Shown piece by piece: positions 1 to 64,000 of a DNA stretch of 64,000 bases; the first letter of the stretch is position 1; the number at the start of each line of letters is the position of its first letter. Source of the stretch: an uncultured Ardenticatenia bacterium. Its GTDB lineage: Bacteria; Chloroflexota; Anaerolineae; 4572-78; NAK82. The notes beneath the pieces were generated by a model. That model had not been told where the DNA came from and did no database searches. It saw only the letters and a program-made list of their open reading frames with translations. The stretch covers positions 124,001 through 188,000 of the forward strand of contig CAKZLO010000035.1 of NCBI GenBank assembly GCA_937127125.1. Reading direction: 5' to 3'. The translations under genes and the position numbers were made by a program.

Positions 1-272
1 ATGCTTTCCAGTTCAGCGGGCGAGGTGAAGTCTATTCCTTCACCACAGTGTTCAATCCACCGGCTGGATTTGAGGAATATGCACCATATACAGTCGCACT
101 GGTGAAGCTCGAAGAAGGTCCCATCGTGACAGCACAGCTGACAGACGTGGAACCAGAGCGGGTAGCCATTGGGCAGCCAGTAGAGATGGTCACACGCAAG
201 CTGCGGGACGATGGCCACGCAGAGGTTATCAGCTACGGCTATAAGTTCCGGCCGCGAATAACAACAGACTGA
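1..272 (+). CDS. DUF35 OB-fold protein, C-terminal part (cut by window start)
   Basis: The reading frame is open from base 3 to the stop at 270-272, so the gene begins outside the window. The visible 89 residues look like the OB-fold half of the DUF35 (Zn-ribbon plus OB-fold) family: SGRGEVYSFTTV, then PYTVALVKLEEGP, then VAIGQPVEMV. In this family an N-terminal rubredoxin-like zinc ribbon precedes the OB fold; that part is missing here. Relatives usually sit beside thiolase or HMG-CoA-synthase-like genes and help acyl-CoA enzymes, but the partner gene cannot be seen. The GTG at 48 could be taken as a start, but the family match clearly continues upstream of it, so it is an internal codon. 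Confidence 0.8.
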   Translation, partial: AFQFSGRGEVYSFTTVFNPPAGFEEYAPYTVALVKLEEGPIVTAQLTDVEPERVAIGQPVEMVTRKLRDDGHAEVISYGYKFRPRITTD

Positions 273-280
273 GAGCAAAT

Positions 281-316
281 ATGCCTCCCACGGCTTATAA
301 GGGCTGTGGGAGGCAT
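281..316 (+). terminator. Terminator-like hairpin after the DUF35 gene
   Basis: A near-perfect inverted repeat: bases 281-291 pair with 306-316, and the stem extends inward through G-T wobble and GC pairs. It begins 9 bases after the DUF35 stop. No T-run follows on either strand, so it may be an inefficient or factor-assisted terminator, or an mRNA-end stabiliser. Confidence 0.55.
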
Positions 317-784
317 TACACACTCCAAAGTCTAGAGTGCACTATCGCTGTTCTCATGCTCCTTAGCAGTGCTAGCACGTGGAGCCTCCACGTGGCATGC
401 CTGAGCTATTCAGGTTGAAACTCCAAGACGTGGCAATACGAAACGCATTACCACGAACCATATCACCAGCACAGCCACTGGTAACCCGACTTCGCTCAAT
501 AGCCCATCCACAGTCCACTACTCTCCAGAATTCTACAGGTGACACACACTCAGTCACGTGGTGCGCGGACAACCGCCCGGTCGACCAAGAACAAGCCGAC
601 TGCCATCAAGATAGCATGCATTACCAGTCCCACCGCCAGATCGGGCAGATGAGCACCACTGGGAACGCGGGAGAGAACTTCTCTCATTACGAGGGCGATT
701 CATGTTAGACCATCCACCGGCAAGCAGTATTCTGCCAACCCAAAAGTACGACACAACCTTGGATCGCCGCAACTCGCAACAATT
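317..784. other. Gene-free stretch with a 19-base palindrome
   Basis: No reading frame here has a recognisable protein or a convincing ribosome binding site. The one distinct element is a perfect 19-base palindrome at 376-394 (CACGTGGAG, one base, CTCCACGTG). It could be an operator or fold as a small hairpin. The amidohydrolase operon ends just to the right, on the opposite strand. Confidence 0.4.
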
Positions 785-1966
785 CTATCCCTCCAGTCTA
801 TACAGACGTCGCGCTGTGTCAGCCAGAATGAGGCGTGCAGCTTCCTGTGCCTCTTCGAGCGATAGCATGTTGTGGGCCACCAGATCGTTCAAGGTGACGG
901 CGAGCGCCTGTTTGGCTAACAACGCTGCAATGTAATTGAGCTCCGGCAATGCCAAGCCATCGGATCCGTAGACCACTTTCGAGAAAGGTGCCATCTCGAG
1001 CGTTTCGGCGTAGATGCGCCGTGCTCCACTTCCGGCAAATGGAATCCCTTCTGACACATCACAGTACACGCGTGGTAACACGTTGGCCATATAGCCCGCC
1101 TCGGCACAATAGGGGTAGCCAGCGTGTACCAGAATCACTGTACAGGCGCGGAAGGTAGGAAAACGCAGGAGATCCATCAGCAGAGTTGGCCGGCAATTGT
1201 TTACGTCGACCTCATAATCGCCTACACCGGTGTGAATCTGCATCGGAACATTGTACTCGATGCATAGCTCCAACGCCCGGCACAGCAAATGATCACGCAG
1301 TTTTTTCATGGCGCCACCACCGGTGCCACGGCGAACAGCATCTAAGGCCTGCCATCCCTGATCGGATGTCCGACTGAGTGGTGAGATATCTAATCCAGTG
1401 CGGTAGGCAATGATGGATTTTAGTCCGCGGTACCCCTCTTGTTCCAGTGCGGCGGCGATGGTTTCATCATAACGACGGCGAAATTCCTCCCAACCGATGT
1501 CCGCTTTCAGCAGCTCGACAATGAGCGGCTCAATGCGATAGATGGGCACCACGGGCACTGGCATATCCTCTTGGAAAGCTGCCACGCTCACAGGAGGTTG
1601 CGGGTAACCGAAGTCAGCCACCAATGCAATTAGATTGCCCGCAGCGAAGAGATGGCGCACATAGCCCTTGTAATCGTTTGTCACTGCTCGATTGCGCGCT
1701 GCCACCACCTCTTCCAACACAGGAGCACATTCGAAGAAACGAGCCATCTGCCGTATTAAGAAGCGCATGTATACCGTATTGCGCCGAATGTGCTGGATTT
1801 CACGTACTAGCGCCTCGTCCAACGGCAAGCCGGCTTGGGCCATGTAGCTGACCCCTCCGCCTGGGAAAGCAGCCAAGTCCACAAACTGCTCCGGGGTAAC
1901 CTCCCCTACATTTAGGAAGGGGTGGCAGTGTACATCAACAACAGGCAAACTAGCCGTGTCAATCAT
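785..1966 (-). CDS. Amidohydrolase family protein (NodGS/FluG-type partner)
   Basis: A TIM-barrel metal-dependent hydrolase of about 393 residues. The VDVHCHPF segment near residue 11 gives the HxH metal pair; later come IHTGVGDYEVD, VILVHAGYPY and the terminal KVVYGSDG with the expected Asp. I place the start at ATG 1966 rather than the longer frame at 1999. It overlaps the stop of the upstream synthetase gene as TGATG, with GGAG about ten bases upstream, so the two are probably translationally coupled. Plant NodGS and fungal FluG fuse this same pair of domains in one protein. The likely job is hydrolysis of an amide bond such as a gamma-glutamyl product, but the substrate is not visible. 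It is the last gene of the operon that starts at 9475. Confidence 0.82.
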   Translation of the reverse strand: MIDTASLPVVDVHCHPFLNVGEVTPEQFVDLAAFPGGGVSYMAQAGLPLDEALVREIQHIRRNTVYMRFLIRQMARFFECAPVLEEVVAARNRAVTNDYKGYVRHLFAAGNLIALVADFGYPQPPVSVAAFQEDMPVPVVPIYRIEPLIVELLKADIGWEEFRRRYDETIAAALEQEGYRGLKSIIAYRTGLDISPLSRTSDQGWQALDAVRRGTGGGAMKKLRDHLLCRALELCIEYNVPMQIHTGVGDYEVDVNNCRPTLLMDLLRFPTFRACTVILVHAGYPYCAEAGYMANVLPRVYCDVSEGIPFAGSGARRIYAETLEMAPFSKVVYGSDGLALPELNYIAALLAKQALAVTLNDLVAHNMLSLEEAQEAARLILADTARRLYRLEG

Positions 1967-3306
1967 CAAATTGTCTCCAGGTAGAGCTTGCGTTCCCACG
2001 GATGCACATGCAGGTCATAGTCCGCTAACTCGGAACGCTTGACCTTGATGAATTCACTGGTGATCACTGGTCCCAACGCAGCGGTGACCACCGAGTCAGC
2101 TTCCAAAGCGTTCAATGCCTCGCCCAGCGACCGTGGCAGCATTGCGAGTCCTCTGGCACGTGCTTGTTCGTCCGTTAACGCACCCACATCCTCGGTTACA
2201 GGAGGAGGTGGCTCAATTTTTTGTTCGATGCCTTCCAATCCGGCAGCCAGCAATGCCGTCAGCAGCATATAGGGATTGCAAGCGTTGTCGCCAGACCGAA
2301 ACTCTAGGTGACAACGTTTCCCCATCCCGGGAATACGCAGCAGTGCAGCACGATTGCCCACCCCCCAACACACATGGGCAGGTGACCATGAACCAGGCAA
2401 CAAACGCTTGTAGGAGTTGACAATTGGTGCACCCACTGCCGTGATCGCTGCGGCGTGTGTCAACAGGCCGCCCAGAAAATACCTCCCCAACAGTGACAAG
2501 GGCTCGTCTGGCTGCTCACCGCAGCTCAGATCACGCTGCCCTTCTGCATCCCACAAGCTGAGATGCACATGCAACCCGCTGCCAGGCATATGTGCATAAG
2601 GCTTGGGCATAAAGCTGGCAATCCAACCCGCCTGGCGCGCGAGCGCGCGTACCACCTCCTTGAATGTCAGATAGTCATCTACTGCTTTGAACGGCCCGGT
2701 GCACACTGGGGTTGCCTCATATTGGCCCGGACCATATTCCTTGCCCAGCTGTTCCAGTTGTACCCCCATGGCCTTGAGGGTCTCCATCACCTCGAGCCAC
2801 AATGGGTAATGGCGATCCAAGCCTGCCACCGTAAACATGCCGTCTTGATCTGAAGTGATATATTCACCCCCCTCAGTACGCCGGAACAGCATGAATTCAG
2901 GCTCGAAGCCCACACGAACGGTTAATCCGCGCTCGGCATAAGTGCGTACTATATGACCGAGGCGAGTGCGCGGACACCCTAACCACTCACTGCCGTCCAT
3001 ATCTCGGAGAAAGGCGTGCACTCGACCACTTGCTTGCCGATAGGGTAGCGGTGCATAGCTCTCGGGGTCACCCACTGCTAACATGTCACCTGTCTCGGCA
3101 GTAAAGGTGCTTGCAGGCGCCATATGATCCAATAAATTGAAATCCACATTAGCACGCGCAAACACGATGCCACGCTCAAACACAGCATTGAAGCGGTGCG
3201 GCGGCACCACCTTGGCGCACGAACGACCGCTGTAGTCATGGTAGATCACCCAAAGATACTGGATATTGTCTTCCGCGAGACGTTGAAGAATTTCCGCTGT
3301 GTTCAC
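1966..3306 (-). CDS. Glutamine synthetase-like gamma-glutamyl ligase
   Basis: A 446-residue glutamine synthetase family protein: N-terminal beta-grasp (about 1-100), then the catalytic domain. Catalytic features are intact: GFEPEF (about 133-138), QYEATP (195-200), MPKPYAHMPGSGLHVHLS (233-250), NRAALLRIP (318-326) and HLEFRSGD (333-340). The PYAHMPGSG loop differs from the usual ammonia-using GlnA loop, and no NLYDL-type adenylation tyrosine is seen near the C-terminus. With an ABC importer, an aminotransferase and an amidohydrolase in the same operon, it more likely glutamylates an amine or amino acid (as PuuA or IpuC do) than assimilates ammonia. That is inference; a plain GlnA role is not excluded. 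Confidence 0.85.
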   Translation of the reverse strand: MNTAEILQRLAEDNIQYLWVIYHDYSGRSCAKVVPPHRFNAVFERGIVFARANVDFNLLDHMAPASTFTAETGDMLAVGDPESYAPLPYRQASGRVHAFLRDMDGSEWLGCPRTRLGHIVRTYAERGLTVRVGFEPEFMLFRRTEGGEYITSDQDGMFTVAGLDRHYPLWLEVMETLKAMGVQLEQLGKEYGPGQYEATPVCTGPFKAVDDYLTFKEVVRALARQAGWIASFMPKPYAHMPGSGLHVHLSLWDAEGQRDLSCGEQPDEPLSLLGRYFLGGLLTHAAAITAVGAPIVNSYKRLLPGSWSPAHVCWGVGNRAALLRIPGMGKRCHLEFRSGDNACNPYMLLTALLAAGLEGIEQKIEPPPPVTEDVGALTDEQARARGLAMLPRSLGEALNALEADSVVTAALGPVITSEFIKVKRSELADYDLHVHPWERKLYLETI

Positions 3307-3396
3307 TGCTATGCTCCCTTGAGTGCAGAGTTAAGACCAATGATAGATATGTGCTGTGAATCAGAGGCGCAGGATGATACTCTCACCTGCTGCCAG

Positions 3397-4734
3397 TCAC
3401 CAGCCGGCATAAGGTGCGATCACCTCATCACTGACACGACCCGCCTCGACATCAGCCAGAGCTTGGTCGAGGATTGCTACACCCTCGTCCACTTCGGCCT
3501 CACTGAGAATCAAGGGCGGCGTGATTTCCAGCACATTTGAGAACATACCCACATAGAAAAGCAAAAGACCCAGTTCGAAAGCGCGATAGGCAACCTTTGC
3601 TGCCTCCTTGGAAGCTGGAGTCTTAGTCTGGCGATCCTTGACCAGCTCTACGCCCTGCATCAATCCCATACCGCGCACATCACCGACCAGTGGGTGTCGC
3701 TCCTGCAGCGTGCTCAACCGCTGGTGCAGATAGGCACCCACCCGCGCTGCATTTTCCACCATACCTTCTTGCTCAATTGCCTCGATAGTTGCCAGACCAG
3801 CAGCACAGCTTAGCGGGTTCCCGGCAGTGGTAAAGATTGCCAGTCCTACGCCTACATCGAGTACTTCCTTGCGCGCTACCACTGCGCTCAGTGGGACTCC
3901 ATTCCCCAAAGCTTTGCCCAACACCAGAACATCTGGTATCACGCCAAAATGCTCAGGCGAGAACATACGGCCAGTCCTGCCCATGCCGGCTTTAACGTCG
4001 TCCACCACGAGATAGATACCATAACGCTGACACAGGTCGGCCAACATCGGCAGGAACGTCGGCGGCGGCACAATGTCACCACCATCGCTCTGGACTGTCT
4101 CAACAATTATGCCGGCCACATCATCAGGTGGACAAATAGTCCTGAAGATGTATTCCTCAAGGAAGCGAATCGTGGCCCGAGCGCAATCCTGCACTTCGTC
4201 CCCGAAAGGGCATCGGTAAGGGTATGGATAAGGTACTTTGACCACATGGCCACCACCTATGAAATGGCTCTGCGCTGCGTGTGCCGACATCGCCATCGAA
4301 GCAGTTGTGGCACCATGGTAGGCACCGATGAAAGATACCAGACGCCGTTTGCCCGTGGCAATTGGGAGCAGACGTCCTACCGTCTCGTTAGCATCTGAGC
4401 CACAGAAACCGAACCATACTTTCTTGGGGAAATCCCCGGGTGTCAGAGCAACCAGCTTCTCAGCCAAACGTAACGCAGGTGTATGCATTCCGGAGATCAA
4501 GCTGGCGAAGTTGCTACGCTCAAGCTGATCCAAAAGCGCTTCCTTGAAGCGCGGATGACCATAGCCAGTGTTAACCACTGCCCAGCCAGCGGTGAAATCC
4601 AAATACGAACGCCCTTGCACGTCCCACACTCGACACCCGTTTGCACGTTCCACCGCAAGCGGATAGAAGCGCAACCGCATTGCATCGGAGATCAGCCTGG
4701 CATCTAGCGCAGATATCTCTTCCAGAGAGGACAT
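3397..4734 (-). CDS. Class III aminotransferase, operon member
   Basis: PLP-dependent class III (omega/GABA/ornithine type) aminotransferase of about 445 residues. It has the substrate-side motif GFCGSDANE, the PLP-phosphate segment AYHGATTASMAMS, the cofactor Asp region VVDDVKAGMGRTG, and the Schiff-base lysine in VLGKALGNGVPLSAVV. The cofactor motif reads VDDV where most relatives have DEV(Q/I). A PYRCPFGDEVQDC segment follows the pattern of broad-range archaeal and Chloroflexota relatives. I chose ATG 4734; a GTG at 4743 closer to the AAAGG sequence is a fair alternative. It lies 90 bases upstream of the ligase gene and 27 bases after livM. It probably moves an amino group off the imported compound or its glutamylated form. 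Confidence 0.86.
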   Translation of the reverse strand: MSSLEEISALDARLISDAMRLRFYPLAVERANGCRVWDVQGRSYLDFTAGWAVVNTGYGHPRFKEALLDQLERSNFASLISGMHTPALRLAEKLVALTPGDFPKKVWFGFCGSDANETVGRLLPIATGKRRLVSFIGAYHGATTASMAMSAHAAQSHFIGGGHVVKVPYPYPYRCPFGDEVQDCARATIRFLEEYIFRTICPPDDVAGIIVETVQSDGGDIVPPPTFLPMLADLCQRYGIYLVVDDVKAGMGRTGRMFSPEHFGVIPDVLVLGKALGNGVPLSAVVARKEVLDVGVGLAIFTTAGNPLSCAAGLATIEAIEQEGMVENAARVGAYLHQRLSTLQERHPLVGDVRGMGLMQGVELVKDRQTKTPASKEAAKVAYRAFELGLLLFYVGMFSNVLEITPPLILSEAEVDEGVAILDQALADVEAGRVSDEVIAPYAGW

Positions 4735-4761
4735 AACAACCACCAGCCTTTCAGCGTCTCG

Positions 4762-5766
4762 TTACGTGGGGAGCTCTCGCGAGCCCAAAATGCCTGAAGG
4801 ACGCAGGATCAGAATGAGTATCATTGCTATCGAGAGGCATACCTCCGTGAGTCCGGAGACGGTAAAGGGAAAGACAGTAGAGATGTTAATGGCATTTTCA
4901 ATACCACGTACCCCCTCAAAAATTGCTGTCACGGCCACAGCGCCTACCACTGCCCCGCTGACGCTGGCACTTCCACCAATGATCGCCATCGAGATAATCA
5001 GGAAGGTCTGTGGTAGATAGAAGGCTAAAGGTGAGAAAGAGGTAATGAAATGAGCCCACAAAGCGCCCGCCACACCTGTGACGAAGGCAGCCAACACAAA
5101 GGCAATCCAGCGTACCCACACAATGTTGATGCCAATGCTGGCAGCAGCAGCTTCGTCCTCGCGTGAAGCACGCAGCTGCAACCCCAGGCGGGTTTCCTTA
5201 AACCATAGGGCTAGGATGAGGAACAGAATACCCGATGCAACACTCACCCACAGCGTGGTGTAGGCTTCCAAACCGAACAACGTACGCGGGCCATTGGTGA
5301 CCTCAGACCAATTGATTAAAACGGTGTGCACAATGATCAAAAGGGCAAAGGTAGCGATAACCGCCGCTGCTCCTGACAAGCGCATTAACGGATATCCAAC
5401 CAGGGCAGCCACCAGCGCAGCCATTATTCCGCCGATGATCACTGCCACCACAAAGGGCACCTGCACCGGCACCAAGAAAGAGTAGAGATTGCGCAGAGCC
5501 ATCGCCTTCGCTTGTGGGGACATAGAGAACAAGGCAGAACTATAAGCACCAATACCCATAAAACCGATCTGTGCGAAGGAGACCACTCCGGAATTACCCA
5601 TGAAGATCTGCAATCCCAGAACCATAGTGAGGTTGATGAACAACACGATCAGGATGCGCTGCAACACTTCTCCGCCAAAGAGGTAAACCACTAATGCCAA
5701 CACAAGCAATGGACCACTGAGCAAGAGACTGGTCGGCCACCAGCTGGTGCTTTTCAGATGATGCAT
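4762..5766 (-). CDS. livM: Branched-chain amino-acid type ABC permease LivM
   Basis: 334 residues, almost entirely hydrophobic segments, matching the LivM permease family: IFMGNSGVVSFAQIGFMGIGAYSSA near the N-terminus, then TRLGLQLRASREDEAAAASIGI, the cytoplasmic loop that meets the ATPases, and a GGSASVSGAVVGA segment towards the end. A strong GGGAGG ribosome site precedes the ATG. It pairs with LivH to form the membrane channel of the importer encoded at 4762-9475. The transporter class carries branched-chain and other amino acids, amides or urea, so the substrate must be read from the catabolic genes downstream. Confidence 0.93.
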   Translation of the reverse strand: MHHLKSTSWWPTSLLLSGPLLVLALVVYLFGGEVLQRILIVLFINLTMVLGLQIFMGNSGVVSFAQIGFMGIGAYSSALFSMSPQAKAMALRNLYSFLVPVQVPFVVAVIIGGIMAALVAALVGYPLMRLSGAAAVIATFALLIIVHTVLINWSEVTNGPRTLFGLEAYTTLWVSVASGILFLILALWFKETRLGLQLRASREDEAAAASIGINIVWVRWIAFVLAAFVTGVAGALWAHFITSFSPLAFYLPQTFLIISMAIIGGSASVSGAVVGAVAVTAIFEGVRGIENAINISTVFPFTVSGLTEVCLSIAMILILILRPSGILGSRELPT

Positions 5767-5786
5767 TTCTTCCCTCCCCTCACCAT

Positions 5787-6686
5787 TCAGACACGCTCTG
5801 CAGTCGCGGTGCCACGCACCAGACCTTGCGGGCGGAAGAGAAGCACCAACAGCACAATGGCAAACACAAAAGCCTGGCGATAGTCCAACAAGGATTGGGG
5901 TAACATCAGCTGCAGCCCAACCGTCAGTGCCCCCAATAGATAACCACCAATCACTGCTCCAGTTAAGCTCTCCATACCTCCGACCACAGCGGCAACAAAG
6001 GCAACCAGAACAGGGGTTGAGCCGACAAAAGGCCCTACGGATCCCAGCCGTCCGATCCAGAACAAGGCAACCACGCCGGCGAGGAAGCCGCTGATTGCAA
6101 AAGCAGTGGCAATCACCTGATTGGCCCGGATACCTACCAAGCGCGTCATCACGAAATCATCCGCCGCAGCACGCAGCGCAATCCCAAGCAATGTGCGCCG
6201 CAGAAACAGGGTCAGCAATCCCAACAAAACCAGGCTGACCACCAAGCTGGCAAGATTACCCTTAGAGATGAGCAAATCGCCCACCTGAAAATTCTCGGTG
6301 AAAAAGGAAGGAGTTGTGACCGCCTTTGCACGCGGCGAGATGAACAGAATGGCCATATTCTGCAACAATGCACTCACAGCAAATGAGGTGATCAGCATCG
6401 TAGTCGCCGAGGCCTGGCGCACTGGTCGAAAAGCCACCCGCTCCAAAAGCAAGCTGGTGAGCACTGCCATACCAATACTGATAACGGCGACAATCAGCCA
6501 CGGAATCGGCCCAGCGCCTAGCATCAGCAGCGTGTAGCCCGCCACCATCACCAACTCGCCGTAAGCGAAATTGACTAGTCGCAGGATGCCGTACACGATC
6601 ACCAGCCCCAATGCCATCAGCGCATACAGCCCCCCCAAGCTGAGAGCATTGATGATGAACTGCAGCACATCGTGGAGCACGTTCAC
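5787..6686 (-). CDS. livH: Branched-chain amino-acid type ABC permease LivH
   Basis: 299-residue LivH permease with about eight membrane segments. It carries YALMALGLVIVYGILRLVNF at the N-terminus, the EAA-like loop RRTLLGIALRAAADD, and GGMESLTGAVIGGYLLG near the end. The GTG start at 6686 overlaps the livF stop as GTGA, with GGGAGG upstream inside livF, so translation is probably coupled. LivM follows after 20 bases. Together they form the channel of the importer. Confidence 0.93.
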   Translation of the reverse strand: MNVLHDVLQFIINALSLGGLYALMALGLVIVYGILRLVNFAYGELVMVAGYTLLMLGAGPIPWLIVAVISIGMAVLTSLLLERVAFRPVRQASATTMLITSFAVSALLQNMAILFISPRAKAVTTPSFFTENFQVGDLLISKGNLASLVVSLVLLGLLTLFLRRTLLGIALRAAADDFVMTRLVGIRANQVIATAFAISGFLAGVVALFWIGRLGSVGPFVGSTPVLVAFVAAVVGGMESLTGAVIGGYLLGALTVGLQLMLPQSLLDYRQAFVFAIVLLVLLFRPQGLVRGTATAERV

Positions 6687-7411
6687 CCGCTCACTTCCCT
6701 CCCACGCACGTCACCAAGGTATGCACCGACAATATCCACCTGCTTGCGCAATTGCTCGGGTACGCCCTCACATTCCACCCTGCCTGTGTTTAACAGGTAC
6801 ACCCGGTCTGCGATGTCCAGTGTGCGCTCTACGTTTTGTTCCACCAGCAAAACAGTGACCCCCGAAGCACGCAACTGGACAATCATCGCAAAGACTTCGT
6901 CTACCAGGATGGGCGACAAACCCAGCGAAGGCTCATCCATCATCAGCAGACGTGGTCGCGACATCAGCGCCCGGGCGATAGCCAGCTGTTGCTGCTCACC
7001 ACCAGAAAGAGTACCACCTGCCTGATGGAATCGCTTGCCCAGAATGGGAAAACGGGTACACATTTCTTCAATATCGCGCTCAACACCTTTTTGATCACGG
7101 CGAATGGTAGCTCCCAAGCGCAAGTTCTCGCCTACTGTCAAGCTGGGAAAGATGCGTCGCCCTTCCGGCACAAGTGCAATTCCACGGCGCAGAATTTCTT
7201 CGGGTGAGAGTCCTAGGAGTGACTGTCCCTCAAAGGTGATTTCGCCGCGAGTGGGTCTCAACACTCCCGCAATAGTGGCCATCAAGGTACTCTTGCCAGC
7301 CCCATTTGCGCCCACGAGCCCCACAAGTTCGCCTGCCTCTACGTGCAGCGACACACCGCGCAATGCAATGATTGCACCATAGCCCGCGTGTATGTTCTCA
7401 ACGTTCAGCAT
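6683..7411 (-). CDS. livF: Branched-chain amino-acid type ABC ATPase LivF
   Basis: 242-residue ABC ATPase of the LivF branch. Walker A is GANGAGKSTL, the signature LSGGEQQQLAIARAL, Walker B LLMMDEPSLGLSP, and the switch region VTVLLVEQNVERTLDIADR ends in the H-loop-less style normal for LivF. It overlaps livG by 7 bases and livH by 4 bases, so the three are tightly coupled. It powers the importer as a heterodimer with LivG. Confidence 0.94.
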   Translation of the reverse strand: MLNVENIHAGYGAIIALRGVSLHVEAGELVGLVGANGAGKSTLMATIAGVLRPTRGEITFEGQSLLGLSPEEILRRGIALVPEGRRIFPSLTVGENLRLGATIRRDQKGVERDIEEMCTRFPILGKRFHQAGGTLSGGEQQQLAIARALMSRPRLLMMDEPSLGLSPILVDEVFAMIVQLRASGVTVLLVEQNVERTLDIADRVYLLNTGRVECEGVPEQLRKQVDIVGAYLGDVRGREVSG

Positions 7412-8154
7412 GGCAGCATCCTGCGACCCGATCCCAGATAGGCAGCGATAACCTCTTTATCGTGGCGAACCTCGTTTGGCGTCCCCTCGCAAATGGTGCG
7501 GCCGTAGTTCAGCACATGGAGACGGTGGCACAGCCGCATAATAAGGCGCATATCATGGTCAACGATTAGCATGCCACAGCCAGTTTCCCGGGGAAGTGGC
7601 GTCAGCATTTCCAGCAAAGTATCGCTCTCTTGTTCGTTCAAACCAGCTGCCGGTTCATCTAAGAAGAGGAAAATCGGCCGAGATGCAAGAGCACGTGCTA
7701 CCTCTATACGCCGTTCCTCTCCGTAGGGCAACGCACCAGCCGGAATCGTGGCCAGATGCGTTGCCCCCACCCGTTCCAGCGCCCAAAGCGCACGCTCACG
7801 TGCCTGGGGTCGAGACAGACCCGCACTCACGGCCGCCACCTCGACATTTTCTAAGACGGTCAATCCGCGGAACAGCTTTATCGTCTGAAAGGTGCGCGCC
7901 AACCCAACGTGGGCAATGCGATGTGGCGGCCAGCCCGTGATGTCTGTGTCACCCACACGAACGCGACCACGCGTTGGTTTGAGAAAACCGGTGATAACGT
8001 TGATCAATGTGGTCTTGCCCGATCCGTTCGGTCCGATCAGGCCCAGAATCTCGCCTCGATGCAAACTAAGCGTGACATCTTCCAACGCCCGCAGGCCGAC
8101 AAAGTCTTTGGTAATCTCCTCGACGTGCAATGTCAGTGCATTGTTCTGAATCAT
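7405..8154 (-). CDS. livG: Branched-chain amino-acid type ABC ATPase LivG
   Basis: 249-residue ABC ATPase. Walker A is GPNGSGKTTLINVITGF, Walker B IFLFLDEPAAGLNEQE, and the signature is the LivG-like variant LPYGEERRIEVARAL. An upstream in-frame extension to 8322 runs through the end of the binding-protein gene and has no family resemblance, so I use ATG 8154, where the sequence becomes MIQNNALTLHVEEITKDF. The AGGTG ribosome site is rather far from this ATG. It is the second gene of the operon, 37 bases after the binding-protein stop. Confidence 0.93.
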   Translation of the reverse strand: MIQNNALTLHVEEITKDFVGLRALEDVTLSLHRGEILGLIGPNGSGKTTLINVITGFLKPTRGRVRVGDTDITGWPPHRIAHVGLARTFQTIKLFRGLTVLENVEVAAVSAGLSRPQARERALWALERVGATHLATIPAGALPYGEERRIEVARALASRPIFLFLDEPAAGLNEQESDTLLEMLTPLPRETGCGMLIVDHDMRLIMRLCHRLHVLNYGRTICEGTPNEVRHDKEVIAAYLGSGRRMLPC

Positions 8155-8191
8155 TGACTGTGCTATTTGTTCACCTGTACGTCCAGATATT

Positions 8192-9475
8192 TCACGGCTG
8201 AGGAGGATTGGTCGGTCGCATCCAGCCCAAAAACTCAGGTTGACCGCCTTGCACAACCACGATCGCCGCTTCTTTTTGTGGCTGATGGCCTGAGGCAGCA
8301 TCTGACCACTTGAGCTTGCCACTCAGCAAGTCGAACTCCATTTCTTCCATGGCTTTGGCCAATGCTGCTCCCTCGGTGGTACCCGCCTTCTCCACTGCCT
8401 GGGCAATGATCTTGACCACATCCCATCCCATCACGATGAAAGCACTGGAAGGGGGCTCGCCATACTCCTCTTTATAGAGCTGCACGAAGCGTGCCATCTC
8501 ACCGCCTGCTTCGGGTCCGAGCCAGCTGTGGGTTGCCATATAGAGGTCATTAGCTAGCTCAGGGCCAAGCGTCTTGTAAAGCTCAGTATCGTCGTAGGTG
8601 TCGCCACCTGCCAACGGGATAGTGATGCCCGCTGCACGCACCTGGCGCAACACAATACCCAGATCTGGCATCGTGCCTGTGATGTAAAGCACATCGGGTT
8701 GCGGAGAGAGTCCCTTAATACGCTGCACCTGAGCAGAGAAGTCCTGGTCGCCAGCAGTGAAGGTGTCGCGTCCGATTACCTTTCCGCCCTGCTGGGTGAA
8801 GTGCTGCTCGAAATAATCACCCAGCGAGGTGGCATAATCGGTGGAGGTATCGGTGACGATATATGCCGTGCGCCAGTTGAGCTTCTCATACCCATACTCA
8901 GCCATAGCAGCGCCCATAATATTGTTCCACATGCCAACAGTGAACTGTTTGTCCCCCAGCACTTTCGAGCTATACAGAGGCGATGTCGCACATGTGGAAA
9001 TGCCCACTAAACCTTTCTCTTGAGCTGCCTGACTGGCAGGTGCACCAATGTCAAAGTCGCAGGGAGCGATGATCACCTCAGCACCTTGGCTAATGAGCTG
9101 ACGAGCCGCATTGCCGACTGTGGCTGGATCGGTCTTGCCATCCAGTTCAATCAGCTTGAGCTCACGTCCCATAACACCCCCGTGCGCGTTGATGTCCTCA
9201 ATAGCCAGAAGCGCAGCACTGCGAGGTAGCTGGTCATATGTCGCCATCCAACCAGTCGCATTGAACACAGCACCCAGGATCAGCGGCGGTTTGTTAGGAT
9301 CAGGAGTTGCTAGGGGAGCTTCTGTGGGAGCTGGAGACGCCGTTCCACTGGCCTCCGGGGCCGGCGTCTGCGCAAAAGCTGGCATCGGACCAGACCATCC
9401 AGCACTTAACACCAAGGCTAAAGCTAGGCACAACACGAGAAGACTCGTCAGTCGGGTTCTGCTCTTCTGTCTCAT
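8192..9475 (-). CDS. Branched-chain amino-acid type ABC substrate-binding protein
   Basis: A periplasmic-binding-protein fold (LivK/amide-binding type 1) of 427 residues. ATG 9475 has the ribosome site AGGAGGG directly upstream; the longer frame to 9502 has none. The N-terminus is RQKSRTR followed by a 20-residue hydrophobic stretch ending PAFAQ, a normal Sec signal. A Pro/Ala/Thr-rich linker (about 35-65) follows before the folded part, which has GVMGRELKLIELDGKTDPATV and IIAPCDFDIGAPASQAAQ. It is the first gene of the import-catabolism operon and captures the substrate outside the membrane. The specificity cannot be read from the sequence. Confidence 0.92.
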   Translation of the reverse strand: MRQKSRTRLTSLLVLCLALALVLSAGWSGPMPAFAQTPAPEASGTASPAPTEAPLATPDPNKPPLILGAVFNATGWMATYDQLPRSAALLAIEDINAHGGVMGRELKLIELDGKTDPATVGNAARQLISQGAEVIIAPCDFDIGAPASQAAQEKGLVGISTCATSPLYSSKVLGDKQFTVGMWNNIMGAAMAEYGYEKLNWRTAYIVTDTSTDYATSLGDYFEQHFTQQGGKVIGRDTFTAGDQDFSAQVQRIKGLSPQPDVLYITGTMPDLGIVLRQVRAAGITIPLAGGDTYDDTELYKTLGPELANDLYMATHSWLGPEAGGEMARFVQLYKEEYGEPPSSAFIVMGWDVVKIIAQAVEKAGTTEGAALAKAMEEMEFDLLSGKLKWSDAASGHQPQKEAAIVVVQGGQPEFLGWMRPTNPPQP

Positions 9476-10382
9476 GGTTTCCCTCCTTAGCATGCATATC
9501 AATCATTGGGGAGACAACTGGGACAAACAATGACCTACTCAGACAGTTTATCATCATTCCATAGGCACCTCCGTCGTGCTGATCAATGAATCCAAAGACG
9601 AAAGACAAGGGCCCAAGCCACACCACGAAGTGATAAAAGGGCCTATACTATAGCAAAGCCAGAGAAGATCGTCTTACCCACACTGCGACGGAGCATCCAC
9701 ACCAGCCTGCCAACACGGGTTCTCTAACAGGGCACCTCACTTGTGTCACTCTGTATAAAAAAACCGTTGCAGACCGGAAGGGCTTATGAATGCCAGCCAG
9801 TTTTGAGCCAACATTTTATAATGACATGTTCTCAGCTGCAAGCTGGCCACGGCAGGAACACCCCAGAAACCTCACAGACTGGCCCAATTCATAAAGGTTG
9901 TGAGCAACCGGATATTCGGGTGATGTACTTCGATATCCAGAATCTAAATCAAATTGACCAGAGTCATAATCATGAGCCCGGCCAGATAATGAGAGATGCA
10001 ACAGTATAATCCAGCCGCGGGCGTCTGTCACTTCGCGACGTCACGGTGGCAAGGAGTGGTAGATCGTGATGTGCTCAGGGAAACGTGCAGCAGTGCCCAG
10101 TCGAGGTACGGCTGCAGAACATCGAGTTGCCAGCAACCACCCGCCGCAGCCACGTCTGCTCGCGAACGCCAAGTTAGAGCCCGATCTGGAGCTTTCGGAG
10201 CGGATGTATGTCTGCACGTCGATAATTCAGCGTGGCAGAAAATCGCCCGCCCCCCTGGCATAATGTAGCACTCTTTGTCCATATATCCTGAGAAGTATAT
10301 TTAACCCCAGTCAGATAATTCCAGTCAAAGGGATCGAGTGAAGCACATCTTCTGTCCAGATGGTGAACCGGTGACAGCTTCC
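9476..10382. other. Gene-free stretch upstream of the liv operon
   Basis: About 900 bases with no convincing gene; short frames here lack ribosome sites and family resemblance. It must hold the promoter of the minus-strand liv operon. A weak candidate is TATAGT (plus-strand 9647-9652) with AAGACG 17 bases upstream (9670-9675), only three of six matches to a -35 box. No repeats or RNA gene were recognised. Confidence 0.35.
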
Positions 10383-11207
10383 TCAGTCCAGACCATAGCG
10401 CTGTACCGTCTCCAATGGATCAGCGCCATCCTTTACCACATCTCGAAGGGCTGCCAGAAAACGGTCAGGCTGGCTGTGCTGGATCACGTTGCGCCCAAAT
10501 ACCACCCCTCGAGCGCCTGCCTGCACCTGGGCAGCCGCTAAACGCAGCGCATCAACAGAGCACGGTGTTTTTTCGGAACCAAGCCCAAACACTGGGACCT
10601 GGGCGCCCTCGCATACTTCGTGCCATTTGTCGCCGGTATAGTACGTCTTGATCATATCAGCGCCCATCTCGACCGCAATGCGTACCACTGTACGAATGTG
10701 CACATGCCACTCGTCCGGCGTGAGCTTGGATCGCATCGGGTCGGGTGGAAAAACCTCGCCGATTAGCGGAACGCCTAGACGCTCCTTTTCAGCCGCAATA
10801 CGGCCGAACACGGCGGCATTCGCGGCGTCATTGGCCTCGTCACCAGTCTGCAGACTCAGGTTGGCCAGCACCACATCGGCGCCTAGTGCCAGCGCTTCCT
10901 CGACGGTCATCATCTGCACTGTTCTGGCCTGCCAGTAACCCCACGGTAAAGCCAGCCCGGTGCACCAGTTTAGCCGCAGCACCATTGCGGGGGCGTTCTT
11001 ACCACAAAATAGGTCTCCCGTCATTGTGGACATAAACGGCGCCATCAGAATGCCGTCGGCAGTTTTCAGCTTTGCCACTGCCTTCGGGAAGTTAACTAGA
11101 CCTTCGACCGGGCCGAAAGTCTGCCCGTGGTCTGTGGCCACAATGACAGCATTTTTCCCTTCCCCGAAGAGACGGCTCATCCGGATATCCTTTGCTCTGC
11201 TATTCAT
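10383..11207 (-). CDS. Class I aldolase, DhnA/LsrF-like (DeoC/LacD superfamily)
   Basis: 274 residues of the DhnA-type class I fructose-bisphosphate aldolase family (COG1830-like), which also includes LsrF and archaeal ADH synthase. Visible motifs are IVATDHGQTFGP near the N-terminus, the Schiff-base lysine in GADMIKTYYTGD, and the phosphate-binding end GARGVVFGRNVIQ. It would cleave or form a C-C bond in a phosphorylated sugar or keto acid. The start at 11207 has AAGGAG about 11 bases upstream; ATG 11180 (AAGGA upstream) is an alternative. It lies 378 bases downstream of dppC on the same strand and probably belongs to the sugar regulon ending at 24619, working on the product of the kinase and isomerase. 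Confidence 0.85.
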   Translation of the reverse strand: MNSRAKDIRMSRLFGEGKNAVIVATDHGQTFGPVEGLVNFPKAVAKLKTADGILMAPFMSTMTGDLFCGKNAPAMVLRLNWCTGLALPWGYWQARTVQMMTVEEALALGADVVLANLSLQTGDEANDAANAAVFGRIAAEKERLGVPLIGEVFPPDPMRSKLTPDEWHVHIRTVVRIAVEMGADMIKTYYTGDKWHEVCEGAQVPVFGLGSEKTPCSVDALRLAAAQVQAGARGVVFGRNVIQHSQPDRFLAALRDVVKDGADPLETVQRYGLD

Positions 11208-11585
11208 AGAGGTGGAGGCTCCTTTCGCGAGTCACTGAGAATTTCTTGGACAAATTGTGGCAAGCGGCCCAGGAACTGCAGCATACATCGCGCATAGCGG
11301 ATCGATGTGAGAACCCATGCCTATGGCAACATAGCAACACTTGTGGAAGCAATAAGTCCTCGACGGTGACTGTGGATCAAGCTTATCCACTTGAAAGATG
11401 GCATTCCCGCGGCTCACCTTCACGTGCAAGCCGCACATAGGCCTGGTCCACGGCAAGGTCCATCACAGGGTTCTCGGGAATTCACACTCCACTGCACCGA
11501 CGGAAACACCTTCACCAACAGTACGTTACCGCGCTGCACCCTGAAGTGTATCGCAATGCTTTTACCAAGGGTTGCAGTGCCTATT
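11208..11585. other. Gap between dppC and the aldolase gene
   Basis: 378 bases without a gene. No clear minus-strand promoter or terminator is visible, so the aldolase may be read through from dppC. An imperfect 19-base palindrome lies at 11372-11390 (GTGGATC, AAGCTT, ATCCAC). No other structure was recognised. Confidence 0.35.
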
Positions 11586-12521
11586 TCACCGTACCTCCCG
11601 CCCTCGCATACGTGGGTCAAGCGCCTCCTGCAAGCCATCCCCGATCAGGTTTGCTGCCAGAATGATCATCGTGATTGCCAACCCGGGAAATACTCCCATC
11701 CACCAGCCACTTCGAAGGTAGGTCCGCGAAGCTGCAAGGTCAGCACCCCACTCCGCCGTGGGAGGCTGCACGCCCAAGTTCAGAAAATTGATCTCTGCCG
11801 CGATCACCACGGCCCAGCCGATAGCTGTTGCAGTAAGCACCAGAATCGGTGTGGTGACGTTAGGGAAAATATGCTTTAGGGCAATACGCAGGTCGGTGCA
11901 GCCGTTGACACGAGCCACTTCCACGTAGAGGTTTTCCTTTGCCGACAGCACACTGCTACGCACCAGGCGCACATAGGCAGGAATCAGCGAAATGCCAACC
12001 GCGATCTGCACGTTGGTCAGTCCGTTTCCGAGCACAGCAACCACAGCCAGCGCCAACAGGATACCTGGAAAGGCCAGCATAATGTCCATAACACGTGAGA
12101 CAAGATTGTCAACCCACTTTCCCGCGTAGCCAGCTATCAGCCCTAGTGGCACCCCGATGCTCACCGCAATGACGATTGCGATCAAGGAGGCAGCAAAAGT
12201 CAAGCGGCCGCCGTAGACTACCCGGCTGAATACATCGCGGCCAAAGTTGTCGGTGCCCATTAAGTGCTGCAGACTAGGTCTCTCAAGTCGCTGGCCCACC
12301 AGCTTCTCTGGCGCGTACGGGGCGATGTACGGTGCCAACAAGGCCACGACGAGCATAAGAACTAATGCCACCAGGCTGATCAACGCGCCTCGGTTGGCTG
12401 AAAAGCGACGCCAAAACTCAGCCAGCGGCCGCTCCCGTCGATACGGAAGGGCCCCGGCAGCGCTCGCGCGCTTCGCCGCGGGAGGTTGTTGCTTTTCATC
12501 CGCCCGAGCACTCTCACTCAT
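11586..12521 (-). CDS. dppC: Dipeptide/oligopeptide-type ABC permease DppC
   Basis: About 311 residues, DppC/OppC family. It has a cytoplasmic N-terminal tail, one membrane segment, and the domain seen at LMGTDNFGRDVFSRVVYGGR, then the inner-membrane signature EVARVNGCTDLRIALKHIFPN. I start at 12521 (MSESARADEK), overlapping the dppB end by 8 bases. The longer frame would begin inside dppB. With DppB it forms the channel of an importer that in this superfamily carries peptides, nickel, or sugars and oligosaccharides in bacteria of this type. The sugar-enzyme neighbours favour a carbohydrate or glycoside substrate. Confidence 0.92.
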   Translation of the reverse strand: MSESARADEKQQPPAAKRASAAGALPYRRERPLAEFWRRFSANRGALISLVALVLMLVVALLAPYIAPYAPEKLVGQRLERPSLQHLMGTDNFGRDVFSRVVYGGRLTFAASLIAIVIAVSIGVPLGLIAGYAGKWVDNLVSRVMDIMLAFPGILLALAVVAVLGNGLTNVQIAVGISLIPAYVRLVRSSVLSAKENLYVEVARVNGCTDLRIALKHIFPNVTTPILVLTATAIGWAVVIAAEINFLNLGVQPPTAEWGADLAASRTYLRSGWWMGVFPGLAITMIILAANLIGDGLQEALDPRMRGREVR

Positions 12522-13437
12522 AGCGGATACGCGGGTCGAAGAACGCATATGACACATCTACCAGCAGGTTTGAAACAACATAGAACACAGCAATGAAGAG
12601 CACAATGGTTTGCACCAGCGGGAAGTCTCGCTGCAGGATGGCATCCACCAACAGCCGGCCAATTCCCTGACGGGCGAATAGTACCTCGATCACCACAGCC
12701 CCGGCTAACATGTTCCCGAATTGCAGCCCAATGATGGTAACGACCGGGATCAATGCATTCTTCAGCGCATGTCGTACAATCACCAAACGGTTGGGAAGAC
12801 CTTTGGCTCGCGCAGTCAGGATGAACTCCTGTCCCATCGCATCGATCAGATTGGCACGGATCAGGCGGGCGATGATAGCCGCATAGCCCCAACCCAGTGC
12901 GACAGCAGGCAGCACCAGCCGATTTACACCCTGGCTCCCCGTTACGGGGAACCATCCCAGTTGTACAGCGAAGAAATAGATTAACAAGATACCCAGCCAG
13001 AAGGCTGGCATCGAAACGCCTAGCAGAGCTAGCGTCATGCTGACGTTATCAACCCATGTGTTGCGGTGCAGTGCCGCGACGATTCCCAAGAGGAAGCCTG
13101 TAGTAATAGCTACCCCCATAGCGGCTGCCGTCAACAACAAGGTAGGAGGTAGATTGCGCTTGATGTCATCAATGACTAGATGATTGCTGCGGATGGAACG
13201 CCCGAAATCGCCGCGTACAGCTTTGGAAATAAACTTCAGGTACTGGATGTGCAATGGGTCATTCAGACCCATCTGTTCCCGTATCGCTTCTACCTGTTTC
13301 GGTGTCGGGTTGGCACCGAAGGTCATAATTGTGACCGGGTCTCCAGGAAGCAGGTAGATCATCAGGAAAACAAACAATGAGACGCCCAACAGCACTGGAA
13401 TACTGAGCAATGCGCGCCGCGCCAGATATCTCCCCAT
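12514..13437 (-). CDS. dppB: Dipeptide/oligopeptide-type ABC permease DppB
   Basis: 307 residues with about six membrane segments. The DppB family pattern is clear: YLLPGDPVTIMTFG early, MPAFWLGILLIYFFAVQLGWFP in the middle, RLIRANLIDAMGQEFILTARAKGLP as the coupling helix, and ALIPVVTIIGLQFGNMLAGAVVIE. No ATPase genes accompany this permease pair, so the transporter must borrow DppD/F-like ATPases from elsewhere or they lie outside the window. It is 84 bases downstream of the binding-protein gene and overlaps dppC. Confidence 0.93.
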   Translation of the reverse strand: MGRYLARRALLSIPVLLGVSLFVFLMIYLLPGDPVTIMTFGANPTPKQVEAIREQMGLNDPLHIQYLKFISKAVRGDFGRSIRSNHLVIDDIKRNLPPTLLLTAAAMGVAITTGFLLGIVAALHRNTWVDNVSMTLALLGVSMPAFWLGILLIYFFAVQLGWFPVTGSQGVNRLVLPAVALGWGYAAIIARLIRANLIDAMGQEFILTARAKGLPNRLVIVRHALKNALIPVVTIIGLQFGNMLAGAVVIEVLFARQGIGRLLVDAILQRDFPLVQTIVLFIAVFYVVSNLLVDVSYAFFDPRIRYE

Positions 13438-13521
13438 ACGTGGCTCTCATCCTTGGCAGTGCCGAACGCCTCCGGGCGGGTCTGAACCCGCCCGGAGTTC
13501 GAGATACCACCAAAACTAGCG

Positions 13522-15156
13522 TTACTGCTTAATGCAGGTGTCAAACCATATCGGATAGCCGGTCGGGCTGAAGGCGATGCCTTCTATATTCTTGTCCATA
13601 GCCAGCACCAACGACTTTCCGAAGGTCGGGATTAGATAGCCGTTTTGCAGGATGCGCTTCTGAGCCTCAACGTAGAGCGGCTTACGCTTGGCCGGGTCAG
13701 CAGTCGCCTCTGCCTCCTCGAGTATCTTGTCCAGTTCAGGATCAGAGACCTTCGTCCAGTTCAGCCCTGAGCCAGTACCAACCAGGAAGCGCAGAACATT
13801 GGGGTCGTTCCAGTAGAAGAATGGCTCGCCCAAATTGTGCCTCCCCTCGTTCCAGGCGCCAATTGCCGTGCCAACATCGTAGCTCTCGAATTTGATATCG
13901 ATGCCGATCTCTCGCCACTGTGCTTGGAACACTGGACCCTGACCATCCTCCATAATCCCACTACCAGGCCAGTCAATCCAAATGAGCTCTAGTCTCTTGC
14001 CATCCTTCTCGCGAATGCCATCAGCACCGACCTTCCATCCAGCCTCATCGAGCACCTTCCGGGCCAGCTCTTGATCTTCGGGCATAACCTGGTCCACACT
14101 TGGGTCGTAGCCCAGCGTGCGCTTCTCCAGGGGTGAGAAATGCGGCTCATTGGTGCCCTTGTACACCAAATCAACGATCGCCTGCCGGTTTAGTCCGTAG
14201 GCCAGTGCTTGGCGTACCGCCAGTTCGTCCGTCGGCGGCTTGGTCACATTGACGACGAAGATCCACGGGGCACCCGCCAACCCCTGCACCAACGTCTTGT
14301 ATTTGCCTTCCTGCTGCAGCCGAGCCAGGTCGTCAGGTGGCACGCGGTCGATCATGTTGACCTCGCCTCTCTCGAAAGCTGCAACACGGGTGGCGTTCTC
14401 CGGCAGGAAAACCCAAGTGATCTCATCCAGATAGCCGGCCCCTTGGTGGAAGAAGGAAGGTCCCCAGTTATAATCCGGATTGCGCACGAGGGTCAGGTGG
14501 TCGTTCTTCACATACTCACCCAGCATATATGGTCCAGTGCCTGTAGGATGATCGGCGTATTCTGGGCCCCACTTCTCCACGGCTGTCGGTGAGATCGGTG
14601 CCAACAACGGCTCAGTTAGCAAGTTAATGAACGCACCGTATGGCTTGCTAAACTTTACCTTGACAGTGTACTCGTCAATGACCTCAGTACCTTCGTAAGG
14701 CCCCAGCGCCGTCAGGGTCAGGAAAGCTTTGGTTTCCGGGTCCACGATGCGTTCGAAGGTCTTTTTGACCGCCTCTGCATTGAACGGAGTACCGTCGTGG
14801 AACTTAACATCTTTGCGCAGGTATAGCGTGAATTCCTTGTTGTCGGGCGAGATCTCCCAACGCTCGGCCAGACCTGGTAGATAACGCGTATTGTCAGTCG
14901 GATCAAGGCGGATCAGCGGGTCGAAGATGTTCTGGGCCATAGCAATGACGATTTGCAAGGAGGTCGTCTGTATGTCCATAGTGTCAGGTGCCTGCCAGGT
15001 TCCGTAGATGAGCTTGCCACCAGGCGTGCAAACAGGAGCTTCTGACTCAGTCGGGGCGGTTGGCGGCGGTGCGGCGTGCGCTTGACCCTCCACTATGGCT
15101 ATACTCGCGAGCAAACCTACCAGGCACAGCGCAGTCAAACAATTGCGGATGTTCAT
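13522..15156 (-). CDS. ABC substrate-binding protein, family 5 (DppA-like)
   Basis: About 544 residues of the SBP_bac_5 family. An N-terminal Sec signal (NIRNCLTALCLVGLLASIA, cleaved near AHAAP) is followed by a short Pro/Thr linker and the family start GGKLIYGTWQAPDTMDIQ. The classical segment LRKDVKFHDGTPFNAEAVKKTFER and the GTGPYMLGEY motif are both present. ATG 15156 is chosen for its GGAGGAG site. It binds the substrate of the DppBC channel outside the membrane. Its place between a Gfo/Idh/MocA dehydrogenase and the permeases, under a DeoR regulator, suggests a sugar-like ligand and not a peptide. Confidence 0.92.
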   Translation of the reverse strand: MNIRNCLTALCLVGLLASIAIVEGQAHAAPPPTAPTESEAPVCTPGGKLIYGTWQAPDTMDIQTTSLQIVIAMAQNIFDPLIRLDPTDNTRYLPGLAERWEISPDNKEFTLYLRKDVKFHDGTPFNAEAVKKTFERIVDPETKAFLTLTALGPYEGTEVIDEYTVKVKFSKPYGAFINLLTEPLLAPISPTAVEKWGPEYADHPTGTGPYMLGEYVKNDHLTLVRNPDYNWGPSFFHQGAGYLDEITWVFLPENATRVAAFERGEVNMIDRVPPDDLARLQQEGKYKTLVQGLAGAPWIFVVNVTKPPTDELAVRQALAYGLNRQAIVDLVYKGTNEPHFSPLEKRTLGYDPSVDQVMPEDQELARKVLDEAGWKVGADGIREKDGKRLELIWIDWPGSGIMEDGQGPVFQAQWREIGIDIKFESYDVGTAIGAWNEGRHNLGEPFFYWNDPNVLRFLVGTGSGLNWTKVSDPELDKILEEAEATADPAKRKPLYVEAQKRILQNGYLIPTFGKSLVLAMDKNIEGIAFSPTGYPIWFDTCIKQ

Positions 15157-15199
15157 GGCGTCTCCTCCATTCACTTGTTAAGCCATATATATGGCAGCT

Positions 15200-16246
15200 C
15201 TAGAATTTGTTCTGGACTTTTACAGGCTTGCCTGTCCGAACCGATTCCCAACAGGCGTGTAGGGCTGAAATCGTCTTCAGCCCCTCCCACGCATCCTCTG
15301 GACCGCGCGTGTCATTGACGATAGCTTCCTCGAATGCTGCCATGTAGCGCTTCAACGCATCCAGCTGCCCGTAGGCACCCTTCATGTCAGCCGGGAAGTT
15401 CATCACCATAGTCGGCTTATGCTCCAGCTTGGCGAGGACCACCTTACACGTGGAAGGTTTAAAATCAGTGAAGTCTGCCGCGGCCGTGCCCTTCGACCCG
15501 TAGATAGTCAGGCCCATCATGGGATAGGGTGGTTCCACCATGCCATAGGCTGCCAGCACACGAGCAATCTTGCCATTGGTGAACTTGAGGTTGATCAAGA
15601 AGTTGTTTTCTAGGGGATAGCGCGGATCACCAGTACGATTGGCGTAGACAAACACCTCATCAACCTCGCCCATGAACCACACCAGCGAGTCCACAGGATG
15701 GCAGGCGCCTCCATACATGAAGTCTTGCGGCTGTAGATAACGCCATGGCGTCACGTCGAAAATGTTGCCCAGATCGTGGACGTAGTGCGCCTCGGCGAAG
15801 TACACCTCGCCCAAGTCACCATCGTCCAGCAACTTTTTGGCTGCTAGGAAAGAGGTGTACCAGCGACAGGTTTCGCCGACGATCAATTTCTTGCCGGACT
15901 TCTCCTGGGCGCGTGCAACGGCAACACCCTGTTCCAGAGAAACGACCATCGGCTTTGTGACGACTACGTGCTTGCCTGCCTCCAGCGCTGCAATGGTGTG
16001 TTCGGCGTGCAAGATGTCCGGTGAGAAGACTGCGATGACTTGGATGTCATCCCGCGTGAGCAGCTCACGATAATCTGTGGTAGCAAACACCACACCAGGT
16101 ACCTGCCGATACCTCTCCAGCTTGGCCGGCGTGGCTGCACAGATAGCTCTGACGATGAAGCGGGAGTTCGGGTCCTCGTTCAGGTATAGGAGATCTGCTC
16201 CCATACCGAGGCCGATTACTCCGATACCGAGGTCTTTTTCCACCAT
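15200..16246 (-). CDS. Gfo/Idh/MocA family oxidoreductase (first)
   Basis: 348 residues. The N-terminal Rossmann fold begins GIGVIGLGMGADLLYLNED, the family's conserved GKHVVVTKPMVVSLEQG holds the Lys of the KP motif, and the C-terminal alpha/beta domain carries GGACHPVDSLVWFMGEVDEV with the catalytic His. ATG 16246 has the strong site AAGGAGG. Members oxidise or reduce a hydroxyl of a sugar, cyclitol or related compound using NAD(P). It is transcribed between the DeoR gene and the binding protein, so it probably works on the imported compound. Confidence 0.9.
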   Translation of the reverse strand: MVEKDLGIGVIGLGMGADLLYLNEDPNSRFIVRAICAATPAKLERYRQVPGVVFATTDYRELLTRDDIQVIAVFSPDILHAEHTIAALEAGKHVVVTKPMVVSLEQGVAVARAQEKSGKKLIVGETCRWYTSFLAAKKLLDDGDLGEVYFAEAHYVHDLGNIFDVTPWRYLQPQDFMYGGACHPVDSLVWFMGEVDEVFVYANRTGDPRYPLENNFLINLKFTNGKIARVLAAYGMVEPPYPMMGLTIYGSKGTAAADFTDFKPSTCKVVLAKLEHKPTMVMNFPADMKGAYGQLDALKRYMAAFEEAIVNDTRGPEDAWEGLKTISALHACWESVRTGKPVKVQNKF

Positions 16247-16356
16247 ACACTTCCTCCTTGGAGAACTGGGGACGCTCCCAAAAACTCGCCGATAGGGCAC
16301 CGACGCCCAAAGACACAAAGTTTATCGCTCTATACGCACCACCTCCCTTCCTCAAC

Positions 16357-17172
16357 TCATACGACGACGACCTCTACCCCCAGGTCGCGCAGCGAAGCCA
16401 GGAAATCCGAAGGGGCGCCATCGTCGGTGATCAGGGTGGAGATCTTGGCAAGCGGCAGAATAGGTGTCAACCCAACTACCCCGATCTTTGAGGAGTCAGC
16501 GACCACTATGATCTCAGCAGCTGCCTCGGCAATCACCCGATCTACCTCAGCCTCGAGCACGTTGGCGGTCGTCAGCCCGTACCTAATCGTCAGGCCATCA
16601 GCACCCAGAAAGAGCTTGTCCGCATACAGCCCTTTGATCTGCTCTACGGCCTGGGGACCGACCATTACTTGATAGCAGCGCAGGTAAACACCCCCCAACA
16701 CGATAAGGTTCACTCCGGCGCACTGGCCTAGCTCAACTACCACCGGCAACGAGTTCGTAATGGCGGTCAACGTATCAGTGCTGCCCAAGCCGCTGGCAAC
16801 ATAATGAGCTACATACAACACGGTCGTGCCGGAGTCGAAGATGACACGCTCTCCGCTGCGCACGCGCTGTGCGGCCGCACGCCCAATGCGCGCCTTTACC
16901 TCGGCGTTAACTACGTCCTTGGGAATGGCGCACGTGTGACCACCAATGTCACCGAGTGCCACAGAAGACAAGCCCACAGCGCCGCCATGGATGCGCCGTA
17001 TTAGCCCGTGCATCTCTAGCGACTGCAGGTCACGCCGGATACAGACCTCAGAGACCCCAAATCGGCTGCTGAGTTCCGCGACCGTAACGACCTGCTGTTG
17101 AGCAAGCTGCTCCATAATGGCCCGCCGCCGTTCATGCGTGATAAAGTGTTTGGACACGTGCTGCCTCTGCAT
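16357..17172 (-). CDS. DeoR-family transcriptional regulator (first paralogue)
   Basis: About 271 residues. The N-terminal winged helix-turn-helix is VTVAELSSRFGVSEVCIRRDLQ; the C-terminal sugar-phosphate sensor domain has VIFDSGTTVLYVA, ITNSLPVVVELG, LGADGLTIRYGLTT and VVADSSKIG, all normal for DeoR proteins. A TTG at 17220 would extend it, but the predicted promoter places the transcript start near 17214, so ATG 17172 is the better start. It probably represses its own operon (dehydrogenase, binding protein, DppBC) until a sugar phosphate binds. It closely resembles the second DeoR protein at 22117. Confidence 0.9.
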   Translation of the reverse strand: MQRQHVSKHFITHERRRAIMEQLAQQQVVTVAELSSRFGVSEVCIRRDLQSLEMHGLIRRIHGGAVGLSSVALGDIGGHTCAIPKDVVNAEVKARIGRAAAQRVRSGERVIFDSGTTVLYVAHYVASGLGSTDTLTAITNSLPVVVELGQCAGVNLIVLGGVYLRCYQVMVGPQAVEQIKGLYADKLFLGADGLTIRYGLTTANVLEAEVDRVIAEAAAEIIVVADSSKIGVVGLTPILPLAKISTLITDDGAPSDFLASLRDLGVEVVVV

Positions 17173-17194
17173 AAGCCAACCGAACAGGATACGA

Positions 17195-17296
17195 AGTAAT
17201 TTTCTTTCGGTTTCGCTCAAATTCTACCATAGAAGCGCAAGTAGGTCAAGATCTTATCGAAGATAATTTTGAAACCAAAACGTTTATCTTTCGGAT
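17195..17296 (-). promoter_or_regulatory. Promoter and operator region of the first DeoR operon
   Basis: On the minus strand TTGACC (17249-17244), a 17-base spacer and TAGAAT (17226-17221) form a good sigma70 promoter with a start near 17214. Just downstream the RNA strand reads GCGAAACCGAAAGAAAA, a tandem GAAA pattern often used by DeoR repressors. Upstream lies an inverted repeat, ATCGAAGATAA (17256-17266) against TTATCTTTCGGAT (17284-17296). Its left arm is part of CGAAGATAATTTT, which recurs with two changes at 21977-21989 in the second promoter region. The regulator that binds it is inferred. Confidence 0.6.
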
Positions 17297-17906
17297 TAGA
17301 AACAACTGGACTAGAGGCACAATCTAGGCCATGCATATAAACTGAAACCATAGCAATAGCACAGCAGAAGCGGTTCTCGGTCTCAGCTATGTTTTGATAC
17401 GCTTACACAATCGCACCGTATCCACATTCGTCCGAGAAGAATCGTCTGGATCTCCTCGCTGTCCGGCCAGCGAGTACAGCTCAGTCAGGATGTACTCCCA
17501 AATGTACATGCTGCACCAGCGTTGAAAGCAACCTCAGAGTGCACTTCATCACGTGCCGATCTGGCAATTCGCTTCACGGAGCGCCAACATGCAGGATCTG
17601 CAGAATGTCTTTAAACACTGTCCTATTGATTTGTGAGACAGTCACGCTGTGATAAGTTCCTGCGGCGGCAGCGGTTACAGCCGTGCCGCCGCCTATTGTC
17701 CGTCTGTCTGATCGCCCCTACTCATGCTCACCTTTGTTCGCACTCACTAAGAAACTTGCGCATACTGGCCGGTGTCGGAGGAACACTGGGCGATGGTGTG
17801 TTCTCGGCTGCACACTAACCCCAACGCAGGTACCTAAAAACTCCCCAAGGATTACCCCAATAGGCAATGACCAATCCAGGGATATTGCGACATAACTATG
17901 GCAACA
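17297..17906. other. Gene-free stretch between two divergent-function blocks
   Basis: About 600 bases between the first DeoR promoter and the end of the second dehydrogenase gene. Short frames here lack ribosome sites and family matches. No terminator with a T-run was recognised for the minus-strand gene that ends at 17907. Confidence 0.35.
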
Positions 17907-19055
17907 TCAGCTCACCGCAACTACCTGACCGCTGCGATGCGACTCAAGCGCAGCCGTGAAAAGACGATGGCTCTCCGCTGCTTCCTCGGGGGTCGCACAG
18001 TAGAAGGGCTGTCGCATATCCTGGCCGTTTACCAGTTCATCACAGAAAGCCGCCCACATTTGCAAAATCGAGTCGGAGAAACCGAACTCGAAGATACTTC
18101 CCGTTATGGCCGGATAGGCGGACTGGTAAGGAACATCAATCACCTGCCACACCTGATCCTGTCCGGGGGAATATGGTAACCAGGTCATTTGCTTGGGGTT
18201 CTTTGTGCTGAACTCGACGGAAAGCGCTGTGCCAGCAATACGGATAAACCACGTGTTGGCATGCCCCGGAGCGATGCGCTTCATCGACAACAGCATAGGA
18301 AATTCTTGACCATCAACGGCAGCTTCGCAGGCTAGAATGGCATTATCCCACGTCTCACATGGCACCATTGCGCCAGTCTTGTCCGGTCGCTCCCTGACAA
18401 TCTTGGAGAGTAATGCACGCACGTTGCGCGGTTTACACCCGTATCGCAACGGCATGTGCACCACATGCATGCCGAGATCGCCCATACAGCCGTACTCACC
18501 GTTGGTTTCACAGCGCCGTTTCCAGTTGATGGGTTTGTGGGGATTGAGATCACTGCTGTGCCAGAAACCAGCCTCCATTTCAATGATGCGGCCGAAACGT
18601 CCCTCGCGCATCCATTGGCCAATACGATATGCACCTGGATGGAAGGGGAACTCCGACGAGCAGCGCACCAGCACCTCAGGATGCCTGGCAGCCGCTGCCA
18701 AAATCGCTTGGTTGGCCTCTAGATCGATCCCGAACGGTTTCTCGCCCATCAAGTGCTTGCCCGCCTCGATGATGTCGATGTACATCTGAGCGTGCAAGTT
18801 GTGAGGCACGGCGCAGTATATCGCCTCAATCTGCGCCTCGTTTAACAGATCACGGTAATCCGTTGTGATCAGACGCACCGAGGCGATGTTGTCGCGAAAC
18901 CAGTGCGCAGCTGCTATATTTGTGTCACAGGCAGCAATGATCTGGGGCTCAAAGTCAAGGTCAAGCAGATGGCACCACCGACTGACAGCGCTGGCAAATT
19001 CACGCCCCATCAGGCCGCAGCCGATCAAGCCGAAGCGGATGATCCTTTTGCTCAT
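17907..19055 (-). CDS. Gfo/Idh/MocA family oxidoreductase (second)
   Basis: 382 residues. The Rossmann start is RFGLIGCGLMGREFASAVS; the family motif GKHLMGEKPFGIDLEANQ supplies the conserved KP; and GDLGMHVVHMPLRYG carries the catalytic His. It is clearly distinct from the dehydrogenase at 15200, so the pathway has two redox steps or two substrates. Its ATG is one base after the aminotransferase stop, which indicates one transcript and coupled translation. The likely substrate is a sugar, inosose or keto-sugar linked to the isomerase and aminotransferase upstream. Confidence 0.9.
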   Translation of the reverse strand: MSKRIIRFGLIGCGLMGREFASAVSRWCHLLDLDFEPQIIAACDTNIAAAHWFRDNIASVRLITTDYRDLLNEAQIEAIYCAVPHNLHAQMYIDIIEAGKHLMGEKPFGIDLEANQAILAAAARHPEVLVRCSSEFPFHPGAYRIGQWMREGRFGRIIEMEAGFWHSSDLNPHKPINWKRRCETNGEYGCMGDLGMHVVHMPLRYGCKPRNVRALLSKIVRERPDKTGAMVPCETWDNAILACEAAVDGQEFPMLLSMKRIAPGHANTWFIRIAGTALSVEFSTKNPKQMTWLPYSPGQDQVWQVIDVPYQSAYPAITGSIFEFGFSDSILQMWAAFCDELVNGQDMRQPFYCATPEEAAESHRLFTAALESHRSGQVVAVS

Positions 19056-19056
19056 C

Positions 19057-20424
19057 TCAGAAGTACCCGAACTCCTTTTCTGTCTCGTAGATGCTCTCCT
19101 CGATGATGTCCATCGCCTTGAGCGCGATCTCGTCTTGCATAATCATCGGCGGAGACATACGCAGAATGTGCCACGCAGGTATCCATGCCACACCCTTGGA
19201 GAAAGCCTTTTGATACACAATCCGCCCAGCTTCCTCAAAAGGTTCCCGGGTGGTCTTGTCCTTGACTAGCTCAATGCCAAGCAAGCAGCCTACGCCACGC
19301 ACGTCACCTACGATGGGATGACGCGCCTGCATCTCGCGCATGCGTTTGAGCAGCAGATTGCCCAAGTGGGTGGCACGTTCGCAAATGTTCTCCTCTTCGA
19401 TCACCTGAATCGAAGCCAGTGCTGCGGCGCATGCCATCGGATTGCCACCGTAAGAAGTGGAAGCACTGATGGTCTCGACCTTGTCTTTATAGCGTTCACT
19501 GACCAACATAGCGGTTACAGGGAAGCCGTTTCCAAAGCCTTTGCCCAGTGTCATCACGTCCGGCACTGTGTTCCAGTGTTCCATAGCGAACATTTTGCCG
19601 GTGCGTCCCATACAGGTGAGCACCTCGTCGGCCATCAGCAAGATGCCAAATTCATCGCACAGAGCGCGAATCTTTTGGATCCAACCATCCGGCGGCACAA
19701 CCGAACCGCCCCATCCCTGTATAGGCTCGAGCACAATGGCTGCCACGCGACCTGCTGTCTCTTCCTTGATAACTGTGCGGATGTAGTCCACACAGTAGAT
19801 GCCGCAGTCCGGGTAAGTCATCTTGAACGCGCAACGATAGCAGTTGCCGCGCGGTACTAAGAAGAAGCCTGGCGCGCGCAAGCCCTGGCTGGGATCCAGC
19901 CGTCCGCACCCTACAGCCCCCATTGTCTTGCCGTGAAAGTCCATGTGGAATGAAATAAACTCGAACTTGCCTGTCGCGGCGCGACACATGCGCAACCCTG
20001 CTTCCACCGCAGCGGTTCCGCTGTCGTAAAACTGCACGCCGCTCAGCTTGCGATCCCCCTCTCCCATGGTGATTTCGGCGAGCTTCTCCAGCAGCTGGGT
20101 ACGAATAGGGGTGGTAAAATCGTGGGCGTTCATCAGCGTTGCAGCATATTTCTGTACCGCTTCAGTGACCTTAGGATGGCAGTGTCCCAAGCCAGTAACG
20201 TAGATGCCGGAGGAGAAGTCAATATAGGTATTCCCGTCCACGTCGGTCAGCGTCACGCCGTGCCCCTTCTCGAAGACAACCGGGAACAGGCGCACTTGAG
20301 AAGAGTACCCTTTCATGTACTTCGACGCACGCGCGTGATAGTCGCGTGACTTAGGCCCTGGCGGAGGCACTTTGATGACAGGTACGCTATCAACTGGAAT
20401 GTCGGCCCAATATTTTTGTGACAT
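19057..20424 (-). CDS. Class III aminotransferase (second)
   Basis: 455 residues, class III PLP aminotransferase. The segments are FYDSGTAAVEAGLRMCRAAT, FHMDFHGKTMGA, ILLMADEVLTCMGRTGKMF, and the PLP lysine in MTLGKGFGNGFPVTAML. A cysteine-rich loop, GNCYRCAFKMTYPDCGIYC, has four cysteines in CxxC and CxxxC spacing. That is a possible metal or disulfide site, though similar loops occur in archaeal-type relatives. GAAGGGAG precedes the ATG. Its neighbours are the fucose-isomerase-like gene (97 bases upstream) and a Gfo/Idh/MocA dehydrogenase, so an amino sugar or amino-cyclitol is a reasonable substrate guess; acetylornithine or GABA activity is not supported by context. Confidence 0.88.
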   Translation of the reverse strand: MSQKYWADIPVDSVPVIKVPPPGPKSRDYHARASKYMKGYSSQVRLFPVVFEKGHGVTLTDVDGNTYIDFSSGIYVTGLGHCHPKVTEAVQKYAATLMNAHDFTTPIRTQLLEKLAEITMGEGDRKLSGVQFYDSGTAAVEAGLRMCRAATGKFEFISFHMDFHGKTMGAVGCGRLDPSQGLRAPGFFLVPRGNCYRCAFKMTYPDCGIYCVDYIRTVIKEETAGRVAAIVLEPIQGWGGSVVPPDGWIQKIRALCDEFGILLMADEVLTCMGRTGKMFAMEHWNTVPDVMTLGKGFGNGFPVTAMLVSERYKDKVETISASTSYGGNPMACAAALASIQVIEEENICERATHLGNLLLKRMREMQARHPIVGDVRGVGCLLGIELVKDKTTREPFEEAGRIVYQKAFSKGVAWIPAWHILRMSPPMIMQDEIALKAMDIIEESIYETEKEFGYF

Positions 20425-20521
20425 ATGATTTCTCCCTTCAAACGTGAAGTGTTACGCGAAGTTTCTTACCATCTGGTGTGAATTGTGTGTATGCCGTGGC
20501 CCATATCGCCATAGCACTGAA

Positions 20522-21856
20522 TCAGTCGTTGATGATCTCTATATCCAGCAGTCGGCAAAGGACCTTTATCTCCTCACGCACATCGCCATATGCAATGGCG
20601 TAATGTTGACTCGGCACGTGCTGCATGAAGTCATCTACATCGCCATCTAAGGCGATTTTCACAAAAGGATAGGTGGGGCAACCCATTTCGCGGAACGGTG
20701 GTGGCAACTCAGCATCTCCGGCGGCGACGTGCAGTTTAAAGTGTCCACGACGTGCGCCTAGCCGGAGCAGAGTCACCCTGCCCGGTTTATAGGGCGAGCT
20801 ATTCAGCAGACCTTCGTAGAGAGCTGTGTGCTTGTTAATAGCTGGCGCAGCGGCCGCATAACTGAGCGGCGCGAAACCACACGCTCCCAGTAGGATGTAG
20901 GTCTCTGTGGCATCGTGCAGATCTCCATAGCTGGTTGGTTCGCCGGTGAGGTAATGGAGAATAAGTTGAGATACCACCAGGGGCAGGTCACCCTCGCAAC
21001 TGACCACGCGCCGATCACCCAGAATGGAAAGCGGTAAACAGGGCGCCAGGCCAAACGTGCGCGACAACTCATACTGGCATTTGATGGTGAGCGCATCCCA
21101 GCCGTGTTTCTCGGCAATACGATCAATCGCAAGGGCCATGCGAAACGCTTTGCGCAAGTCTGTGAGTGAGACTCCCGCCCCCAGCTGCCAGCTTTCCGTC
21201 TGCTTCAGCCATTCTTCCACTTCATCGTCGCCAGTCTTCTCATAGCGCACCACCACTTCGTACTGATCGAGGTGATCGATCTCCGGACCCAGCTGACACC
21301 GCAATTGGGTATGATCTATGGTACCAGTGTACATCCCCATCGAAGCATAGCCGAGTAAACCGATGCGAGCTTCCGACAGTTTTCGTCTTGCTGATGCGGC
21401 GCGTGTGAACTTGCAAATGCGCTCCAGCAGCGTCAGTTCTCCCGGCATCCCGTACACAAAAGCGAAGCGTGCCCCCATTTCTTCCAATGTCTCGCGCAGT
21501 ACACCTGCCGCCGGCAGCGCACCCAACGTCAATCCAATCTCATCTTCAAAGAAGACGGTATGGCTCCACAACAGAATAGGCTCGCTAAAAAACGGACGTA
21601 AGGTGGCCACAAACAACGGTGCTTCTACCCAACTGACCACCAAAGCAATGATTGCATCATAGGATGTTGCGCGTAGCATATGAAGTACTGGCGCAACATC
21701 GGGCGGGGTCATCACCGTCGGAGCCGCGGTGACCCGTAATCCACTGGTCTGCAACGCGTGAAGCGATGCCTCAATCTGCCGTTGCACATCTGCAGCAGGA
21801 TAATCCGGATAGGCAAAGGGAACTACTATTACCGACGGAGGTGCCAGTTCTAGCAT
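20522..21856 (-). CDS. L-fucose/L-arabinose isomerase-like protein
   Basis: About 444 residues resembling the fucose/arabinose isomerase superfamily. It has an N-terminal Rossmann-like region (IIALVVSWVEAPLFVATLRP), the middle segment ALTIKCQYELSRTFGLAPC, the typical CEGDLPLVVSQLIL where family members place a metal-binding acid, and GHFKLHVAAGDAELP. ATG 21856 has AAGGGGAAG upstream. A longer GTG start at 21940 has no ribosome site and adds a lysine/arginine-rich tail unlike the family. It would interconvert an aldose and a ketose, but many members of this group have unassigned substrates. It is the first gene of a three-gene minus-strand operon from the promoter at 21985-22013. Confidence 0.82.
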   Translation of the reverse strand: MLELAPPSVIVVPFAYPDYPAADVQRQIEASLHALQTSGLRVTAAPTVMTPPDVAPVLHMLRATSYDAIIALVVSWVEAPLFVATLRPFFSEPILLWSHTVFFEDEIGLTLGALPAAGVLRETLEEMGARFAFVYGMPGELTLLERICKFTRAASARRKLSEARIGLLGYASMGMYTGTIDHTQLRCQLGPEIDHLDQYEVVVRYEKTGDDEVEEWLKQTESWQLGAGVSLTDLRKAFRMALAIDRIAEKHGWDALTIKCQYELSRTFGLAPCLPLSILGDRRVVSCEGDLPLVVSQLILHYLTGEPTSYGDLHDATETYILLGACGFAPLSYAAAAPAINKHTALYEGLLNSSPYKPGRVTLLRLGARRGHFKLHVAAGDAELPPPFREMGCPTYPFVKIALDGDVDDFMQHVPSQHYAIAYGDVREEIKVLCRLLDIEIIND

Positions 21857-21976
21857 CTGGACTTCCCCTTCTGGTGGAACATTCACGCTAACACTTGCTC
21901 GGGAGCGTTTTTTTTTCTCTCTTGACACGGTGAAAGCCACGAAATTGAGATATGAAACGTTCAGTTTAAAATTACC

Positions 21977-22070
21977 CGAAGATCATTATACCATATATCT
22001 GATCACTTGTCAACACAATATTGACACAATCGAAACATTATGCTAAAATATGATCGTTCAAATTCGAAAC
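21977..22070. promoter_or_regulatory. Back-to-back sigma70 promoters with GAAAC and CGAAGAT motifs
   Basis: Minus strand: TTGACA (22013-22008), 17 bases, TATAAT (21990-21985), both boxes perfect. Plus strand: TTGACA (22021-22026), 17 bases, TAAAAT (22044-22049). The two -35 boxes are seven bases apart. CGAAAC occurs at 22031-22036 inside the plus spacer and again at 22065-22070 near the start site, 34 bases apart. CGAAGATCATTAT at 21977-21989 covers the minus -10 box and matches the motif at 17258-17270. With the DeoR gene transcribed from the plus promoter, repression at these sites is the simplest reading. Confidence 0.75.
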
Positions 22071-22116
22071 ATAAATTTACGAGTTGGGTAGACCTTTCAA
22101 TAGGGGGATACTAGCT

Positions 22117-22917
22117 GTGGCTACACTGGCAGCTGAGCGGCGCAGCGCAATCTTGCAGCTTCTGACACGCAGCCCATCACTGCGCGTGGCAGAGCTAAGT
22201 GCTTATTTCGGGGTTTCGGAGGTGTCTATCCGCCGTGATCTCCAGCAGCTGGCACGAGCGGGTTTGCTACGGCGCGTGCATGGTGGTGTCGTAGCAAACA
22301 GCCCTGCGCCCAATCTGCACCCTAAGCTCACCCCTTTCCTCATCGAGCAGATGGAGTATCGCCGCGAGGTCAAAGAAAGAATAGGGCGGGCAGCGGCGCA
22401 ACTGGTGCGCCCCGGTCAGCATATTATGTTCGATGCTGGCACTACGACGTTGCAGGTGGCGCGCTCGATCCCCACCGAGCTACTGAGCAATGGCAATCTC
22501 ACCGTGATCACCTGTTCCTTGCTGGTGGCAATGGAGCTGGGTGCATGGCGTGGTGTGAATGTCATCTTGCTGGGAGGACTTTACCAGCACGACTTCTACA
22601 TGAATGTCACTGGCCCCAAGACCATCGAGTCGCTGCGTGGACTACACGCCGATATCTTATTCCTAGGCGCCGATGGTATCAGCATCTCACACGGGGTGAC
22701 CATCGCGCATAATCTAATGGAAGCAGAAACGGACAAGGTGATGATCGCTTCGGCGTCACGCGTTGTGGTGGTGGCCGATTCCAGCAAGATCGGTCAGATC
22801 GGCCTTACTAGCATCCTGCCCCTCTCCGGCATTCACACTCTGGTCACGGACAGCGATGCGCCTGCCGATTTCCTGGATCACGCACGCCGAGAGGGCGTTG
22901 AGGTGATTGTCGTCTGA
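22117..22917 (+). CDS. DeoR-family transcriptional regulator (second paralogue)
   Basis: 266 residues. I place the start at GTG 22117, which has GGGGGA eight bases upstream; the TTG at 22084 has none. The helix-turn-helix is LRVAELSAYFGVSEVSIRRD; the sensor domain has IMFDAGTTTLQVA, ITCSLLVAMELG, ILFLGADGISISHGVT and VVVADSSKIGQIG. It is a paralogue of the protein at 16357: both share the RRDL and GADG signatures and the ending GVEVIVV/GVEVVVV. It is divergent from the isomerase operon and co-directional with the kinase, and it probably represses both from the shared promoter region. Confidence 0.92.
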   Translation: MATLAAERRSAILQLLTRSPSLRVAELSAYFGVSEVSIRRDLQQLARAGLLRRVHGGVVANSPAPNLHPKLTPFLIEQMEYRREVKERIGRAAAQLVRPGQHIMFDAGTTTLQVARSIPTELLSNGNLTVITCSLLVAMELGAWRGVNVILLGGLYQHDFYMNVTGPKTIESLRGLHADILFLGADGISISHGVTIAHNLMEAETDKVMIASASRVVVVADSSKIGQIGLTSILPLSGIHTLVTDSDAPADFLDHARREGVEVIVV

Positions 22918-23059
22918 CGGTGGGAAGATCGTCCCTGCGCAACAGCCTGCAGCATAACGCAAGTCTGAGCTGGCACATCTTATTCATAGAGAGAACGCGA
23001 CCAACGACTACTTCCTGGACCAAAAGAGCTCCAGCTTAGCTGCCAGAAGGGAACGGAAA

Positions 23060-24619
23060 ATGAGTGAAACATACCTGTTGGGCCTCGATCTTGGAATCTC
23101 CTCGCTCAAGGCTGCGTTGTTCACCACCGAGGGGGAGCTGGTGCACGTAGAACAGGACGAATATATGATCTACCCGGAAGGGGATCGGGTGGAAGTCGAT
23201 CCACAGATCTATTGGGAACCTATGGCGCGCACTATCCGCCGCCTTCTGGCCCATTGGGGCCGCGATCCGGGATCGATCGTAGCAGTGTCTGTATCAAGCC
23301 ATGCCGAAACCGTAATCCCTATGACAGCGGACGGACATCCTGCACGCAAAGCTCTGGTATGGATGGACAACCGTTCCCAGCCGGAGGCTGACGAACTGGT
23401 GCAGCAGATGGGGTTGCACAAAGTGCTGGAGATCAGCGGGCAACCCGACATCGGCCCCATCTGGCCAGCCACTAAGTTTCGCTGGCTGAGCAAGTACGAG
23501 CCAGAGACAGTGCGACGCACTGCCGCCTTCCTCCTGCCAGAGGATTACCTCTTGTTTAGGTTGAGCGGCAAGTTTGCAGGCGAGTATTCGCTGTGGTCTT
23601 CTTCGCTGGTGCTGGACATCCGACGCAAGGTGCTCTCAGAGGAAATGTTAGCCTTCGCTGGCATTTCTGCACAGCAAATCCCACCGCTCTACCCTTCAGG
23701 GACAGCGATCGGCACCGTCTGTGCCGAATGTGCCGCCGAAACCGGCCTCAGCACACGAACGGTAGTGGTGACAGGGGCTATTGACCAGGCGTGCGCTGCA
23801 ATCGCCGCCGGTAATGTGCGACCCGGCATTGTGACCGAAAGCACAGGTTCAGTGTTGGCATTGGTCGCTACGATTGCCGAACCCATCTTCGATGCCGAGA
23901 CGCGCGTGCCATGCCACATCCATGCCCTGCCGGACATGTACTGTCTGCTGCCGTGGAACACCACCGGAGGCCTGACACTCAAATGGTTCAAAGATCGTTT
24001 CGCCATCGATATCAAGGAGCAAGCTGAGGCAAGCGGTCAGGACGTATACACCCTTCTCACCAATGCAGCAGAGCAGATCCCACCGGGCAGTGACGGGCTG
24101 ATTATGTTGCCTCACTTGGAGGGAGCCTTCTTCCCGGAATACAACAACCAAGCACGCGGGGTGTTCTTCGGCTTCACTCTCAGCCACACGCGCGCTCACT
24201 TCACACGTGCAATTATGGAAGCTGTCGCGTATATGATTCGGCGCGATCTGGAGGGCCTGACACGCCTGGGCGTCGTGGCGAACGAGCTGCGTGTGTTAGG
24301 AGGTGGTGCCAAGAGCCGACTCTGGTCACAAATCAAAGCAGACGTGTGCAACCTGCCAGTAGTGATGCCCAGTCACGGCGAAGCAGCTGTGTTAGGTGCG
24401 GCCATGCTGGCAGCTGTGGGGATTGGTTTGTTTCCGGATATCCCATCCGCAGCACGCTTGATGGTGAAGGAAGGAGAACGCGTGCAACCCAGTACCACTG
24501 CACACGCTATTTATGACGCTGCATACCAGCTGTATCTGGACTTATACAAGGCTGTGGAAAGTCTTTACCCGCACTGCACTGCCATCCAGAACACAGCAAA
24601 GAGCCAGACACCGTCTTAA
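23060..24619 (+). CDS. FGGY-family carbohydrate kinase (XylB/GntK-like)
   Basis: 519 residues, FGGY kinase with two actin-like domains. Seen are the N-terminal phosphate loop LGLDLGISSLKAALF, SSHAETVIPM and VWMDNRSQPEADEL, the hinge GAIDQACAAIAAGNVRPG, TESTGSVLALV, and the adenosine motif ELRVLGGGAKSRLWSQIKAD. The ATG has an AAGGGAACGG site. FGGY kinases phosphorylate xylulose, gluconate, fuculose, ribulose and related substrates; the exact sugar is not decided by sequence alone. It follows the second DeoR gene by 142 bases. With the isomerase and aldolase it makes an isomerise, phosphorylate, cleave sequence plausible. Confidence 0.92.
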   Translation: MSETYLLGLDLGISSLKAALFTTEGELVHVEQDEYMIYPEGDRVEVDPQIYWEPMARTIRRLLAHWGRDPGSIVAVSVSSHAETVIPMTADGHPARKALVWMDNRSQPEADELVQQMGLHKVLEISGQPDIGPIWPATKFRWLSKYEPETVRRTAAFLLPEDYLLFRLSGKFAGEYSLWSSSLVLDIRRKVLSEEMLAFAGISAQQIPPLYPSGTAIGTVCAECAAETGLSTRTVVVTGAIDQACAAIAAGNVRPGIVTESTGSVLALVATIAEPIFDAETRVPCHIHALPDMYCLLPWNTTGGLTLKWFKDRFAIDIKEQAEASGQDVYTLLTNAAEQIPPGSDGLIMLPHLEGAFFPEYNNQARGVFFGFTLSHTRAHFTRAIMEAVAYMIRRDLEGLTRLGVVANELRVLGGGAKSRLWSQIKADVCNLPVVMPSHGEAAVLGAAMLAAVGIGLFPDIPSAARLMVKEGERVQPSTTAHAIYDAAYQLYLDLYKAVESLYPHCTAIQNTAKSQTPS

Positions 24620-24669
24620 TGGATTAGAGAACATAGCCAGCGCGGACAAGCGTGGCGAGGTTAATGAAG

Positions 24670-24702
24670 AGAAGCAGCCCGCCTTCCCGGCGAGCTGCTT
24701 CT
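24670..24702. terminator. Bidirectional terminator-like hairpin
   Basis: AGAAGCAGC (24670-24678) pairs with GCTGCTTCT (24694-24702), with an inner GCC/GGC stem between them. It sits between the convergent kinase and lipoprotein genes, 50 bases after one stop and 13 bases after the other. On the plus strand it is followed by GGTATTTT. It could end transcription from both sides. Confidence 0.6.
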
Positions 24703-24715
24703 GGTATTTTCGGAA

Positions 24716-25246
24716 TCAGCCGCTCGAGCTTCCCCTTAAGGAGCTGCTGGGTGCTGGGGTTGCCTCAAGGTTCACACGAGCGTAGAAGATCTGTGTTTTG
24801 GCAGACTTGTCATCACGGAGCAACAGGATGACGAGCCCAACTTCCCGATTGCCCTCCTGTTTCGAGAAGAAGCACATATCCTCCACCGGATTCTGCTCCT
24901 TGGACTCTCCGGATGATGCGATGCTGCAACCGGTCGACGACTCTGGGTTCCAGCCAGAAGCGGCCATACGATCCTTGGTGTAGAAATCCTTCACTGCCTG
25001 GATCGGCTGAGGTGTGGTATAAACGATAAACTCCAGCTGGCCGCGCAGCATCGCCTGCAATGCGATACGCGCTGGCAAAGGTAGATCGATGTTCTCACGG
25101 AGAGCGCCTTCGAACGGCGGCACATCAGGCCACAACGCCGATACAGTGCCGGCAGAACCACCACCCGGGATCAGGCTGGTCAGGTTGCAGGCCGTGACAA
25201 AGACCAGCAGGACGAGGGACAGGGCCACTACACTTCGAGTTTTCAT
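24716..25246 (-). CDS. Small lipoprotein of unknown function
   Basis: 176 residues. It starts with a lipoprotein signal, KTRSVVALSLVLLVFVTAC, with the lipobox VTAC placing the lipid on Cys20. The mature part begins with a Gly/Ser linker and then has a compact region including AIQAVKDFYTKDRMAASGW-like sequence (residues about 83-99) and two further cysteines (about 106 and 125). The tail is Ser/Gly-rich. The pattern of a short helix after a beta pair, then DFY, is common in small Chloroflexota lipoproteins, but I recognise no named family. The site CCAGGAGG lies eight bases upstream of the ATG. It is probably transcribed alone from the promoter at 25301-25329. Confidence 0.75.
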   Translation of the reverse strand: MKTRSVVALSLVLLVFVTACNLTSLIPGGGSAGTVSALWPDVPPFEGALRENIDLPLPARIALQAMLRGQLEFIVYTTPQPIQAVKDFYTKDRMAASGWNPESSTGCSIASSGESKEQNPVEDMCFFSKQEGNREVGLVILLLRDDKSAKTQIFYARVNLEATPAPSSSLRGSSSG

Positions 25247-25300
25247 AGAAGACCTCCTGGGTCATAGACCCGGCACTAAAGAATTAGATAATCTAGGTTA

Positions 25301-25329
25301 ACTATATAATATACTGAGCCAGCGGTCAA
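25301..25329 (-). promoter_or_regulatory. Sigma70 promoter of the lipoprotein gene
   Basis: On the minus strand TTGACC (25329-25324), 17 bases and TATAGT (25306-25301), with a start near 25294. The roughly 48-base leader contains a small inverted repeat GGGTC-ATA-GACCC (25259-25271) just ahead of the ribosome site. Confidence 0.65.
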
Positions 25330-25350
25330 GCTGAGCAGCAAGTGTGATAA

Positions 25351-28143
25351 TTAAATTCCCGCTTGCACGGTATGCAGGGTATCTTTCAGCCTGCCAGGAT
25401 CGTGGCACACACAGAAAACCCAACGTCCCAGCTGGTCGTGATGATTCACTGCCCGCACCCAGCGCTTCGCAGCGATCTCCTTCTGGCGGTCTTGTTCCGT
25501 CTCAAAACCTTTGACTTCCAGAATCACTATGAGCTCCCCACCGTTCTCCCTACGCAGGCGGATGAGGTAGTCAGGACGATATTCGTGGCGAACGCCCTGC
25601 CACTCGTAGATAATAGTAAAATCGAGATGATCGTTTTTAGCATAGGCTGCAACCTCGGGTATTTGTTCCAGATAATATGCCACGCTGTGTTCCCACTTGG
25701 AAGTGTCCAAAACCACATGGCTGATGTGGCTTTTTGTAGTCCCCACTGCAAGTCGCACGGTGCGAAGCAGGACCTCAGAGGTCGAGCCAAAAGGACGAAA
25801 ACGCTCGATTACTGGCAGAATTGGTGGCTCGCCAGCCTGCGTATCGGGTTCTATCGCTTCTGCCAGACGCTCTATGATTCGCTGTTTGTACTTTTGAAGG
25901 GCGATGTCTTCTATCAGGGCATCAGCAGTCAGCACAACCCGCTGTTCAAGATATTCCCATACAATGTTGAGCACCTGCGGAAAAAGAAGGTGCCGCACAC
26001 TCCAGTCCTCCCGCTTATCCCTCAGCCGTTGCGTGAGCTCGGCTGCGATCTCATAAACGCTTGACTGCAGGTGCTTCTCCTGGTGAAAAGGATTGCGATC
26101 ATGCAACACTTCCGGCCCCGGACCAAGCCGATCAGGGCGTCCAATGCGGTAACCAACAGCTGGCTTGACCACGACCTCGGTCGGCTCACTGGTAGGATCA
26201 ATGGTGAGATAGGGTACATTGTCGAGATTCACCCGTATTCGCTGGCGCACGTCGAATATGTAACCATCCACGCGTGGGAAAGTTATCTCCAAGTGCTTAC
26301 GTTCTGGTAACGCTCGAATGAGTGTAGACACCTTTTGGATTTCGCTACGCCCCACCGGCTTCTTCTTGACCGGAATGACTTCAAAGGGGACGCCATACAC
26401 ATCCACGTACTCCGGTTCGGAAAAGTCGTCGTAGTTTATGCGGCGCAGGCCGCGCCCTACCACTTGTTCACATAACAGCTGCGAGGTGAAAGCGCGCAAG
26501 CCCAAGATCTGGGTTACATTTTGCGCATCCCAACCTTCGGTCAGCATCCCCACTGACACAACACAGCGGATGTGTCTGCCTGGCGGATCGCCCGCGCCTT
26601 CCCATTCTGTCTTGCCCACCGTGTCCACCATTCTTCGCAGACGCTCGGCAGCTTCTTGTCTGGTTTCACCCTCGACGGCACTTTCTGCTTCCTTCAGCAG
26701 TCTGGTGTCGATCCGCAGCGTTACCTCATGGCTATCCCGATTTTCCAATTCAGTCAGCACATGACCTCTGGCGATGTGCTCGTGGACGAGCCTGGCAAGG
26801 TCGGTATTGTCACAGACCACAATGATAGCAGGTGGCACGAGAGAGCCTGCTCGCTTGAACTCGTCAAACGTTTTCCGCCACTCGGAAGCAAGCGTTGCCA
26901 GTGCACCTTCGGCTTCACGGAGTATTGATTCTGGCTTGGCACGACGGCGAGCGGTCTGGCGCTCGGAAGCGGGCAGCTGCTGATTGATGTGCTCCCACAG
27001 GCGGAAGTATTTAGGGATGAGAGCACCAGTATTGTCGTCCACAGGCACGCGCGGGATCTTCACAATGCCTGACTCGATTGCATCCACCAACCCAAAATCT
27101 GAGACAATCCACGGGAATGGGGCGCCTTCCTCGCAACCACTGCCTTTAATATAAAAGGGTGTCGCAGAGAAGTCAGCACAAAAATTGATGCCACGCACAG
27201 TGTTGATCCGATCCAGGCCACCCACCCAGATGGTCGCTTCCTGAAACTCCTCCTTGAGCTGCTCCCGCTCCTCGACCAGGAGTTGTGCCATCTCTTCGTC
27301 TGTCGGAGGCTGTGCCGGGCGATAAGCGTGGTGGGCCTCATCATTGATGACTAGGATGTTCTGCTTGCTGCCCAGCTCCTTCAGCACACGGCGGCAAAAA
27401 GCGGAGTTACTCTCCACTCCACGCTGCACCACGCTGCGCGAGCGGCTGTCATCCTTAGGTATGAAGAGGTGCCAGTTGGTGATCTCGAACCGCCCTTGCT
27501 GTAGCAGCTCCATCATCCGGCGGGGCACCAGGTCAAACTTGTCATAGTAGTTATTGAATTTCCAAGGCAGGAGCACCTGCAGCCGCTCGCGAATGGTCAG
27601 GTTAGGACACACCAGGAGGACTGCATCCGAGAAACGGCGATCCTGCGGATTGGTCAGTTTGTTGAGTACTTGCCAGGCGATAACCATGCCCATCACGACC
27701 GTCTTGCCGCTGCCAGTGGCCATCTTGCAGGCATAGCGGGTAAGGCTGTTGTCCTTAGGGATGGAAATGCCCTGTTTCTCAGCAGGGGGAGCTTCCACCA
27801 ACCAGATAAGCGTTTCGGCCGCTTCGCGCTGGCAGAAGAAAAGCCTGCGTTCGCGCTCTGGATCGTTCCAGTGATTCAACAACTGCCGCGTAATGGAACT
27901 CACACCTGAATAATCACGTCCACGCCATGCCATGACCCGCTCGCGGATGAGGTTGACCAGATCGAGCGGCACGAATTCCTCCTCGAACATAGAAAGCTGT
28001 GCCTGTCGTGTACGCGGCCGCAGGTAGTAGCCCGCTGGCCGACGACCCCCAGACAGCACTGGATGGCCCTCCTTATAATCCCAGTAGCACGTGGGTTCCT
28101 GAAAGGGCGAGTTGATAATAGGGTTCTCAACGGCGAGGTTCAC
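25351..28143 (-). CDS. Res-like restriction helicase-nuclease
   Basis: 930 residues, superfamily II helicase of the type III Res kind. The family-like N-terminus (WDYKEGHPVLSGGRRPAGYY) is followed by Walker A MATGSGKTVV (Lys147), DEAHHAYRP as motif II, FSATPFY as motif III, and the C-terminal helicase lobe with SVGMLTEGWDAQNV and QVVGRGLRR. Near the C-terminus Asp858 in RPDYLIRL and Glu876/Lys878 in ILEVKG form a PD-(D/E)XK nuclease site. It is the last gene of the operon starting at 32689 and begins two bases after the DUF262 gene stop. It should cut DNA after ATP-driven translocation, probably in partnership with the methyltransferase. Confidence 0.9.
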   Translation of the reverse strand: MNLAVENPIINSPFQEPTCYWDYKEGHPVLSGGRRPAGYYLRPRTRQAQLSMFEEEFVPLDLVNLIRERVMAWRGRDYSGVSSITRQLLNHWNDPERERRLFFCQREAAETLIWLVEAPPAEKQGISIPKDNSLTRYACKMATGSGKTVVMGMVIAWQVLNKLTNPQDRRFSDAVLLVCPNLTIRERLQVLLPWKFNNYYDKFDLVPRRMMELLQQGRFEITNWHLFIPKDDSRSRSVVQRGVESNSAFCRRVLKELGSKQNILVINDEAHHAYRPAQPPTDEEMAQLLVEEREQLKEEFQEATIWVGGLDRINTVRGINFCADFSATPFYIKGSGCEEGAPFPWIVSDFGLVDAIESGIVKIPRVPVDDNTGALIPKYFRLWEHINQQLPASERQTARRRAKPESILREAEGALATLASEWRKTFDEFKRAGSLVPPAIIVVCDNTDLARLVHEHIARGHVLTELENRDSHEVTLRIDTRLLKEAESAVEGETRQEAAERLRRMVDTVGKTEWEGAGDPPGRHIRCVVSVGMLTEGWDAQNVTQILGLRAFTSQLLCEQVVGRGLRRINYDDFSEPEYVDVYGVPFEVIPVKKKPVGRSEIQKVSTLIRALPERKHLEITFPRVDGYIFDVRQRIRVNLDNVPYLTIDPTSEPTEVVVKPAVGYRIGRPDRLGPGPEVLHDRNPFHQEKHLQSSVYEIAAELTQRLRDKREDWSVRHLLFPQVLNIVWEYLEQRVVLTADALIEDIALQKYKQRIIERLAEAIEPDTQAGEPPILPVIERFRPFGSTSEVLLRTVRLAVGTTKSHISHVVLDTSKWEHSVAYYLEQIPEVAAYAKNDHLDFTIIYEWQGVRHEYRPDYLIRLRRENGGELIVILEVKGFETEQDRQKEIAAKRWVRAVNHHDQLGRWVFCVCHDPGRLKDTLHTVQAGI

Positions 28144-28145
28144 GG

Positions 28146-29843
28146 CTATCCCTTTTCTAGGCTTCGCAAGAACTCATTAGCTTCTCGTGCCAGCAACTGT
28201 GCGCGCTCCACTATAAAAGTCCTGTATCTTTCAACGCTCCAACACTCACTTGGGCCTTGAGGGGCTATAATGAATGATTCCGGTATTAGATGCCCACGCA
28301 GGTCTTGCTCCGAGATGCTGAATCGCCGAATGTAGTCCGATGGCCACCTGCCAGCCAACCTGTTGGCATTCGTGCGCTCATTCAACACGGTGATATTCGC
28401 CAAAGCGTGGATATCGTCAAGTTGGACTTCGATTTTCTTGAGCCCGCTGCAGGGATAAATGTGGTGCCATTGAGGTTCAAATCCTGCAGCTATGGGAGCG
28501 CCGGTCCTGTCGTATCCGATGCGGGTTTTATCTACCCAGTCACGCGCCTCGCGTCGGAAAAGCACCAAATAGAGCATCAATCGTAAAAAGCGGCTACCAG
28601 CGCGGTCGTAACGATTTAGAAATTCATTTTCATTTTCACGAATCTCAATCTCCGAGGACACCCGCAAGCGTTTCAACAGGGTTTCTAAGACCTTATCAAA
28701 ATCTGGCGCATTGGTGATGGCTCGCACATCCTCATTGAGGCTGGTAACGGCCGAGCCACTGTAGCGTCCATCCCGGTTTGCCAGAAGGAACCAGTATAAG
28801 GCTTTATCAAAGTGATAACCCGGCTTGTTTCCCCAAACGTGGTGCAGAACGAAGAGAGGGATAAGGCTGTTTGCGGAGGGGAGAAGTTCTGCACCCATAA
28901 TGCCAACCTCGGCCAGCCGCTTTAGGACATTCGAGATAGTTTCTCTGGTATCCTTCCAAACACCCGGCAGATTCTGAGGGTTCCAGAAATCCTTTGGCAC
29001 CTCAACAAGCCTGGCACGGCCCTTGCCAATGCCCGTCATAGTGCGGATGAAGACGCTCGCGTCCAGGTCCCAACCGTCGTCTTCCAGAGAGCTCCGAAAC
29101 GGCAGATAATCTTTGCGCACCCAACCTGGATTTTGCACAGCAGCAAGTGCAAGTACCACATCAGCTTCTCTAACACGCGTGCCCTTCTGGTTCAGACGGG
29201 CAAAAATCTCAGCCACATCCTCCACTTCGTGGCAAATCTTAATAATGGGAATGTCCCGCTCTCGAATTTGCCAGAGACGCTGGAGGTGAGCATGTACCTT
29301 GCTAAACAGTTCCAACGTTTGAGCGTTCTCATTGCCAACGGATTCCACGATTTTCTGAGCTATTTTCTGAGCTAATGGGGTCAGGCCCTGGACATCTTCC
29401 ATGCCGAGAACGCAACGAATGCTAACCCAGCGGCGATCGTTACGGCGAATGGGGTTAGGCAAGGCAAACTCCAATCGATCATTGCCTTCGTCAGGAAGAA
29501 GGTTAACCATCACGTCATAGCGTTCCAAAGCCTTGTTCCAGCTTATGGAGTCCTCCCACCAATATGGCTTCTGACCTAAAAGCAAGCAAAGTGCTGTTGT
29601 ACGCTGTTGACCATCCACAATCCAAAGCGAGGCCTGAGTGCCTCGAGCGGTCTTGGCTTCCTGGTATTCTGAAGAGTCCCAGAGCAGGAACGATCCAACC
29701 GGGTAGTCACGATAGAGCGACTCAGCTAGCTGCTTAACTTGCTCTGCGTCCCAGACGAATTCTCGCTGGAATTCTGGGATGTCCACATTTTTGCTGACCG
29801 CCTGTCTGACGATCTCTCTGACCTTGAGTTGCTCAAGCGCCAT
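28146..29843 (-). CDS. DUF262 domain protein with C-terminal HNH nuclease (GmrSD-like)
   Basis: 565 residues. The N-terminal ParB-like DUF262 domain has IPEFQREFVWDAEQVKQLAE and the nucleotide-binding signature IVDGQQRTTALCLLLG (Asp77 onward). The C-terminal region carries EPQWHHIYPCSG (His460/461) followed by ANITVLN and TNANRLAG, the HNH/DUF1524 pattern. The middle is a helical region of unknown role. DUF262-HNH proteins include the GmrSD type IV enzymes that cut modified DNA in an NTP-dependent way, and newer phage-defence nucleases. It sits between the methyltransferase gene (17 bases) and the helicase gene (2 bases), which is unusual for a classical type III operon. Its role in this system is not established. 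Confidence 0.85.
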   Translation of the reverse strand: MALEQLKVREIVRQAVSKNVDIPEFQREFVWDAEQVKQLAESLYRDYPVGSFLLWDSSEYQEAKTARGTQASLWIVDGQQRTTALCLLLGQKPYWWEDSISWNKALERYDVMVNLLPDEGNDRLEFALPNPIRRNDRRWVSIRCVLGMEDVQGLTPLAQKIAQKIVESVGNENAQTLELFSKVHAHLQRLWQIRERDIPIIKICHEVEDVAEIFARLNQKGTRVREADVVLALAAVQNPGWVRKDYLPFRSSLEDDGWDLDASVFIRTMTGIGKGRARLVEVPKDFWNPQNLPGVWKDTRETISNVLKRLAEVGIMGAELLPSANSLIPLFVLHHVWGNKPGYHFDKALYWFLLANRDGRYSGSAVTSLNEDVRAITNAPDFDKVLETLLKRLRVSSEIEIRENENEFLNRYDRAGSRFLRLMLYLVLFRREARDWVDKTRIGYDRTGAPIAAGFEPQWHHIYPCSGLKKIEVQLDDIHALANITVLNERTNANRLAGRWPSDYIRRFSISEQDLRGHLIPESFIIAPQGPSECWSVERYRTFIVERAQLLAREANEFLRSLEKG

Positions 29844-29860
29844 GGTCTACATCTCCTTTG

Positions 29861-32689
29861 CTAAAGTTTAACCACCCTCACCACCTCGTTCCCCCGGAAA
29901 TCGATCACCTTGACGGCGATGCGCTGATGTTCGCCCCGCTTGAAAGGGAATGACGCAATGTCGCGCATCTGATTAAATGCTTCCGGGTCGATCTGGGCCT
30001 TGAGGGCGCGCTGAAGTTTATCCCACGCGTCGGCGTCCCCAGGGAAGAAAGCCTGACATATGTGAAAGGTATTCCCATCGTAGTCAGTATCCAAGAACCA
30101 GGCAGCAACATCCTTACCACGTGTGGGACGAACCTCCCCCGTCGAGGGATCGTAGATGTCCACACCCTGCAGCTCGACCACGAAGGTGCCATCCTTCTGA
30201 CTGCTCACTCGCACATCGGGCTGGCCGAAGACGGTGAAAATCTGGCTGGCACGGGTGGTTTTGAGCAGGTCGCCCACAAGAACATCCGGGGAAATATTGG
30301 CAAAATGGATCGAAAGCCCCTTTACCGGAGTCTTTTGCACGAAAGCCTGCGCCTCAGCCTCGATGCTAAACCCGGCCAGGATCAGCACCCCATAGGCATT
30401 CAGTTTGGCAGTCTGGATCGCCTCGCTGGCCTGTGTGGCGGTGACAGGTCCGTAGCGCGGCCCGAAGCTGATCGCCACACGCACCGTTTTGCCGTTCTGG
30501 ATGTCTTCCGCTTCGGCATGCAGGTAACCGAGGTTGAGCATTCGCAGGTTGGCGAGCTCCATCTTCTTGCCGTCTGGAAAAAGAATATTGCCCTGCTGCC
30601 TCAGCAGGTTGAGCATGGTGGCCAGATGGTCGCCGCCATAGTCGGCGATGCGTTCCCATGCCCCTTGCTCTTCAAACCGCGGGATGGGCGCCTGTGTCGG
30701 GTCTTCCACCGCTGGCACCGGGATGGCTTCTACAGTGAACGGTCCTGACACACGCACCACACCGCGCTTGATCCGTGGGCGATCGTAGAGCGTTTCCTGG
30801 GGCGCATTGCGCTGAATGCTTTTGTCAATCTCATCACGCTTTCGCCGCTTGAGCTCCCAAAAACGACGCAAGGCCGCCTGCGCCGGCTGCGGCCAGTTGA
30901 AGGCAGGGACAGGTTCGGGCACTTCCTTCAGACACTTCCACCGATGACCGGTGAGACGGTAGATCTTCTCCAGCAGCACTCCGACCTGTTCCTCGGTGGC
31001 AACGGGTGTCTCCCTGTCCTTAAGCTCGTGTAGGCAGCGAAAGGCCTGCTGCGCCTCTTTCGGCCAGACAGGATGAGGTACCTCACACGGTACCTCCCAT
31101 TCTTTCCAATCCGTGCGCAAGGCATCGTTCATCTCGACCAACGCCTGGTCTATATGTGGCTGATAGCGGTTAGCAATCTCGTCAATCTCGGTGTTCTTAG
31201 CGATGCTTTCCAGTGTAATGTGTGGTATGGTCTCGTAGAAGAAGCCGCCGGCCGGACCACGCTCAGCGTCCCACAGTTCATAGTAGTCAAATTTAGCCGT
31301 CATCAGCCGCTGGCGGGCGATCGCCAGCGCCACCCGCGAGGTGTCGCAGGCGATCCAGCGGCGGCCCCACTTTTCGGCGCAATAGGCCGTAGTGCCCGAG
31401 CCGCAGGTGGGATCAAGTACCAGGTCGCCCGGGTCGGTGGTCATCAAGATGCAACGCTCAATGACTTTGGTGTTGGTCTGGACAGCGTAGATCTTTTTGC
31501 GTTCGCCCATAGTGTCATCCCAGATGTTCGTGAGTGTTGAGACATCAAAGTCACTCATGTAGTGAATAAACCTGAGCGTGTCCCCAGATACAATCAATCT
31601 ATCGGCTTGCCTCAGACGCTGAAGCCCAAGAATCGATGTTTTCCAGTGATTATTGGCAGCGGGGTGAAATCTCTTGTTGCAGAACTCGAACTGAAATGTT
31701 CCCCCTTGTGTCTCACCTTGAGATACTAAGCTGGTATCCTGGAACAACTGACATCCGGCCGATCTCAGTTCGGCAACGTCGGTGTCTCTCTCTTTGTCCA
31801 ACCTGTAACGGTCTCCTGTCGGTAACTCAATCCATCTGTAATCCACAAGGCCTCTCTGAGATTGAGCTTTTGGGATAACAAGCGGACGGTACTTCACCTT
31901 CACCTTATTTTCCGCATACCACAATAAATGGTCATTAACTGATGGTATGAGCTGCGAGGCCTGGTAGCCCGTCTTCCTAAATACCACCACCGCCACAAAA
32001 TTCTCCCGGCCGAACACCTCGTCCAGCAGGCAACGCACCAGGTGCAGGTTCTCGTCGTTGATCTGCACGAAAATCGAGCCGCTCTCGCTCAGCAGCTCGC
32101 GCGCCAGTAACAGGCGATCGCGGTAGGCCTTGATCTGTTCGGGCTCGTGGGTCAGATCGTTGTCCTGATCCTTCACGTCGCTGCGGTCAATGCGCGGCTG
32201 AAAGTTGGAGGCGTACCTTATGCCATAGGGCGGGTCGATGTAAATCATTTGCACCTTGCCAGCCATCCCCTCTTTTACCAGCAGCGAGTTCATCACCAGC
32301 AGGCTATCGCCCAGGATCAGCCGGTTGACCCAGCCCACCTCGTGGCGGTAGAATTCGATCTGCTGATCAGCAGGCAAGGGCGTCTCACCAAAGAGGGAGA
32401 GTTGCAGCGGCCCAGAGCGGCGCACTGCATCCAGGATCGCCCGCGTGGAGACGCGTTCGTGGATGTGCAGAGGGACCACATCCACATTAAAAGAAGTGTG
32501 TTCCATCTTACCGGCCCAGACAAGCTGGGGATCGAGATGGGGATCGTACTCGTAGCGGGTCTGCTGGCGCTCGCATACCTCGTAAGTGAGGGCGATGCCG
32601 GCAGGTGGATTGTTTTTGCGGCGCGCCTCTGCGTGGCGAAAGTCCTGTACAACACTGGAAGAAATGGCTTGGTGTCTTCTCTGTGGCAT
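29861..32689 (-). CDS. Mod-like DNA methyltransferase with long C-terminal region
   Basis: 942 residues. The methyltransferase has motif IV first, MIYIDPPYGIRYASNFQ (Asp152-Tyr155), and motif I later, VLDPTCGSGTTAYCAEKWG (about 425), the beta-class order typical of type III Mod and many N6-adenine or N4-cytosine enzymes. The remaining ~450 residues form a long C-terminal region with KRRKRDEIDKSIQRN and a final SFPFKRGEHQRIAVKVID; this part is unlike the short tails of ordinary Mod and may mediate recognition or complex formation. The first gene of the restriction operon, it has GGAG ahead of its ATG. It presumably protects host sites. The exact base and target sequence cannot be read. Confidence 0.88.
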   Translation of the reverse strand: MPQRRHQAISSSVVQDFRHAEARRKNNPPAGIALTYEVCERQQTRYEYDPHLDPQLVWAGKMEHTSFNVDVVPLHIHERVSTRAILDAVRRSGPLQLSLFGETPLPADQQIEFYRHEVGWVNRLILGDSLLVMNSLLVKEGMAGKVQMIYIDPPYGIRYASNFQPRIDRSDVKDQDNDLTHEPEQIKAYRDRLLLARELLSESGSIFVQINDENLHLVRCLLDEVFGRENFVAVVVFRKTGYQASQLIPSVNDHLLWYAENKVKVKYRPLVIPKAQSQRGLVDYRWIELPTGDRYRLDKERDTDVAELRSAGCQLFQDTSLVSQGETQGGTFQFEFCNKRFHPAANNHWKTSILGLQRLRQADRLIVSGDTLRFIHYMSDFDVSTLTNIWDDTMGERKKIYAVQTNTKVIERCILMTTDPGDLVLDPTCGSGTTAYCAEKWGRRWIACDTSRVALAIARQRLMTAKFDYYELWDAERGPAGGFFYETIPHITLESIAKNTEIDEIANRYQPHIDQALVEMNDALRTDWKEWEVPCEVPHPVWPKEAQQAFRCLHELKDRETPVATEEQVGVLLEKIYRLTGHRWKCLKEVPEPVPAFNWPQPAQAALRRFWELKRRKRDEIDKSIQRNAPQETLYDRPRIKRGVVRVSGPFTVEAIPVPAVEDPTQAPIPRFEEQGAWERIADYGGDHLATMLNLLRQQGNILFPDGKKMELANLRMLNLGYLHAEAEDIQNGKTVRVAISFGPRYGPVTATQASEAIQTAKLNAYGVLILAGFSIEAEAQAFVQKTPVKGLSIHFANISPDVLVGDLLKTTRASQIFTVFGQPDVRVSSQKDGTFVVELQGVDIYDPSTGEVRPTRGKDVAAWFLDTDYDGNTFHICQAFFPGDADAWDKLQRALKAQIDPEAFNQMRDIASFPFKRGEHQRIAVKVIDFRGNEVVRVVKL

Positions 32690-33062
32690 GGTTACTCCAG
32701 ATTCTGTTTAATCTCTAGGGATTGTCAGGTGTATCGATTCATACGTGCATGTTCGACAAATCTGATAGAGGGCCGTGGTGCCATATCCTCATCCTGTGGC
32801 ATTTCTGCATCCATCATGGCCGGTTGAACCGGCCTGCTCAGGCAAAAATATTGTGCTCATTCCTGGCTGCGCGTAGCGCTTATATGATACCGCGCGATGG
32901 CACCGGGAAACAATCAGGAGCAATCGCAGCGGGACAATCAGTCGGCAGGCACTCTCCTCTGACGCGCTGCACCTGTCTCCCGTCTCTTAGCACAGCCAGC
33001 CGCTGGGCACGTTTCGTTCTCTGACACAGGCATTGCTTTAGTGGGCGTTGCCTCCTGCCCAA
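32690..33062. other. Gap upstream of the restriction operon, with a hairpin
   Basis: 373 bases without a gene. A perfect inverted repeat GGCCGGTT-G-AACCGGCC (32818-32834) forms a strong hairpin. It could end the minus-strand cytidylate-kinase-like transcript 230 bases after its stop, or insulate the restriction operon. No T-run follows it on the minus strand. No clear promoter for the methyltransferase gene is visible. Confidence 0.45.
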
Positions 33063-33734
33063 CTATGCTATGATCGCTTTGTCAGACGGCATCTTCTGGG
33101 CGAGATCGACGATCAGTTGCGCGGCTGCTGCCACATCCCATTTCGCCGTGTTGATGATAACATGATACAGGGATGAATCGTCCCAGCGGATGCCAAATAG
33201 GTGGCGCAGATATTGCTCCGCAATCCTATCCTGGTGCTTCACCAGGCGCTCTGATTCCTTGATCCCCAAGCCTTCGCGCTGCTGGACGCGTAGGACGCGA
33301 GCCTTTAGGGGTGCCTCGATGCGTACATGCAGCACACCCGGCATATCCTGCAGGGTTGCTTGCCCACCGCGCCCCACGATGACCGCATTGCCCTGCCGAT
33401 ACGCGCGGTGGACGGCGCTGCGCACCAGTGCAGCACAACGTGCATCGTTGAGCTGGATGGTGCTGGCGGTCTCCTCGCCACTGAAGTCGCGTTTGCGAAT
33501 GGAGATCTTCACAAAGGTATGCGGGCCCGGAGTGACAATGCGTAGCAGGAAGTTCTTGACCTTGGTGTACTCTTCCGAGAATTCGCTCAAATCTGCCATC
33601 GACAAGCCAACCTCTTCCGCGATTTGTGTCATGATCAGCTTGTCGAGGTAGCTGGAGCCCAGCATCTCGCTGACGCGCATAGCGATTTCGGTGCCGCCAC
33701 TGCCATACTGTCGGGAGATCGTGATGACTGCCAT
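33063..33734 (-). CDS. Cytidylate kinase-like family protein
   Basis: 223 residues of the cytidylate-kinase-like P-loop family. The N-terminus is ITISRQYGSGGTEIAMRVSEMLG, in place of the GPxGSGKS loop of true cytidylate kinase. The segments VGRGGQATLQDMPGVLHVRIEAP and VQQREGLGIKESERLVKHQD follow the family pattern, with the Arg/Lys set for phosphate binding. The natural substrate of the family is poorly known. It has an extended -10 promoter upstream (TGATATAAT, -10 at 33797-33802) and is divergent from sir2. Nothing connects it clearly to the restriction genes downstream. Confidence 0.82.
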   Translation of the reverse strand: MAVITISRQYGSGGTEIAMRVSEMLGSSYLDKLIMTQIAEEVGLSMADLSEFSEEYTKVKNFLLRIVTPGPHTFVKISIRKRDFSGEETASTIQLNDARCAALVRSAVHRAYRQGNAVIVGRGGQATLQDMPGVLHVRIEAPLKARVLRVQQREGLGIKESERLVKHQDRIAEQYLRHLFGIRWDDSSLYHVIINTAKWDVAAAAQLIVDLAQKMPSDKAIIA

Positions 33735-33796
33735 AGTACACCTCCTTTCACCTGCTCTATTGTCTGTTGATGACAGCCCGAATCCTTCCTACCTTC

Positions 33797-33885
33797 ATTA
33801 TATCACATTTCTCACAAGTGTAGCTGGGAAGATTTTGATTCTTTCGACCGATTCGGTTGTCGAGCACTTGCCTGTGACCTATAAT
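33797..33885. promoter_or_regulatory. Divergent promoters for the kinase-like gene and sir2
   Basis: Minus strand: TGATATAAT, an extended -10 (core 33802-33797), giving a leader of about 55 bases to the kinase-like ATG. Plus strand: TTGTCG (33857-33862), 17 bases, TATAAT (33880-33885), which would start transcription only about 14 bases ahead of the sir2 ATG, close to its AGGAGG site. Confidence 0.55.
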
Positions 33886-33905
33886 CCTATTAGGAGGAAC
33901 CCGCC

Positions 33906-34706
33906 ATGCAACGAGATGTTTATTCCATTCCAGACCTCGGCCCATCTGTGGAACAGGCAGCTGCCCTGGTGCTAGATGCCACATGTGCGGTGGCGCTCAG
34001 CGGCGCGGGCATCAGTGTGCCGTCGGGCATTCCCGATTTCCGCAGTCCCGATAGCGGACTGTGGGAGCACGCCGATCCTATGGCTGTAGCCTCGCTGGAG
34101 AGCTTCCGTCGCCACCCAGAGGTGTTCTACAACTGGATACGCCCACTGGCACACATGGTCTTGCAGGCGCAGCCCAATGCAGCCCATATCACACTCGCAG
34201 AGCTGGAGGCAGCCCAGCACCTGGAAGGGGTGATCACGCAGAACATCGATGGCCTGCATCAGCGCGCCGGCTCACGTCGCGTCCACGAGATTCACGGCCA
34301 CATACGCCAGGCAACCTGCCTGCGCTGCCGACAAGTTGTACCGACCGAGGAAATTGCGCCTATCTTCCTTGAGGAAGGAAAGGTACCCCGCTGTGCGTGT
34401 GGGGGTGTCTTCAAACCCAACGTGGTCCTGTTTGGTGAAATGTTGCCCGAGGACGAGTGGAACGCTGCCGTGGAGCTGATTAAGGGTTGTGATGTTCTGC
34501 TGGTCGTTGGTTCTTCACTGGAGGTCTCACCCGCTGCGGATTTGCCGCTCTATGCCGTCGCCCATGGGTCACGTCTTGTCATCCTCAATCTCACACCCAC
34601 ACCCCTCGACGAGCTGGCCGAGGTGGTCATTCACCAAGATGTCACGGTTGTGTTACCATGGATTGGGAAATTGGTGCTCGCGCATTCCAGTGACAAGCGA
34701 TCATAG
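33906..34706 (+). CDS. cobB: NAD-dependent protein deacylase (sirtuin)
   Basis: 266 residues. The NAD site is SGAGISVPSGIPDFRSPDSG (from Gly33) and TQNIDGLHQRAGS; His130 in EIHGHIRQ is the catalytic base; the zinc site is Cys138/Cys141 and Cys163/Cys165. It then has FGEMLPEDEW and VGSSLEVSPAADLP, the usual NAD-binding elements. The AGGAGG ribosome site is strong. It uses NAD to remove acyl groups from lysines, releasing nicotinamide. It begins an apparently continuous plus-strand run with nadE 30 bases downstream, pairing an NAD consumer with NAD synthesis. It is a normal housekeeping-type sirtuin, not the long type of antiphage Sir2 proteins. Confidence 0.94.
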   Translation: MQRDVYSIPDLGPSVEQAAALVLDATCAVALSGAGISVPSGIPDFRSPDSGLWEHADPMAVASLESFRRHPEVFYNWIRPLAHMVLQAQPNAAHITLAELEAAQHLEGVITQNIDGLHQRAGSRRVHEIHGHIRQATCLRCRQVVPTEEIAPIFLEEGKVPRCACGGVFKPNVVLFGEMLPEDEWNAAVELIKGCDVLLVVGSSLEVSPAADLPLYAVAHGSRLVILNLTPTPLDELAEVVIHQDVTVVLPWIGKLVLAHSSDKRS

Positions 34707-34736
34707 AACGTATACCACAAAATAGGGAGCACTATT

Positions 34737-36467
34737 ATGGCGTTGCGCATTGTACTGGCACAAATAAATGCGACCGTTGGAGATCTGCCGGGTAATCGGG
34801 ACAGAATTGTCGCGCGCATCGAGGAAGCGCGCCGTATGGGGGCCGACATTGCGGTTTTCCCCGAGATGTGCCTGACGGGTTACCCACCCGAGGATTTGCT
34901 GCTCAAGCCAGATTTTATCGAGGCGGCACGGCGCACATTGCACGAGATTGTCCCTGAAAGTCGTGGCCTGACCGTCATCATAGGAACCGCCTACGCGGAC
35001 GGCGATCTCCACAATGCAGCCGCTGTGTTACACGATGGTCGCATCGCTGGGATGTATTACAAGCACTACCTACCCAACTACAGCGTCTTCGACGAAGAAC
35101 GTTACTTCGAGGCAGGGCGCCAACAGTTGATATTCGTGCGGGATGAAACACTTATCGGCGTCAGTGTGTGCGAAGACATATGGTATCCGGATGGCCCGCC
35201 GGAAGCTCAGGCGCTGTATGGAGGCGCCGAGCTGCTAATCAATATCTCGGCTTCCCCTTACTATATGGGACGTGGGCAGGCACGCGAACGCATGTTGCGC
35301 ACACGTGCGGCAGACAACACCGCTTTTCTCGCCTATTGCAATTTGGTGGGTGGTCAGGACGAGCTGGTTTTTGATGGATACAGCCTCATTTGCGGACCGC
35401 AAGGTGAACTAATTGCACGCGGCAAGCAGTTTGCCGAGGACATAATCGCAGCAGACCTGGATATGCGACAGGTATTTCGCTGGCGATTGTATGATCCGCG
35501 GCGTCGCAAGCGTGCGCGCGAGGAATCGCGCGTTTTTGAGCGGGTTGTGCTCAGTCCAACACCAGTGCGGTCGGAACGTGCACCGCTGATGAGTCAGATC
35601 GCACCTTTGTTTGAGCCAGTCGCCGAAGTGTATGAAGCTCTGGTGTTAGGCACCCGCGACTATGTGCTCAAGAACGGTTTTCAGAAAGTTGTACTGGGAC
35701 TATCAGGAGGTGTGGATAGCTCATTGACGGCAGCGATCGCCGCGGATGCGTTGGGGTCGGATAACGTGATCGGTGTAGCTATGCCCACGCGTTACAATTC
35801 GCCGCACAGTCTGGAGGATGCCCAACAGCTAGCACATAATTTTGGCTTTGAATTGCTGACCATCCCGATCGACAACACATTTCAATCTTTCCTGAATATG
35901 CTCGCGCCCGTCTTTGCGGATCTGCCACCGGACGTGACCGAGGAGAACCTGCAGCCAAGGATTCGTGGTACTCTGTTAATGGCTCTTTCCAACAAGTTTG
36001 GCTGGCTGGTGTTGACGACGGGCAATAAGAGTGAGGTAGGGGTAGGATACTCGACCCTGTATGGCGACACGGCAGGCGGCTTTGCCGTCCTCAAAGACGT
36101 GCCCAAGATGATGGTTTACGAGCTCAGCCGCTATCGCAACCGGCTGGCAGGGTACGATATCATCCCCCAACGTGTCTTGGAGAAGGTGCCCTCGGCCGAG
36201 CTGCGGCCTAATCAGAAGGACAGCGACTCGTTGCCCGAATATGCTATTCTGGACCCCATCCTGCACGCCTATGTGGAGGAAAGCTGTGGACCCGGTGAGA
36301 TTGTGGCACGCGGATATGACCCGGCCACGGTGCAGCGCGTCATCCGCATGGTTGACCGCAGCGAGTACAAACGGCGCCAGAGTCCGCCTGGCGTGAAGAT
36401 CACACCGCGCGCTTTTGGCAAAGATTGGCGGCTGCCGATCACGAATCGTTATCGGCCGGAGGTATGA
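34737..36467 (+). CDS. nadE: Glutamine-dependent NAD+ synthetase
   Basis: 576 residues with two domains. The N-terminal nitrilase-fold glutaminase has Glu in VFPEMCLTGYPPED, Lys in YKHYLPNYSVFDEERYF and Cys in SVCEDIWYPDGP as the catalytic triad. The C-terminal synthetase has the PP-loop LGLSGGVDSSLTAAIAAD, then TTGNKSEVGVGYSTLYGD and the closing EYKRRQSPPGVKITPRAFG. It makes NAD+ from nicotinate adenine dinucleotide with ammonia taken from glutamine and passed through a tunnel. GGGAG precedes the ATG. Confidence 0.95.
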   Translation: MALRIVLAQINATVGDLPGNRDRIVARIEEARRMGADIAVFPEMCLTGYPPEDLLLKPDFIEAARRTLHEIVPESRGLTVIIGTAYADGDLHNAAAVLHDGRIAGMYYKHYLPNYSVFDEERYFEAGRQQLIFVRDETLIGVSVCEDIWYPDGPPEAQALYGGAELLINISASPYYMGRGQARERMLRTRAADNTAFLAYCNLVGGQDELVFDGYSLICGPQGELIARGKQFAEDIIAADLDMRQVFRWRLYDPRRRKRAREESRVFERVVLSPTPVRSERAPLMSQIAPLFEPVAEVYEALVLGTRDYVLKNGFQKVVLGLSGGVDSSLTAAIAADALGSDNVIGVAMPTRYNSPHSLEDAQQLAHNFGFELLTIPIDNTFQSFLNMLAPVFADLPPDVTEENLQPRIRGTLLMALSNKFGWLVLTTGNKSEVGVGYSTLYGDTAGGFAVLKDVPKMMVYELSRYRNRLAGYDIIPQRVLEKVPSAELRPNQKDSDSLPEYAILDPILHAYVEESCGPGEIVARGYDPATVQRVIRMVDRSEYKRRQSPPGVKITPRAFGKDWRLPITNRYRPEV

Positions 36468-36516
36468 CTGCAGATGCAGAAACGATCAAGGAGCGGTTAG
36501 CCCGCATCGTGGTAAA

Positions 36517-37611
36517 ATGGCTGGGCAAATTGATCAGCGTGCACCACTGAACACCTTCCTAAAACGCCTGTGGGCCTTCTCGGCGCGATTGGATGTGACA
36601 GCTGGCATTCTCTTTCTCCTTGTGCTTCTGTCCATCGTTGGTTCGTCCATCCCCCAGCTGGCGCCAGAGATATCTACTGACCCGGAACGGTTCACCGCAT
36701 GGGTAGCAGCTTTGCGAGCGAAATATGACGGTTGGGCCGATTTTCTTGTGAACAGCGGCGCCGTTCAGTTTTTCCGAACATGGGTTTTTCTGTTGCCGTG
36801 GGGGTTGCTCTTTTTGTTCACCATCCTGTGCGTGGCTCACCGGTGGCGAGCGATATGGCACAATGTAACGGGAAGCCCAATGCGCTGCACGCCTGCAATA
36901 GCCGATGGGGCGACCTACTCTGCCTCCATCTCCGGCGCGCGTGGCCCTGCGTGGGAAGCGTTGCGACGAGCGCTCGAGCAGGATGGATATCGTGTGCTGA
37001 CAGAGACGAACGAAGCGGGATGGTTCTTGTACGCTGACCGTCACCGATTGGCCCGACTGGCCACACTGGTCACCCATCTAGGAGTGATTGTGTTGCTCGC
37101 CGGTGTCCTTTTGAGCACACAGACGAGCTGGCGTGAGGAACTGATCGTCCCCTTGGACGGATCAACCGTCGTGCGTCAAGTGGGCCTGCACGTCCATGGC
37201 GCAGGGTTCGAAATTCTGCGTTATCCGGATGGCAACGTCGCGTCGTATGAGGCCCTTGTGCGGGTTCAGGAGGCGCAGGCACGCATTCGGGTCAACGAGC
37301 CACTAGTGTACCAGAGTATTGGCTTTCATTTATCAGGATACGTTCAGACGCGAGACCAGACAGCAGTTGTACTCCAAGTGGTTTATGATCCTGGTTACGC
37401 ACTCATCATCATTGCTGGCTTTCTGGTGCTGATCGGGATGATGGTCACTTTTAACATGCCTTTTAGTTGCATCCGGGCATGTCTGACAGAGGATGGAGTG
37501 CTTCACTTAGGAGGTTGGGCTGATCGTCGGGCGTATGGGTTTGCACACGCGTTCGAGTCCTTCGTACAACAGGCCGTTGCCGTGCTCAATACACAGCCGG
37601 ACACAGTATGA
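36517..37611 (+). CDS. resB: Cytochrome c biogenesis protein ResB (Ccs1)
   Basis: About 364 residues of the ResB family. Membrane segments are seen near the N-terminus (GILFLLVLLSIVGSSIPQLAP and WVFLLPWGLLFLFTILCVAHRW), a third at LARLATLVTHLGVIVLLAGV, a large outside domain with VQEAQARIRVNEPLVYQSIGF, and a final segment YALIIIAGFLVLIGMMVTF. With ResC it exports and presents heme for covalent attachment to CXXCH motifs outside the membrane (cytochrome c system II). I use ATG 36517; a short overlapping frame (36464-36550) ends inside it. It is followed by resC after 89 bases and then by a Tat-signal radical SAM gene that itself carries CXXCH. Confidence 0.9.
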   Translation: MAGQIDQRAPLNTFLKRLWAFSARLDVTAGILFLLVLLSIVGSSIPQLAPEISTDPERFTAWVAALRAKYDGWADFLVNSGAVQFFRTWVFLLPWGLLFLFTILCVAHRWRAIWHNVTGSPMRCTPAIADGATYSASISGARGPAWEALRRALEQDGYRVLTETNEAGWFLYADRHRLARLATLVTHLGVIVLLAGVLLSTQTSWREELIVPLDGSTVVRQVGLHVHGAGFEILRYPDGNVASYEALVRVQEAQARIRVNEPLVYQSIGFHLSGYVQTRDQTAVVLQVVYDPGYALIIIAGFLVLIGMMVTFNMPFSCIRACLTEDGVLHLGGWADRRAYGFAHAFESFVQQAVAVLNTQPDTV

Positions 37612-37700
37612 TAATCGGCTTGTTCACTGTGAGCTCCATTGTCTGATCAGCCATAGTAGAACAAGCGAGTTTGCCAGCGCCATCGTGAGGGCAGGGTAGG

Positions 37701-38501
37701 ATGTGGATTGCAGCGGCTTACGGGCTGTTATGGCTTGCATTTGCAGGTTACCTGTTTTATCCTTGGCTGAGGAGGTACAGAGGCAGCTGGGGAGCGACGG
37801 GTGCAGCGCTGGGAGCATGGCTCTGCCTCACGACCGGGCTCGTTGAGCGTAGTATTTTGGCAGGCCATTGGCCACTGGCGAATCGCTACGAGTTTGCGCT
37901 CTGTTTCGTCTGGACAATCCTGAGCGTTTATCTTCTGCTCGAGGCCAGCTGGCGAGAACGTGGTTGTGGCGTTTTTGTGATGGCGATGGGGCTCTTTGTA
38001 GCCAGCTATGCTGTCACCCGACCAGAAGCGATGAAAGCGATTGCATCATTGATACCTGCTTTGCGTTCACCGTGGTTGCAGCTCCATGCAGCAACAGCAG
38101 CTATCGCCTATGGTGGCTTTGGAGTGGTGGCCGGACTAGGCTTGGCACGCCTGTTCAGCGCTCGGATGCCCGAGCGGCTGCCCCCTGATGGGGAGCTGGA
38201 ACGCATGATGGAACGTAGTGTGGCGCTTAGCTTCCCATGGTTGACGTTCTCTATCCTCGCTGGTGCTATCTGGGCACAGAATGCTTGGGCGCGCTTTTGG
38301 GGCTGGGATCCCAAGGAGACATGGGCGCTTCTTACATGGCTGTGGTATCTGATGACATTGCACCTATTCCCGTTGCCCCGCTGGCGTGGACAACGTATGG
38401 CAATATTTTTGCTGATCGGTTTTGGGCTGGTCATTTTCACCTTCATCGGGGTGCCCTGGTTAGTGCAACTGGTTCGGTTGGAGAGTTTGCATGGATTTTA
38501 A
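37701..38501 (+). CDS. ccsA: Cytochrome c biogenesis protein CcsA/ResC
   Basis: 266 residues with about eight membrane segments. The heme-handling WWD motif reads NAWARFWGWDPKETWALLTW, and LAGHWPLANRYEFALCFVW is the family's first conserved His-containing loop. Further His residues (LQLHAATAAIAYG, LMTLHLFPLP) are placed as in CcsA proteins that ligate heme. The product works with ResB. The gene ends 11 bases before the radical SAM start. Confidence 0.93.
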   Translation: MWIAAAYGLLWLAFAGYLFYPWLRRYRGSWGATGAALGAWLCLTTGLVERSILAGHWPLANRYEFALCFVWTILSVYLLLEASWRERGCGVFVMAMGLFVASYAVTRPEAMKAIASLIPALRSPWLQLHAATAAIAYGGFGVVAGLGLARLFSARMPERLPPDGELERMMERSVALSFPWLTFSILAGAIWAQNAWARFWGWDPKETWALLTWLWYLMTLHLFPLPRWRGQRMAIFLLIGFGLVIFTFIGVPWLVQLVRLESLHGF

Positions 38502-38512
38502 GGAGGAACCGA

Positions 38513-39817
38513 ATGGAGAAGATATCTCGCCGTCGGTTTCTGGCAGGTGCAGGCGCGTTGATGGCATGTGGTGCCGGAGTGATGGCCGGATTGAGCGGCA
38601 ACCGCTGGTGGGAATGGCAAACTAGTCAGACAAGCGCTCAAACGTTGCCGCCTCAACCGCCCAATCGCTGGTCCACCGAGGCCAGCTACTATGCCTCGTT
38701 TGCCAATGAGGGATCACTGAACTGTACACAGTGTCACAGCGTTGTAGATGAACCTTTACACGTTTCGTATTGTCATATCCCTCACGCCGGCAACTATGTG
38801 CGTTGCAACCTGTGTCCCCATCGTTGCATCATCGCTTCTGGCGAACGGGGCAATTGTCGAGTGCGCGAAAATCGTGACGGACGCCTCTACTCTATGGTTT
38901 ACGGCAATCCGTGCGCAGTGCACGTTGATCCTATCGAGAAGAAACCTTTCTTCCATTTTCTGCCCACGGCAGCTGCTTTTTCAATCGCCACAGCCGGCTG
39001 CAACCTGCGTTGTCTCTATTGCCAGAACTGGAGCATCTCTCAGGTGCCACCTGAGGAGACCGAGAATGTAGACCTGCCGCCGGAGGAAGTAGTGCGTGCC
39101 GCCCAAGCATACAAGGCGCCAGTGATCGCGTACACGTACTCGGAGCCATCAGTATTTTATGAATACGTGCTGGCGACTGCGGAAGCAGGGCGCAAACGTG
39201 GCCTGCGCAGTGTGGTTATCTCTGCCGGCTTCATCAACCCTGAACCGCTACAGCGCATGTGCGAGGTAGTGGATGCTATCAAGATCGACCTGAAAGGGCA
39301 TGATGAGGATTTCTATCGCACTGTGTGTGGCGGTGAACTGCAACCTGTGCTCGAGGCAATTCGCACCATCTTCCGGGCAGGCATTCATCTGGAGATCGTC
39401 AATCTGGTCGTGCCAACGTTGAACGACCGTTTGGATCAGCTGAGATCGCTGGCGCGTTGGGTGGCGGAAGAGCTCAGCCCAGATATTCCTCTGCATTTCT
39501 CGCGCTTCTTCCCGCAGTATAAGCTGGCAAACCTGCCCCCTACCCCAGTTGAGACCCTGACAAAGGCCCGAGAAGCAGCTATGGAGGAGGGGCTGCGTTT
39601 TGTGTACGTTGGCAATGTCCCGGGCGATCCGGGCAACAGCACATACTGCCCCCAGTGTGGGCGGGCCATATTGGTGCGCGAGGGTTTTGCCGTGCTGGAG
39701 TACCATTTGCAAGGCGATCAATGCGAATATTGTGGTGAACGCATCCCCGGCGTATGGTGGGAGCAAAAGCCATTCACGAGACCGGCGCGCGTGCAACCTG
39801 GCGGCTCAGATTACTGA
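38513..39817 (+). CDS. amrS: AmmeMemoRadiSam radical SAM protein with Tat signal and CXXCH
   Basis: 434 residues. AGGAGG precedes ATG 38513. The N-terminus KISRRRFLAGAGALMACGAG is a twin-arginine signal, so the folded protein should be exported. Residues 71-75 read CTQCH, a c-type heme motif, with more Cys/His at 87, 88 and 91 before the normal family start RCNLCPHRCIIASGERGNC (98-116). The radical SAM cluster motif is Cys163, Cys167, Cys170 (GCNLRCLYCQNWSIS). A C-terminal CPQCG/CEYCG pair (about residues 382-385 and 405-408) makes a zinc-ribbon-like end. The known family is cytoplasmic in layout. Its reaction is unknown; it co-occurs with MEMO and AMMECR1 proteins, as here. A zinc site instead of heme is possible for CTQCH. 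Confidence 0.9.
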   Translation: MEKISRRRFLAGAGALMACGAGVMAGLSGNRWWEWQTSQTSAQTLPPQPPNRWSTEASYYASFANEGSLNCTQCHSVVDEPLHVSYCHIPHAGNYVRCNLCPHRCIIASGERGNCRVRENRDGRLYSMVYGNPCAVHVDPIEKKPFFHFLPTAAAFSIATAGCNLRCLYCQNWSISQVPPEETENVDLPPEEVVRAAQAYKAPVIAYTYSEPSVFYEYVLATAEAGRKRGLRSVVISAGFINPEPLQRMCEVVDAIKIDLKGHDEDFYRTVCGGELQPVLEAIRTIFRAGIHLEIVNLVVPTLNDRLDQLRSLARWVAEELSPDIPLHFSRFFPQYKLANLPPTPVETLTKAREAAMEEGLRFVYVGNVPGDPGNSTYCPQCGRAILVREGFAVLEYHLQGDQCEYCGERIPGVWWEQKPFTRPARVQPGGSDY

Positions 39818-39887
39818 AACACACAAATGATTCTGCGATCCGTTCTGATCGCTTCTCATTGCCAACTGCAATTCGGGAGAGAAAAAG

Positions 39888-41486
39888 ATGACCCACATTT
39901 CAACACAAGCAGCGTTCATATTCTGTCTTATCCTCATTTGTTTTGCGCTGCTGTTGTTAAGCGCTTGTTCGGCTGCGTCATCCCTGCCTGTGGCAGCGCT
40001 TTCCTCCGGGGAGCCAAAGAAGCAGATCTCTCCTGAGATGCCTCCTCCTGCCTCGCCCACTGCCTCTCTTCCCGCTGATAAGGTACGACCTGCCGCATTT
40101 GCTGGCAGCTGGTACCCTGGTGATGCTGAGACACTGCGCCAAACAGTGGACGATCTCTTGAATGGGGCGAGTCTGTATATCGGGCCAGCTGATGGAACGC
40201 CATTCGGGCTGATCGTGCCCCATGCTGGTTACGTTTACTCGGGTGCAGTCGCAGCAGCCGGATTCAAGCAGCTGGAAGGTCAAGCAATCGACACAGCAGT
40301 GATCATCTCCGCTGACCATCAGGAGCCACTCTCACAGCCCATTTCAGTGTATGCCGAAGGTGGATTCGCTACGCCACTGGGTGTAATACCAGTGGATGTT
40401 GATCTGGCCCACGCTCTAATCCGTGCCGAGCCACGAGTTAAAGCAGACACACGCGCGCACGCCCGAGAGCATGTGATCGAAATCGAGCTACCCTTCCTAC
40501 AACGTGTGTGTCCCCAATGCAAAATTTTGCCGCTTCTGATTGGCAGCGAGGATAATGAGACGATCGATGCCTTAACCAAGGCCCTGCTTAAGGTACTGCC
40601 AGAGCGACGCGCCGTGGTGATCGCTTCCTCAGATCTATCGCACTATCCCCCCGCATTAGAGGCGCGCGAAGTGGATGCAACGACCTTGGATGCAATTCTG
40701 ACTGGCAACCCGACCCGTGTGCGTGAGACCATTGCACAATCGATGCGCCATGGTTATACCAACCTTTTCACCTGTGCCTGCGGTGAGGCAGCCATTTTGG
40801 TGACGATGCAGGTGGCACAGGGACTGGGTGCTGACAACATCGCATTGTTGCGCTACGCCAATTCTGCTGACTCGCCAGTCGGCCAAGCCGACCAGGTAGT
40901 AGGTTATGGTGCTGTGCTATTCTGGCGTCATCGCCCTGCAGACCTGACCTCTGCCCGCCGTCAAGAGCTGCTAAATCTGGCACGGACAAGCATTCGTGCA
41001 TATCTGGCGAGTGGACAGGTACCAAGCTATCAGACTACGGATGCAGAGCTATTACGGCAGCTAGGAGCTTTTGTGACTCTCAGGAAGGAAGGTGAGCTGC
41101 GCGGCTGCATCGGTCATATTCAGGGAGACAGACCCCTGTGGCAAACTGTTCAGAGCATGGCGGTCGCCGCCGCTACCACCGATCCACGCTTTCCGCCGCT
41201 CACCCTTGAAGAGCTAGATCAGGTGAAGATCGAAATCTCGGTGCTCTCTCCTCTGCACCGCCTGGACGAAGTGAATCACATCCAAATAGGGAGCCACGGA
41301 TTAGTGCTCGACTATCACGGCCAGCAAGGGGTTTTCTTGCCGCAAGTGCCTGTGGAACAGAGCTGGAACCGCCTGGAGTATCTAGACAACCTGTGTCTAA
41401 AAGCTGGGCTCTCGCCAGGCTGCTGGCGTGATGCGGCTGCGAAGCTATACACTTTTACTGCAGTGGTCTTCGGTGAGGAAAGATAG
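39888..41486 (+). CDS. MEMO-AMMECR1 fusion lipoprotein (AmmeMemoRadiSam A+B)
   Basis: 532 residues. A lipoprotein signal ends at LLSAC (Cys27), then a Pro/Ser-rich linker. The MEMO domain (about 66-335) keeps the likely metal ligands: His112 in VPHAGYVYSG, His144 in SADHQEP, and Cys in CACGEAAIL; SSDLSHYP is also present. The AMMECR1 domain (about 345-530) has the hallmark LRGCIGHIQGDRPLWQTV. These are usually two separate proteins; here they are one, anchored outside the membrane. The gene is 70 bases downstream of the radical SAM gene, so the three-part system is complete. Function is unknown; MEMO proteins are proposed metal-dependent redox enzymes. Confidence 0.92.
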   Translation: MTHISTQAAFIFCLILICFALLLLSACSAASSLPVAALSSGEPKKQISPEMPPPASPTASLPADKVRPAAFAGSWYPGDAETLRQTVDDLLNGASLYIGPADGTPFGLIVPHAGYVYSGAVAAAGFKQLEGQAIDTAVIISADHQEPLSQPISVYAEGGFATPLGVIPVDVDLAHALIRAEPRVKADTRAHAREHVIEIELPFLQRVCPQCKILPLLIGSEDNETIDALTKALLKVLPERRAVVIASSDLSHYPPALEAREVDATTLDAILTGNPTRVRETIAQSMRHGYTNLFTCACGEAAILVTMQVAQGLGADNIALLRYANSADSPVGQADQVVGYGAVLFWRHRPADLTSARRQELLNLARTSIRAYLASGQVPSYQTTDAELLRQLGAFVTLRKEGELRGCIGHIQGDRPLWQTVQSMAVAAATTDPRFPPLTLEELDQVKIEISVLSPLHRLDEVNHIQIGSHGLVLDYHGQQGVFLPQVPVEQSWNRLEYLDNLCLKAGLSPGCWRDAAAKLYTFTAVVFGEER

Positions 41487-41508
41487 GCACCTGAGATATA
41501 TGGCATAA

Positions 41509-42132
41509 CTATAACGCTATGTGTCGTTGGCGTACACGACACTTCTCAGCGCGAATGATCGCAGCGATAGTGTCGACAGCCTCATCCAGCTGATTGTTGC
41601 GATTAATGACCAGGTAATCGAACTCAGGAAGATGTTGGATCTCTTTGGAGACCACTGCCAGCCTTGTCTGCAGAGTTTCCTCTGACTCAGTGCCGCGTGC
41701 CCTGAGACGAGCAGCTAAAACCTCCTCAGATTCGCACGATAGGAAGATAAAAACAGCTTCAGGCGCCAGCTGTCGGACAGTGGCGGCGCCTTGCACGTCA
41801 ATGCGCATGATAACGTCTCGACCGCTGGCCAGGGCTTGACGCACCTGTGCCTTTGAAATACCTTTGTACTGACCATAGACTACGGCGTACTCGAGCAGCT
41901 CCCCTGCGTCGATCATTCGCTTAAACTCCTGCGTAGAGACGAAGAAATAATCCCGACCATGGATCTCATCAGGGCGTGGCGGTCTGTCGGTGGTGGTGAT
42001 GACAAAGTGAAAGGGGTAACCTCGTTCCTTCATCCGTCTGAGCACTGCATCCTTACCGGCACCCGACGGACCCGAGAGGATCACCAAGAGAGGATTGGGC
42101 ATTGGTTGGTATGGGTCAAGCAAGCGGTGCAT
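41509..42132 (-). CDS. gmk: Guanylate kinase
   Basis: 207 residues. The P-loop is LSGPSGAGKDAVLRRM, with Asp after GK as in a subset of Gmk. The GMP-binding segment TTDRPPRPDEIHGRDYFFV and the lid region with RLRARGTESEETLQTRL are present. It phosphorylates GMP to GDP for DNA, RNA and (p)ppGpp synthesis. The start at 42132 has GGGAG upstream; ATG 42102 is possible. Confidence 0.94.
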   Translation of the reverse strand: MHRLLDPYQPMPNPLLVILSGPSGAGKDAVLRRMKERGYPFHFVITTTDRPPRPDEIHGRDYFFVSTQEFKRMIDAGELLEYAVVYGQYKGISKAQVRQALASGRDVIMRIDVQGAATVRQLAPEAVFIFLSCESEEVLAARLRARGTESEETLQTRLAVVSKEIQHLPEFDYLVINRNNQLDEAVDTIAAIIRAEKCRVRQRHIAL

Positions 42133-42151
42133 AGGTGTTTTCTCCCAGGAG

Positions 42152-42180
42152 TTTTCACAGCTGCTGGTTTGGGATATAAT
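42152..42180 (+). promoter_or_regulatory. Promoter of the FmdB zinc-ribbon gene
   Basis: TTTTCA (42152-42157), 17 bases, TATAAT (42175-42180), with a start near 42187 and a leader of about 38 bases before ATG 42225. Confidence 0.55.
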
Positions 42181-42224
42181 TAGGATTGTCGCATTCCAAT
42201 TTGCACTGTGGAGGACAGAGCAGA

Positions 42225-42626
42225 ATGCCTATCTACGAGTATTGTTGTCATCAGTGCCGGCGGCGTGTCAGCATTTGGTGGCGCACTTTCTCAGAAGCAG
42301 AAAAAGGCACTGCGCGCTGCCCTCGTTGTGGCAGTGAAAATCTCAGCCGGATGGCGTCGCGGGTGCGCCTAGTGCGCTCCGAGGAGAGCCGCTTGGATGA
42401 TCTAAGTGATCCAAGCCAGTTCGGCGACCTGGACGAAAACGATCCTCGCTCCCTAGGACGATGGATGCGCAGAATGAGCCAGGAAGTGGGCGAGGACCTT
42501 GGTCCGGAATTTGACGAGGTGGTGGATCGTCTGGAAGCGGGACAGAGCCCCGAAGAAATCGAGAAGGCCCTTCCCGAGCTAGCAGGGCCTGAGTCAGGCG
42601 CGGAAGAGGACTCTTACCTCGACTGA
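42225..42626 (+). CDS. FmdB-family zinc ribbon protein
   Basis: 133 residues. It opens with the FmdB/CxxC_CxxC_SSSS ribbon: PIYEYCCHQCRRR and, later, ARCPRCGSENLSR, giving two CxxC pairs for zinc. The rest is acidic and helical (ESRLDDLSDPSQFGDLDEND) and ends with EELAGP-like acidic residues. A GAGGA site precedes ATG 42225; the TTG at 42186 lacks one. Family members are thought to be regulatory or adaptor proteins. No partner is evident from the neighbours, which face away. Confidence 0.87.
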   Translation: MPIYEYCCHQCRRRVSIWWRTFSEAEKGTARCPRCGSENLSRMASRVRLVRSEESRLDDLSDPSQFGDLDENDPRSLGRWMRRMSQEVGEDLGPEFDEVVDRLEAGQSPEEIEKALPELAGPESGAEEDSYLD

Positions 42627-42647
42627 GGCGCACTTCGTCAAATCTCA

Positions 42648-42977
42648 TTAGTACTTCTCAAACCGTGCAACGTCCATCACAAAGACAATCGCGCCACCTA
42701 TTTCCACTTCCACAGGGTTGGGCAGATACATTTCACCCGGCTCCATCACTGGTGGAAGCGGGTTAACATACTTGGTGCGTGTATGACAGTTCTGGCGGAT
42801 GAGTTCCAGCACGTCTTCCAAGGTCTCATCCGAGGTTCCGATGAACACAGTGGCGTTGCCCTCACGTAAAAATCCGCCGGTGGTGCTGATCAGCGTAGCA
42901 CGATGTCCCTTGCGCATCAGGGCATCCAACAGAGGGCGCGAATCCTGACTGTTGACAATCGCGATCACCAATTTCAT
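42648..42977 (-). CDS. darA: Cyclic di-AMP receptor (DarA-like)
   Basis: 109 residues, PII-like fold of the DarA/PstA family: KLVIAIVNSQDSRPLLDALM, then GHRATLISTTGGFLREGNATVFIGT, a loop with EDVLELIRQNCHTRT, and a final strand GGAIVFVMDVARFEKY. The longer frame to 43031 would intrude on tmk; ATG 42977 has GGAGGCGG and overlaps the tmk stop by 4 bases (ATGA). DarA binds c-di-AMP. The tmk-darA order is shared with Gram-positive bacteria. No diadenylate cyclase is in the window. Confidence 0.92.
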   Translation of the reverse strand: MKLVIAIVNSQDSRPLLDALMRKGHRATLISTTGGFLREGNATVFIGTSDETLEDVLELIRQNCHTRTKYVNPLPPVMEPGEMYLPNPVEVEIGGAIVFVMDVARFEKY

Positions 42978-43627
42978 TTTTTCGCCGCCTCCCCAATTTG
43001 CAGCAGGCGCTGCAGGCGTTCCCAAATGCACTGCTGGACCTGATAAATGGGCTGCGTAGCATCAACTACCAACCAGCGCTGTGGTTCGGCCTGCGCCATA
43101 TGGAGGTACCCCTCTCTCACGCGCTGGTAGAACTCGACTGGCTGCAGATCCAGACGGTTACGCTCCCCTTGCTGGGCAGCAAAAGCAGCTTGCTTGCGCG
43201 CCAGACCTGCTTCAACAGGCAGATCAAGATAGACCGTGAGATGTGGCATCAGACCTCCAGTGACAAAGTGGGTAACTTGGCACACCCAGCCCAGATCCAG
43301 CTGGCGACCATACCCCTGGTAGGCAATGCTCGAATCGGCAAAGCGATCACACAGTACTGTGCCACCGCGTTCCAGATGAGGGCGGATCACCTGGCGCACC
43401 AGTTGGGCACGCGAGGCTGAGTACAACAGAAATTCGGTCAGCGCAGTCATCTCTGTGTTGCGCACGTCGTGCAATATGGAACGAATCTGATCACCGATTG
43501 CAGTACCGCCCGGCTCACGCGTCAGCAACACATCGTGATGCACAGCGCGCAGCTGCTCTGCCAGCTTGACTATCTGTGTGCTCTTGCCGCTGCCATCCAA
43601 ACCTTCGAAGGAAATAAACAAGCCCAT
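42974..43627 (-). CDS. tmk: Thymidylate kinase
   Basis: 217 residues. P-loop FEGLDGSGKSTQIVKLAEQL, the dTMP-binding DR motif CDRFADSSIAYQGYGR, and the LID region RKQAAFAAQQGERNRLDLQ. It phosphorylates dTMP to dTDP. It begins 14 bases after the AAA-R3H gene stop and overlaps darA by four bases, so the three are one transcript. Confidence 0.95.
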   Translation of the reverse strand: MGLFISFEGLDGSGKSTQIVKLAEQLRAVHHDVLLTREPGGTAIGDQIRSILHDVRNTEMTALTEFLLYSASRAQLVRQVIRPHLERGGTVLCDRFADSSIAYQGYGRQLDLGWVCQVTHFVTGGLMPHLTVYLDLPVEAGLARKQAAFAAQQGERNRLDLQPVEFYQRVREGYLHMAQAEPQRWLVVDATQPIYQVQQCIWERLQRLLQIGEAAKK

Positions 43628-43641
43628 ACCGCCTCATCGCC

Positions 43642-45231
43642 TCATCCCTGGTAAATCCGCACTCGACGTTGCGGTTCACGTCCGTAACTGTGCGAGACCA
43701 GGTTGAACTGGCGCGCCATCTCGTGCTGGAAACGGCGTATCCGAGCACTCTGAGGCGAAAGGTCTACAGCGCGTGCCCCCTCCAACACCTTGCGGATAGC
43801 CTCCTGAGTCTCACGCATCGCGATGGCGAATGTATCCACCTCTTTGTCGCTCAGGTTGAAGATATCGATGAGACTGGATTGCATCTGGGTGACCGTGTTG
43901 GAACGCAGCACATAGACCGGCACACCAAGACTTTCGGCATCAGCCACTGCCTGTACCCGTTTGCGATAATGCGCCTTGAGTGTAATGACCACATCAGCCT
44001 GATGAACGTCATCCACAACTCGGATGGGGAGCTGTAACCCAGCGGCTGCTTGCTGGAGACGTGTCTGGCTGATGCCATAGGGGAATATACGCACCGCCTC
44101 CCGTGGCGGTGGCAACGATCCCTGAGACTGAGTCTCGGAAGCGCCCAGCTCCATTGGAGCACGCTCGTGCACGCTGAAAGGAAGACCAACAGATGCAGGA
44201 ATGGAAAGCCTTGGGATCACAGCCGGCTCGATGTGGATCACGCCGCTTTCATCTCGATAACGTATCTCTCCCTGAGGTGTCCGCCCACGCAGGAAGTCAT
44301 CCACTGCCTGAGCAACGTTATGATATACGACTAGCTTCCAGCGATATTGGATTTCCACCAACACGTCGAAAGTGGGTGGGGCCTTGCGTTCGAGCACAGT
44401 TTTCTGCGTTCCACGCCGTCGTGCCTCTTCGTCGGACAACGTTACCGACTCAATACCACCCACCAAATCGCACAAGGTGGGGTTCATCAGCAAATTGTCG
44501 AGCGATCCACCGTGTGCTGTGCCTACCAGCTGCACTCCACGTTCTGCGATTGTGCGAGCAGCTTCCGCCTCCAGCTCGCGCCCGATCTCGTCAATAACGA
44601 TGACCTCCGGCATATGGTTCTCGACCGCCTCGATCATCACCTCGTGTTGGAGCATAGGGGTTGCTACCTGCATACGACGCGCCCGCCCGATACCAGGATG
44701 TGGTATATCACCGTCGCCAGCAATTTCGTTGGAGGTGTCTACGACGATGACCCGCTTGGTTTCGGCAAGCACACGCGCTGCCTCGCGGAGCAAAGTTGTC
44801 TTACCCACTCCTGGTCGTCCCAGCAGCAAAATATTCTTCCCCGACTCGACGATGTCCTGAATAATATCAATTGTACCGTAGACAGCGCGGCCCACCCGGC
44901 AGGTAAGCCCGACAATGCGCCCTTGGCGGTTGCGGATCGCCGAAATGCGATGCAATGTGCGCTCTATGCCAGCCCGATTGTCCTCCGTGAATTGGCCGAT
45001 GCGCTGTACGACGTAGTCGATATCCTCGTGCGTAACCTCCTGATCCGCCAAAGGCACCTCCTTGTCGGTGAAACGCGCCTCAGGAAGCCGCCCCAAATCC
45101 AGCACGATCTCGATCAGATCATCACCACGATCGAGCGCCCTCAGCGCCTCTTTCACACGAGGCGGAAGTACCTCTAGCAAAGCGGCCAGATCATCTGTGA
45201 TTCTTAATTGATTGCCTGGTTTGTTCGTCAT
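43642..45231 (-). CDS. AAA ATPase with C-terminal R3H domain
   Basis: About 529 residues. The ATPase resembles SpoIIIAA/stage III sporulation ATPases: Walker A GRPGVGKTTLLREAARVL (138-155), then VIVVDTSNEIAGDGDIPHPG and VIVIDEIGRELEAEAARTI for Walker B, and GTAHGGSLDNLLMNPTL as sensor. The end, SARIRRFQHEMARQFNLVSHSYGREPQRRVRIYQ (about 492-528), is an R3H single-strand nucleic acid domain. Such proteins are widespread in cyanobacteria and Chloroflexota. The role is unproven, but RNA or DNA binding in translation or chromosome work is likely. ATG 45231 is chosen because the longer frame enters the GNAT gene. Confidence 0.85.
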   Translation of the reverse strand: MTNKPGNQLRITDDLAALLEVLPPRVKEALRALDRGDDLIEIVLDLGRLPEARFTDKEVPLADQEVTHEDIDYVVQRIGQFTEDNRAGIERTLHRISAIRNRQGRIVGLTCRVGRAVYGTIDIIQDIVESGKNILLLGRPGVGKTTLLREAARVLAETKRVIVVDTSNEIAGDGDIPHPGIGRARRMQVATPMLQHEVMIEAVENHMPEVIVIDEIGRELEAEAARTIAERGVQLVGTAHGGSLDNLLMNPTLCDLVGGIESVTLSDEEARRRGTQKTVLERKAPPTFDVLVEIQYRWKLVVYHNVAQAVDDFLRGRTPQGEIRYRDESGVIHIEPAVIPRLSIPASVGLPFSVHERAPMELGASETQSQGSLPPPREAVRIFPYGISQTRLQQAAAGLQLPIRVVDDVHQADVVITLKAHYRKRVQAVADAESLGVPVYVLRSNTVTQMQSSLIDIFNLSDKEVDTFAIAMRETQEAIRKVLEGARAVDLSPQSARIRRFQHEMARQFNLVSHSYGREPQRRVRIYQG

Positions 45232-45242
45232 AACCCTGTATT

Positions 45243-46247
45243 CTACTCGATCATTACAAAATGATATTTTACTGTCGGCGCTGCTTGCTCTGCTTTGCCA
45301 TTCAGCGCAGCCACAGGATGAAGTGCCGGTTCGCGTGCCCAAATCGTACAGTGTTTGACCACAAGCGTCTGACTTGCCACAGGGACAAAGCCATAATCAG
45401 CTAGCGCTGCCGCTAGACCCGCCTCATACGTACGCACCGCCCAGAAAATCTTCTTGCCTCCTGCTTCCCCCGCGATGGTCACCAACACCGCAGATATCAG
45501 AGCATCGAGCTGGTTGAGCTCATCGGGGTGAAACAGCAAGCGTACCCAATGAGCGATCGGGGAGGAACGCACCTGAAGCGCAGCACGAATTTCCCCCGCT
45601 TGTTCCCAGACATAGCCACGTCGCGACTGATAGGTCAACCAGCGCCGACGTGGCAGTTCCCATTCTCCCTGACCGGAGCCCTCTGCCGTCTGAACCACTC
45701 GCGGAGTCGCTGCAGAGTACAACTGCTGCAAAGCCCAGCTGTCGCGCTCATGTTGTGGCCGCAGCACGAACGATGACGCGTTAGGTAGCTTTGAGCGGTC
45801 AGTGCAACAATATACGATCTCATGAGCGTACGCGACAAAGCCCGCGTGGCGAAAGATCTGGTATTCCTCCCCCTCGCCCGGCAGACCTGCATATAAGCGC
45901 TGACCACCTTGTTCGCCAGCTTGAACGGCCAAGTGGTTCAATAATCGCTGCCATATCGCGTGGGCGCCGCTACCGGTCGCAAGCGATGGTGCCATGAAGG
46001 TGATGACATACTCATTGCGACCAGAGCGTTGCCGCATTTGAGCGAGTCCGTAGCCACCGCCGTTCTCTTCCTTCTGATCTACGATGCAAGTACGCGTTCC
46101 ATCGCGTGCCGGCAGCAGATGGGACATGAGCGCCATGCTCAACGGAGAGTGTGGTCGCGCCAAGTGGGCTTCCAGGTCTAACGGCACCCCTACGCGCTGG
46201 AGACGCGCCACCAGGGCAACATCCCATAGCCGGAACAGTCGTATCAC
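45243..46247 (-). CDS. GNAT-like N-acetyltransferase domain protein
   Basis: 334 residues. The N-terminal half has HSPLSMALMSHLLPARDGTRT and the segment VITFMAPSLATGSGAHAIWQRLL that fits a GNAT motif A region; a second GNAT-like half follows, with GYVWEQAGEIRAALQV. Sequence similarity is weak, so I call it GNAT-like. A GTG at 46247 starts the frame; no clear ribosome site. It lies 11 bases upstream of the AAA-R3H gene. This GNAT-AAA-R3H arrangement fits a conserved Chloroflexota pair, and the function of the acetyl donor or target is unknown. Confidence 0.65.
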   Translation of the reverse strand: MIRLFRLWDVALVARLQRVGVPLDLEAHLARPHSPLSMALMSHLLPARDGTRTCIVDQKEENGGGYGLAQMRQRSGRNEYVITFMAPSLATGSGAHAIWQRLLNHLAVQAGEQGGQRLYAGLPGEGEEYQIFRHAGFVAYAHEIVYCCTDRSKLPNASSFVLRPQHERDSWALQQLYSAATPRVVQTAEGSGQGEWELPRRRWLTYQSRRGYVWEQAGEIRAALQVRSSPIAHWVRLLFHPDELNQLDALISAVLVTIAGEAGGKKIFWAVRTYEAGLAAALADYGFVPVASQTLVVKHCTIWAREPALHPVAALNGKAEQAAPTVKYHFVMIE

Positions 46248-46564
46248 CTTACAAGCCTTGCGCCGTGCGCTATCTCCTACCCCTTATACTATTACCAATT
46301 CTGATTTTCTTCTATAATATGATACTCGTAACTTTGCCTTTGCGCAACCATCGATAAGAAGAGAGACCCCGTTCGCCAGACACATGCCTATGATGGCTAG
46401 AACACCACGAGATAGCAAGAGCAGTGCCCGCGCGTATTCCGCTGGAGGTTGAAAGTGAAGTATTGTTTAAGGAGGCGAACGCTACGAAGGAAATACTACA
46501 GAGAAACTACAAAAGTTAATGATAATTTCAGAGACAAAGAACAAAGTCCAGCTCGTCGCCTTCG
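46248..46564. other. Gene-free stretch around the GNAT start
   Basis: 317 bases with no supported gene. A TATAAT (46313-46318) lies on the plus strand, without a good -35 box and with no gene following. The promoter of the minus-strand GNAT gene must be in this region, but I cannot pick one with confidence. Confidence 0.3.
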
Positions 46565-48433
46565 TCACCGGCTGGGGAATAACGTCGACTTTGCTGTGAC
46601 CTCAACGATGACCCCTCCAACTGGCGACCCCGATTCTGCAACTGGAAGGGTTTGGAACCATATATCATCTATGTACAGATTGCTGATGCCTGACGAATCG
46701 GTCTCGACACGCAATTGGAGCTCAGCCGTTCTTCCACGGTAAGCACTGAGATCGACTATGCGTTGAACCCATCCGCCTGTGTTGCGTGTGGCGCACAGGT
46801 AGTATGATTCGATTACTCTCCCATCCACAATGAGGCTGCTCCGATCAGCGCCACACGTATCAGCGGAATTGATCCAGTACCAGTACGTCAGCTGCGGACG
46901 GTCTACGGGCACCGTAACCTCTTGCTGAATGTAGGACACCTCGTCATTATCACCGCCCAGCCATACTGCCCAGCTGCCATTGTGTGGCGCCACGGTGAGG
47001 TGTGATCGATCCAGTACTATCCGCCATCCTTGCTGGGAGAACTCGGACCAAGCCGTTGGACCATCCTCAAACCCTCCGTTAGCTGGAACGGTGAGGGCAG
47101 GCGGCTGAGGCTGTGGTTCTGGCTGAGGCGGCTGGGCACCACCATAACGTGCTACAAATGGTAGGAAGATCTTCTTTGAATCATCAGCCTGGGAACTATC
47201 CGTCGTACCCTGCCCATACTCAATATAGCTGGCATCTTCACCTACCAGTGAGACACCATACTTGATGCGCATCATGCCATTTTCGCCCCAACGCATCCCC
47301 CAGGAATTGCGCAAATACCAGACGCCTTGACTGTCGTCCCAGCCGACCAGCACAACGGCATGGTTGGTACCATAGGGACATTGGTTCCTTTCATCCGTCT
47401 GGAAGATGCCACCTGTGTAGTTGGCGAATGCATTGCCCACGCACACTCCCGCCGTCACTGGTCCGTGATTGTAAATAGCCTGTTTGAGCGCCAATACGGA
47501 CGGCATGCCGTACCCCGCCACTAACCCCCATGAGAAGATCCTCTCATGGTGCGGATGCGGGGCACCACAAGCTATCTTCTGCGCACGATAGGGAAAATCT
47601 TGCTCATAAACAGCACCAGCTTCCGTCTCACCTGGTGGTATTTCGTTGTAATGATAGTCGTGCGCCCAGAAACCGCCGGTACATCCCCAACCTCGAGTGT
47701 TACAGGATAGTAAATATTGCTCCGAAAGATCACGTTCAACACCATCGTGGATCTTGATGGCTGCCTCAAGCACTCCTGTGGTGGCAAAAGCCCAACAACT
47801 CCCACATGGGCCTTGGTCCTTGATAGGTGTACATTTACCTTGCTCGCACCAATTGAAGTGGGTCGGGAGGCCCAACGCTGTTACGTCGGCAACTGCTATT
47901 TCAACCGTTGGTGTTGGAGAGGGTTGAGGGGGAGGGGTAGGAAAGTTTGCACCTGTAAAGGGACCAACCGTCCGGACAACAACTGAGAAGGTACTCAACG
48001 GTGATGCTGTACTCTCCCACGGACGACGCAAGGCCAGCGCCAGCTCTGTCTCGCCCTCAGCTATGGCAGCAAAGCGCAATACTTGCCGAGCGGAGCTGCC
48101 CGGCACTTCTGAGAATACCTCGAACTCTGGCATGCCATCTTGTTTTTGTACAATGAGCGAGAGATCAGCACGCACCACCTCCCACAAATAGCCGGTTGAC
48201 GGGTTGGCTGGCAGCCGAACCACCAACAGTGTATCCTCATCGAGGATTACCTCACTACCATTGTCAGTGATGGTCAGAACGATTTCATTGCTTGGCGCGC
48301 TTCGTGCCGGGGAAACAGTTACGACACTATACACTGCCAGAGGCACAGCTAATAGGACAAACACCAGCCACAGAGAAGCCCAGCTATGCCTCTGATACCA
48401 TTCCCACCTTGCCACTTTCCAGGCCCCCTCCAT
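46565..48433 (-). CDS. Papain-family protease with a chagasin-type inhibitor domain
   Basis: About 622 residues from ATG 48433 (GAGGGG site just upstream; a longer start up to 48610 is possible). One N-terminal membrane segment or signal (SLWLVFVLLAVPLAVYS, about 20-36) is followed by an I42 chagasin-like domain: NPSTGYLW (77-84) and RRPW (136-139), the two inhibitor loops that normally plug papain active sites. A Pro/Thr linker leads to the C1A protease: Gln207, Cys213 in CGSCWAF, His358 in TNHAVVLVGW, Asn376 in RNSWG, with SCNTRGWGCTGG. No I29 propeptide is present. A C-terminal beta-sandwich (NGGFEDGP to YIDDIWFQT) could bind carbohydrate or protein. It is exported and possibly self-inhibited. 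Confidence 0.9.
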   Translation of the reverse strand: MEGAWKVARWEWYQRHSWASLWLVFVLLAVPLAVYSVVTVSPARSAPSNEIVLTITDNGSEVILDEDTLLVVRLPANPSTGYLWEVVRADLSLIVQKQDGMPEFEVFSEVPGSSARQVLRFAAIAEGETELALALRRPWESTASPLSTFSVVVRTVGPFTGANFPTPPPQPSPTPTVEIAVADVTALGLPTHFNWCEQGKCTPIKDQGPCGSCWAFATTGVLEAAIKIHDGVERDLSEQYLLSCNTRGWGCTGGFWAHDYHYNEIPPGETEAGAVYEQDFPYRAQKIACGAPHPHHERIFSWGLVAGYGMPSVLALKQAIYNHGPVTAGVCVGNAFANYTGGIFQTDERNQCPYGTNHAVVLVGWDDSQGVWYLRNSWGMRWGENGMMRIKYGVSLVGEDASYIEYGQGTTDSSQADDSKKIFLPFVARYGGAQPPQPEPQPQPPALTVPANGGFEDGPTAWSEFSQQGWRIVLDRSHLTVAPHNGSWAVWLGGDNDEVSYIQQEVTVPVDRPQLTYWYWINSADTCGADRSSLIVDGRVIESYYLCATRNTGGWVQRIVDLSAYRGRTAELQLRVETDSSGISNLYIDDIWFQTLPVAESGSPVGGVIVEVTAKSTLFPSR

Positions 48434-49220
48434 AATCCCCTCAACTACATTCAGCATAACAGGGGGGTGAGCAGGTCTCAATGGGAATCGTGTCATAGGA
48501 ATCCGGTACCATATGGGCAAGGTGCACTCCACGGGCCCGAAGTAGGAAGGAAAGGGCATAATTAGAGGGGATCCAGTTGGGTCATGATTAGAGCAAGTGT
48601 TCAGAGACAATCAGGGAACTGCTGCTCAGCAATTGGTCGAAAGCTCAACACAGTCAATCGCTTGTTCCCTGCACTGAGGGATGTCCAAGAGCCAACCCTT
48701 ACAGGCATCCACGGCGCAAGTACACTGAGGAAACCAATAGGTCTATCGGAACTTACATGGTTGGATAGATATAGGCTATCATAGAGGGCGGAAATCAAAC
48801 GAAATGCAACAAGTATGGCAACCTCCCAGCTCATAACTATTTGCCAGGAAGGCGTACCGCAGCATAGGGGCAACACACGCACATCATAGCGTGGAAGAGA
48901 AGGCGATTGACACACAGCACGCAACGGGCCGTTCTGCCCTTCGATCGATTTGAAGCCAACAGGAAGGGTTGTGATCGGAAGCGTAAGTTATTGCATAATA
49001 GCCCGCGTGAAACATGACACACATCTGCCGGATCGAGTTGACAAGCCACCACTGGTTGAGGCATCACTGGCAGAAGCCGTCGGGTGCCCACTTATTAGCG
49101 CTATCACTGATGAAGAGCGAGCACTATTCTCGTGCAACGACTAGCTCGAGAGCAAAGTGAACAGCAGACCCATGGAATGGTAATGTGCGGGGATCATTCT
49201 CGTCATCAGAGGGATCCAGC
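48434..49220. other. Gene-free stretch
   Basis: About 790 bases. Frames here lack ribosome sites and family resemblance; the longer N-terminal extension of the protease gene (to 48610) is the only possible coding content. No repeat or RNA gene was recognised. Confidence 0.3.
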
Positions 49221-49604
49221 GTGATCGAAATTATCCGAGAGTTTCTTGTTAAGGAGACAGCCCGCGGGCAGTTGGAGCTGATATATGGTCCCGGTGGGGC
49301 GTGGAGCAGGACTTTTGCCCAGTGCCCAGGCTTTCGCGGTACCATCCTTCTACGCGACTTGAGGGATCCACGACGGTATCTAGTGATCGAGATCTGGGAC
49401 ACAGAGGATCAGCGCGAGCAGGCGCTGGCCGAACGCCAAGCCGAGTACTCTGACCTTGAGACTGCCTTCGCCAGGTGGACCGAATCCATAACTGAGTTGG
49501 GCAGTTTCAGGGTACTCGCCGAAGCGACTGTTCGTCCTCGCGGCAGAGCTGGTCGACCTGGCGCCGGGGAGGTGGGCCGAAAGAGCCGCCGGATAACAAA
49601 GTGA
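49221..49604 (+). CDS. Antibiotic biosynthesis monooxygenase-like (ABM) protein
   Basis: 127 residues; GTG 49221 follows an AGAGGGATC ribosome-like site. The pattern EIIREFLVKETARGQLELIY, then FAQCPGFRGTILLRDLRDPRRY and LVIEIWDTEDQREQAL fits the ABM/dimeric alpha-beta barrel fold: strand, helix, CPGF, strand, and a W residue in the IEIWD strand. The basic C-terminal tail (RPRGRAGRPG) is unusual. Members include mono-oxygenases and heme-related enzymes as well as structural dimers. Activity cannot be told from the sequence. Confidence 0.62.
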   Translation: MIEIIREFLVKETARGQLELIYGPGGAWSRTFAQCPGFRGTILLRDLRDPRRYLVIEIWDTEDQREQALAERQAEYSDLETAFARWTESITELGSFRVLAEATVRPRGRAGRPGAGEVGRKSRRITK

Positions 49605-49959
49605 TACGAGCTTCACGGACGATCAGCAGCTACCTGCACACCACACAATCTGCTCGCGTGCCAGCGCGCTTAATTGCGGCAAAATACATTTGCTCGGGAG
49701 CAGTTCGTGGATTTACAATAAGAGTTGAGTGCGGGCCGCGCTCGATGGGTTATCGGGCCTTGTGAAACGTCTTGGATGGTCCTAGATCTGTACAATCGAT
49801 TGGATTTGCATTTGGGTTCTCAATCGCTGTTCACATACTTCACGTCGTAGGGTGTGCACTGCACGGTGCGTCGTAGATTGGCACAGTGTCATCGGATTGG
49901 TCCTTGTGATCATTGGATTGAAAACGTACTCCTAGAACGCTGTAGATGTCAAGGTGAAC
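49605..49959. other. Gene-free stretch
   Basis: 355 bases between the ABM-like gene and the HD-GYP gene. No supported gene, repeat or clear promoter. Confidence 0.3.
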
Positions 49960-51495
49960 ATGCCGAACAAGTGCAGCCAAGAACCCTCATACCCTCCGTC
50001 TACCCCAGACTCTCCCGAGGAGATGTGGCGACGCTATGAGTTTATTGCCAATACCTCGCGCGACTTTCTCACTTTGATCAACGCTGAATACCGATATGAA
50101 GCGGCGAATCGGGCATATTGCGCCGCGCATTGCAGGAAGCCAGAAGAGATCATTGGTAAGAAAGTTGCCGAAGTCTGGGGAGAGGAGCGCTTTGTCCGCT
50201 ACGTCAAACCCTCACTCGATGAGTGTTTCTCTGGCCGCGAGGTCAATTACCAAGGATGGTTCGAGTTTTCCACCCTTGGTGTGCGTTACATGGACGTTAT
50301 GTATTACCCGTATCGTGACACTTCCGGAAAAGTCACCCACGCAGTAGTGGTGTCCCGCGATGTCACTGCCTTCAAGCTGGCGCAAGATGAAGCACAGCGT
50401 CAATTACAGCGTCTGCACACGATTCACAGTTTTGAGACTGCGTTGATGACAAATATGGAGGTAGATAGCGTTATTCAGACAATTCTTGACCATGCAATTT
50501 CCCAACTAGGGGCTGCAGCTGCTAACGTCTGGCTTTACGAACCAGACTCGCAAACTCTGCACTTTGTGGCAGGCCGCGGATTCGCAACTTCGTCCACCGA
50601 GCGCTCTGTACTTCGTCTAGGGGAGGGATATGTCGGGCGCGCTGCTCTTGAGGGCCAAATCGTCAAAGCAAGTCCTCCGCTCAGTGAGTGGCTAGGTGCG
50701 GAATCGAATGTCGCCTCATCCAATGACACACTCACGTACTACAGTATCCCCTTGTTGGCAAGGGAGCAGCTGCGCGGTGTACTAGAGTTGTTTGGTCGCC
50801 AGATGCCACAACCCGATGCAGAGTATTTGCGTTTCCTGGATACCTTAGCTGGTCAAGCAGCTATTGCACTGGACAATGCCCAGCTCCTCCGCGACCTACA
50901 GCTGGCTCATCAGGAACTGATTGCAGCTTATGACGCTACGTTGGAAAGTTGGGTACGCACACTGGACCTACGCGACCACGAGACAGAAGGTCACACGCAA
51001 CGTGTTGCCAGCATGACCGTATCGTTGGCCAGATTGATGGGGTTTGAGGAGCCCCTGTTGACGCATGTGCGCCGGGGTGCCCTGCTGCACGACATCGGCA
51101 AGATAGCCATCCCAGACTCAATCTTGCTCAAACCGGGACCACTTACCGAAGAAGAGCAACGCATTATGCGCAAGCATCCCGAATATGCCTATGAGCTACT
51201 CTCGCGCTTTGCCTTTCTGAAACCCGCTCTGGACATCCCTTACTGCCATCACGAACGGTGGGACGGAACAGGTTATCCACGTGGATTGAAAGGCGAGGAG
51301 ATCCCGCTCTCAGCACGAATCTTCACAGTCGTAGACGTGTGGGATGCCCTTCGTTCGGATCGTCCCTATCGCGCTGCATTACCTTGGGAGGAGGCTTATG
51401 CACTCATACAGAAGCTTTCAGGAACACACTTCGACCCCGCTGTGGCGGAAATGTTCTTAAAATGGTTGAACGGACACAACCATCCCCAAGAATGA
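49960..51495 (+). CDS. PAS-GAF-HD-GYP protein (c-di-GMP phosphodiesterase type)
   Basis: About 511 residues; ATG 49960 with AAGGTGA. PAS domain (about 30-140, EMWRRYEFIANTSRDF to FSTLGVRYMDVMYY), GAF (about 160-310, ending in DTLAGQAAIALDNAQL), and HD-GYP (about 335-505): ETEGHTQRVASM, LLHDIGKIAIPDSIL, then CHHERWDGTGYPRGLKGEEIP and VVDVWDALRSDRPYR. The HD and GYP signatures are intact, so c-di-GMP hydrolysis is expected. Two sensor domains suggest control by a small molecule or redox. The Hpt gene follows by 76 bases. Confidence 0.92.
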   Translation: MPNKCSQEPSYPPSTPDSPEEMWRRYEFIANTSRDFLTLINAEYRYEAANRAYCAAHCRKPEEIIGKKVAEVWGEERFVRYVKPSLDECFSGREVNYQGWFEFSTLGVRYMDVMYYPYRDTSGKVTHAVVVSRDVTAFKLAQDEAQRQLQRLHTIHSFETALMTNMEVDSVIQTILDHAISQLGAAAANVWLYEPDSQTLHFVAGRGFATSSTERSVLRLGEGYVGRAALEGQIVKASPPLSEWLGAESNVASSNDTLTYYSIPLLAREQLRGVLELFGRQMPQPDAEYLRFLDTLAGQAAIALDNAQLLRDLQLAHQELIAAYDATLESWVRTLDLRDHETEGHTQRVASMTVSLARLMGFEEPLLTHVRRGALLHDIGKIAIPDSILLKPGPLTEEEQRIMRKHPEYAYELLSRFAFLKPALDIPYCHHERWDGTGYPRGLKGEEIPLSARIFTVVDVWDALRSDRPYRAALPWEEAYALIQKLSGTHFDPAVAEMFLKWLNGHNHPQE

Positions 51496-51571
51496 GGCAC
51501 ATCTGGCAGATGGCAAAGCGTTCGATGTTATGAGAGACTCCTTCACATTGTAGCTGGGAGGAACAGAGTAC

Positions 51572-51931
51572 ATGGCACGAAATTATGTCAATGATAGAGA
51601 CGCACTGCCAATTTGGGATCGCGCTGCAGCGCTTGGACGCCTGGGCGGAGATACACAGCTGCTTTCGGAACTGATGGAAATGCTACTCGATCAGATTGCT
51701 GAGGGCATTACCTCTCTCGCGGAAGCAATTGCTCGCGAACAGGCGCACGAGGTGGAACAGATTGCCCATAGCCTAAAAGGCGCCTCTGCTAACATGGGTG
51801 CCGAACGTTTCAGGGAATGTGCCTCCCAACTGGAGCAAATCGGTCGTAGTGGAAACCTGACTGGCGCTTCTGATGTGCTGGCCAGGCTCCAGGAAGAAGC
51901 CCAAGTCCTGCGTCAGGCATTTCGCTCTTAG
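51572..51931 (+). CDS. Hpt domain phosphotransfer protein
   Basis: 119 residues, a single four-helix Hpt domain. The phosphohistidine is His66 in IAHSLKGASANMGAERF, and the preceding helix LLSELMEMLLDQI packs as in other Hpt proteins. GGGAGG precedes the ATG. It passes phosphate between a hybrid kinase and a response regulator. The likely partners are the receiver-only regulator (51959) and the REC-PAS-kinase (52349), which face it on the other strand. Confidence 0.88.
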   Translation: MARNYVNDRDALPIWDRAAALGRLGGDTQLLSELMEMLLDQIAEGITSLAEAIAREQAHEVEQIAHSLKGASANMGAERFRECASQLEQIGRSGNLTGASDVLARLQEEAQVLRQAFRS

Positions 51932-51958
51932 TGACGCGCTTGGAGAGGACACTTTCTT

Positions 51959-52327
51959 CTAGCTTACCGCACGTGATGCAATCGCCTCGTTGATTTCACG
52001 GATCAGGTCAGCCACTACCACTGGCTTAGCCAAACAGATTACACCATAAGCGGCGGCCTGAGCCATATATCCAAGCCCCACATACCCTGTCAACCCTATG
52101 ATCGGGACGTCCGGAGTTACTTTCTTCAGCACTCGAATTGTCTGTATGCCGTCCAACCCTGGCATAAGCATGTCAAGGAGGTAAAGATCAAATGGTTGCT
52201 CGACAGCCGCCACTACCGCATCTGCACCGTTGTCTACAGCTGTGACCATAAAGCCGGCATTCGTGAGCTCCTCCTCCAAGAAGCTACGTACATCTGGATC
52301 ATCCTCAGCGATTAGTATTCTCGGCAT
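51959..52327 (-). CDS. Single-domain response regulator
   Basis: 122 residues, receiver only: ILIAEDDPDVRSFLEEEL gives the acidic pair, LYLLDMLMPGLDG the phosphorylated Asp52, and VICLAKPV the conserved Lys. No output domain, so it acts as an intermediate in a phosphorelay (CheY/Spo0F-like) or by protein contact. It starts 21 bases after the kinase gene with CAGGAGG upstream of its ATG. Confidence 0.92.
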   Translation of the reverse strand: MPRILIAEDDPDVRSFLEEELTNAGFMVTAVDNGADAVVAAVEQPFDLYLLDMLMPGLDGIQTIRVLKKVTPDVPIIGLTGYVGLGYMAQAAAYGVICLAKPVVVADLIREINEAIASRAVS

Positions 52328-52348
52328 CGATGGCCTCCTGAGACAACT

Positions 52349-53890
52349 CTATACCCTTCCGGGACCACTGGCTCGGGGCTTTGTAGCGCGACCCTCGGAA
52401 TCCAATGACACCACACCTCGCTCAGAGGGATTACACGGCTCAACATGTTCACAGGGGAGTGCCACCGTGAACACTGTGCCCTTGCCAGAGCTCGTCTGCA
52501 GCGAAATCTCGCCACGATGAGCGCGCACAATACCAGCCACTATAGACAATCCCAGGCCAGTGCCCTGACCGGGTGGTTTTGTGGTGAAAAAAGGGTCGAA
52601 TATTTTATCTCTAACCGCTTCGGGAATGCCTATACCCGTGTCCGAGACGCTGAGCAAGACCCGTCGTCCGACAGGGTCGTGGCTGGTACGTATGACGATG
52701 GTTCCACCATTTGGCATCGCATCGCGGGCATTTGTCAGGAGATTGATCAAGAGCTGGGCCATTTGATTACGGTCACAGGGGAGTGTTGGTAAAGTCTCTG
52801 CCAGTTCCGTGACCACGTTGATATTATCCCAAGATTTCAACTGGTTTTCCACCAATAGAAGAGTATCCTTGACCACCTCATTGAGGTTGGTGGCCACCAA
52901 CTCGGTTGTAGCCGCATGGGCGTAAGTGCGCAGCGCGCGCACGATTTCTGCACAACGCCACCCGCTGCGATGAATGGTCACCAAACCCTTTTGAAGCCGT
53001 TCTCCATCCAGCGTACCACTTGTATGACGATCAAGTAGCGTCTGGCTCACACCTGTAATCACCTGCAACGGTGAGTTGATTTCATGTGCGATCCCGGCGG
53101 CCAAGGTACCCAAATCAGCGAGCTTTTGAGATGCCAGCATTTGCTCTTCCATCTGCTTCCGTTCCGTGATATCCCGCATCACATACACCAGACCGTCCAA
53201 ACTCTCCTTGACGTGGATCGGGTACACCGAAATGGCAAAGTATCCCCCTAACGAGGGTAATTCCACCTCGCACCCCGAGATCGTTGCTCCAATCTCACCC
53301 GTGTCCAGATCGCGCAATAGAACTTCTCGGATGGGGCGGCCCAGCACATCATTAAATGTGAGGCCTAACCGCTCCACGGTTGAGCGGTTACAACGCACTA
53401 TGCAGCCATTCAAGTCGGTAAGAACGATCAGATCCGAGACCGCATCAAAAGTAGCCTCCCATTCTTTCTTGGCACGGCTGATCAGGCGTTCCGTGCGCAT
53501 TGCGTTTAGCATGTAGTGCAATCGGTTGAGAAGAATCTGGACGTTTAGAGGCTTCGTCATGTAATCGGTGGCGCCCACCTCAAAGGCGTGCGCCACCGAT
53601 TGATAATCATCTAACACGCTGATCATAACGATGGGGATTTTGTCGCCATCAGGGAGCTGGCGTAGTCGTGCGCACGCGGCGAAGCCGTCCATCACTGGCA
53701 TCATCACATCGAGCAGTACCACATCTGGCTTCAGCTTCTCAAATGTCTCGACACACTGTGCCCCATTAGCCGCCTCTACTACCCTGTGACCTTGCTTCTC
53801 CAGCATTCGGCGCAATACCGAACGTAGATGCGGATCATCATCGGCGATCAGTATTAGATGGCTGGCCTCAAGGGCGCTCCGCCACGTCAC
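52349..53890 (-). CDS. REC-PAS-histidine kinase
   Basis: 513 residues. An N-terminal receiver (Asp61 in VVLLDVMMPVMDG) is followed by a PAS domain (about 145-245, ending VYVMRDITERKQ), a HisKA domain with phosphorylatable His269 (AAGIAHEINSPLQVI), and an HATPase domain with the N box LLINLLTNARDAMPNGG, G1 DTGIGIPEAV and G2 GTGLGLSIVAGI. No membrane segments, so it is soluble. GTG start at 53890 with GGGGGATGAG. The receiver may take phosphate from elsewhere and switch the kinase; the operon partner is the receiver-only regulator. Confidence 0.92.
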   Translation of the reverse strand: MTWRSALEASHLILIADDDPHLRSVLRRMLEKQGHRVVEAANGAQCVETFEKLKPDVVLLDVMMPVMDGFAACARLRQLPDGDKIPIVMISVLDDYQSVAHAFEVGATDYMTKPLNVQILLNRLHYMLNAMRTERLISRAKKEWEATFDAVSDLIVLTDLNGCIVRCNRSTVERLGLTFNDVLGRPIREVLLRDLDTGEIGATISGCEVELPSLGGYFAISVYPIHVKESLDGLVYVMRDITERKQMEEQMLASQKLADLGTLAAGIAHEINSPLQVITGVSQTLLDRHTSGTLDGERLQKGLVTIHRSGWRCAEIVRALRTYAHAATTELVATNLNEVVKDTLLLVENQLKSWDNINVVTELAETLPTLPCDRNQMAQLLINLLTNARDAMPNGGTIVIRTSHDPVGRRVLLSVSDTGIGIPEAVRDKIFDPFFTTKPPGQGTGLGLSIVAGIVRAHRGEISLQTSSGKGTVFTVALPCEHVEPCNPSERGVVSLDSEGRATKPRASGPGRV

Positions 53891-53973
53891 CTCATCCCCC
53901 TTTACACTTCGCCATCCTCAAGAGACCTTGAGCTGAGATGTCACGAATAATCCTTGGGGTCAACAGATCTCCC

Positions 53974-54390
53974 TCATTCTCCGATAATCTTGACTAGCAC
54001 CCGTTTCTTTCTGCGGCCATCAAATTCGCCGTAAAAAATTTGCTCCCATGGCCCGAAATCCAGACGCCCATTTGTGACTGCGACCACCACCTCACGACCC
54101 ATAATGCTGCGCTTCAGATGAGCATCAGCATTGTCCTCTCCGTTATTGTGGGCGTACTGCGAAGTCGGTTCATGCGGTGCCAGCTTCTCCAGCCACCGCG
54201 CCATATCTCTATGGAGGCCGTCTTCGTCGTCATTAATGAAGACACTCGCCGTTATATGCATCGCATTTACTAGGCACAGACCTTCTTTTATCCCACTTTT
54301 TGCAACGAGTGCCTCAACCTGAGGAGTGATGTTTACAAAACCTAACCGCTCAGGTACATTCATCCAAAGATATTCTGTAAACGACTTCAT
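53974..54390 (-). CDS. YjbQ-family protein (secondary thiamine-phosphate synthase-like)
   Basis: 138 residues of the UPF0047/YjbQ family. The segments [40 protein letters not shown] and [23 protein letters not shown] match. ATG 54390 has CGGAGGGATG; a longer start has no site. A secondary thiamine-phosphate synthase activity has been reported for the family, but the physiological role is not settled. It is divergent from the beta-CASP gene. Confidence 0.9.
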
Positions 54391-54602
54391 ACATCCCTCC
54401 GCGAAATTGCAGACAATTCTACTATGAAGCCACGCCGTGTGCAAGCAGTTTGCGGATAGAGACTTGGAAGAGTTAGTCATGCAGTCCTTTTTCTGGGCAA
54501 ATCTTAGTGACTGAATGTTTCTTTGGCCTCACCAAAAAGGGTTTGCATTGGTGTGGGCTGGGGCGTAGAATGAGTATACGCGAGAATAGAGGGCAAATTG
54601 TA

Positions 54603-56015
54603 ATGAGGGTACAGTTTTGGGGTGCAACACGCTCCGTGACCGGTGCCATGTATATGCTCACTATTAATGGACGACACGTGCTGATTGACTGTGGCTTGAT
54701 GCAAGGCCGACGCAAGGAGGCTTTCGAGATCAATCGCAACCTACCCTTCCAGGCAGAGGACGTGGATGCGGTTCTTTTGACCCATGCCCATATTGACCAC
54801 AGCGGCAATCTACCCTCGTTGGTGCGTGCCGGCTTCCACGGTCATATTTACGCCACGTCCGCAACGCGTGACTTAGCTGCGGTTATGCTGGTCGACTCAG
54901 CGCACATCCAGGAACAAGATGTAGCCTACGTGAACAAGCGCCGCTTGCGACAGGGCAAGCGGCCCTTCGAGCCACTGTACACGCAGGCAGATGTGCTCTC
55001 AGTGCTGCCCCTCTTTCGGTCTGTCGAGTACAACCGTCCATTTGAAGTTCTCCCTGGGCTTGTGGCACAGTATATCGATGCTGGTCATATCTTGGGGTCA
55101 GCTTCCGTCGTCCTGGACATACAGGAAGATGGGCACCAGTTTCGGGTACTGTTCAGCGGAGATATCGGGCGCAAAGGGCTACCGATCCTCCGCGACCCAC
55201 AGACAGTTGGTCAAGTGGATTTTCTCGTAATGGAGAGCACCTATGGCGACCGTCTCCATGAGACTCCAGATCAGGCAAAGGAATCACTGCGTCAGGCCGC
55301 AGAGACAACGTATCGGCGCGGGGGCAAGTTGCTCATCCCATGCTTCGCAGTCGGACGCACCCAAGAGATCGTGTATCGTCTGAACCAGCTGTGGGAAGAA
55401 GGTGCATTGCCATACATGGATGTGTTTGTGGACAGCCCGTTGGCGGCGAACGCGACTGAAGTGTTTCGCATGCACCCAGAGTGTTTTGACGAGGAAATAC
55501 TCGAACTGATGCTACGCGAACCCGACCGCGACCCGTTCGGGTTCAGTCGCTTACGTTATGTGCGCAGTGTAGAGGCATCCAAAGAATTAAATACGCTCAC
55601 CCAACCAGCCATTATCATCAGCGCCTCAGGTATGTGCGAGGCAGGGCGCATTTTGCACCATCTCAAGAACAACATTGAAGACCCGCGTACTATGATACTG
55701 TTTGTCGGATTTCAGGCGGAGAACACGCTGGGACGCAAACTGTTAGATGGCCAGAACCCGGTGCCGATCCTGGGTGAGCACTTTCAAGTAAGAGCAGAAG
55801 TGCGCCGCGCCGACGGCTACAGTGCTCATGCGGATCAAACAGAGTTGCTAAGCTGGGCACAACAGGTACACCGAGCCAGCTCCATACGCACCATTTTCTT
55901 GGTACACGGCGAAGAGCCCAGCTGCCAAGCTTTGGCTCAAGTATTGAGCAAGGAGATGCAAGGGTTGCCTATCGAGATCCCTTATCGAGGGGATATGATC
56001 GAGCTAAAGTTGTGA
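54603..56015 (+). CDS. Beta-CASP metallo-beta-lactamase (RNA nuclease type)
   Basis: 470 residues; ATG 54603 with GAGGG. It has the metallo-beta-lactamase motif LTHAHIDHSGNLPSLV, motif 3 DAGHILGSAS, and SGDIGRKGLPIL with ESTYGDRLHE. The beta-CASP domain has the CPSF-like order with CFAVGRTQEIVYRLNQL, then IIISASGMCEAGRILHHLKNN, and the final motif GYSAHADQTELL. It resembles archaeal/bacterial CPSF73-like nucleases and should cleave RNA, using two zinc ions. It is a plain single-domain version with no KH domains. Confidence 0.93.
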   Translation: MRVQFWGATRSVTGAMYMLTINGRHVLIDCGLMQGRRKEAFEINRNLPFQAEDVDAVLLTHAHIDHSGNLPSLVRAGFHGHIYATSATRDLAAVMLVDSAHIQEQDVAYVNKRRLRQGKRPFEPLYTQADVLSVLPLFRSVEYNRPFEVLPGLVAQYIDAGHILGSASVVLDIQEDGHQFRVLFSGDIGRKGLPILRDPQTVGQVDFLVMESTYGDRLHETPDQAKESLRQAAETTYRRGGKLLIPCFAVGRTQEIVYRLNQLWEEGALPYMDVFVDSPLAANATEVFRMHPECFDEEILELMLREPDRDPFGFSRLRYVRSVEASKELNTLTQPAIIISASGMCEAGRILHHLKNNIEDPRTMILFVGFQAENTLGRKLLDGQNPVPILGEHFQVRAEVRRADGYSAHADQTELLSWAQQVHRASSIRTIFLVHGEEPSCQALAQVLSKEMQGLPIEIPYRGDMIELKL

Positions 56016-56101
56016 ACGTTTCGCTCAGCGACAAGCCGGGCTGGGATTGATGACCACCACAGCTATGAGCTACCAAGCAAGCTCTTTGTGCGATAAATGA
56101 T

Positions 56102-58282
56102 ATGACGACTCAGGTCATCTCTGATACTTACTACGATACGTTGGTGGAAGAGCTGGGCCAAGGCCGGTCGGAGGCAGATCACCAGCTGTTGCGTCGCGCG
56201 TTTAATGTGGCTCGGCAGGCGCATCACGGTCAGTTGCGCGCATCCGGCGAGCCATATATTACTCATTGTCTTGCTACAGCATTAATTTTGGCCGATCTAC
56301 ACATGGACACCGCCACACTAGCTGCTGCACTCCTGCATGACGTGATCGAAGATACCCCCTACACCCAAGCACAGTTGGAAGCAGAGTTTGGCAGCGAAAT
56401 TGCCCGGCTGGTGGATGGGGTCACTAAGCTGCGGCATATCGACCATCTTAGCGGCATGAGCGACCGCAACGTGCGTGAGGATGCACGAGCAGAAAGCCTG
56501 CGCAAAATGTTTCTTGCAATGGTGGATGACGTGCGCGTAGTGCTCATCAAGCTGGCCGACCGTTTGCATAACATGCGCACGTTGGGGTCGCTAGAAGAAG
56601 AGAAACGGGCGCAGATCGCGCGCGAGACACTGGAGATCTTTGCACCTCTCGCCAACCGCTTGGGCATTTGGCAGATAAAATCAGAACTGGAGGACCTAGC
56701 ATTCCGTTACCTCCATCCCGAAGAATATCGAGAGATTACCTCGATGCTAAATGAACGGGGAGCAGACCGCGACCGTTACATCGAGATGGTGATTGCACAA
56801 GTGCAAGAGGAACTGGAAAAAGCGGGTATCCAAGCAGAAGTTTCGGGACGTCCCAAGCACGTTTATGGCATCTACCGCAAGATGCAGCACAAGGGGGTTG
56901 ACTTTGATCAAATTTACGATGTGCGTGCGATACGTATCATCGTTCCATCTGTGCGTGACTGTTATGCCGCTTTGGGGGTAATTCACGGCAAATGGAGTCC
57001 CATCCCTGGCGAGTTCGACGACTACATCGCCACACCTAAAGACAACATGTATCGTTCGCTTCACACCGCCGTGATTGGTCCAGCAGGTAAGCCGCTGGAA
57101 GTGCAGATTCGCACCCACGAAATGCATTACACGGCGGAGTATGGCATTGCAGCACACTGGCGCTATAAGGAGAGCCACAAGCCCGACCCAGCATTTGACA
57201 ATAAGATCGCGTGGCTGCGTCAGCTGATCGAGTGGCGACAGGATCTGACTGATGCCCACGAGTTCGTCAACTCGTTGAAAACGGACGTTTTCCAAGACCA
57301 CGTATATGTTTTCTCACCCAAAGGGGATATTTTCGAACTTCCTGCCGGTTCGACACCAATCGATTTTGCCTACCATGTGCATACAGAGGTGGGCAACCGC
57401 TGCCGCGGAGCGCGAGTGAACGGCAAGCTGGTTGGCTTGGACTATCAGCTAAAAAGCGGTGATATGGTGGAGATCCTGACGGCTAAGCGCGGCGGTCCTA
57501 GCTTGGACTGGCTCAATCCGCACTTGGGGTATGTGAAGACCTCGCGTGCAATGAGCAAGATCCGCCAGTGGTTCAAGCGTCAGAATCGCGAACAGCATAT
57601 CGCTCAGGGTCGCGAAGTACTTGAACGTGAGCTCAAACGCCTCGGACTGAGCGAAATGCCCTTTGAGCAAATCGCTCGCAAGTTCAACTTGGAGAAGACC
57701 GAGGATTTGTTGGCAGCTATTGGGGCAGGTGATATTAACGCTCAGCAGATTGTCGGACGTGTTTTAGATCTTGCCAAGCCAACCCAGCTGGCTTTCGAGG
57801 TGCCCGCTGCAGCACCTCCTCCCGCGAGGAGGCCATCAACCGGCGTCCGTGTGCGTGGAGCACGTGGATTGATGACCCATCTGGCACATTGCTGCAACCC
57901 GGTGCCGGGTGATGCAATTGTGGGCTACGTAACGCGCGGTCGGGGCGTTACTATCCATCGGCGCGACTGCCTGAATATCCTTCGCATGAACGAGGGTGAG
58001 CGGCTGATTGAAGTCGATTGGGGCGACGAAGTGACCGACACCTATTCAGTGGTGATTCAGGTGCGCGCTTACGACCGGCCTGGACTCTTCCGCGACATTG
58101 CCGCAGTCATCGCGGAAGAGTCCATCAACATGAGTGCTGCCAACTTGGCCACGCAGCCCAAGACGAACATGGCAAAGATGACCCTGACGCTCCAGATAAG
58201 TGATGTTCATCAGCTGGCGCGCGTTCTGACTCGTATTGCGCGCCTGCCTAACGTGGTTGAGGCAGTACGCCAGACGCGTTAA
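56102..58282 (+). CDS. relA: Bifunctional (p)ppGpp synthetase/hydrolase (Rel)
   Basis: 726 residues, complete RSH protein. Hydrolase HD domain: His55 in YITHCLATALILADL and His79/Asp80 in LLHDVIEDT. Synthetase: IYDVRAIRIIV, DDYIATPKDNMYRSLHTAVIG, and VQIRTHEMHYTAEYGIAAHWRYK. TGS domain with FSPKGDIFELPAGSTPIDFAY, then the helical region, and a C-terminal ACT domain (VVIQVRAYDRPGLFRDIAAVI). Both catalytic sites look intact, so it can make and destroy the alarmone. It stands alone and is convergent with the PPIase gene. Confidence 0.95.
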   Translation: MTTQVISDTYYDTLVEELGQGRSEADHQLLRRAFNVARQAHHGQLRASGEPYITHCLATALILADLHMDTATLAAALLHDVIEDTPYTQAQLEAEFGSEIARLVDGVTKLRHIDHLSGMSDRNVREDARAESLRKMFLAMVDDVRVVLIKLADRLHNMRTLGSLEEEKRAQIARETLEIFAPLANRLGIWQIKSELEDLAFRYLHPEEYREITSMLNERGADRDRYIEMVIAQVQEELEKAGIQAEVSGRPKHVYGIYRKMQHKGVDFDQIYDVRAIRIIVPSVRDCYAALGVIHGKWSPIPGEFDDYIATPKDNMYRSLHTAVIGPAGKPLEVQIRTHEMHYTAEYGIAAHWRYKESHKPDPAFDNKIAWLRQLIEWRQDLTDAHEFVNSLKTDVFQDHVYVFSPKGDIFELPAGSTPIDFAYHVHTEVGNRCRGARVNGKLVGLDYQLKSGDMVEILTAKRGGPSLDWLNPHLGYVKTSRAMSKIRQWFKRQNREQHIAQGREVLERELKRLGLSEMPFEQIARKFNLEKTEDLLAAIGAGDINAQQIVGRVLDLAKPTQLAFEVPAAAPPPARRPSTGVRVRGARGLMTHLAHCCNPVPGDAIVGYVTRGRGVTIHRRDCLNILRMNEGERLIEVDWGDEVTDTYSVVIQVRAYDRPGLFRDIAAVIAEESINMSAANLATQPKTNMAKMTLTLQISDVHQLARVLTRIARLPNVVEAVRQTR

Positions 58283-58289
58283 ATTGGTG

Positions 58290-59582
58290 TCAGCTCTGTT
58301 CTAGTTTGGGATCAGGCGGCGCCATATTGGACTGCCAAAGGTCCCGCACGTTCTTCTTCGCTTCTTTCAGCCACGTCGAATATGCCTCGACCTGCTTGGC
58401 ATAGAGCTGGTTTTCATTGAGGGGATGGATGCCTCGCTCGTTCACCTTGATGATCTGCCAACCTGTGGTGGAGGTGATGGGCTGAGTGTAATAACGCCCA
58501 GACTCCAGAGAGAAGGCTATGTTCTCGATCTCAGGGTTATATCGCAGTGCCAGCTCCCCTTTCATAAACCAACCCAAGTCGCCACCCTTCTCAGCAGTAA
58601 ACGTGTTGGAGGAGACTTGCTGGGCCACCAGGGCAAAGTCTTCACCCTGTTCCAAACGTTGAAGCGCTAGCTTGGCCTGCTCTTCGCTACTCGCCTGGAT
58701 GTGGCTTACGTGCACTTGTTCTGCTTCTCTAGGTGTTTGTTCCGCAAACCACTCACGCAGTGCACTGACGAGTAACTGACCTTCCGTATAATAACGTAGG
58801 TCATCTCCTGAGATGCCTACCTGCTCATTTAGCACCTTGAGATAGCTAGCATATTCCTTGCTAAACTCTTCCTCCGTAATAATGTGACGTGTCGGCGTCG
58901 GTGCTGGCGTCACCTCTTCCGTTGGGGATACTGGAAGCGTCGCGGTAAGAACTGCTGTAGCGCTCAAGGCCAGAGTCGCTGTTGGCAATGGCGTCGGTGT
59001 AAAAAGTTGAGCCGTAGCGGTCTCTGCTACCGCTGTCTGTGCGATCGCTGTCGCCTGGTTAGGTGTTAAGTAACCCATCTGCTGAGCCAATCGCGCACGA
59101 ATCGCCTCAAGTATCTCTTCTTCAGTGACAGATACACCCACCTCTCTTGCTTTCTGGCGCGCCAACTCCTCTTCGACCATATCATCAACCACCTGTCGTG
59201 CCAAGCCAACGCGTTGTTGCCTTAGCTGACTACGTATTTGTTCCAGGTATTGTGCCAGGAAGTCACTCTCGGGGTTAGCGGCATCTAACGCAGCTAGCTG
59301 AGCATCAATCTGACGTTCCAGAGAGTCGAGCAGAAAGCGCTCATAACGCAAGCGCTTTTGATACTGATCCAGGCGAATAGCGACGTCGTTCACAATAGCA
59401 ACAGGGCGAGCAGGCTGAACGATCAAGATATCGTACAAGGCGATCAGCACAATCACAAAAACCAGGCCTGCAAGTGCGGCCAAGCCGATGTAGACTCGCT
59501 TCAGCTGCTGTCGCTGGCGCCCCTTGAGGGCGATCTGCTTCTTGGTCAGGCTCTTGTCGGCTCGCGCTTTTTGTTTCTTCAT
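58290..59582 (-). CDS. Parvulin-type peptidyl-prolyl isomerase, membrane-anchored
   Basis: 430 residues. A basic N-terminus and one membrane segment (VYIGLAALAGLVFVIVLIAL, about 30-49) anchor it outside the membrane. A SurA-N-like helical region follows, then a low-complexity Thr/Ala/Pro linker (about 195-225: TATAQLFTPTPLPTATLALS-type sequence), then the parvulin core (about 285-405) with VHVSHIQASSEEQAKLAL, FALVAQQVSSNTFTAEKGGD, LGWFMKGELAL and TTGWQIIKVNERG. It helps fold exported proteins. Its start at 59582 is 41 bases past the end of the ribosomal operon terminator. Confidence 0.9.
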   Translation of the reverse strand: MKKQKARADKSLTKKQIALKGRQRQQLKRVYIGLAALAGLVFVIVLIALYDILIVQPARPVAIVNDVAIRLDQYQKRLRYERFLLDSLERQIDAQLAALDAANPESDFLAQYLEQIRSQLRQQRVGLARQVVDDMVEEELARQKAREVGVSVTEEEILEAIRARLAQQMGYLTPNQATAIAQTAVAETATAQLFTPTPLPTATLALSATAVLTATLPVSPTEEVTPAPTPTRHIITEEEFSKEYASYLKVLNEQVGISGDDLRYYTEGQLLVSALREWFAEQTPREAEQVHVSHIQASSEEQAKLALQRLEQGEDFALVAQQVSSNTFTAEKGGDLGWFMKGELALRYNPEIENIAFSLESGRYYTQPITSTTGWQIIKVNERGIHPLNENQLYAKQVEAYSTWLKEAKKNVRDLWQSNMAPPDPKLEQS

Positions 59583-59623
59583 AGTGAGTTTTTTCCACCT
59601 GATTGCTTGAGGCTACAAAGACA

Positions 59624-59713
59624 AGAAAAAAACACAAAGACCGACGCCTCAAGCGGCCTGAAATAGAAACAGATGATCATGCGATCCATCTGCACTGGGT
59701 AGAGACGTCGGTC
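59624..59713 (-). terminator. Terminator of the rpsF-ssb-rpsR operon
   Basis: On the minus strand GACCGACG (59713-59706) pairs with CGTCGGTC (59646-59639), and the RNA continues TTTGTGTTTTTTTT. Inside the loop is a second hairpin, CAGAT(G)GATC-GCAT-GATCATCTG (59692-59670). It starts 67 bases after the rpsR stop and has the T-run missing at other hairpins in the window. Confidence 0.85.
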
Positions 59714-59779
59714 ACCTGATTTGTCGCAAGAGCTTTCCTCGTCGTATTCAGTTAACAGAAGAACGACACGATCAACCAG

Positions 59780-60157
59780 CTACTCGCCAGCACTCAGCTG
59801 ACCCGCGGTAAAAGGTAACAGGGCAAGGTGACGAGCGCGCTTAATCGCAACCGCCAAGCGACGTTGGTGCTTAGCGCAGGTGCCGGTCTTGCGTCCTGAC
59901 TTTATCTTACCGTAACTGTCTAAATATGCTTCCAGAGTCCTGACATCTTTGTAATCGATAACCTTCACCTTGTCTACGCAGAACGCACAAACCATGCGTC
60001 GAGGACGAAAGCCGGGTACACCGGGACGCGCCTCGGGAGCAGCGGCGCGCTGCTCGGCAACTTCCGGTGCCGCTATCTCCTCTACCTCGAGCTCATCGCC
60101 CTCCTCAATCAGCTGCCCTTCGCCTTCTTCTAATTCGTCAGTAAAATCATCAAACAT
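59780..60157 (-). CDS. rpsR: 30S ribosomal protein S18 with acidic N-terminal extension
   Basis: 125 residues from ATG 60157 (GGAG upstream). The S18 core starts near residue 53: [20 protein letters not shown], then [34 protein letters not shown], a Cys-containing (zinc-type) S18. Ahead of it lies about 50 residues rich in Glu and Asp ([21 protein letters not shown]). Ordinary S18 is 70-80 residues. Such tails occur in some phyla; its function is unknown. Third gene of the operon, binding with S6 to 16S rRNA. Confidence 0.94.
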
Positions 60158-60234
60158 GCGAATCTCCACTGCGCTTACTTTGGTAGCTTCATTTGAGCAC
60201 ACGTGCTACACGCTTCTCCATAGCGACCCACTGT

Positions 60235-60642
60235 CTAGAATGGTTCTTCCTCATCTAGCTTCGTCCCATGCCCATTATGCCTGTGCACCGGTTGATCCTC
60301 GTGTCCACCGCGGTTGCCCAAGATGATCATCTCGTTGGCCACCACTTCTGTACGGAAGTGACGCTGCCCATTGTCATCTTCCCAACCCCTTGTTTGCAGC
60401 CTGCCCTCTACGTACACCTGTTGCCCCTTAGTAAGGTACTGCTGGCAGATTTCCGCCAGCGGACCCCAGGTGACCACGTTGAACCACTCGGTTTCCTCAC
60501 GACGTTCACCGTCGGGGGCGATCCACGTGCGACTGGCAGCTAAACTAAAAGAGGTTACAGGCTTGCCCCCAGGCGTGTAACGCATCTCAGGATCACGACC
60601 CAGGTTGCCAATGATCATCACTTTGTTCAGTCCTCGTGACAT
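60235..60642 (-). CDS. ssb: Single-stranded DNA-binding protein
   Basis: 135 residues. OB fold: LNKVMIIGNLGRDPEMRYTP, then FSLAASRTWIAPDGERREETEWFNVVTWGPLAEI, QQVYVEGRLQTRGWEDDNGQRH. The acidic tail ends DEEEPF, the SSB protein-interaction tip, after a His/Gly-rich linker. ATG 60642 has GGGAGGAGAG. Lies between rpsF and rpsR as in many bacteria. Confidence 0.95.
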   Translation of the reverse strand: MSRGLNKVMIIGNLGRDPEMRYTPGGKPVTSFSLAASRTWIAPDGERREETEWFNVVTWGPLAEICQQYLTKGQQVYVEGRLQTRGWEDDNGQRHFRTEVVANEMIILGNRGGHEDQPVHRHNGHGTKLDEEEPF

Positions 60643-60725
60643 CTCTCTCCTCCCTAGACTCACGTGCCGAGCCGTTCTGAGCAAAACCTTTACCTACGGA
60701 GCGAGCCTTGCTCCGCACAATGCAC

Positions 60726-61013
60726 TTACGTCTCCCAATGGACTACGAGATGGCGTAGGACATTCTCGTCCAGCTTGAGCATGCGCTCTAGTGATTCCAC
60801 CCTGCGGGGATCAATCTGTGCCTGCAGGAAAACGTAGATTCCCTCACGCTGTTTACGAATGGGATAGGCGAGAGGTCGCTTGCCCCAGACATTGACCGAC
60901 GTCACGCTTCCACCATCAGTGTTGAAATATTGAGTTACTTTCTCTATAAGTCGCGTGACCTCAGCTTCATCGAGGGTGGGCTGAAGAACAATGCCTAGTT
61001 CGTAGTTGCGCAT
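60726..61013 (-). CDS. rpsF: 30S ribosomal protein S6
   Basis: 95 residues: RNYELGIVLQPTLDEAEVTRL, then VNVWGKRPLAYPIRKQREGIYVFLQ and MLKLDENVLRHLVVHWE, the full S6 pattern. AAAGGAGAC precedes the ATG. First gene of the operon; pairs with S18 on the ribosome platform. Confidence 0.95.
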   Translation of the reverse strand: MRNYELGIVLQPTLDEAEVTRLIEKVTQYFNTDGGSVTSVNVWGKRPLAYPIRKQREGIYVFLQAQIDPRRVESLERMLKLDENVLRHLVVHWET

Positions 61014-61034
61014 AAGACTGGTCTCCTTTCTCTG

Positions 61035-61115
61035 GGATTACCCCTAGTCCAACGCTAGGGGAAGAAAGTGAATGCGCACAAAAGCTAATTATAGCACAAA
61101 GTTTATAATGGTCAA
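61035..61115 (-). promoter_or_regulatory. rpsF promoter and leader hairpin
   Basis: Minus strand: TTGACC (61115-61110), 16 bases, TATAAT (61093-61088), start near 61081. The roughly 67-base leader has a perfect hairpin CCCCTAG-CGTTGGA-CTAGGGG (61061-61041) ahead of the AAAGGAG site. Leaders of rpsF are known sites for S6-S18 feedback in other bacteria; whether this hairpin is one is inference. Confidence 0.7.
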
Positions 61116-61341
61116 AAAACGACGCCGAAAGTTTAGGCCTCGGCAAGTGTCCCTAAAGTGGAGCCTCATAACACCAGATCACACACAATCCCAAGACCTG
61201 TATCTCAAACTCACATTTTAAGAGTCCAAGGTGCATGCTTCATTTGCTAGAGGTTGTCCAGACCATCGCCAATACATTGGCTTCTCCTACGAAGATACTC
61301 CTTGGTAAACACGTAGGGCCTGGAAGTCTTCGCGTCTCTGT
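61116..61341. other. Gap upstream of rpsF
   Basis: 226 bases past the rpsF promoter up to the end of the LysM gene. No gene, terminator or repeat recognised. With the leader it makes a 328-base stretch without coding. Confidence 0.3.
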
Positions 61342-62541
61342 TCAACGCCACTCAAAATGGCGCACCTGAGAGGGAGGGCTAAGGCGGCGCCAAGCAGCCG
61401 GGATGGCTTCACCGTCCGACGACCGTTCTACGATGGTCACACGCCAAAAGCAATTACGTTCGGTGCCAACTGGCCATAACTCGGGAGAGAGCCGCCACGA
61501 CGTGCTCTGCGTCACATGCTGGATGACAGTAGGCTGCCCCGGCACCTCAATCTCAACCAGATACGCCTGCTCTCTGTTCAACTCCTCTACAGCCACCCAG
61601 CTCAACGTCACAAACGCATCCGCCCCCTCGAATATCTGCCCCTCAGTAGGATAAAGAAGCACAGGAGCCTGGAAAGGCGGGCCAGGAGTACTTGTCGGAG
61701 TAGGTGTGGGCGTCGATGTAGGAGTGGAGGTTGGGGGTAGCAACGGCACCACAATCTGCTGGCTGACGTAGATCAGATCAGGATTGATGTCAGGGTTGGC
61801 AGCAATGATGGCATCTAGGTCAGCACCATACTGTAATGCAATCGATATCAACGTATCTCCCGGCTGCACCGTGTGTACCACGCGCCGCACTGGCACAACC
61901 CTCGTCTCCTTGCCCCTTGTCACCTCTGCACTTGGGCCAGCAGCCCCTGGAATGACCAGCTCTTGCCCCACACGTAATCGGCGTGCTGCTGCCTCGTCCA
62001 AACCATTAGCTTGCATCAAATCTTGTAACTCAACATCATAGTAGGAAGCGATTAACAACAATGTTTCACCGGACTTCACCACGTGGATCAATGGCGTAGG
62101 TGTGGGAGAAGGAGAGGGAGGGGTGAGCTCAATGCGCGGCGTGAAGGTAGGTGGAATAGACGTAGGTGTTGCCAAGTGATATGATGTAGGTGTGGCCACT
62201 GCTGATGGGGGCACACCATGCTGAGTCTGCTTCTCTCGTCCCGTACCAGAATCCGGCGCGGCACGCCACCAGTTCCAGCTGAGGCCACCGAGCATAGCCA
62301 GCAGAGCTACTGCCACTACCCATGTCCACGAGATACTGCGGAGTGCACCTGGCACGACCACGTCATCCAGAGGTCTGTGACACATCAGACAAGTTTGCGC
62401 ACGCCTCGCGACTGGCATGCCACAGTACGGACAAAGGCGCTGAGTACGTCCAATGTGCACACTTGTACCGCACAGAGGACACTGACGCTCACGGCCCGTC
62501 AGGCGTGCTCCGCAGTTGACACACTCAAAAGATGATGCCAT
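61342..62541 (-). CDS. Zinc-ribbon, membrane-anchored double LysM protein
   Basis: 399 residues. Two zinc ribbons at the N-terminus (CVNCGARLTGRERQCPLCG; CPYCGMPVARRAQTCLMC), a membrane segment (about 72-93), a Pro/Thr linker, LysM 1 (about 154-199, VKSGETLLLIASYYDVELQDL), LysM 2 (about 225-268, VQPGDTLISIALQYGADLDAI), a TPTSTPTPT linker, and a C-terminal domain of about 110 residues (VLLYPTEGQIFEGADAFVTL onward) like an Ig or fibronectin fold. The ribbons are probably cytoplasmic and the LysM pair outside, so it could link the cell wall and inner signals. A ribosome site is not obvious. Confidence 0.85.
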   Translation of the reverse strand: MASSFECVNCGARLTGRERQCPLCGTSVHIGRTQRLCPYCGMPVARRAQTCLMCHRPLDDVVVPGALRSISWTWVVAVALLAMLGGLSWNWWRAAPDSGTGREKQTQHGVPPSAVATPTSYHLATPTSIPPTFTPRIELTPPSPSPTPTPLIHVVKSGETLLLIASYYDVELQDLMQANGLDEAAARRLRVGQELVIPGAAGPSAEVTRGKETRVVPVRRVVHTVQPGDTLISIALQYGADLDAIIAANPDINPDLIYVSQQIVVPLLPPTSTPTSTPTPTPTSTPGPPFQAPVLLYPTEGQIFEGADAFVTLSWVAVEELNREQAYLVEIEVPGQPTVIQHVTQSTSWRLSPELWPVGTERNCFWRVTIVERSSDGEAIPAAWRRLSPPSQVRHFEWR

Positions 62542-62852
62542 ATAGCTTCAATAACTCTCGTCTCTCCCCCACTACCACTCGGTTGTCGGCTGCTATGAAA
62601 GTCGCCTCTAGAGGGAACGGGACAAGATGATCACAAAGTATAAATGGAAGTGCTACGGCGTGCAAAGTGATTTGTGTGTCGTTCTTGGATTCTTTAAACA
62701 AGACCCCCAACTTGTAGTTAGGATTACCCGATATCATAATAAGGGATTGAAGGTACGAGCAAGCACCATCCAACGTGGCTTCAGAATGACTAAGGCCATA
62801 TCCAGAGAACAATTGTATTGTATCTCGGTCTGTATGCCCTAGGTGACCTTGC
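62542..62852. other. Gap between LysM and SDR genes
   Basis: 311 bases between divergent genes. Two short overlapping frames on opposite strands have no family resemblance. No clear promoter boxes on either strand. Confidence 0.3.
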
Positions 62853-63608
62853 ATGGATCTGAAAGGAAGGACAGCGCTCATCACAGGAGGTGCTCATCGC
62901 CTGGGAAAGGCGATCACATTAGCACTGGCGAATGCTGGCTGCAATGTCGTGATCAATTACCATCACTCGCACGAAGCCGCCGAAGCGACAGCAAATGAAG
63001 CTCGCGGTTATGGCGTGGCAGCCTTAGCATGGCAAGCAAACGTTGCAGATTATGAACAAGTTTCCAATATGGTCAGTGCAGCTGTGCAGCACCTTGGACG
63101 ACTTGACATCTTGATCAACAGCGCATCACGTTTCGAGAAAACCCCTTTTCCCACGCAGGATCTTTCTGCATGGCACCGCGTCACCGCCGTTTTGATTCAT
63201 GGCGCCTTCTATTGTGCCAATGCAGTTGCACCTATTATGTTGAAGCAAGGGGATGGTCTCATCATCAATATCGCAGATCTATCAGCTTGGCAGCCGTGGC
63301 CAGGATTCGCCGCTCACAGCGTAGGGAAAGCAGCTCTCCTCGCGCTAACCCGCCAACTGGCGCTTGAGCTGGCCCCAACGATACGCGTAAATGCCATAGC
63401 ACCTGGGCTTATCTTGCCCCCACCCCACTATACCGCTTCAAAAATAGAACGCGCTGCACAGCGCACTCTGCTCAGGCGCTGGGGTAGTCCGGAAGATGTA
63501 ACCCAGGCTATTCTATATCTTGCTAGAGCAGACTACGTCACCGGCGAGGTTATGGTTGTCGATGGTGGCGAGCTATTTGGTCATCTGAAACCCCATGAGA
63601 CCTCGTGA
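62853..63608 (+). CDS. PTR1-like SDR with His in place of catalytic Tyr
   Basis: 251 residues; AGGTGA precedes the ATG. The Rossmann start is ALITGGAHRLGKAITLALA, the R-L-G pattern of pteridine reductases. ILINSAS is the NNAS-like motif. The active-site stretch IINIADLSAWQPWPGF followed by AAHSVGKAALLAL puts Asp142 where PTR1 has its catalytic Asp, His155 where Tyr should be (13 residues later, as in PTR1), and Lys159. The C-terminus has RVNAIAPGLILPP and YVTGEVMVVDGGELFG. Reduction of a pterin or other carbonyl is the family role. With Tyr absent it may be inactive, use His, or have another job. Confidence 0.88.
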   Translation: MDLKGRTALITGGAHRLGKAITLALANAGCNVVINYHHSHEAAEATANEARGYGVAALAWQANVADYEQVSNMVSAAVQHLGRLDILINSASRFEKTPFPTQDLSAWHRVTAVLIHGAFYCANAVAPIMLKQGDGLIINIADLSAWQPWPGFAAHSVGKAALLALTRQLALELAPTIRVNAIAPGLILPPPHYTASKIERAAQRTLLRRWGSPEDVTQAILYLARADYVTGEVMVVDGGELFGHLKPHETS

Positions 63609-63751
63609 AGCTCGGCCTGACCAGCTGACGTAGCATCGCCACTCAGCCTCGCCCATTCCATCATGACATAGCGCGAGGACAGGCTGCTTGTACACTAACC
63701 GAGCACAACGACACTACCTGTACCTAACAGCACCTCTTAGGTTCTGTAGTG

Positions 63752-64000
63752 TCAGTAGCCCGGCGAGGTATGGCCGCCGTATACAATCGGATAGCTCGGA
63801 TAGGGTGGATAGTAGGCGTACGGGTAATAGTAGTAGCTGTACCACGGGCTGTATGGATAGCCGCGGCTGCCGTCGTAGTAGCCCCTGCTATACCCATACG
63901 CGTAACCTGTATGATAGCCTGTCCAATAGCCATAAGAATAGCTGCTGCCATAGTAGGCGTGGTAGTAAGGGTAGTAGCAACCGTACGGAGTACACACGTA
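63752..64000 (-). CDS. Tyrosine-rich protein, C-terminal part (cut by window end)
   Basis: The frame is open from the window end to a stop at 63752. Of the last 81 residues 30 are Tyr, mostly as YY, GY, PY and SY pairs, with Gly, Pro and Ser between them and three Trp or Cys. There is no catalytic pattern. It looks like a low-complexity tail of a structural, coat or adhesive protein, but the start and any folded domain lie outside. I name no family. Confidence 0.55.
   Translation of the reverse strand, partial: YVCTPYGCYYPYYHAYYGSSYSYGYWTGYHTGYAYGYSRGYYDGSRGYPYSPWYSYYYYPYAYYPPYPSYPIVYGGHTSPGY

Follow-up and report, generated by a model that had tools for sequence, protein, structure and literature searches.

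A Tat-type AmmeMemoRadiSam radical SAM protein with a probable heme c attachment site, encoded beside resB and ccsA in Chloroflexota

RESULTS

The locus and its genes

The window, a stretch of 64,000 nucleotides from an uncultured Ardenticatenia bacterium, contains a run of four genes on the forward strand: resB, ccsA, a radical SAM gene and a gene in which Memo and AMMECR1 are fused. The first two encode the subunits of a System II heme ligase. The features on which our argument depends are these.

36415..37611 (likely start ATG near 36517), + strand: resB, CcsB-type subunit of the System II heme ligase; Pfam ResB (PF05140), 7.6e-42, 144 bits
37701..38501, + strand: ccsA, heme-handling WWD subunit of the System II heme ligase; TIGR03144, 3.2e-53; Cytochrom_C_asm, 5.4e-38
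38502..38506, + strand: GGAGG, a Shine-Dalgarno-like sequence before the radical SAM gene, read from the sequence
38513..39817, + strand: Tat-type AmmeMemoRadiSam radical SAM enzyme with a CXXCH insert, 434 aa; TIGR04337, 2.8e-107, with translation and family-level comparison
38525..38542, + strand: twin-arginine motif SRRRFL, residues 5-10; R6/R7 invariant in 26/26, TatC in the genome
38723..38737, + strand: CTQCH, residues 71-75, candidate heme c attachment site; C71/C74/H75 invariant in 26/26 insert carriers
38771..38785, + strand: C87-H88-I-P-H91, second invariant Cys/His group (26/26), candidate distal heme ligands or alternative metal ligands
38804..38857, + strand: family N-terminal Cys cluster C98/C101/C105/C115 (CX2CX3CX9C); at least 90% conserved in the 79-member alignment
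38999..39022, + strand: radical SAM CX3CX2C motif C163/C167/C170 (CNLRCLYC); invariant in 79/79, Pfam Radical_SAM 8.8e-21
39888..41486, + strand: AmmeMemoRadiSam proteins B (Memo) and A (AMMECR1), fused, with a lipoprotein-type signal (LSAC); TIGR04336, 1.5e-70; TIGR04335, 2.8e-55; N-terminus and lipobox

The radical SAM protein scores 358.6 bits against TIGR04337, where the curated NCBIfam cut-off is 220, and the match covers residues 93-418. In this score, in its CX3CX2C motif and Cys cluster, and in the adjacent A (TIGR04335, AMMECR1) and B (TIGR04336, Memo) proteins it resembles the AmmeMemoRadiSam family. It differs in four respects: an insert of about 25 residues containing CXXCH and CHxxH, a Tat signal, export of the A-B fusion, and the presence of resB and ccsA in the gene run. 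The ccsA product scores 181 bits against TIGR03144, slightly below the cut-off of 187.6, and 131 bits against Pfam Cytochrom_C_asm.

A preliminary description of this DNA had placed a twin-arginine signal at residues 5-10 and CTQCH at residues 71-75, ahead of the family Cys cluster. It had also described the radical SAM motif as intact and resB and ccsA as lying directly upstream, 11 bases separating ccsA from the gene. Translation and coordinates bear out each of these readings. Residues 5-10 are S5-R6-R7-R8-F9-L10, with a hydrophobic stretch behind the arginines and a helix predicted by AlphaFold2 at residues 6-27; the cysteines at 163, 167 and 170 lie in CNLRCLYC. ccsA ends at 38501 and the radical SAM ATG is at 38513, with the GGAGG inside the gap. 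Retention of the protein in the cytoplasm seems unlikely, given the invariant arginine pair, the TatC encoded in the genome and the lipoprotein signal of the partner.

The same genome encodes two further AmmeMemoRadiSam radical SAM paralogs, one of Tat type without CXXCH and one without a signal (L002, G000:C34:308460-309494; L003, G000:C11:9854-10864). Elsewhere in the window, two reverse-strand translations read as a secreted papain-like cysteine protease with a C-terminal extension (46565-48610) and a large site-specific DNA methyltransferase-like protein (29861-32689).

Conservation of the CXXCH insert

Is the CXXCH motif a family feature or a peculiarity of one genome? We gathered relatives by whole-genome search and by scanning contigs of GTDB genomes. 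About 30 distinct Chloroflexota sequences carry the same gene. In all 26 aligned carriers, which come from many metagenome-assembled genomes, eight residues are invariant: R6, R7, C71, C74, H75, C87, H88 and H91. The loop between CXXCH and the C87-H88-H91 group varies in length. The insert lies between the family EAxYY motif and the Cys cluster, and it is missing from the 52 other aligned family members with a readable N-terminus; L063, which lacks its N-terminus, was excluded from the counts of carriers and non-carriers.

The preliminary description had wondered whether insert and Tat signal occur together across Chloroflexota, and had seen the idea as endangered if CXXCH were confined to this genome. 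The arginine pair accompanies the insert in 26 of 26 carriers, and confinement to one genome is false. Judged by its invariance across so many sequences, CXXCH is not a product of chance or a one-genome accident. By a simple RR-motif test, 23 of the 52 members without the insert also have the arginine pair, which gives the Tat signal a wider distribution than the insert. The variant is uncommon in Chloroflexota: of 400 genomes in an evenly drawn sample, only 3, the window's own among them, gave a match that extends over the insert.

When the insert was left out of the alignment for the tree, the 26 carriers fell into one Chloroflexota clade of 30 rows (support 100/99). The remaining members of this clade are L062 and L065, which are nested within it with moderate support, L092 and the fragment L063. 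The simplest reading of the tree would be a single gain of the insert in the clade, loss in L062/L065, and either loss in L092 or gain after L092 had split off.

Structure of the insert

AlphaFold2, run with 79 sequences, gave a confident core (mean pLDDT 87.9) whose closest solved fold is pyruvate formate-lyase activating enzyme (PDB 3cb8, 3c8f; Foldseek 3.3e-14, TMt 0.80). That enzyme differs from ours in being cytoplasmic and in lacking a heme, a Tat signal and the N-terminal insert; identity is 18%. The insert itself was poorly resolved except for a helical turn at the CXXC. In two models pLDDT at residues 71-90 was about 45-54 (block means 52 for 71-80 and 45 for 81-90), and an alignment of carriers only made it no better. 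This result fits a segment that folds with its cofactor and lends no support to a preformed zinc site, though it is proof of neither.

Searches of Pfam and the PDB with the insert alone returned nothing significant, and no cytochrome c domain family scored above its cut-off. Matches below the cut-off fell mostly among multiheme cytochromes: Paired_CXXCH_1, Cytochrome_C7 and Cytochrom_c3_2. The insert thus bears a weak resemblance to the doubled CXXCH, cytochrome c7 and c3 families (PF09699, PF14522, PF14537). Unlike them it has a single CXXCH, the second group being a CH without the first Cys, and it sits inside an enzyme.

Could the invariant residues bind a metal other than heme iron? C71, C74 and C87, with H91 or H88, might instead hold structural zinc or an iron-sulfur cluster, and no heme. 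One heme needs fewer ligands than the three Cys and three His that are invariant here, the C-termini of the family contain other CxxC pairs, and the insert stays below the cut-offs of the c-type cytochrome families. Against this, AlphaFold2 usually models zinc sites well and leaves this segment unfolded; what weak matches the insert does find point mostly to multiheme cytochromes. A site of this kind would also leave unexplained both the invariant H75 and the presence next door of a System II pair in a System I genome (see below). We regard the metal site as improbable, and a c-type heme on the radical SAM protein as likely from the sequence comparisons.

Linkage of the insert to resB and ccsA

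In 14 of the 23 carriers with at least 2.5 kb of upstream sequence, resB and ccsA lay directly upstream, vs 0 of 32 non-carriers (Fisher p 1.9e-7, which is not an independent-sample probability, the sequences being related). Two further carriers with shorter flanks have the pair in the same place. The nested L062 and L065, which lack the insert, have no adjacent resB or ccsA, and the genome with the L062 copy, 79% complete, gave no ResB or Cytochrom_C_asm match at all.

About nine carriers do not have the adjacent pair: L041, L046-L050 (a Thermoflexus-type group), L054, L060 (ccsA only) and L064. Every such genome searched has ResB-type and Cytochrom_C_asm-type matches elsewhere, weakly so for L060; the ResB-type match is weak in the genomes of both L053 and L060. 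The idea that these carriers keep resB and ccsA beside a split Memo locus was unsupported in the regions checked.

A System II pair in a System I genome

Cytochrome and biogenesis inventories of the window's genome were made by family searches. Contig C3 holds a complete System I operon: ccmE, ccmF, ccmH, ccmG, ccmA, ccmB and ccmC. The only ResB in the genome is the copy beside the radical SAM gene. Its three Cytochrom_C_asm proteins are CcmF, CcmC and this CcsA, so that the only CcsB/A-type pair lies here. Near-relatives show the same arrangement of family matches. Because a complete System I exists elsewhere and the only resB/ccsA pair stands at this locus, the pair is likely to be a dedicated heme ligase for the radical SAM protein.

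A pair serving unrelated cytochromes, its position incidental and CXXCH put to some other use, is also conceivable. The window's genome does encode other cytochrome c domains (PF13442 matches), and some CXXCH carriers keep resB and ccsA elsewhere in the genome. But System I is available for those other cytochromes, the linkage recurs across the clade, and the neighborhoods of the carriers contain no other conserved CXXCH protein. We consider an incidental pair very improbable.

Are the linked proteins equipped to act as a ligase? The linked CcsA proteins conserve W191, W196, W200 and W202 together with H129 and H221, and the linked ResB proteins conserve H221; heme-handling roles have been described for the tryptophans and histidines of CcsA and ResB (PMC10663686). 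A C-terminal His, H264, is present in the CcsA of the window and in most linked copies. It is absent from the linked CcsA of L056, L057, L059 and L060, where SLHGF is replaced by VLRVY, PYVF or TLYIF, although characterised CcsBA reportedly cannot do without it (PMC10663686). With its WWD-type tryptophans and conserved histidines, the ResB-CcsA pair resembles System II CcsBA/ResBC, from which it differs in setting: it stands alone next to a radical SAM gene, and System I is encoded elsewhere in the genome, whereas System II usually serves cytochromes in general. In vitro, purified CcsBA depends on the two thiols and the His of CXXCH, while the helix that flanks the motif is dispensable (PMC8112865). 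A short and flexible insert can therefore serve as its substrate.

Redox modules elsewhere in the family

Outside the Chloroflexota clade, membrane electron carriers with flavin and 4Fe-4S domains occupy the equivalent position. In 11 Omnitrophota and Elusimicrobiota loci an FMN-binding-domain gene either lies directly upstream of the radical SAM gene (10 loci: L068, at 6621-7811, L072, L081, L082, L089, L099, L103, L110, L112 and L116) or is fused to it (L083, 2399-3985). These FMN_bind proteins, which are NosR/RnfG/NapH-like, usually also have NapH-type Fer4_5 and Fer4 domains. At L078, a locus from Woesearchaeota, the same position is taken by a membrane protein with Fer4_5. None of the CXXCH carriers shares this arrangement. 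The modules thus stand next to the radical SAM gene, or are fused to it, at other AmmeMemoRadiSam loci. They differ from the heme insert in being flavin and 4Fe-4S modules rather than heme c, and in that most of the radical SAM proteins they accompany have no signal peptide. The Omnitrophota proteins, most of which lack one, may thus be cytoplasmic and receive electrons from the cytoplasmic side. Taken together, these gene arrangements suggest that coupling to a membrane or external electron carrier is common among AmmeMemoRadiSam enzymes, and that redox modules are exchanged within the family. Heme c may be the Chloroflexota answer to this coupling.

A c-type heme could be present and yet be something other than an inlet to the cluster. 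It might take up electrons released by an oxidative reaction, sense oxygen, sulfide or redox state, or serve for docking. Whatever speaks for heme attachment speaks equally for this reading and for ours. The 23 of 52 members that are Tat-type and lack CXXCH must get their electrons otherwise, so the heme is not required for the chemistry of the family. The potential of a typical heme c lies above that of a radical SAM cluster and is usually too high to reduce it. A supply of electrons, rather than sensing, is what the flavin and 4Fe-4S modules found at the equivalent place in other operons, and in one case fused, fit better. We judge a heme in one of these other roles rather unlikely, and an electron-inlet role plausible by analogy with those modules.

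Two further observations concern other members of the family. In several phyla, AmmeMemoRadiSam radical SAM genes, some for exported proteins and some not, have as neighbors membrane proteins with a Spermine_synth domain. Pfam confirms the domain in L002 (15-1481, contig C34 of the window's genome) and L068 (9091-11238), and similar-looking ORFs occur in L089, L094, L101, L103, L110 and L116; these neighbors are possibly linked to SAM-type metabolites. Seven proteins from WOR-3 and Latescibacterota (L087, L091, L093, L095, L104, L107 and L113) have an apparent Sec-type rather than Tat signal, which is odd for an Fe-S enzyme.

DISCUSSION

How might such a protein be made and used? In the model that we favor, the radical SAM enzyme would take up its iron-sulfur clusters and fold while still in the cytoplasm, and then be exported by Tat, as its invariant twin-arginine signal implies. 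Outside, the ResB-CcsA encoded upstream would attach heme to C71 and C74 of the flexible N-terminal insert. H75 would be the proximal iron ligand, and C87, H88 or H91 the likely distal one. Placed directly before the family Cys cluster, the heme could act as a built-in redox relay. Most likely it would let electrons in to the radical SAM [4Fe-4S] cluster and so reduce it outside the cytoplasm; this is the weakest step of the model. Gene order and the association within the family suggest that the substrate partner is the exported Memo-AMMECR1 lipoprotein. As a whole, we put this explanation at slightly better than even, with a probability of roughly 0.55.

The preliminary description had proposed an exported radical SAM protein whose own heme could bring electrons to its cluster. 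The first part is probable. That the neighboring System II would attach heme covalently is well supported by comparative genomics: by sequence conservation, by gene order, by the lone ResB/CcsA pair in a genome with System I, and by the lack of an adjacent pair where the insert has been lost. The delivery of electrons, on the other hand, is something we infer.

Several observations weigh against the favored model. With C87 invariant, the insert could hold a Cys3His metal site. For this reason, and because the model of the insert is of low confidence, the zinc site at C71/C74/C87 that the preliminary description had listed as fatal to its idea keeps some probability. Some nine carriers are without the adjacent pair, and four linked CcsA proteins are without the C-terminal His. 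Tat exports folded proteins, whereas the segments on which System II works are unfolded. The model does not explain how SAM would be supplied outside the cytoplasm, and the potential of a typical heme c stands in the way of cluster reduction. On this last point, c hemes with Cys/His ligation in other proteins, for example in thiosulfate dehydrogenase (PMC9562282), have strongly lowered potentials. More speculatively, then, C87 as a ligand would ease the energetic objection. The fuller picture would be of a radical SAM enzyme working outside the cytoplasm and powered through its own heme c, perhaps His/Cys-ligated and of low potential, with a dedicated System II ligase beside a general System I, as one instance of a wider habit in the family of coupling to electron modules. 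We offer this picture tentatively, at somewhat less than even odds.

Radical SAM enzymes are regarded as cytoplasmic and as fed by flavodoxin or ferredoxin. A search of open papers found none that describes a c-type heme or CXXCH belonging to a radical SAM enzyme, and no precedent for an exported one; the AmmeMemoRadiSam family is almost unmentioned there.

If the favored model is true, the existence of a conserved and exported radical SAM enzyme equipped with a heme c would mean that radical chemistry is possible outside the membrane, and there would be a new route by which electrons reach or leave a radical SAM enzyme outside the cell membrane. Our findings further suggest that a cell possessing System I could still reserve a System II ligase for a single client. 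For the AmmeMemoRadiSam system, which is uncharacterised and counts MEMO1 and AMMECR1 among its human relatives, the model would provide a concrete redox handle.

Follow-up and report, generated by a model that had tools for sequence, protein, structure and literature searches.

Our analysis suggests that the chagasin-type I42 domain encoded at the start of a gene in the window (the whole stretch of 64,000 nucleotides analysed here) is quite probably a cis-acting inhibitory prodomain, and that the secreted papain-type protease joined to it would be made as a self-inhibited precursor. The gene occupies positions 46565..48433 of the minus strand and encodes a 622-aa secreted protein with the order I42, C1A protease and beta-rich domain. 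Many other bacteria share this fusion arrangement, which is probably a little-noticed kind of self-inhibited precursor.

The 622-aa open reading frame begins with an ATG at 48433; its longest form, of 681 aa, begins at a TTG farther upstream. In two same-genus orthologues a stop codon lies right before the aligned methionine, which supports the ATG as the start. Residues 1-45 (48299..48433; this and all following features of the gene are on the minus strand) form an N-terminal signal or anchor segment, visible as a hydrophobic stretch in the translation, and a Pfam scan of residues 1-83 gave no match. The chagasin-type I42 domain spans residues ~46-158 (47960..48298), with the core of the MEROPS/Pfam chagasin family Inhibitor_I42, PF09394, at residues 69-153 (E 2e-14, 54.1 bits against a curated cut-off of 27.2). 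Alignment places the BC loop, NPSTGYLW, at residues 77-84 (48182..48205) and the FG loop, RRPW, at residues 136-139 (48017..48028), with the DE loop region, EVPGSSARQ, between them at residues 109-117 (48083..48109). A Pro/Thr-rich linker of ~30 residues, read from the translation (residues 159-188, 47870..47959), leads to the C1A papain-type protease domain (residues 189-405, 47219..47869), which Pfam recognizes as Peptidase_C1, PF00112, at residues 189-395 (E 2.5e-45, 155.7 bits against a cut-off of 20.7). This domain carries CGSCWAF at residue 210 and the whole set of Gln207, Cys213, His358 and Asn376, the codons of the last three being located by translation and alignment at 47795..47797, 47360..47362 and 47306..47308. 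Cathepsin H is its top match among solved sequences, and its model superposes on ervatamin C (Z 30.0, rmsd 1.4 over 201 residues), giving a predicted papain fold.

No I29, Propeptide_C1 or other propeptide was detected by Pfam in the window protein up to E 1, and NCBIfam returned no match to it. The layout proposed by a first-pass annotation made from the letters alone, with a signal segment, the I42 loops, a C1A protease retaining Gln/Cys/His/Asn and no I29, was thus borne out by translation, Pfam and alignment. That annotation described neither a second, paralogous fusion gene in the same genome nor the beta-rich C-terminal domain of the window protein. The latter (residues ~451-598, 46640..47083) is MAM-like, matching the Pfam family InhA-like_MAM with 21 bits, under the cut-off of 26.9. 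In a tblastn search, residues ~451-602 matched five plasmid records, in two of which the matched genes carry M4 and M1 peptidase annotations; the domain may thus be an accessory module common to secreted peptidases.

In 31 unfused loci, the region ahead of the protease is mostly a different, conserved short pro-segment. The unfused prokaryotic C1A proteins (e.g. L156, L165 and L177) are the closest protease relatives outside the fusions and share their catalytic domain and secreted layout, but have a short conserved pro-segment ending in ...LCGL... where the fusions have I42. A profile built from 30 of the 31 unfused loci matched 30 of the 31 unfused ORFs at E <0.01 and, of the 79 fusion ORFs (a number that includes repeat gene copies), none. 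The two elements therefore appear mutually exclusive, which upholds the initial claim that I42 stands in the place of a propeptide. Moreover, neither I29 nor any other propeptide was matched at E up to 0.1 in 51 fusion regions, 50 of which had been trimmed to start ~15 residues ahead of I42. Neither Pfam nor the pro-segment profile brought to light a concealed I29 or other propeptide in the fusions, and this reading was rejected. As for the unfused pro-segments themselves, no Pfam family matched more than one member and a PDB profile search gave nothing meaningful; they are reminiscent of the cathepsin B propeptide, a likeness that neither search recovered. Five of the unfused loci (L156, L164, L165, L167 and L170) have archaeal titles.

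In a tree of 102 of the 123 C1 domains (21 distant ones were dropped), the fusion label can be explained with 7 changes, where 33 would be expected from shuffled labels; at least 3 changes are forced by well-supported branches. The fusions are thus clustered, yet a single gain alone is insufficient to explain them. One C1 domain, that of a Caldithrix locus (L162), falls among the fusions, where it is weakly placed; its protein has the pro-segment, and the same strand carries a separate I42 gene immediately upstream. The chances seem evenly balanced that I42 prodomains are a distinct, widely used class of bacterial papain prodomain, replacing the short pro-segment within the same protease lineage and sometimes split off as a neighbouring gene, as in this locus. 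If so, I42 would pass back and forth between free inhibitor and prodomain, and the genome would reveal which own enzyme at least some of the bacterial chagasins target.

The fused domains retain both the inhibitory loops and the catalytic residues. We aligned the window protein with 50 of the 51 fusion regions passing the length filter; a fusion with a linker of 245 residues (L127) was left out, and another (L131) had failed the filter. Gln, Cys, His and Asn are invariant in all 51 aligned sequences. Arg is found at the RPW position in 47 of them, and the second position after it is Trp or Phe in 48 (39 Trp, 9 Phe), while Thr-Gly is kept in the BC loop in 43/51; the exact motifs are rarer (NPxTG 21/51, RPW 34/51), and RPW has been lost in some fusions, e.g. 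L118 and L134. The NPSTG and RPW of the window protein correspond to the chagasin L2 and L6 motifs, given as NPTTG and RPW/F in the literature (PMC2607524). Its DE loop, with VPGSSA, departs from the GXGG of chagasin L4, which the family profile does not require, and many fused relatives have GAP or GSP at this loop instead. Conservation is similar in free-standing I42 domains: a loose BC-loop pattern occurs in 58/59 fused and 42/43 free-standing domains, and a loose R.W/F pattern in 55/59 and 36/43, respectively, the 59 fusions being unique by identical C1 sequence, so that the same gene with slightly differing ends could count twice.

A profile of 17 fused I42 domains found its closest solved relatives in the Pseudomonas aeruginosa inhibitor ICP (2wgn, E 3.8e-23) and in chagasin (~4e-19). 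ICP and the Trypanosoma cruzi chagasin structures (2nnr, 2oul, 3e1z and 2nqd) have the same BC and FG loop motifs as the fused domains; these two proteins are free trans inhibitors, whereas the window I42 is joined to its presumed target. In solved complexes, chagasin loops occupy the active-site groove of papain-type enzymes (PMC3317066, PMC7863939), and the Ki of chagasin is picomolar (PMC2607524).

The linker between I42 and C1 is 22-61 residues long in 50 of 51 fusions (a set that includes L127 and excludes the window protein) and 245 in the remaining one, with a median of 34. AlphaFold2, supplied with 51 aligned sequences, gave a pLDDT of mostly 95-98 for I42 and C1; for the I42-linker-C1 piece, the pTM was 0.90 and the mean pLDDT 92. 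The C1 domain accounts for ~60% of this piece. We roughly estimate that the pTM would be ~0.64 if I42 were unplaced, and that values of 0.90-0.91 require the expected error to be ~2 A. A fixed intramolecular packing of I42 against C1 is thus predicted by AlphaFold2's own confidence. From the conserved loops and the known chagasin complexes, we infer that the docked face would be the active site. When the model was used in fold searches, the alignments covered the protease only.

Covariation did not support a contact between loops and cleft. An unbiased search showed no excess of loop-cleft pairs, with 3 in the top 100 against 6.2 expected from shuffling; 46 effective sequences make this a weak test. 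A single pair, Arg137 of RPW and residue 206 (papain 18), corresponds to the known contact of chagasin R91 with cathepsin L N18 (PMC2607524). Asp or Asn is absent from residue 206 in 2 of the 4 rows without Arg and in 1 of the 47 others (Fisher p 0.014); the pair was tested after one row had been noticed and the 51 rows are related, and this linkage is only a hint of contact. Distances between I42 domains correlate with those between C1 domains (r 0.68 over 59 fusions; the maximum of 2000 shuffles was 0.23), which speaks for shared inheritance and not for contact.

The mechanism that we favour would proceed as follows. The N-terminal I42 would substitute for the classical pro-segment, folding back across the ~30-residue linker onto its own C1A domain, where its BC, DE and FG loops would plug the active-site cleft. 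Activity would appear only once I42 had been removed or destroyed after secretion, whether by another protease, by another, already active copy or by unfolding. The full-length protein would be inactive before processing, and this may be its route of activation. The first-pass annotation had proposed an unusual zymogen released by cutting the Pro/Thr linker, or else protection of the cell from its own enzyme. The zymogen part gains from the position of I42 in the slot of the pro-segment, from the loops and catalytic residues being kept together, from the side-by-side genes described below and from the pTM of 0.90; these observations go part of the way towards it. The linker-cut part fared less well: although a cis inhibitory prodomain is the best-supported account, an inhibitor as tight as chagasin may stay bound after the cut, in which case severing the linker would not be enough to release the enzyme. 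Some release step would be needed for a tight inhibitor held on a tether, and the switch is more likely to lie in I42 being removed, digested or unfolded than in a linker cut. Protection of the cell from its own enzyme is not a separate mechanism from self-inhibition.

In its own genome, the protease is always accompanied by the inhibitor. The assembly (3.7 Mb in 85 contigs, 95% complete) contains two C1 and two I42 matches in total, all within two fusion genes, so that protease and inhibitor are always joined in it. The second gene (L002/L004; contig 60, 580-2457) has the same I42-C1-beta-domain order and is 47% identical to the first over 590 aligned positions. Across 41 genomes (this one and 40 relatives), there are 14 I42 and 26 C1 matches, of which 10 each lie in the same fused genes. 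Both same-genus genomes carry fusions, one of them two. Chance or mis-assembly of a single gene was ruled out by the orthologues in both same-genus genomes and in other phyla.

The larger phylum was covered by a sample of 400 genomes, drawn evenly from it. The sample holds 12 strong C1 matches, scoring at least 100 bits: 9 in I42 fusions, one at 851 bp from an I42 gene and two without I42, of which one (L071) is cut on its N-terminal side by a contig end. Of the 73 weaker C1 matches, mostly from other subfamilies, one is a fusion, 9 lie within 1 kb of an I42 gene and 63 are without one. A separate I42 gene beside a C1 gene was found in 10 cases in this sample, and also at L162 and at L008/L034. 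From the side of the inhibitor, 51 of the 75 I42-bearing genomes of the sample lack any C1 match, which means that free I42 domains must also serve other purposes or act on other targets.

A species-level scan, with one genome per species and the fusion alignment as query, extended this distribution. The best 80 of 551 confirmed stretches gave 78 loci, of which 47 are fusions from 7 named phyla; since loci were ranked against a fusion query, 47/78 is an overestimate of how often C1A proteins in general are fusions. The 47 fusions belong to Chloroflexota (28), Myxococcota (7), Bacteroidota (6), Pseudomonadota (2), Thermodesulfobacteriota (2), Acidobacteriota (1) and Cyanobacteriota (1), phylum names being taken from record titles, nearly all of them of metagenome bins. 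One record (L141) is named as a strain, Levilinea saccharolytica KIBI-1. I42 always comes first, none of the 47 fusions having it C-terminal of C1. Other beta-rich domains are frequent in fusion proteins. Two bins, titled Thermodesulfobacteriota and Deltaproteobacteria (L105 and L109), have two I42-C1 fusion genes in same-strand tandem. In a Chloroflexaceae locus (L131:3961-5599), two successive I42 domains precede a protease whose frame looks broken, and the C1 domain of L127 (971-3587), separated from its I42 by 245 residues, branches beside the unfused proteins with a pro-segment in the C1 tree. Spread by viruses or plasmids was considered and set aside: no viral contig matched, and the 8 plasmid records that did match, none over more than 80% of the query, cover only the protease or only the C-terminal domain.

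The same data allow other readings of the I42 domain. It could be cleaved off after secretion and act mainly in trans, guarding the cell surface or blocking the papain-type proteases of other organisms, the fusion then providing equal amounts and co-export. Such a role would suit the many free-standing I42 domains of the phylum, where only 20 of the 102 I42 matches in the 400-genome sample are the fused partner or, within 5 kb, the nearest neighbour of a C1 match. It would also suit three Anaerolineaceae-type loci (L136, L138 and L139) with a separate I42 gene after the fusion gene, just after it in the first two and ~1.1 kb off in L139; these separate genes have what we take to be a lipoprotein-like start (lipobox). 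P. aeruginosa chagasin, furthermore, inhibits a eukaryotic enzyme, cathepsin L (PMC2784779). We nevertheless consider a mainly trans role unlikely, as the fusion occupies the exact slot of the pro-segment, the pro-segment of unfused relatives is absent from the fusions and the predicted packing is intramolecular. Cis and trans roles of I42 can coexist.

More improbable is a role in which I42, instead of being a switch, chiefly helps the protease to fold, as an intramolecular chaperone, or clamps it for stability in hot habitats. Some relatives are named Roseiflexus and Roseilinea and a same-genus isolate Nak82, names that we take to mean hot springs, and classical propeptides often assist folding too. 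However, fusions are found as well in Bacteroidota, Myxococcota, Pseudomonadota and other groups not known to us as thermophilic, and a clamp bound on another face would not need conserved cleft-binding loops. Slightly less probable again is a degenerate Ig-like spacer or binding module devoid of inhibitory function, with which the departure of the DE loop from GXGG, the loss of RPW in fusions such as L118 and L134 and the frequency of other beta-rich domains would agree. Against it, the loop residues are kept equally in fused and free-standing I42 domains, as judged by the loose patterns, and I42 is always ahead of C1.

A comparable case is human cathepsin F, a C1A zymogen with a cystatin-homologous propeptide domain, described as unique among cathepsin zymogens (PMC10650516). 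Both cathepsin F and the window protein have an inhibitor-homologous domain N-terminal to C1A, a cystatin in the former and an I42 domain of different fold in the latter. Cathepsin F also retains an I29-type pro-region, unlike the window protein, in which no I29 was found and whose fusion arrangement is present in at least 7 named bacterial phyla. An inhibitor-type prodomain in a papain zymogen is therefore already known, and the I42 version without I29 would be a variant of it. We found no description of an I42-C1 fusion among the open-access papers that our search covered; the architecture may already figure in domain databases. In 2009, inhibition by a bacterial chagasin had been verified only for that of P. 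aeruginosa and only against a eukaryotic protease, according to a study of that year (PMC2784779), which left the targets of bacterial chagasins open. A 2023 survey of the papain family put prokaryotic multidomain C1A proteins aside without detailed analysis (PMC10380794), which may explain why the fusion is not discussed there. The dozens of I42-C1A proteins and side-by-side gene pairs make the question of the bacterial chagasin target directly testable, and would yield self-inhibited papain-type enzymes that can be produced without an I29 propeptide.

Staphopains show a protease-inhibitor gene-pair layout. Each has its dedicated inhibitor, a staphostatin, encoded next door, like the separate C1 and I42 neighbours found here; protease and inhibitor belong to other families and are encoded by two genes, whereas the window protein is one chain. 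At L008:489-1773 (reverse-complement coordinates) and L034, C1 and I42 genes adjoin on the same strand, apparently without a signal peptide, an arrangement that resembles an intracellular pair of protease and inhibitor. Four genomes of the phylum (G200:C139, G245:C89, G155:C19 and G230:C58) have short C1-like and I42 genes that converge on opposite strands, with 77-178 bp between the matched domains.
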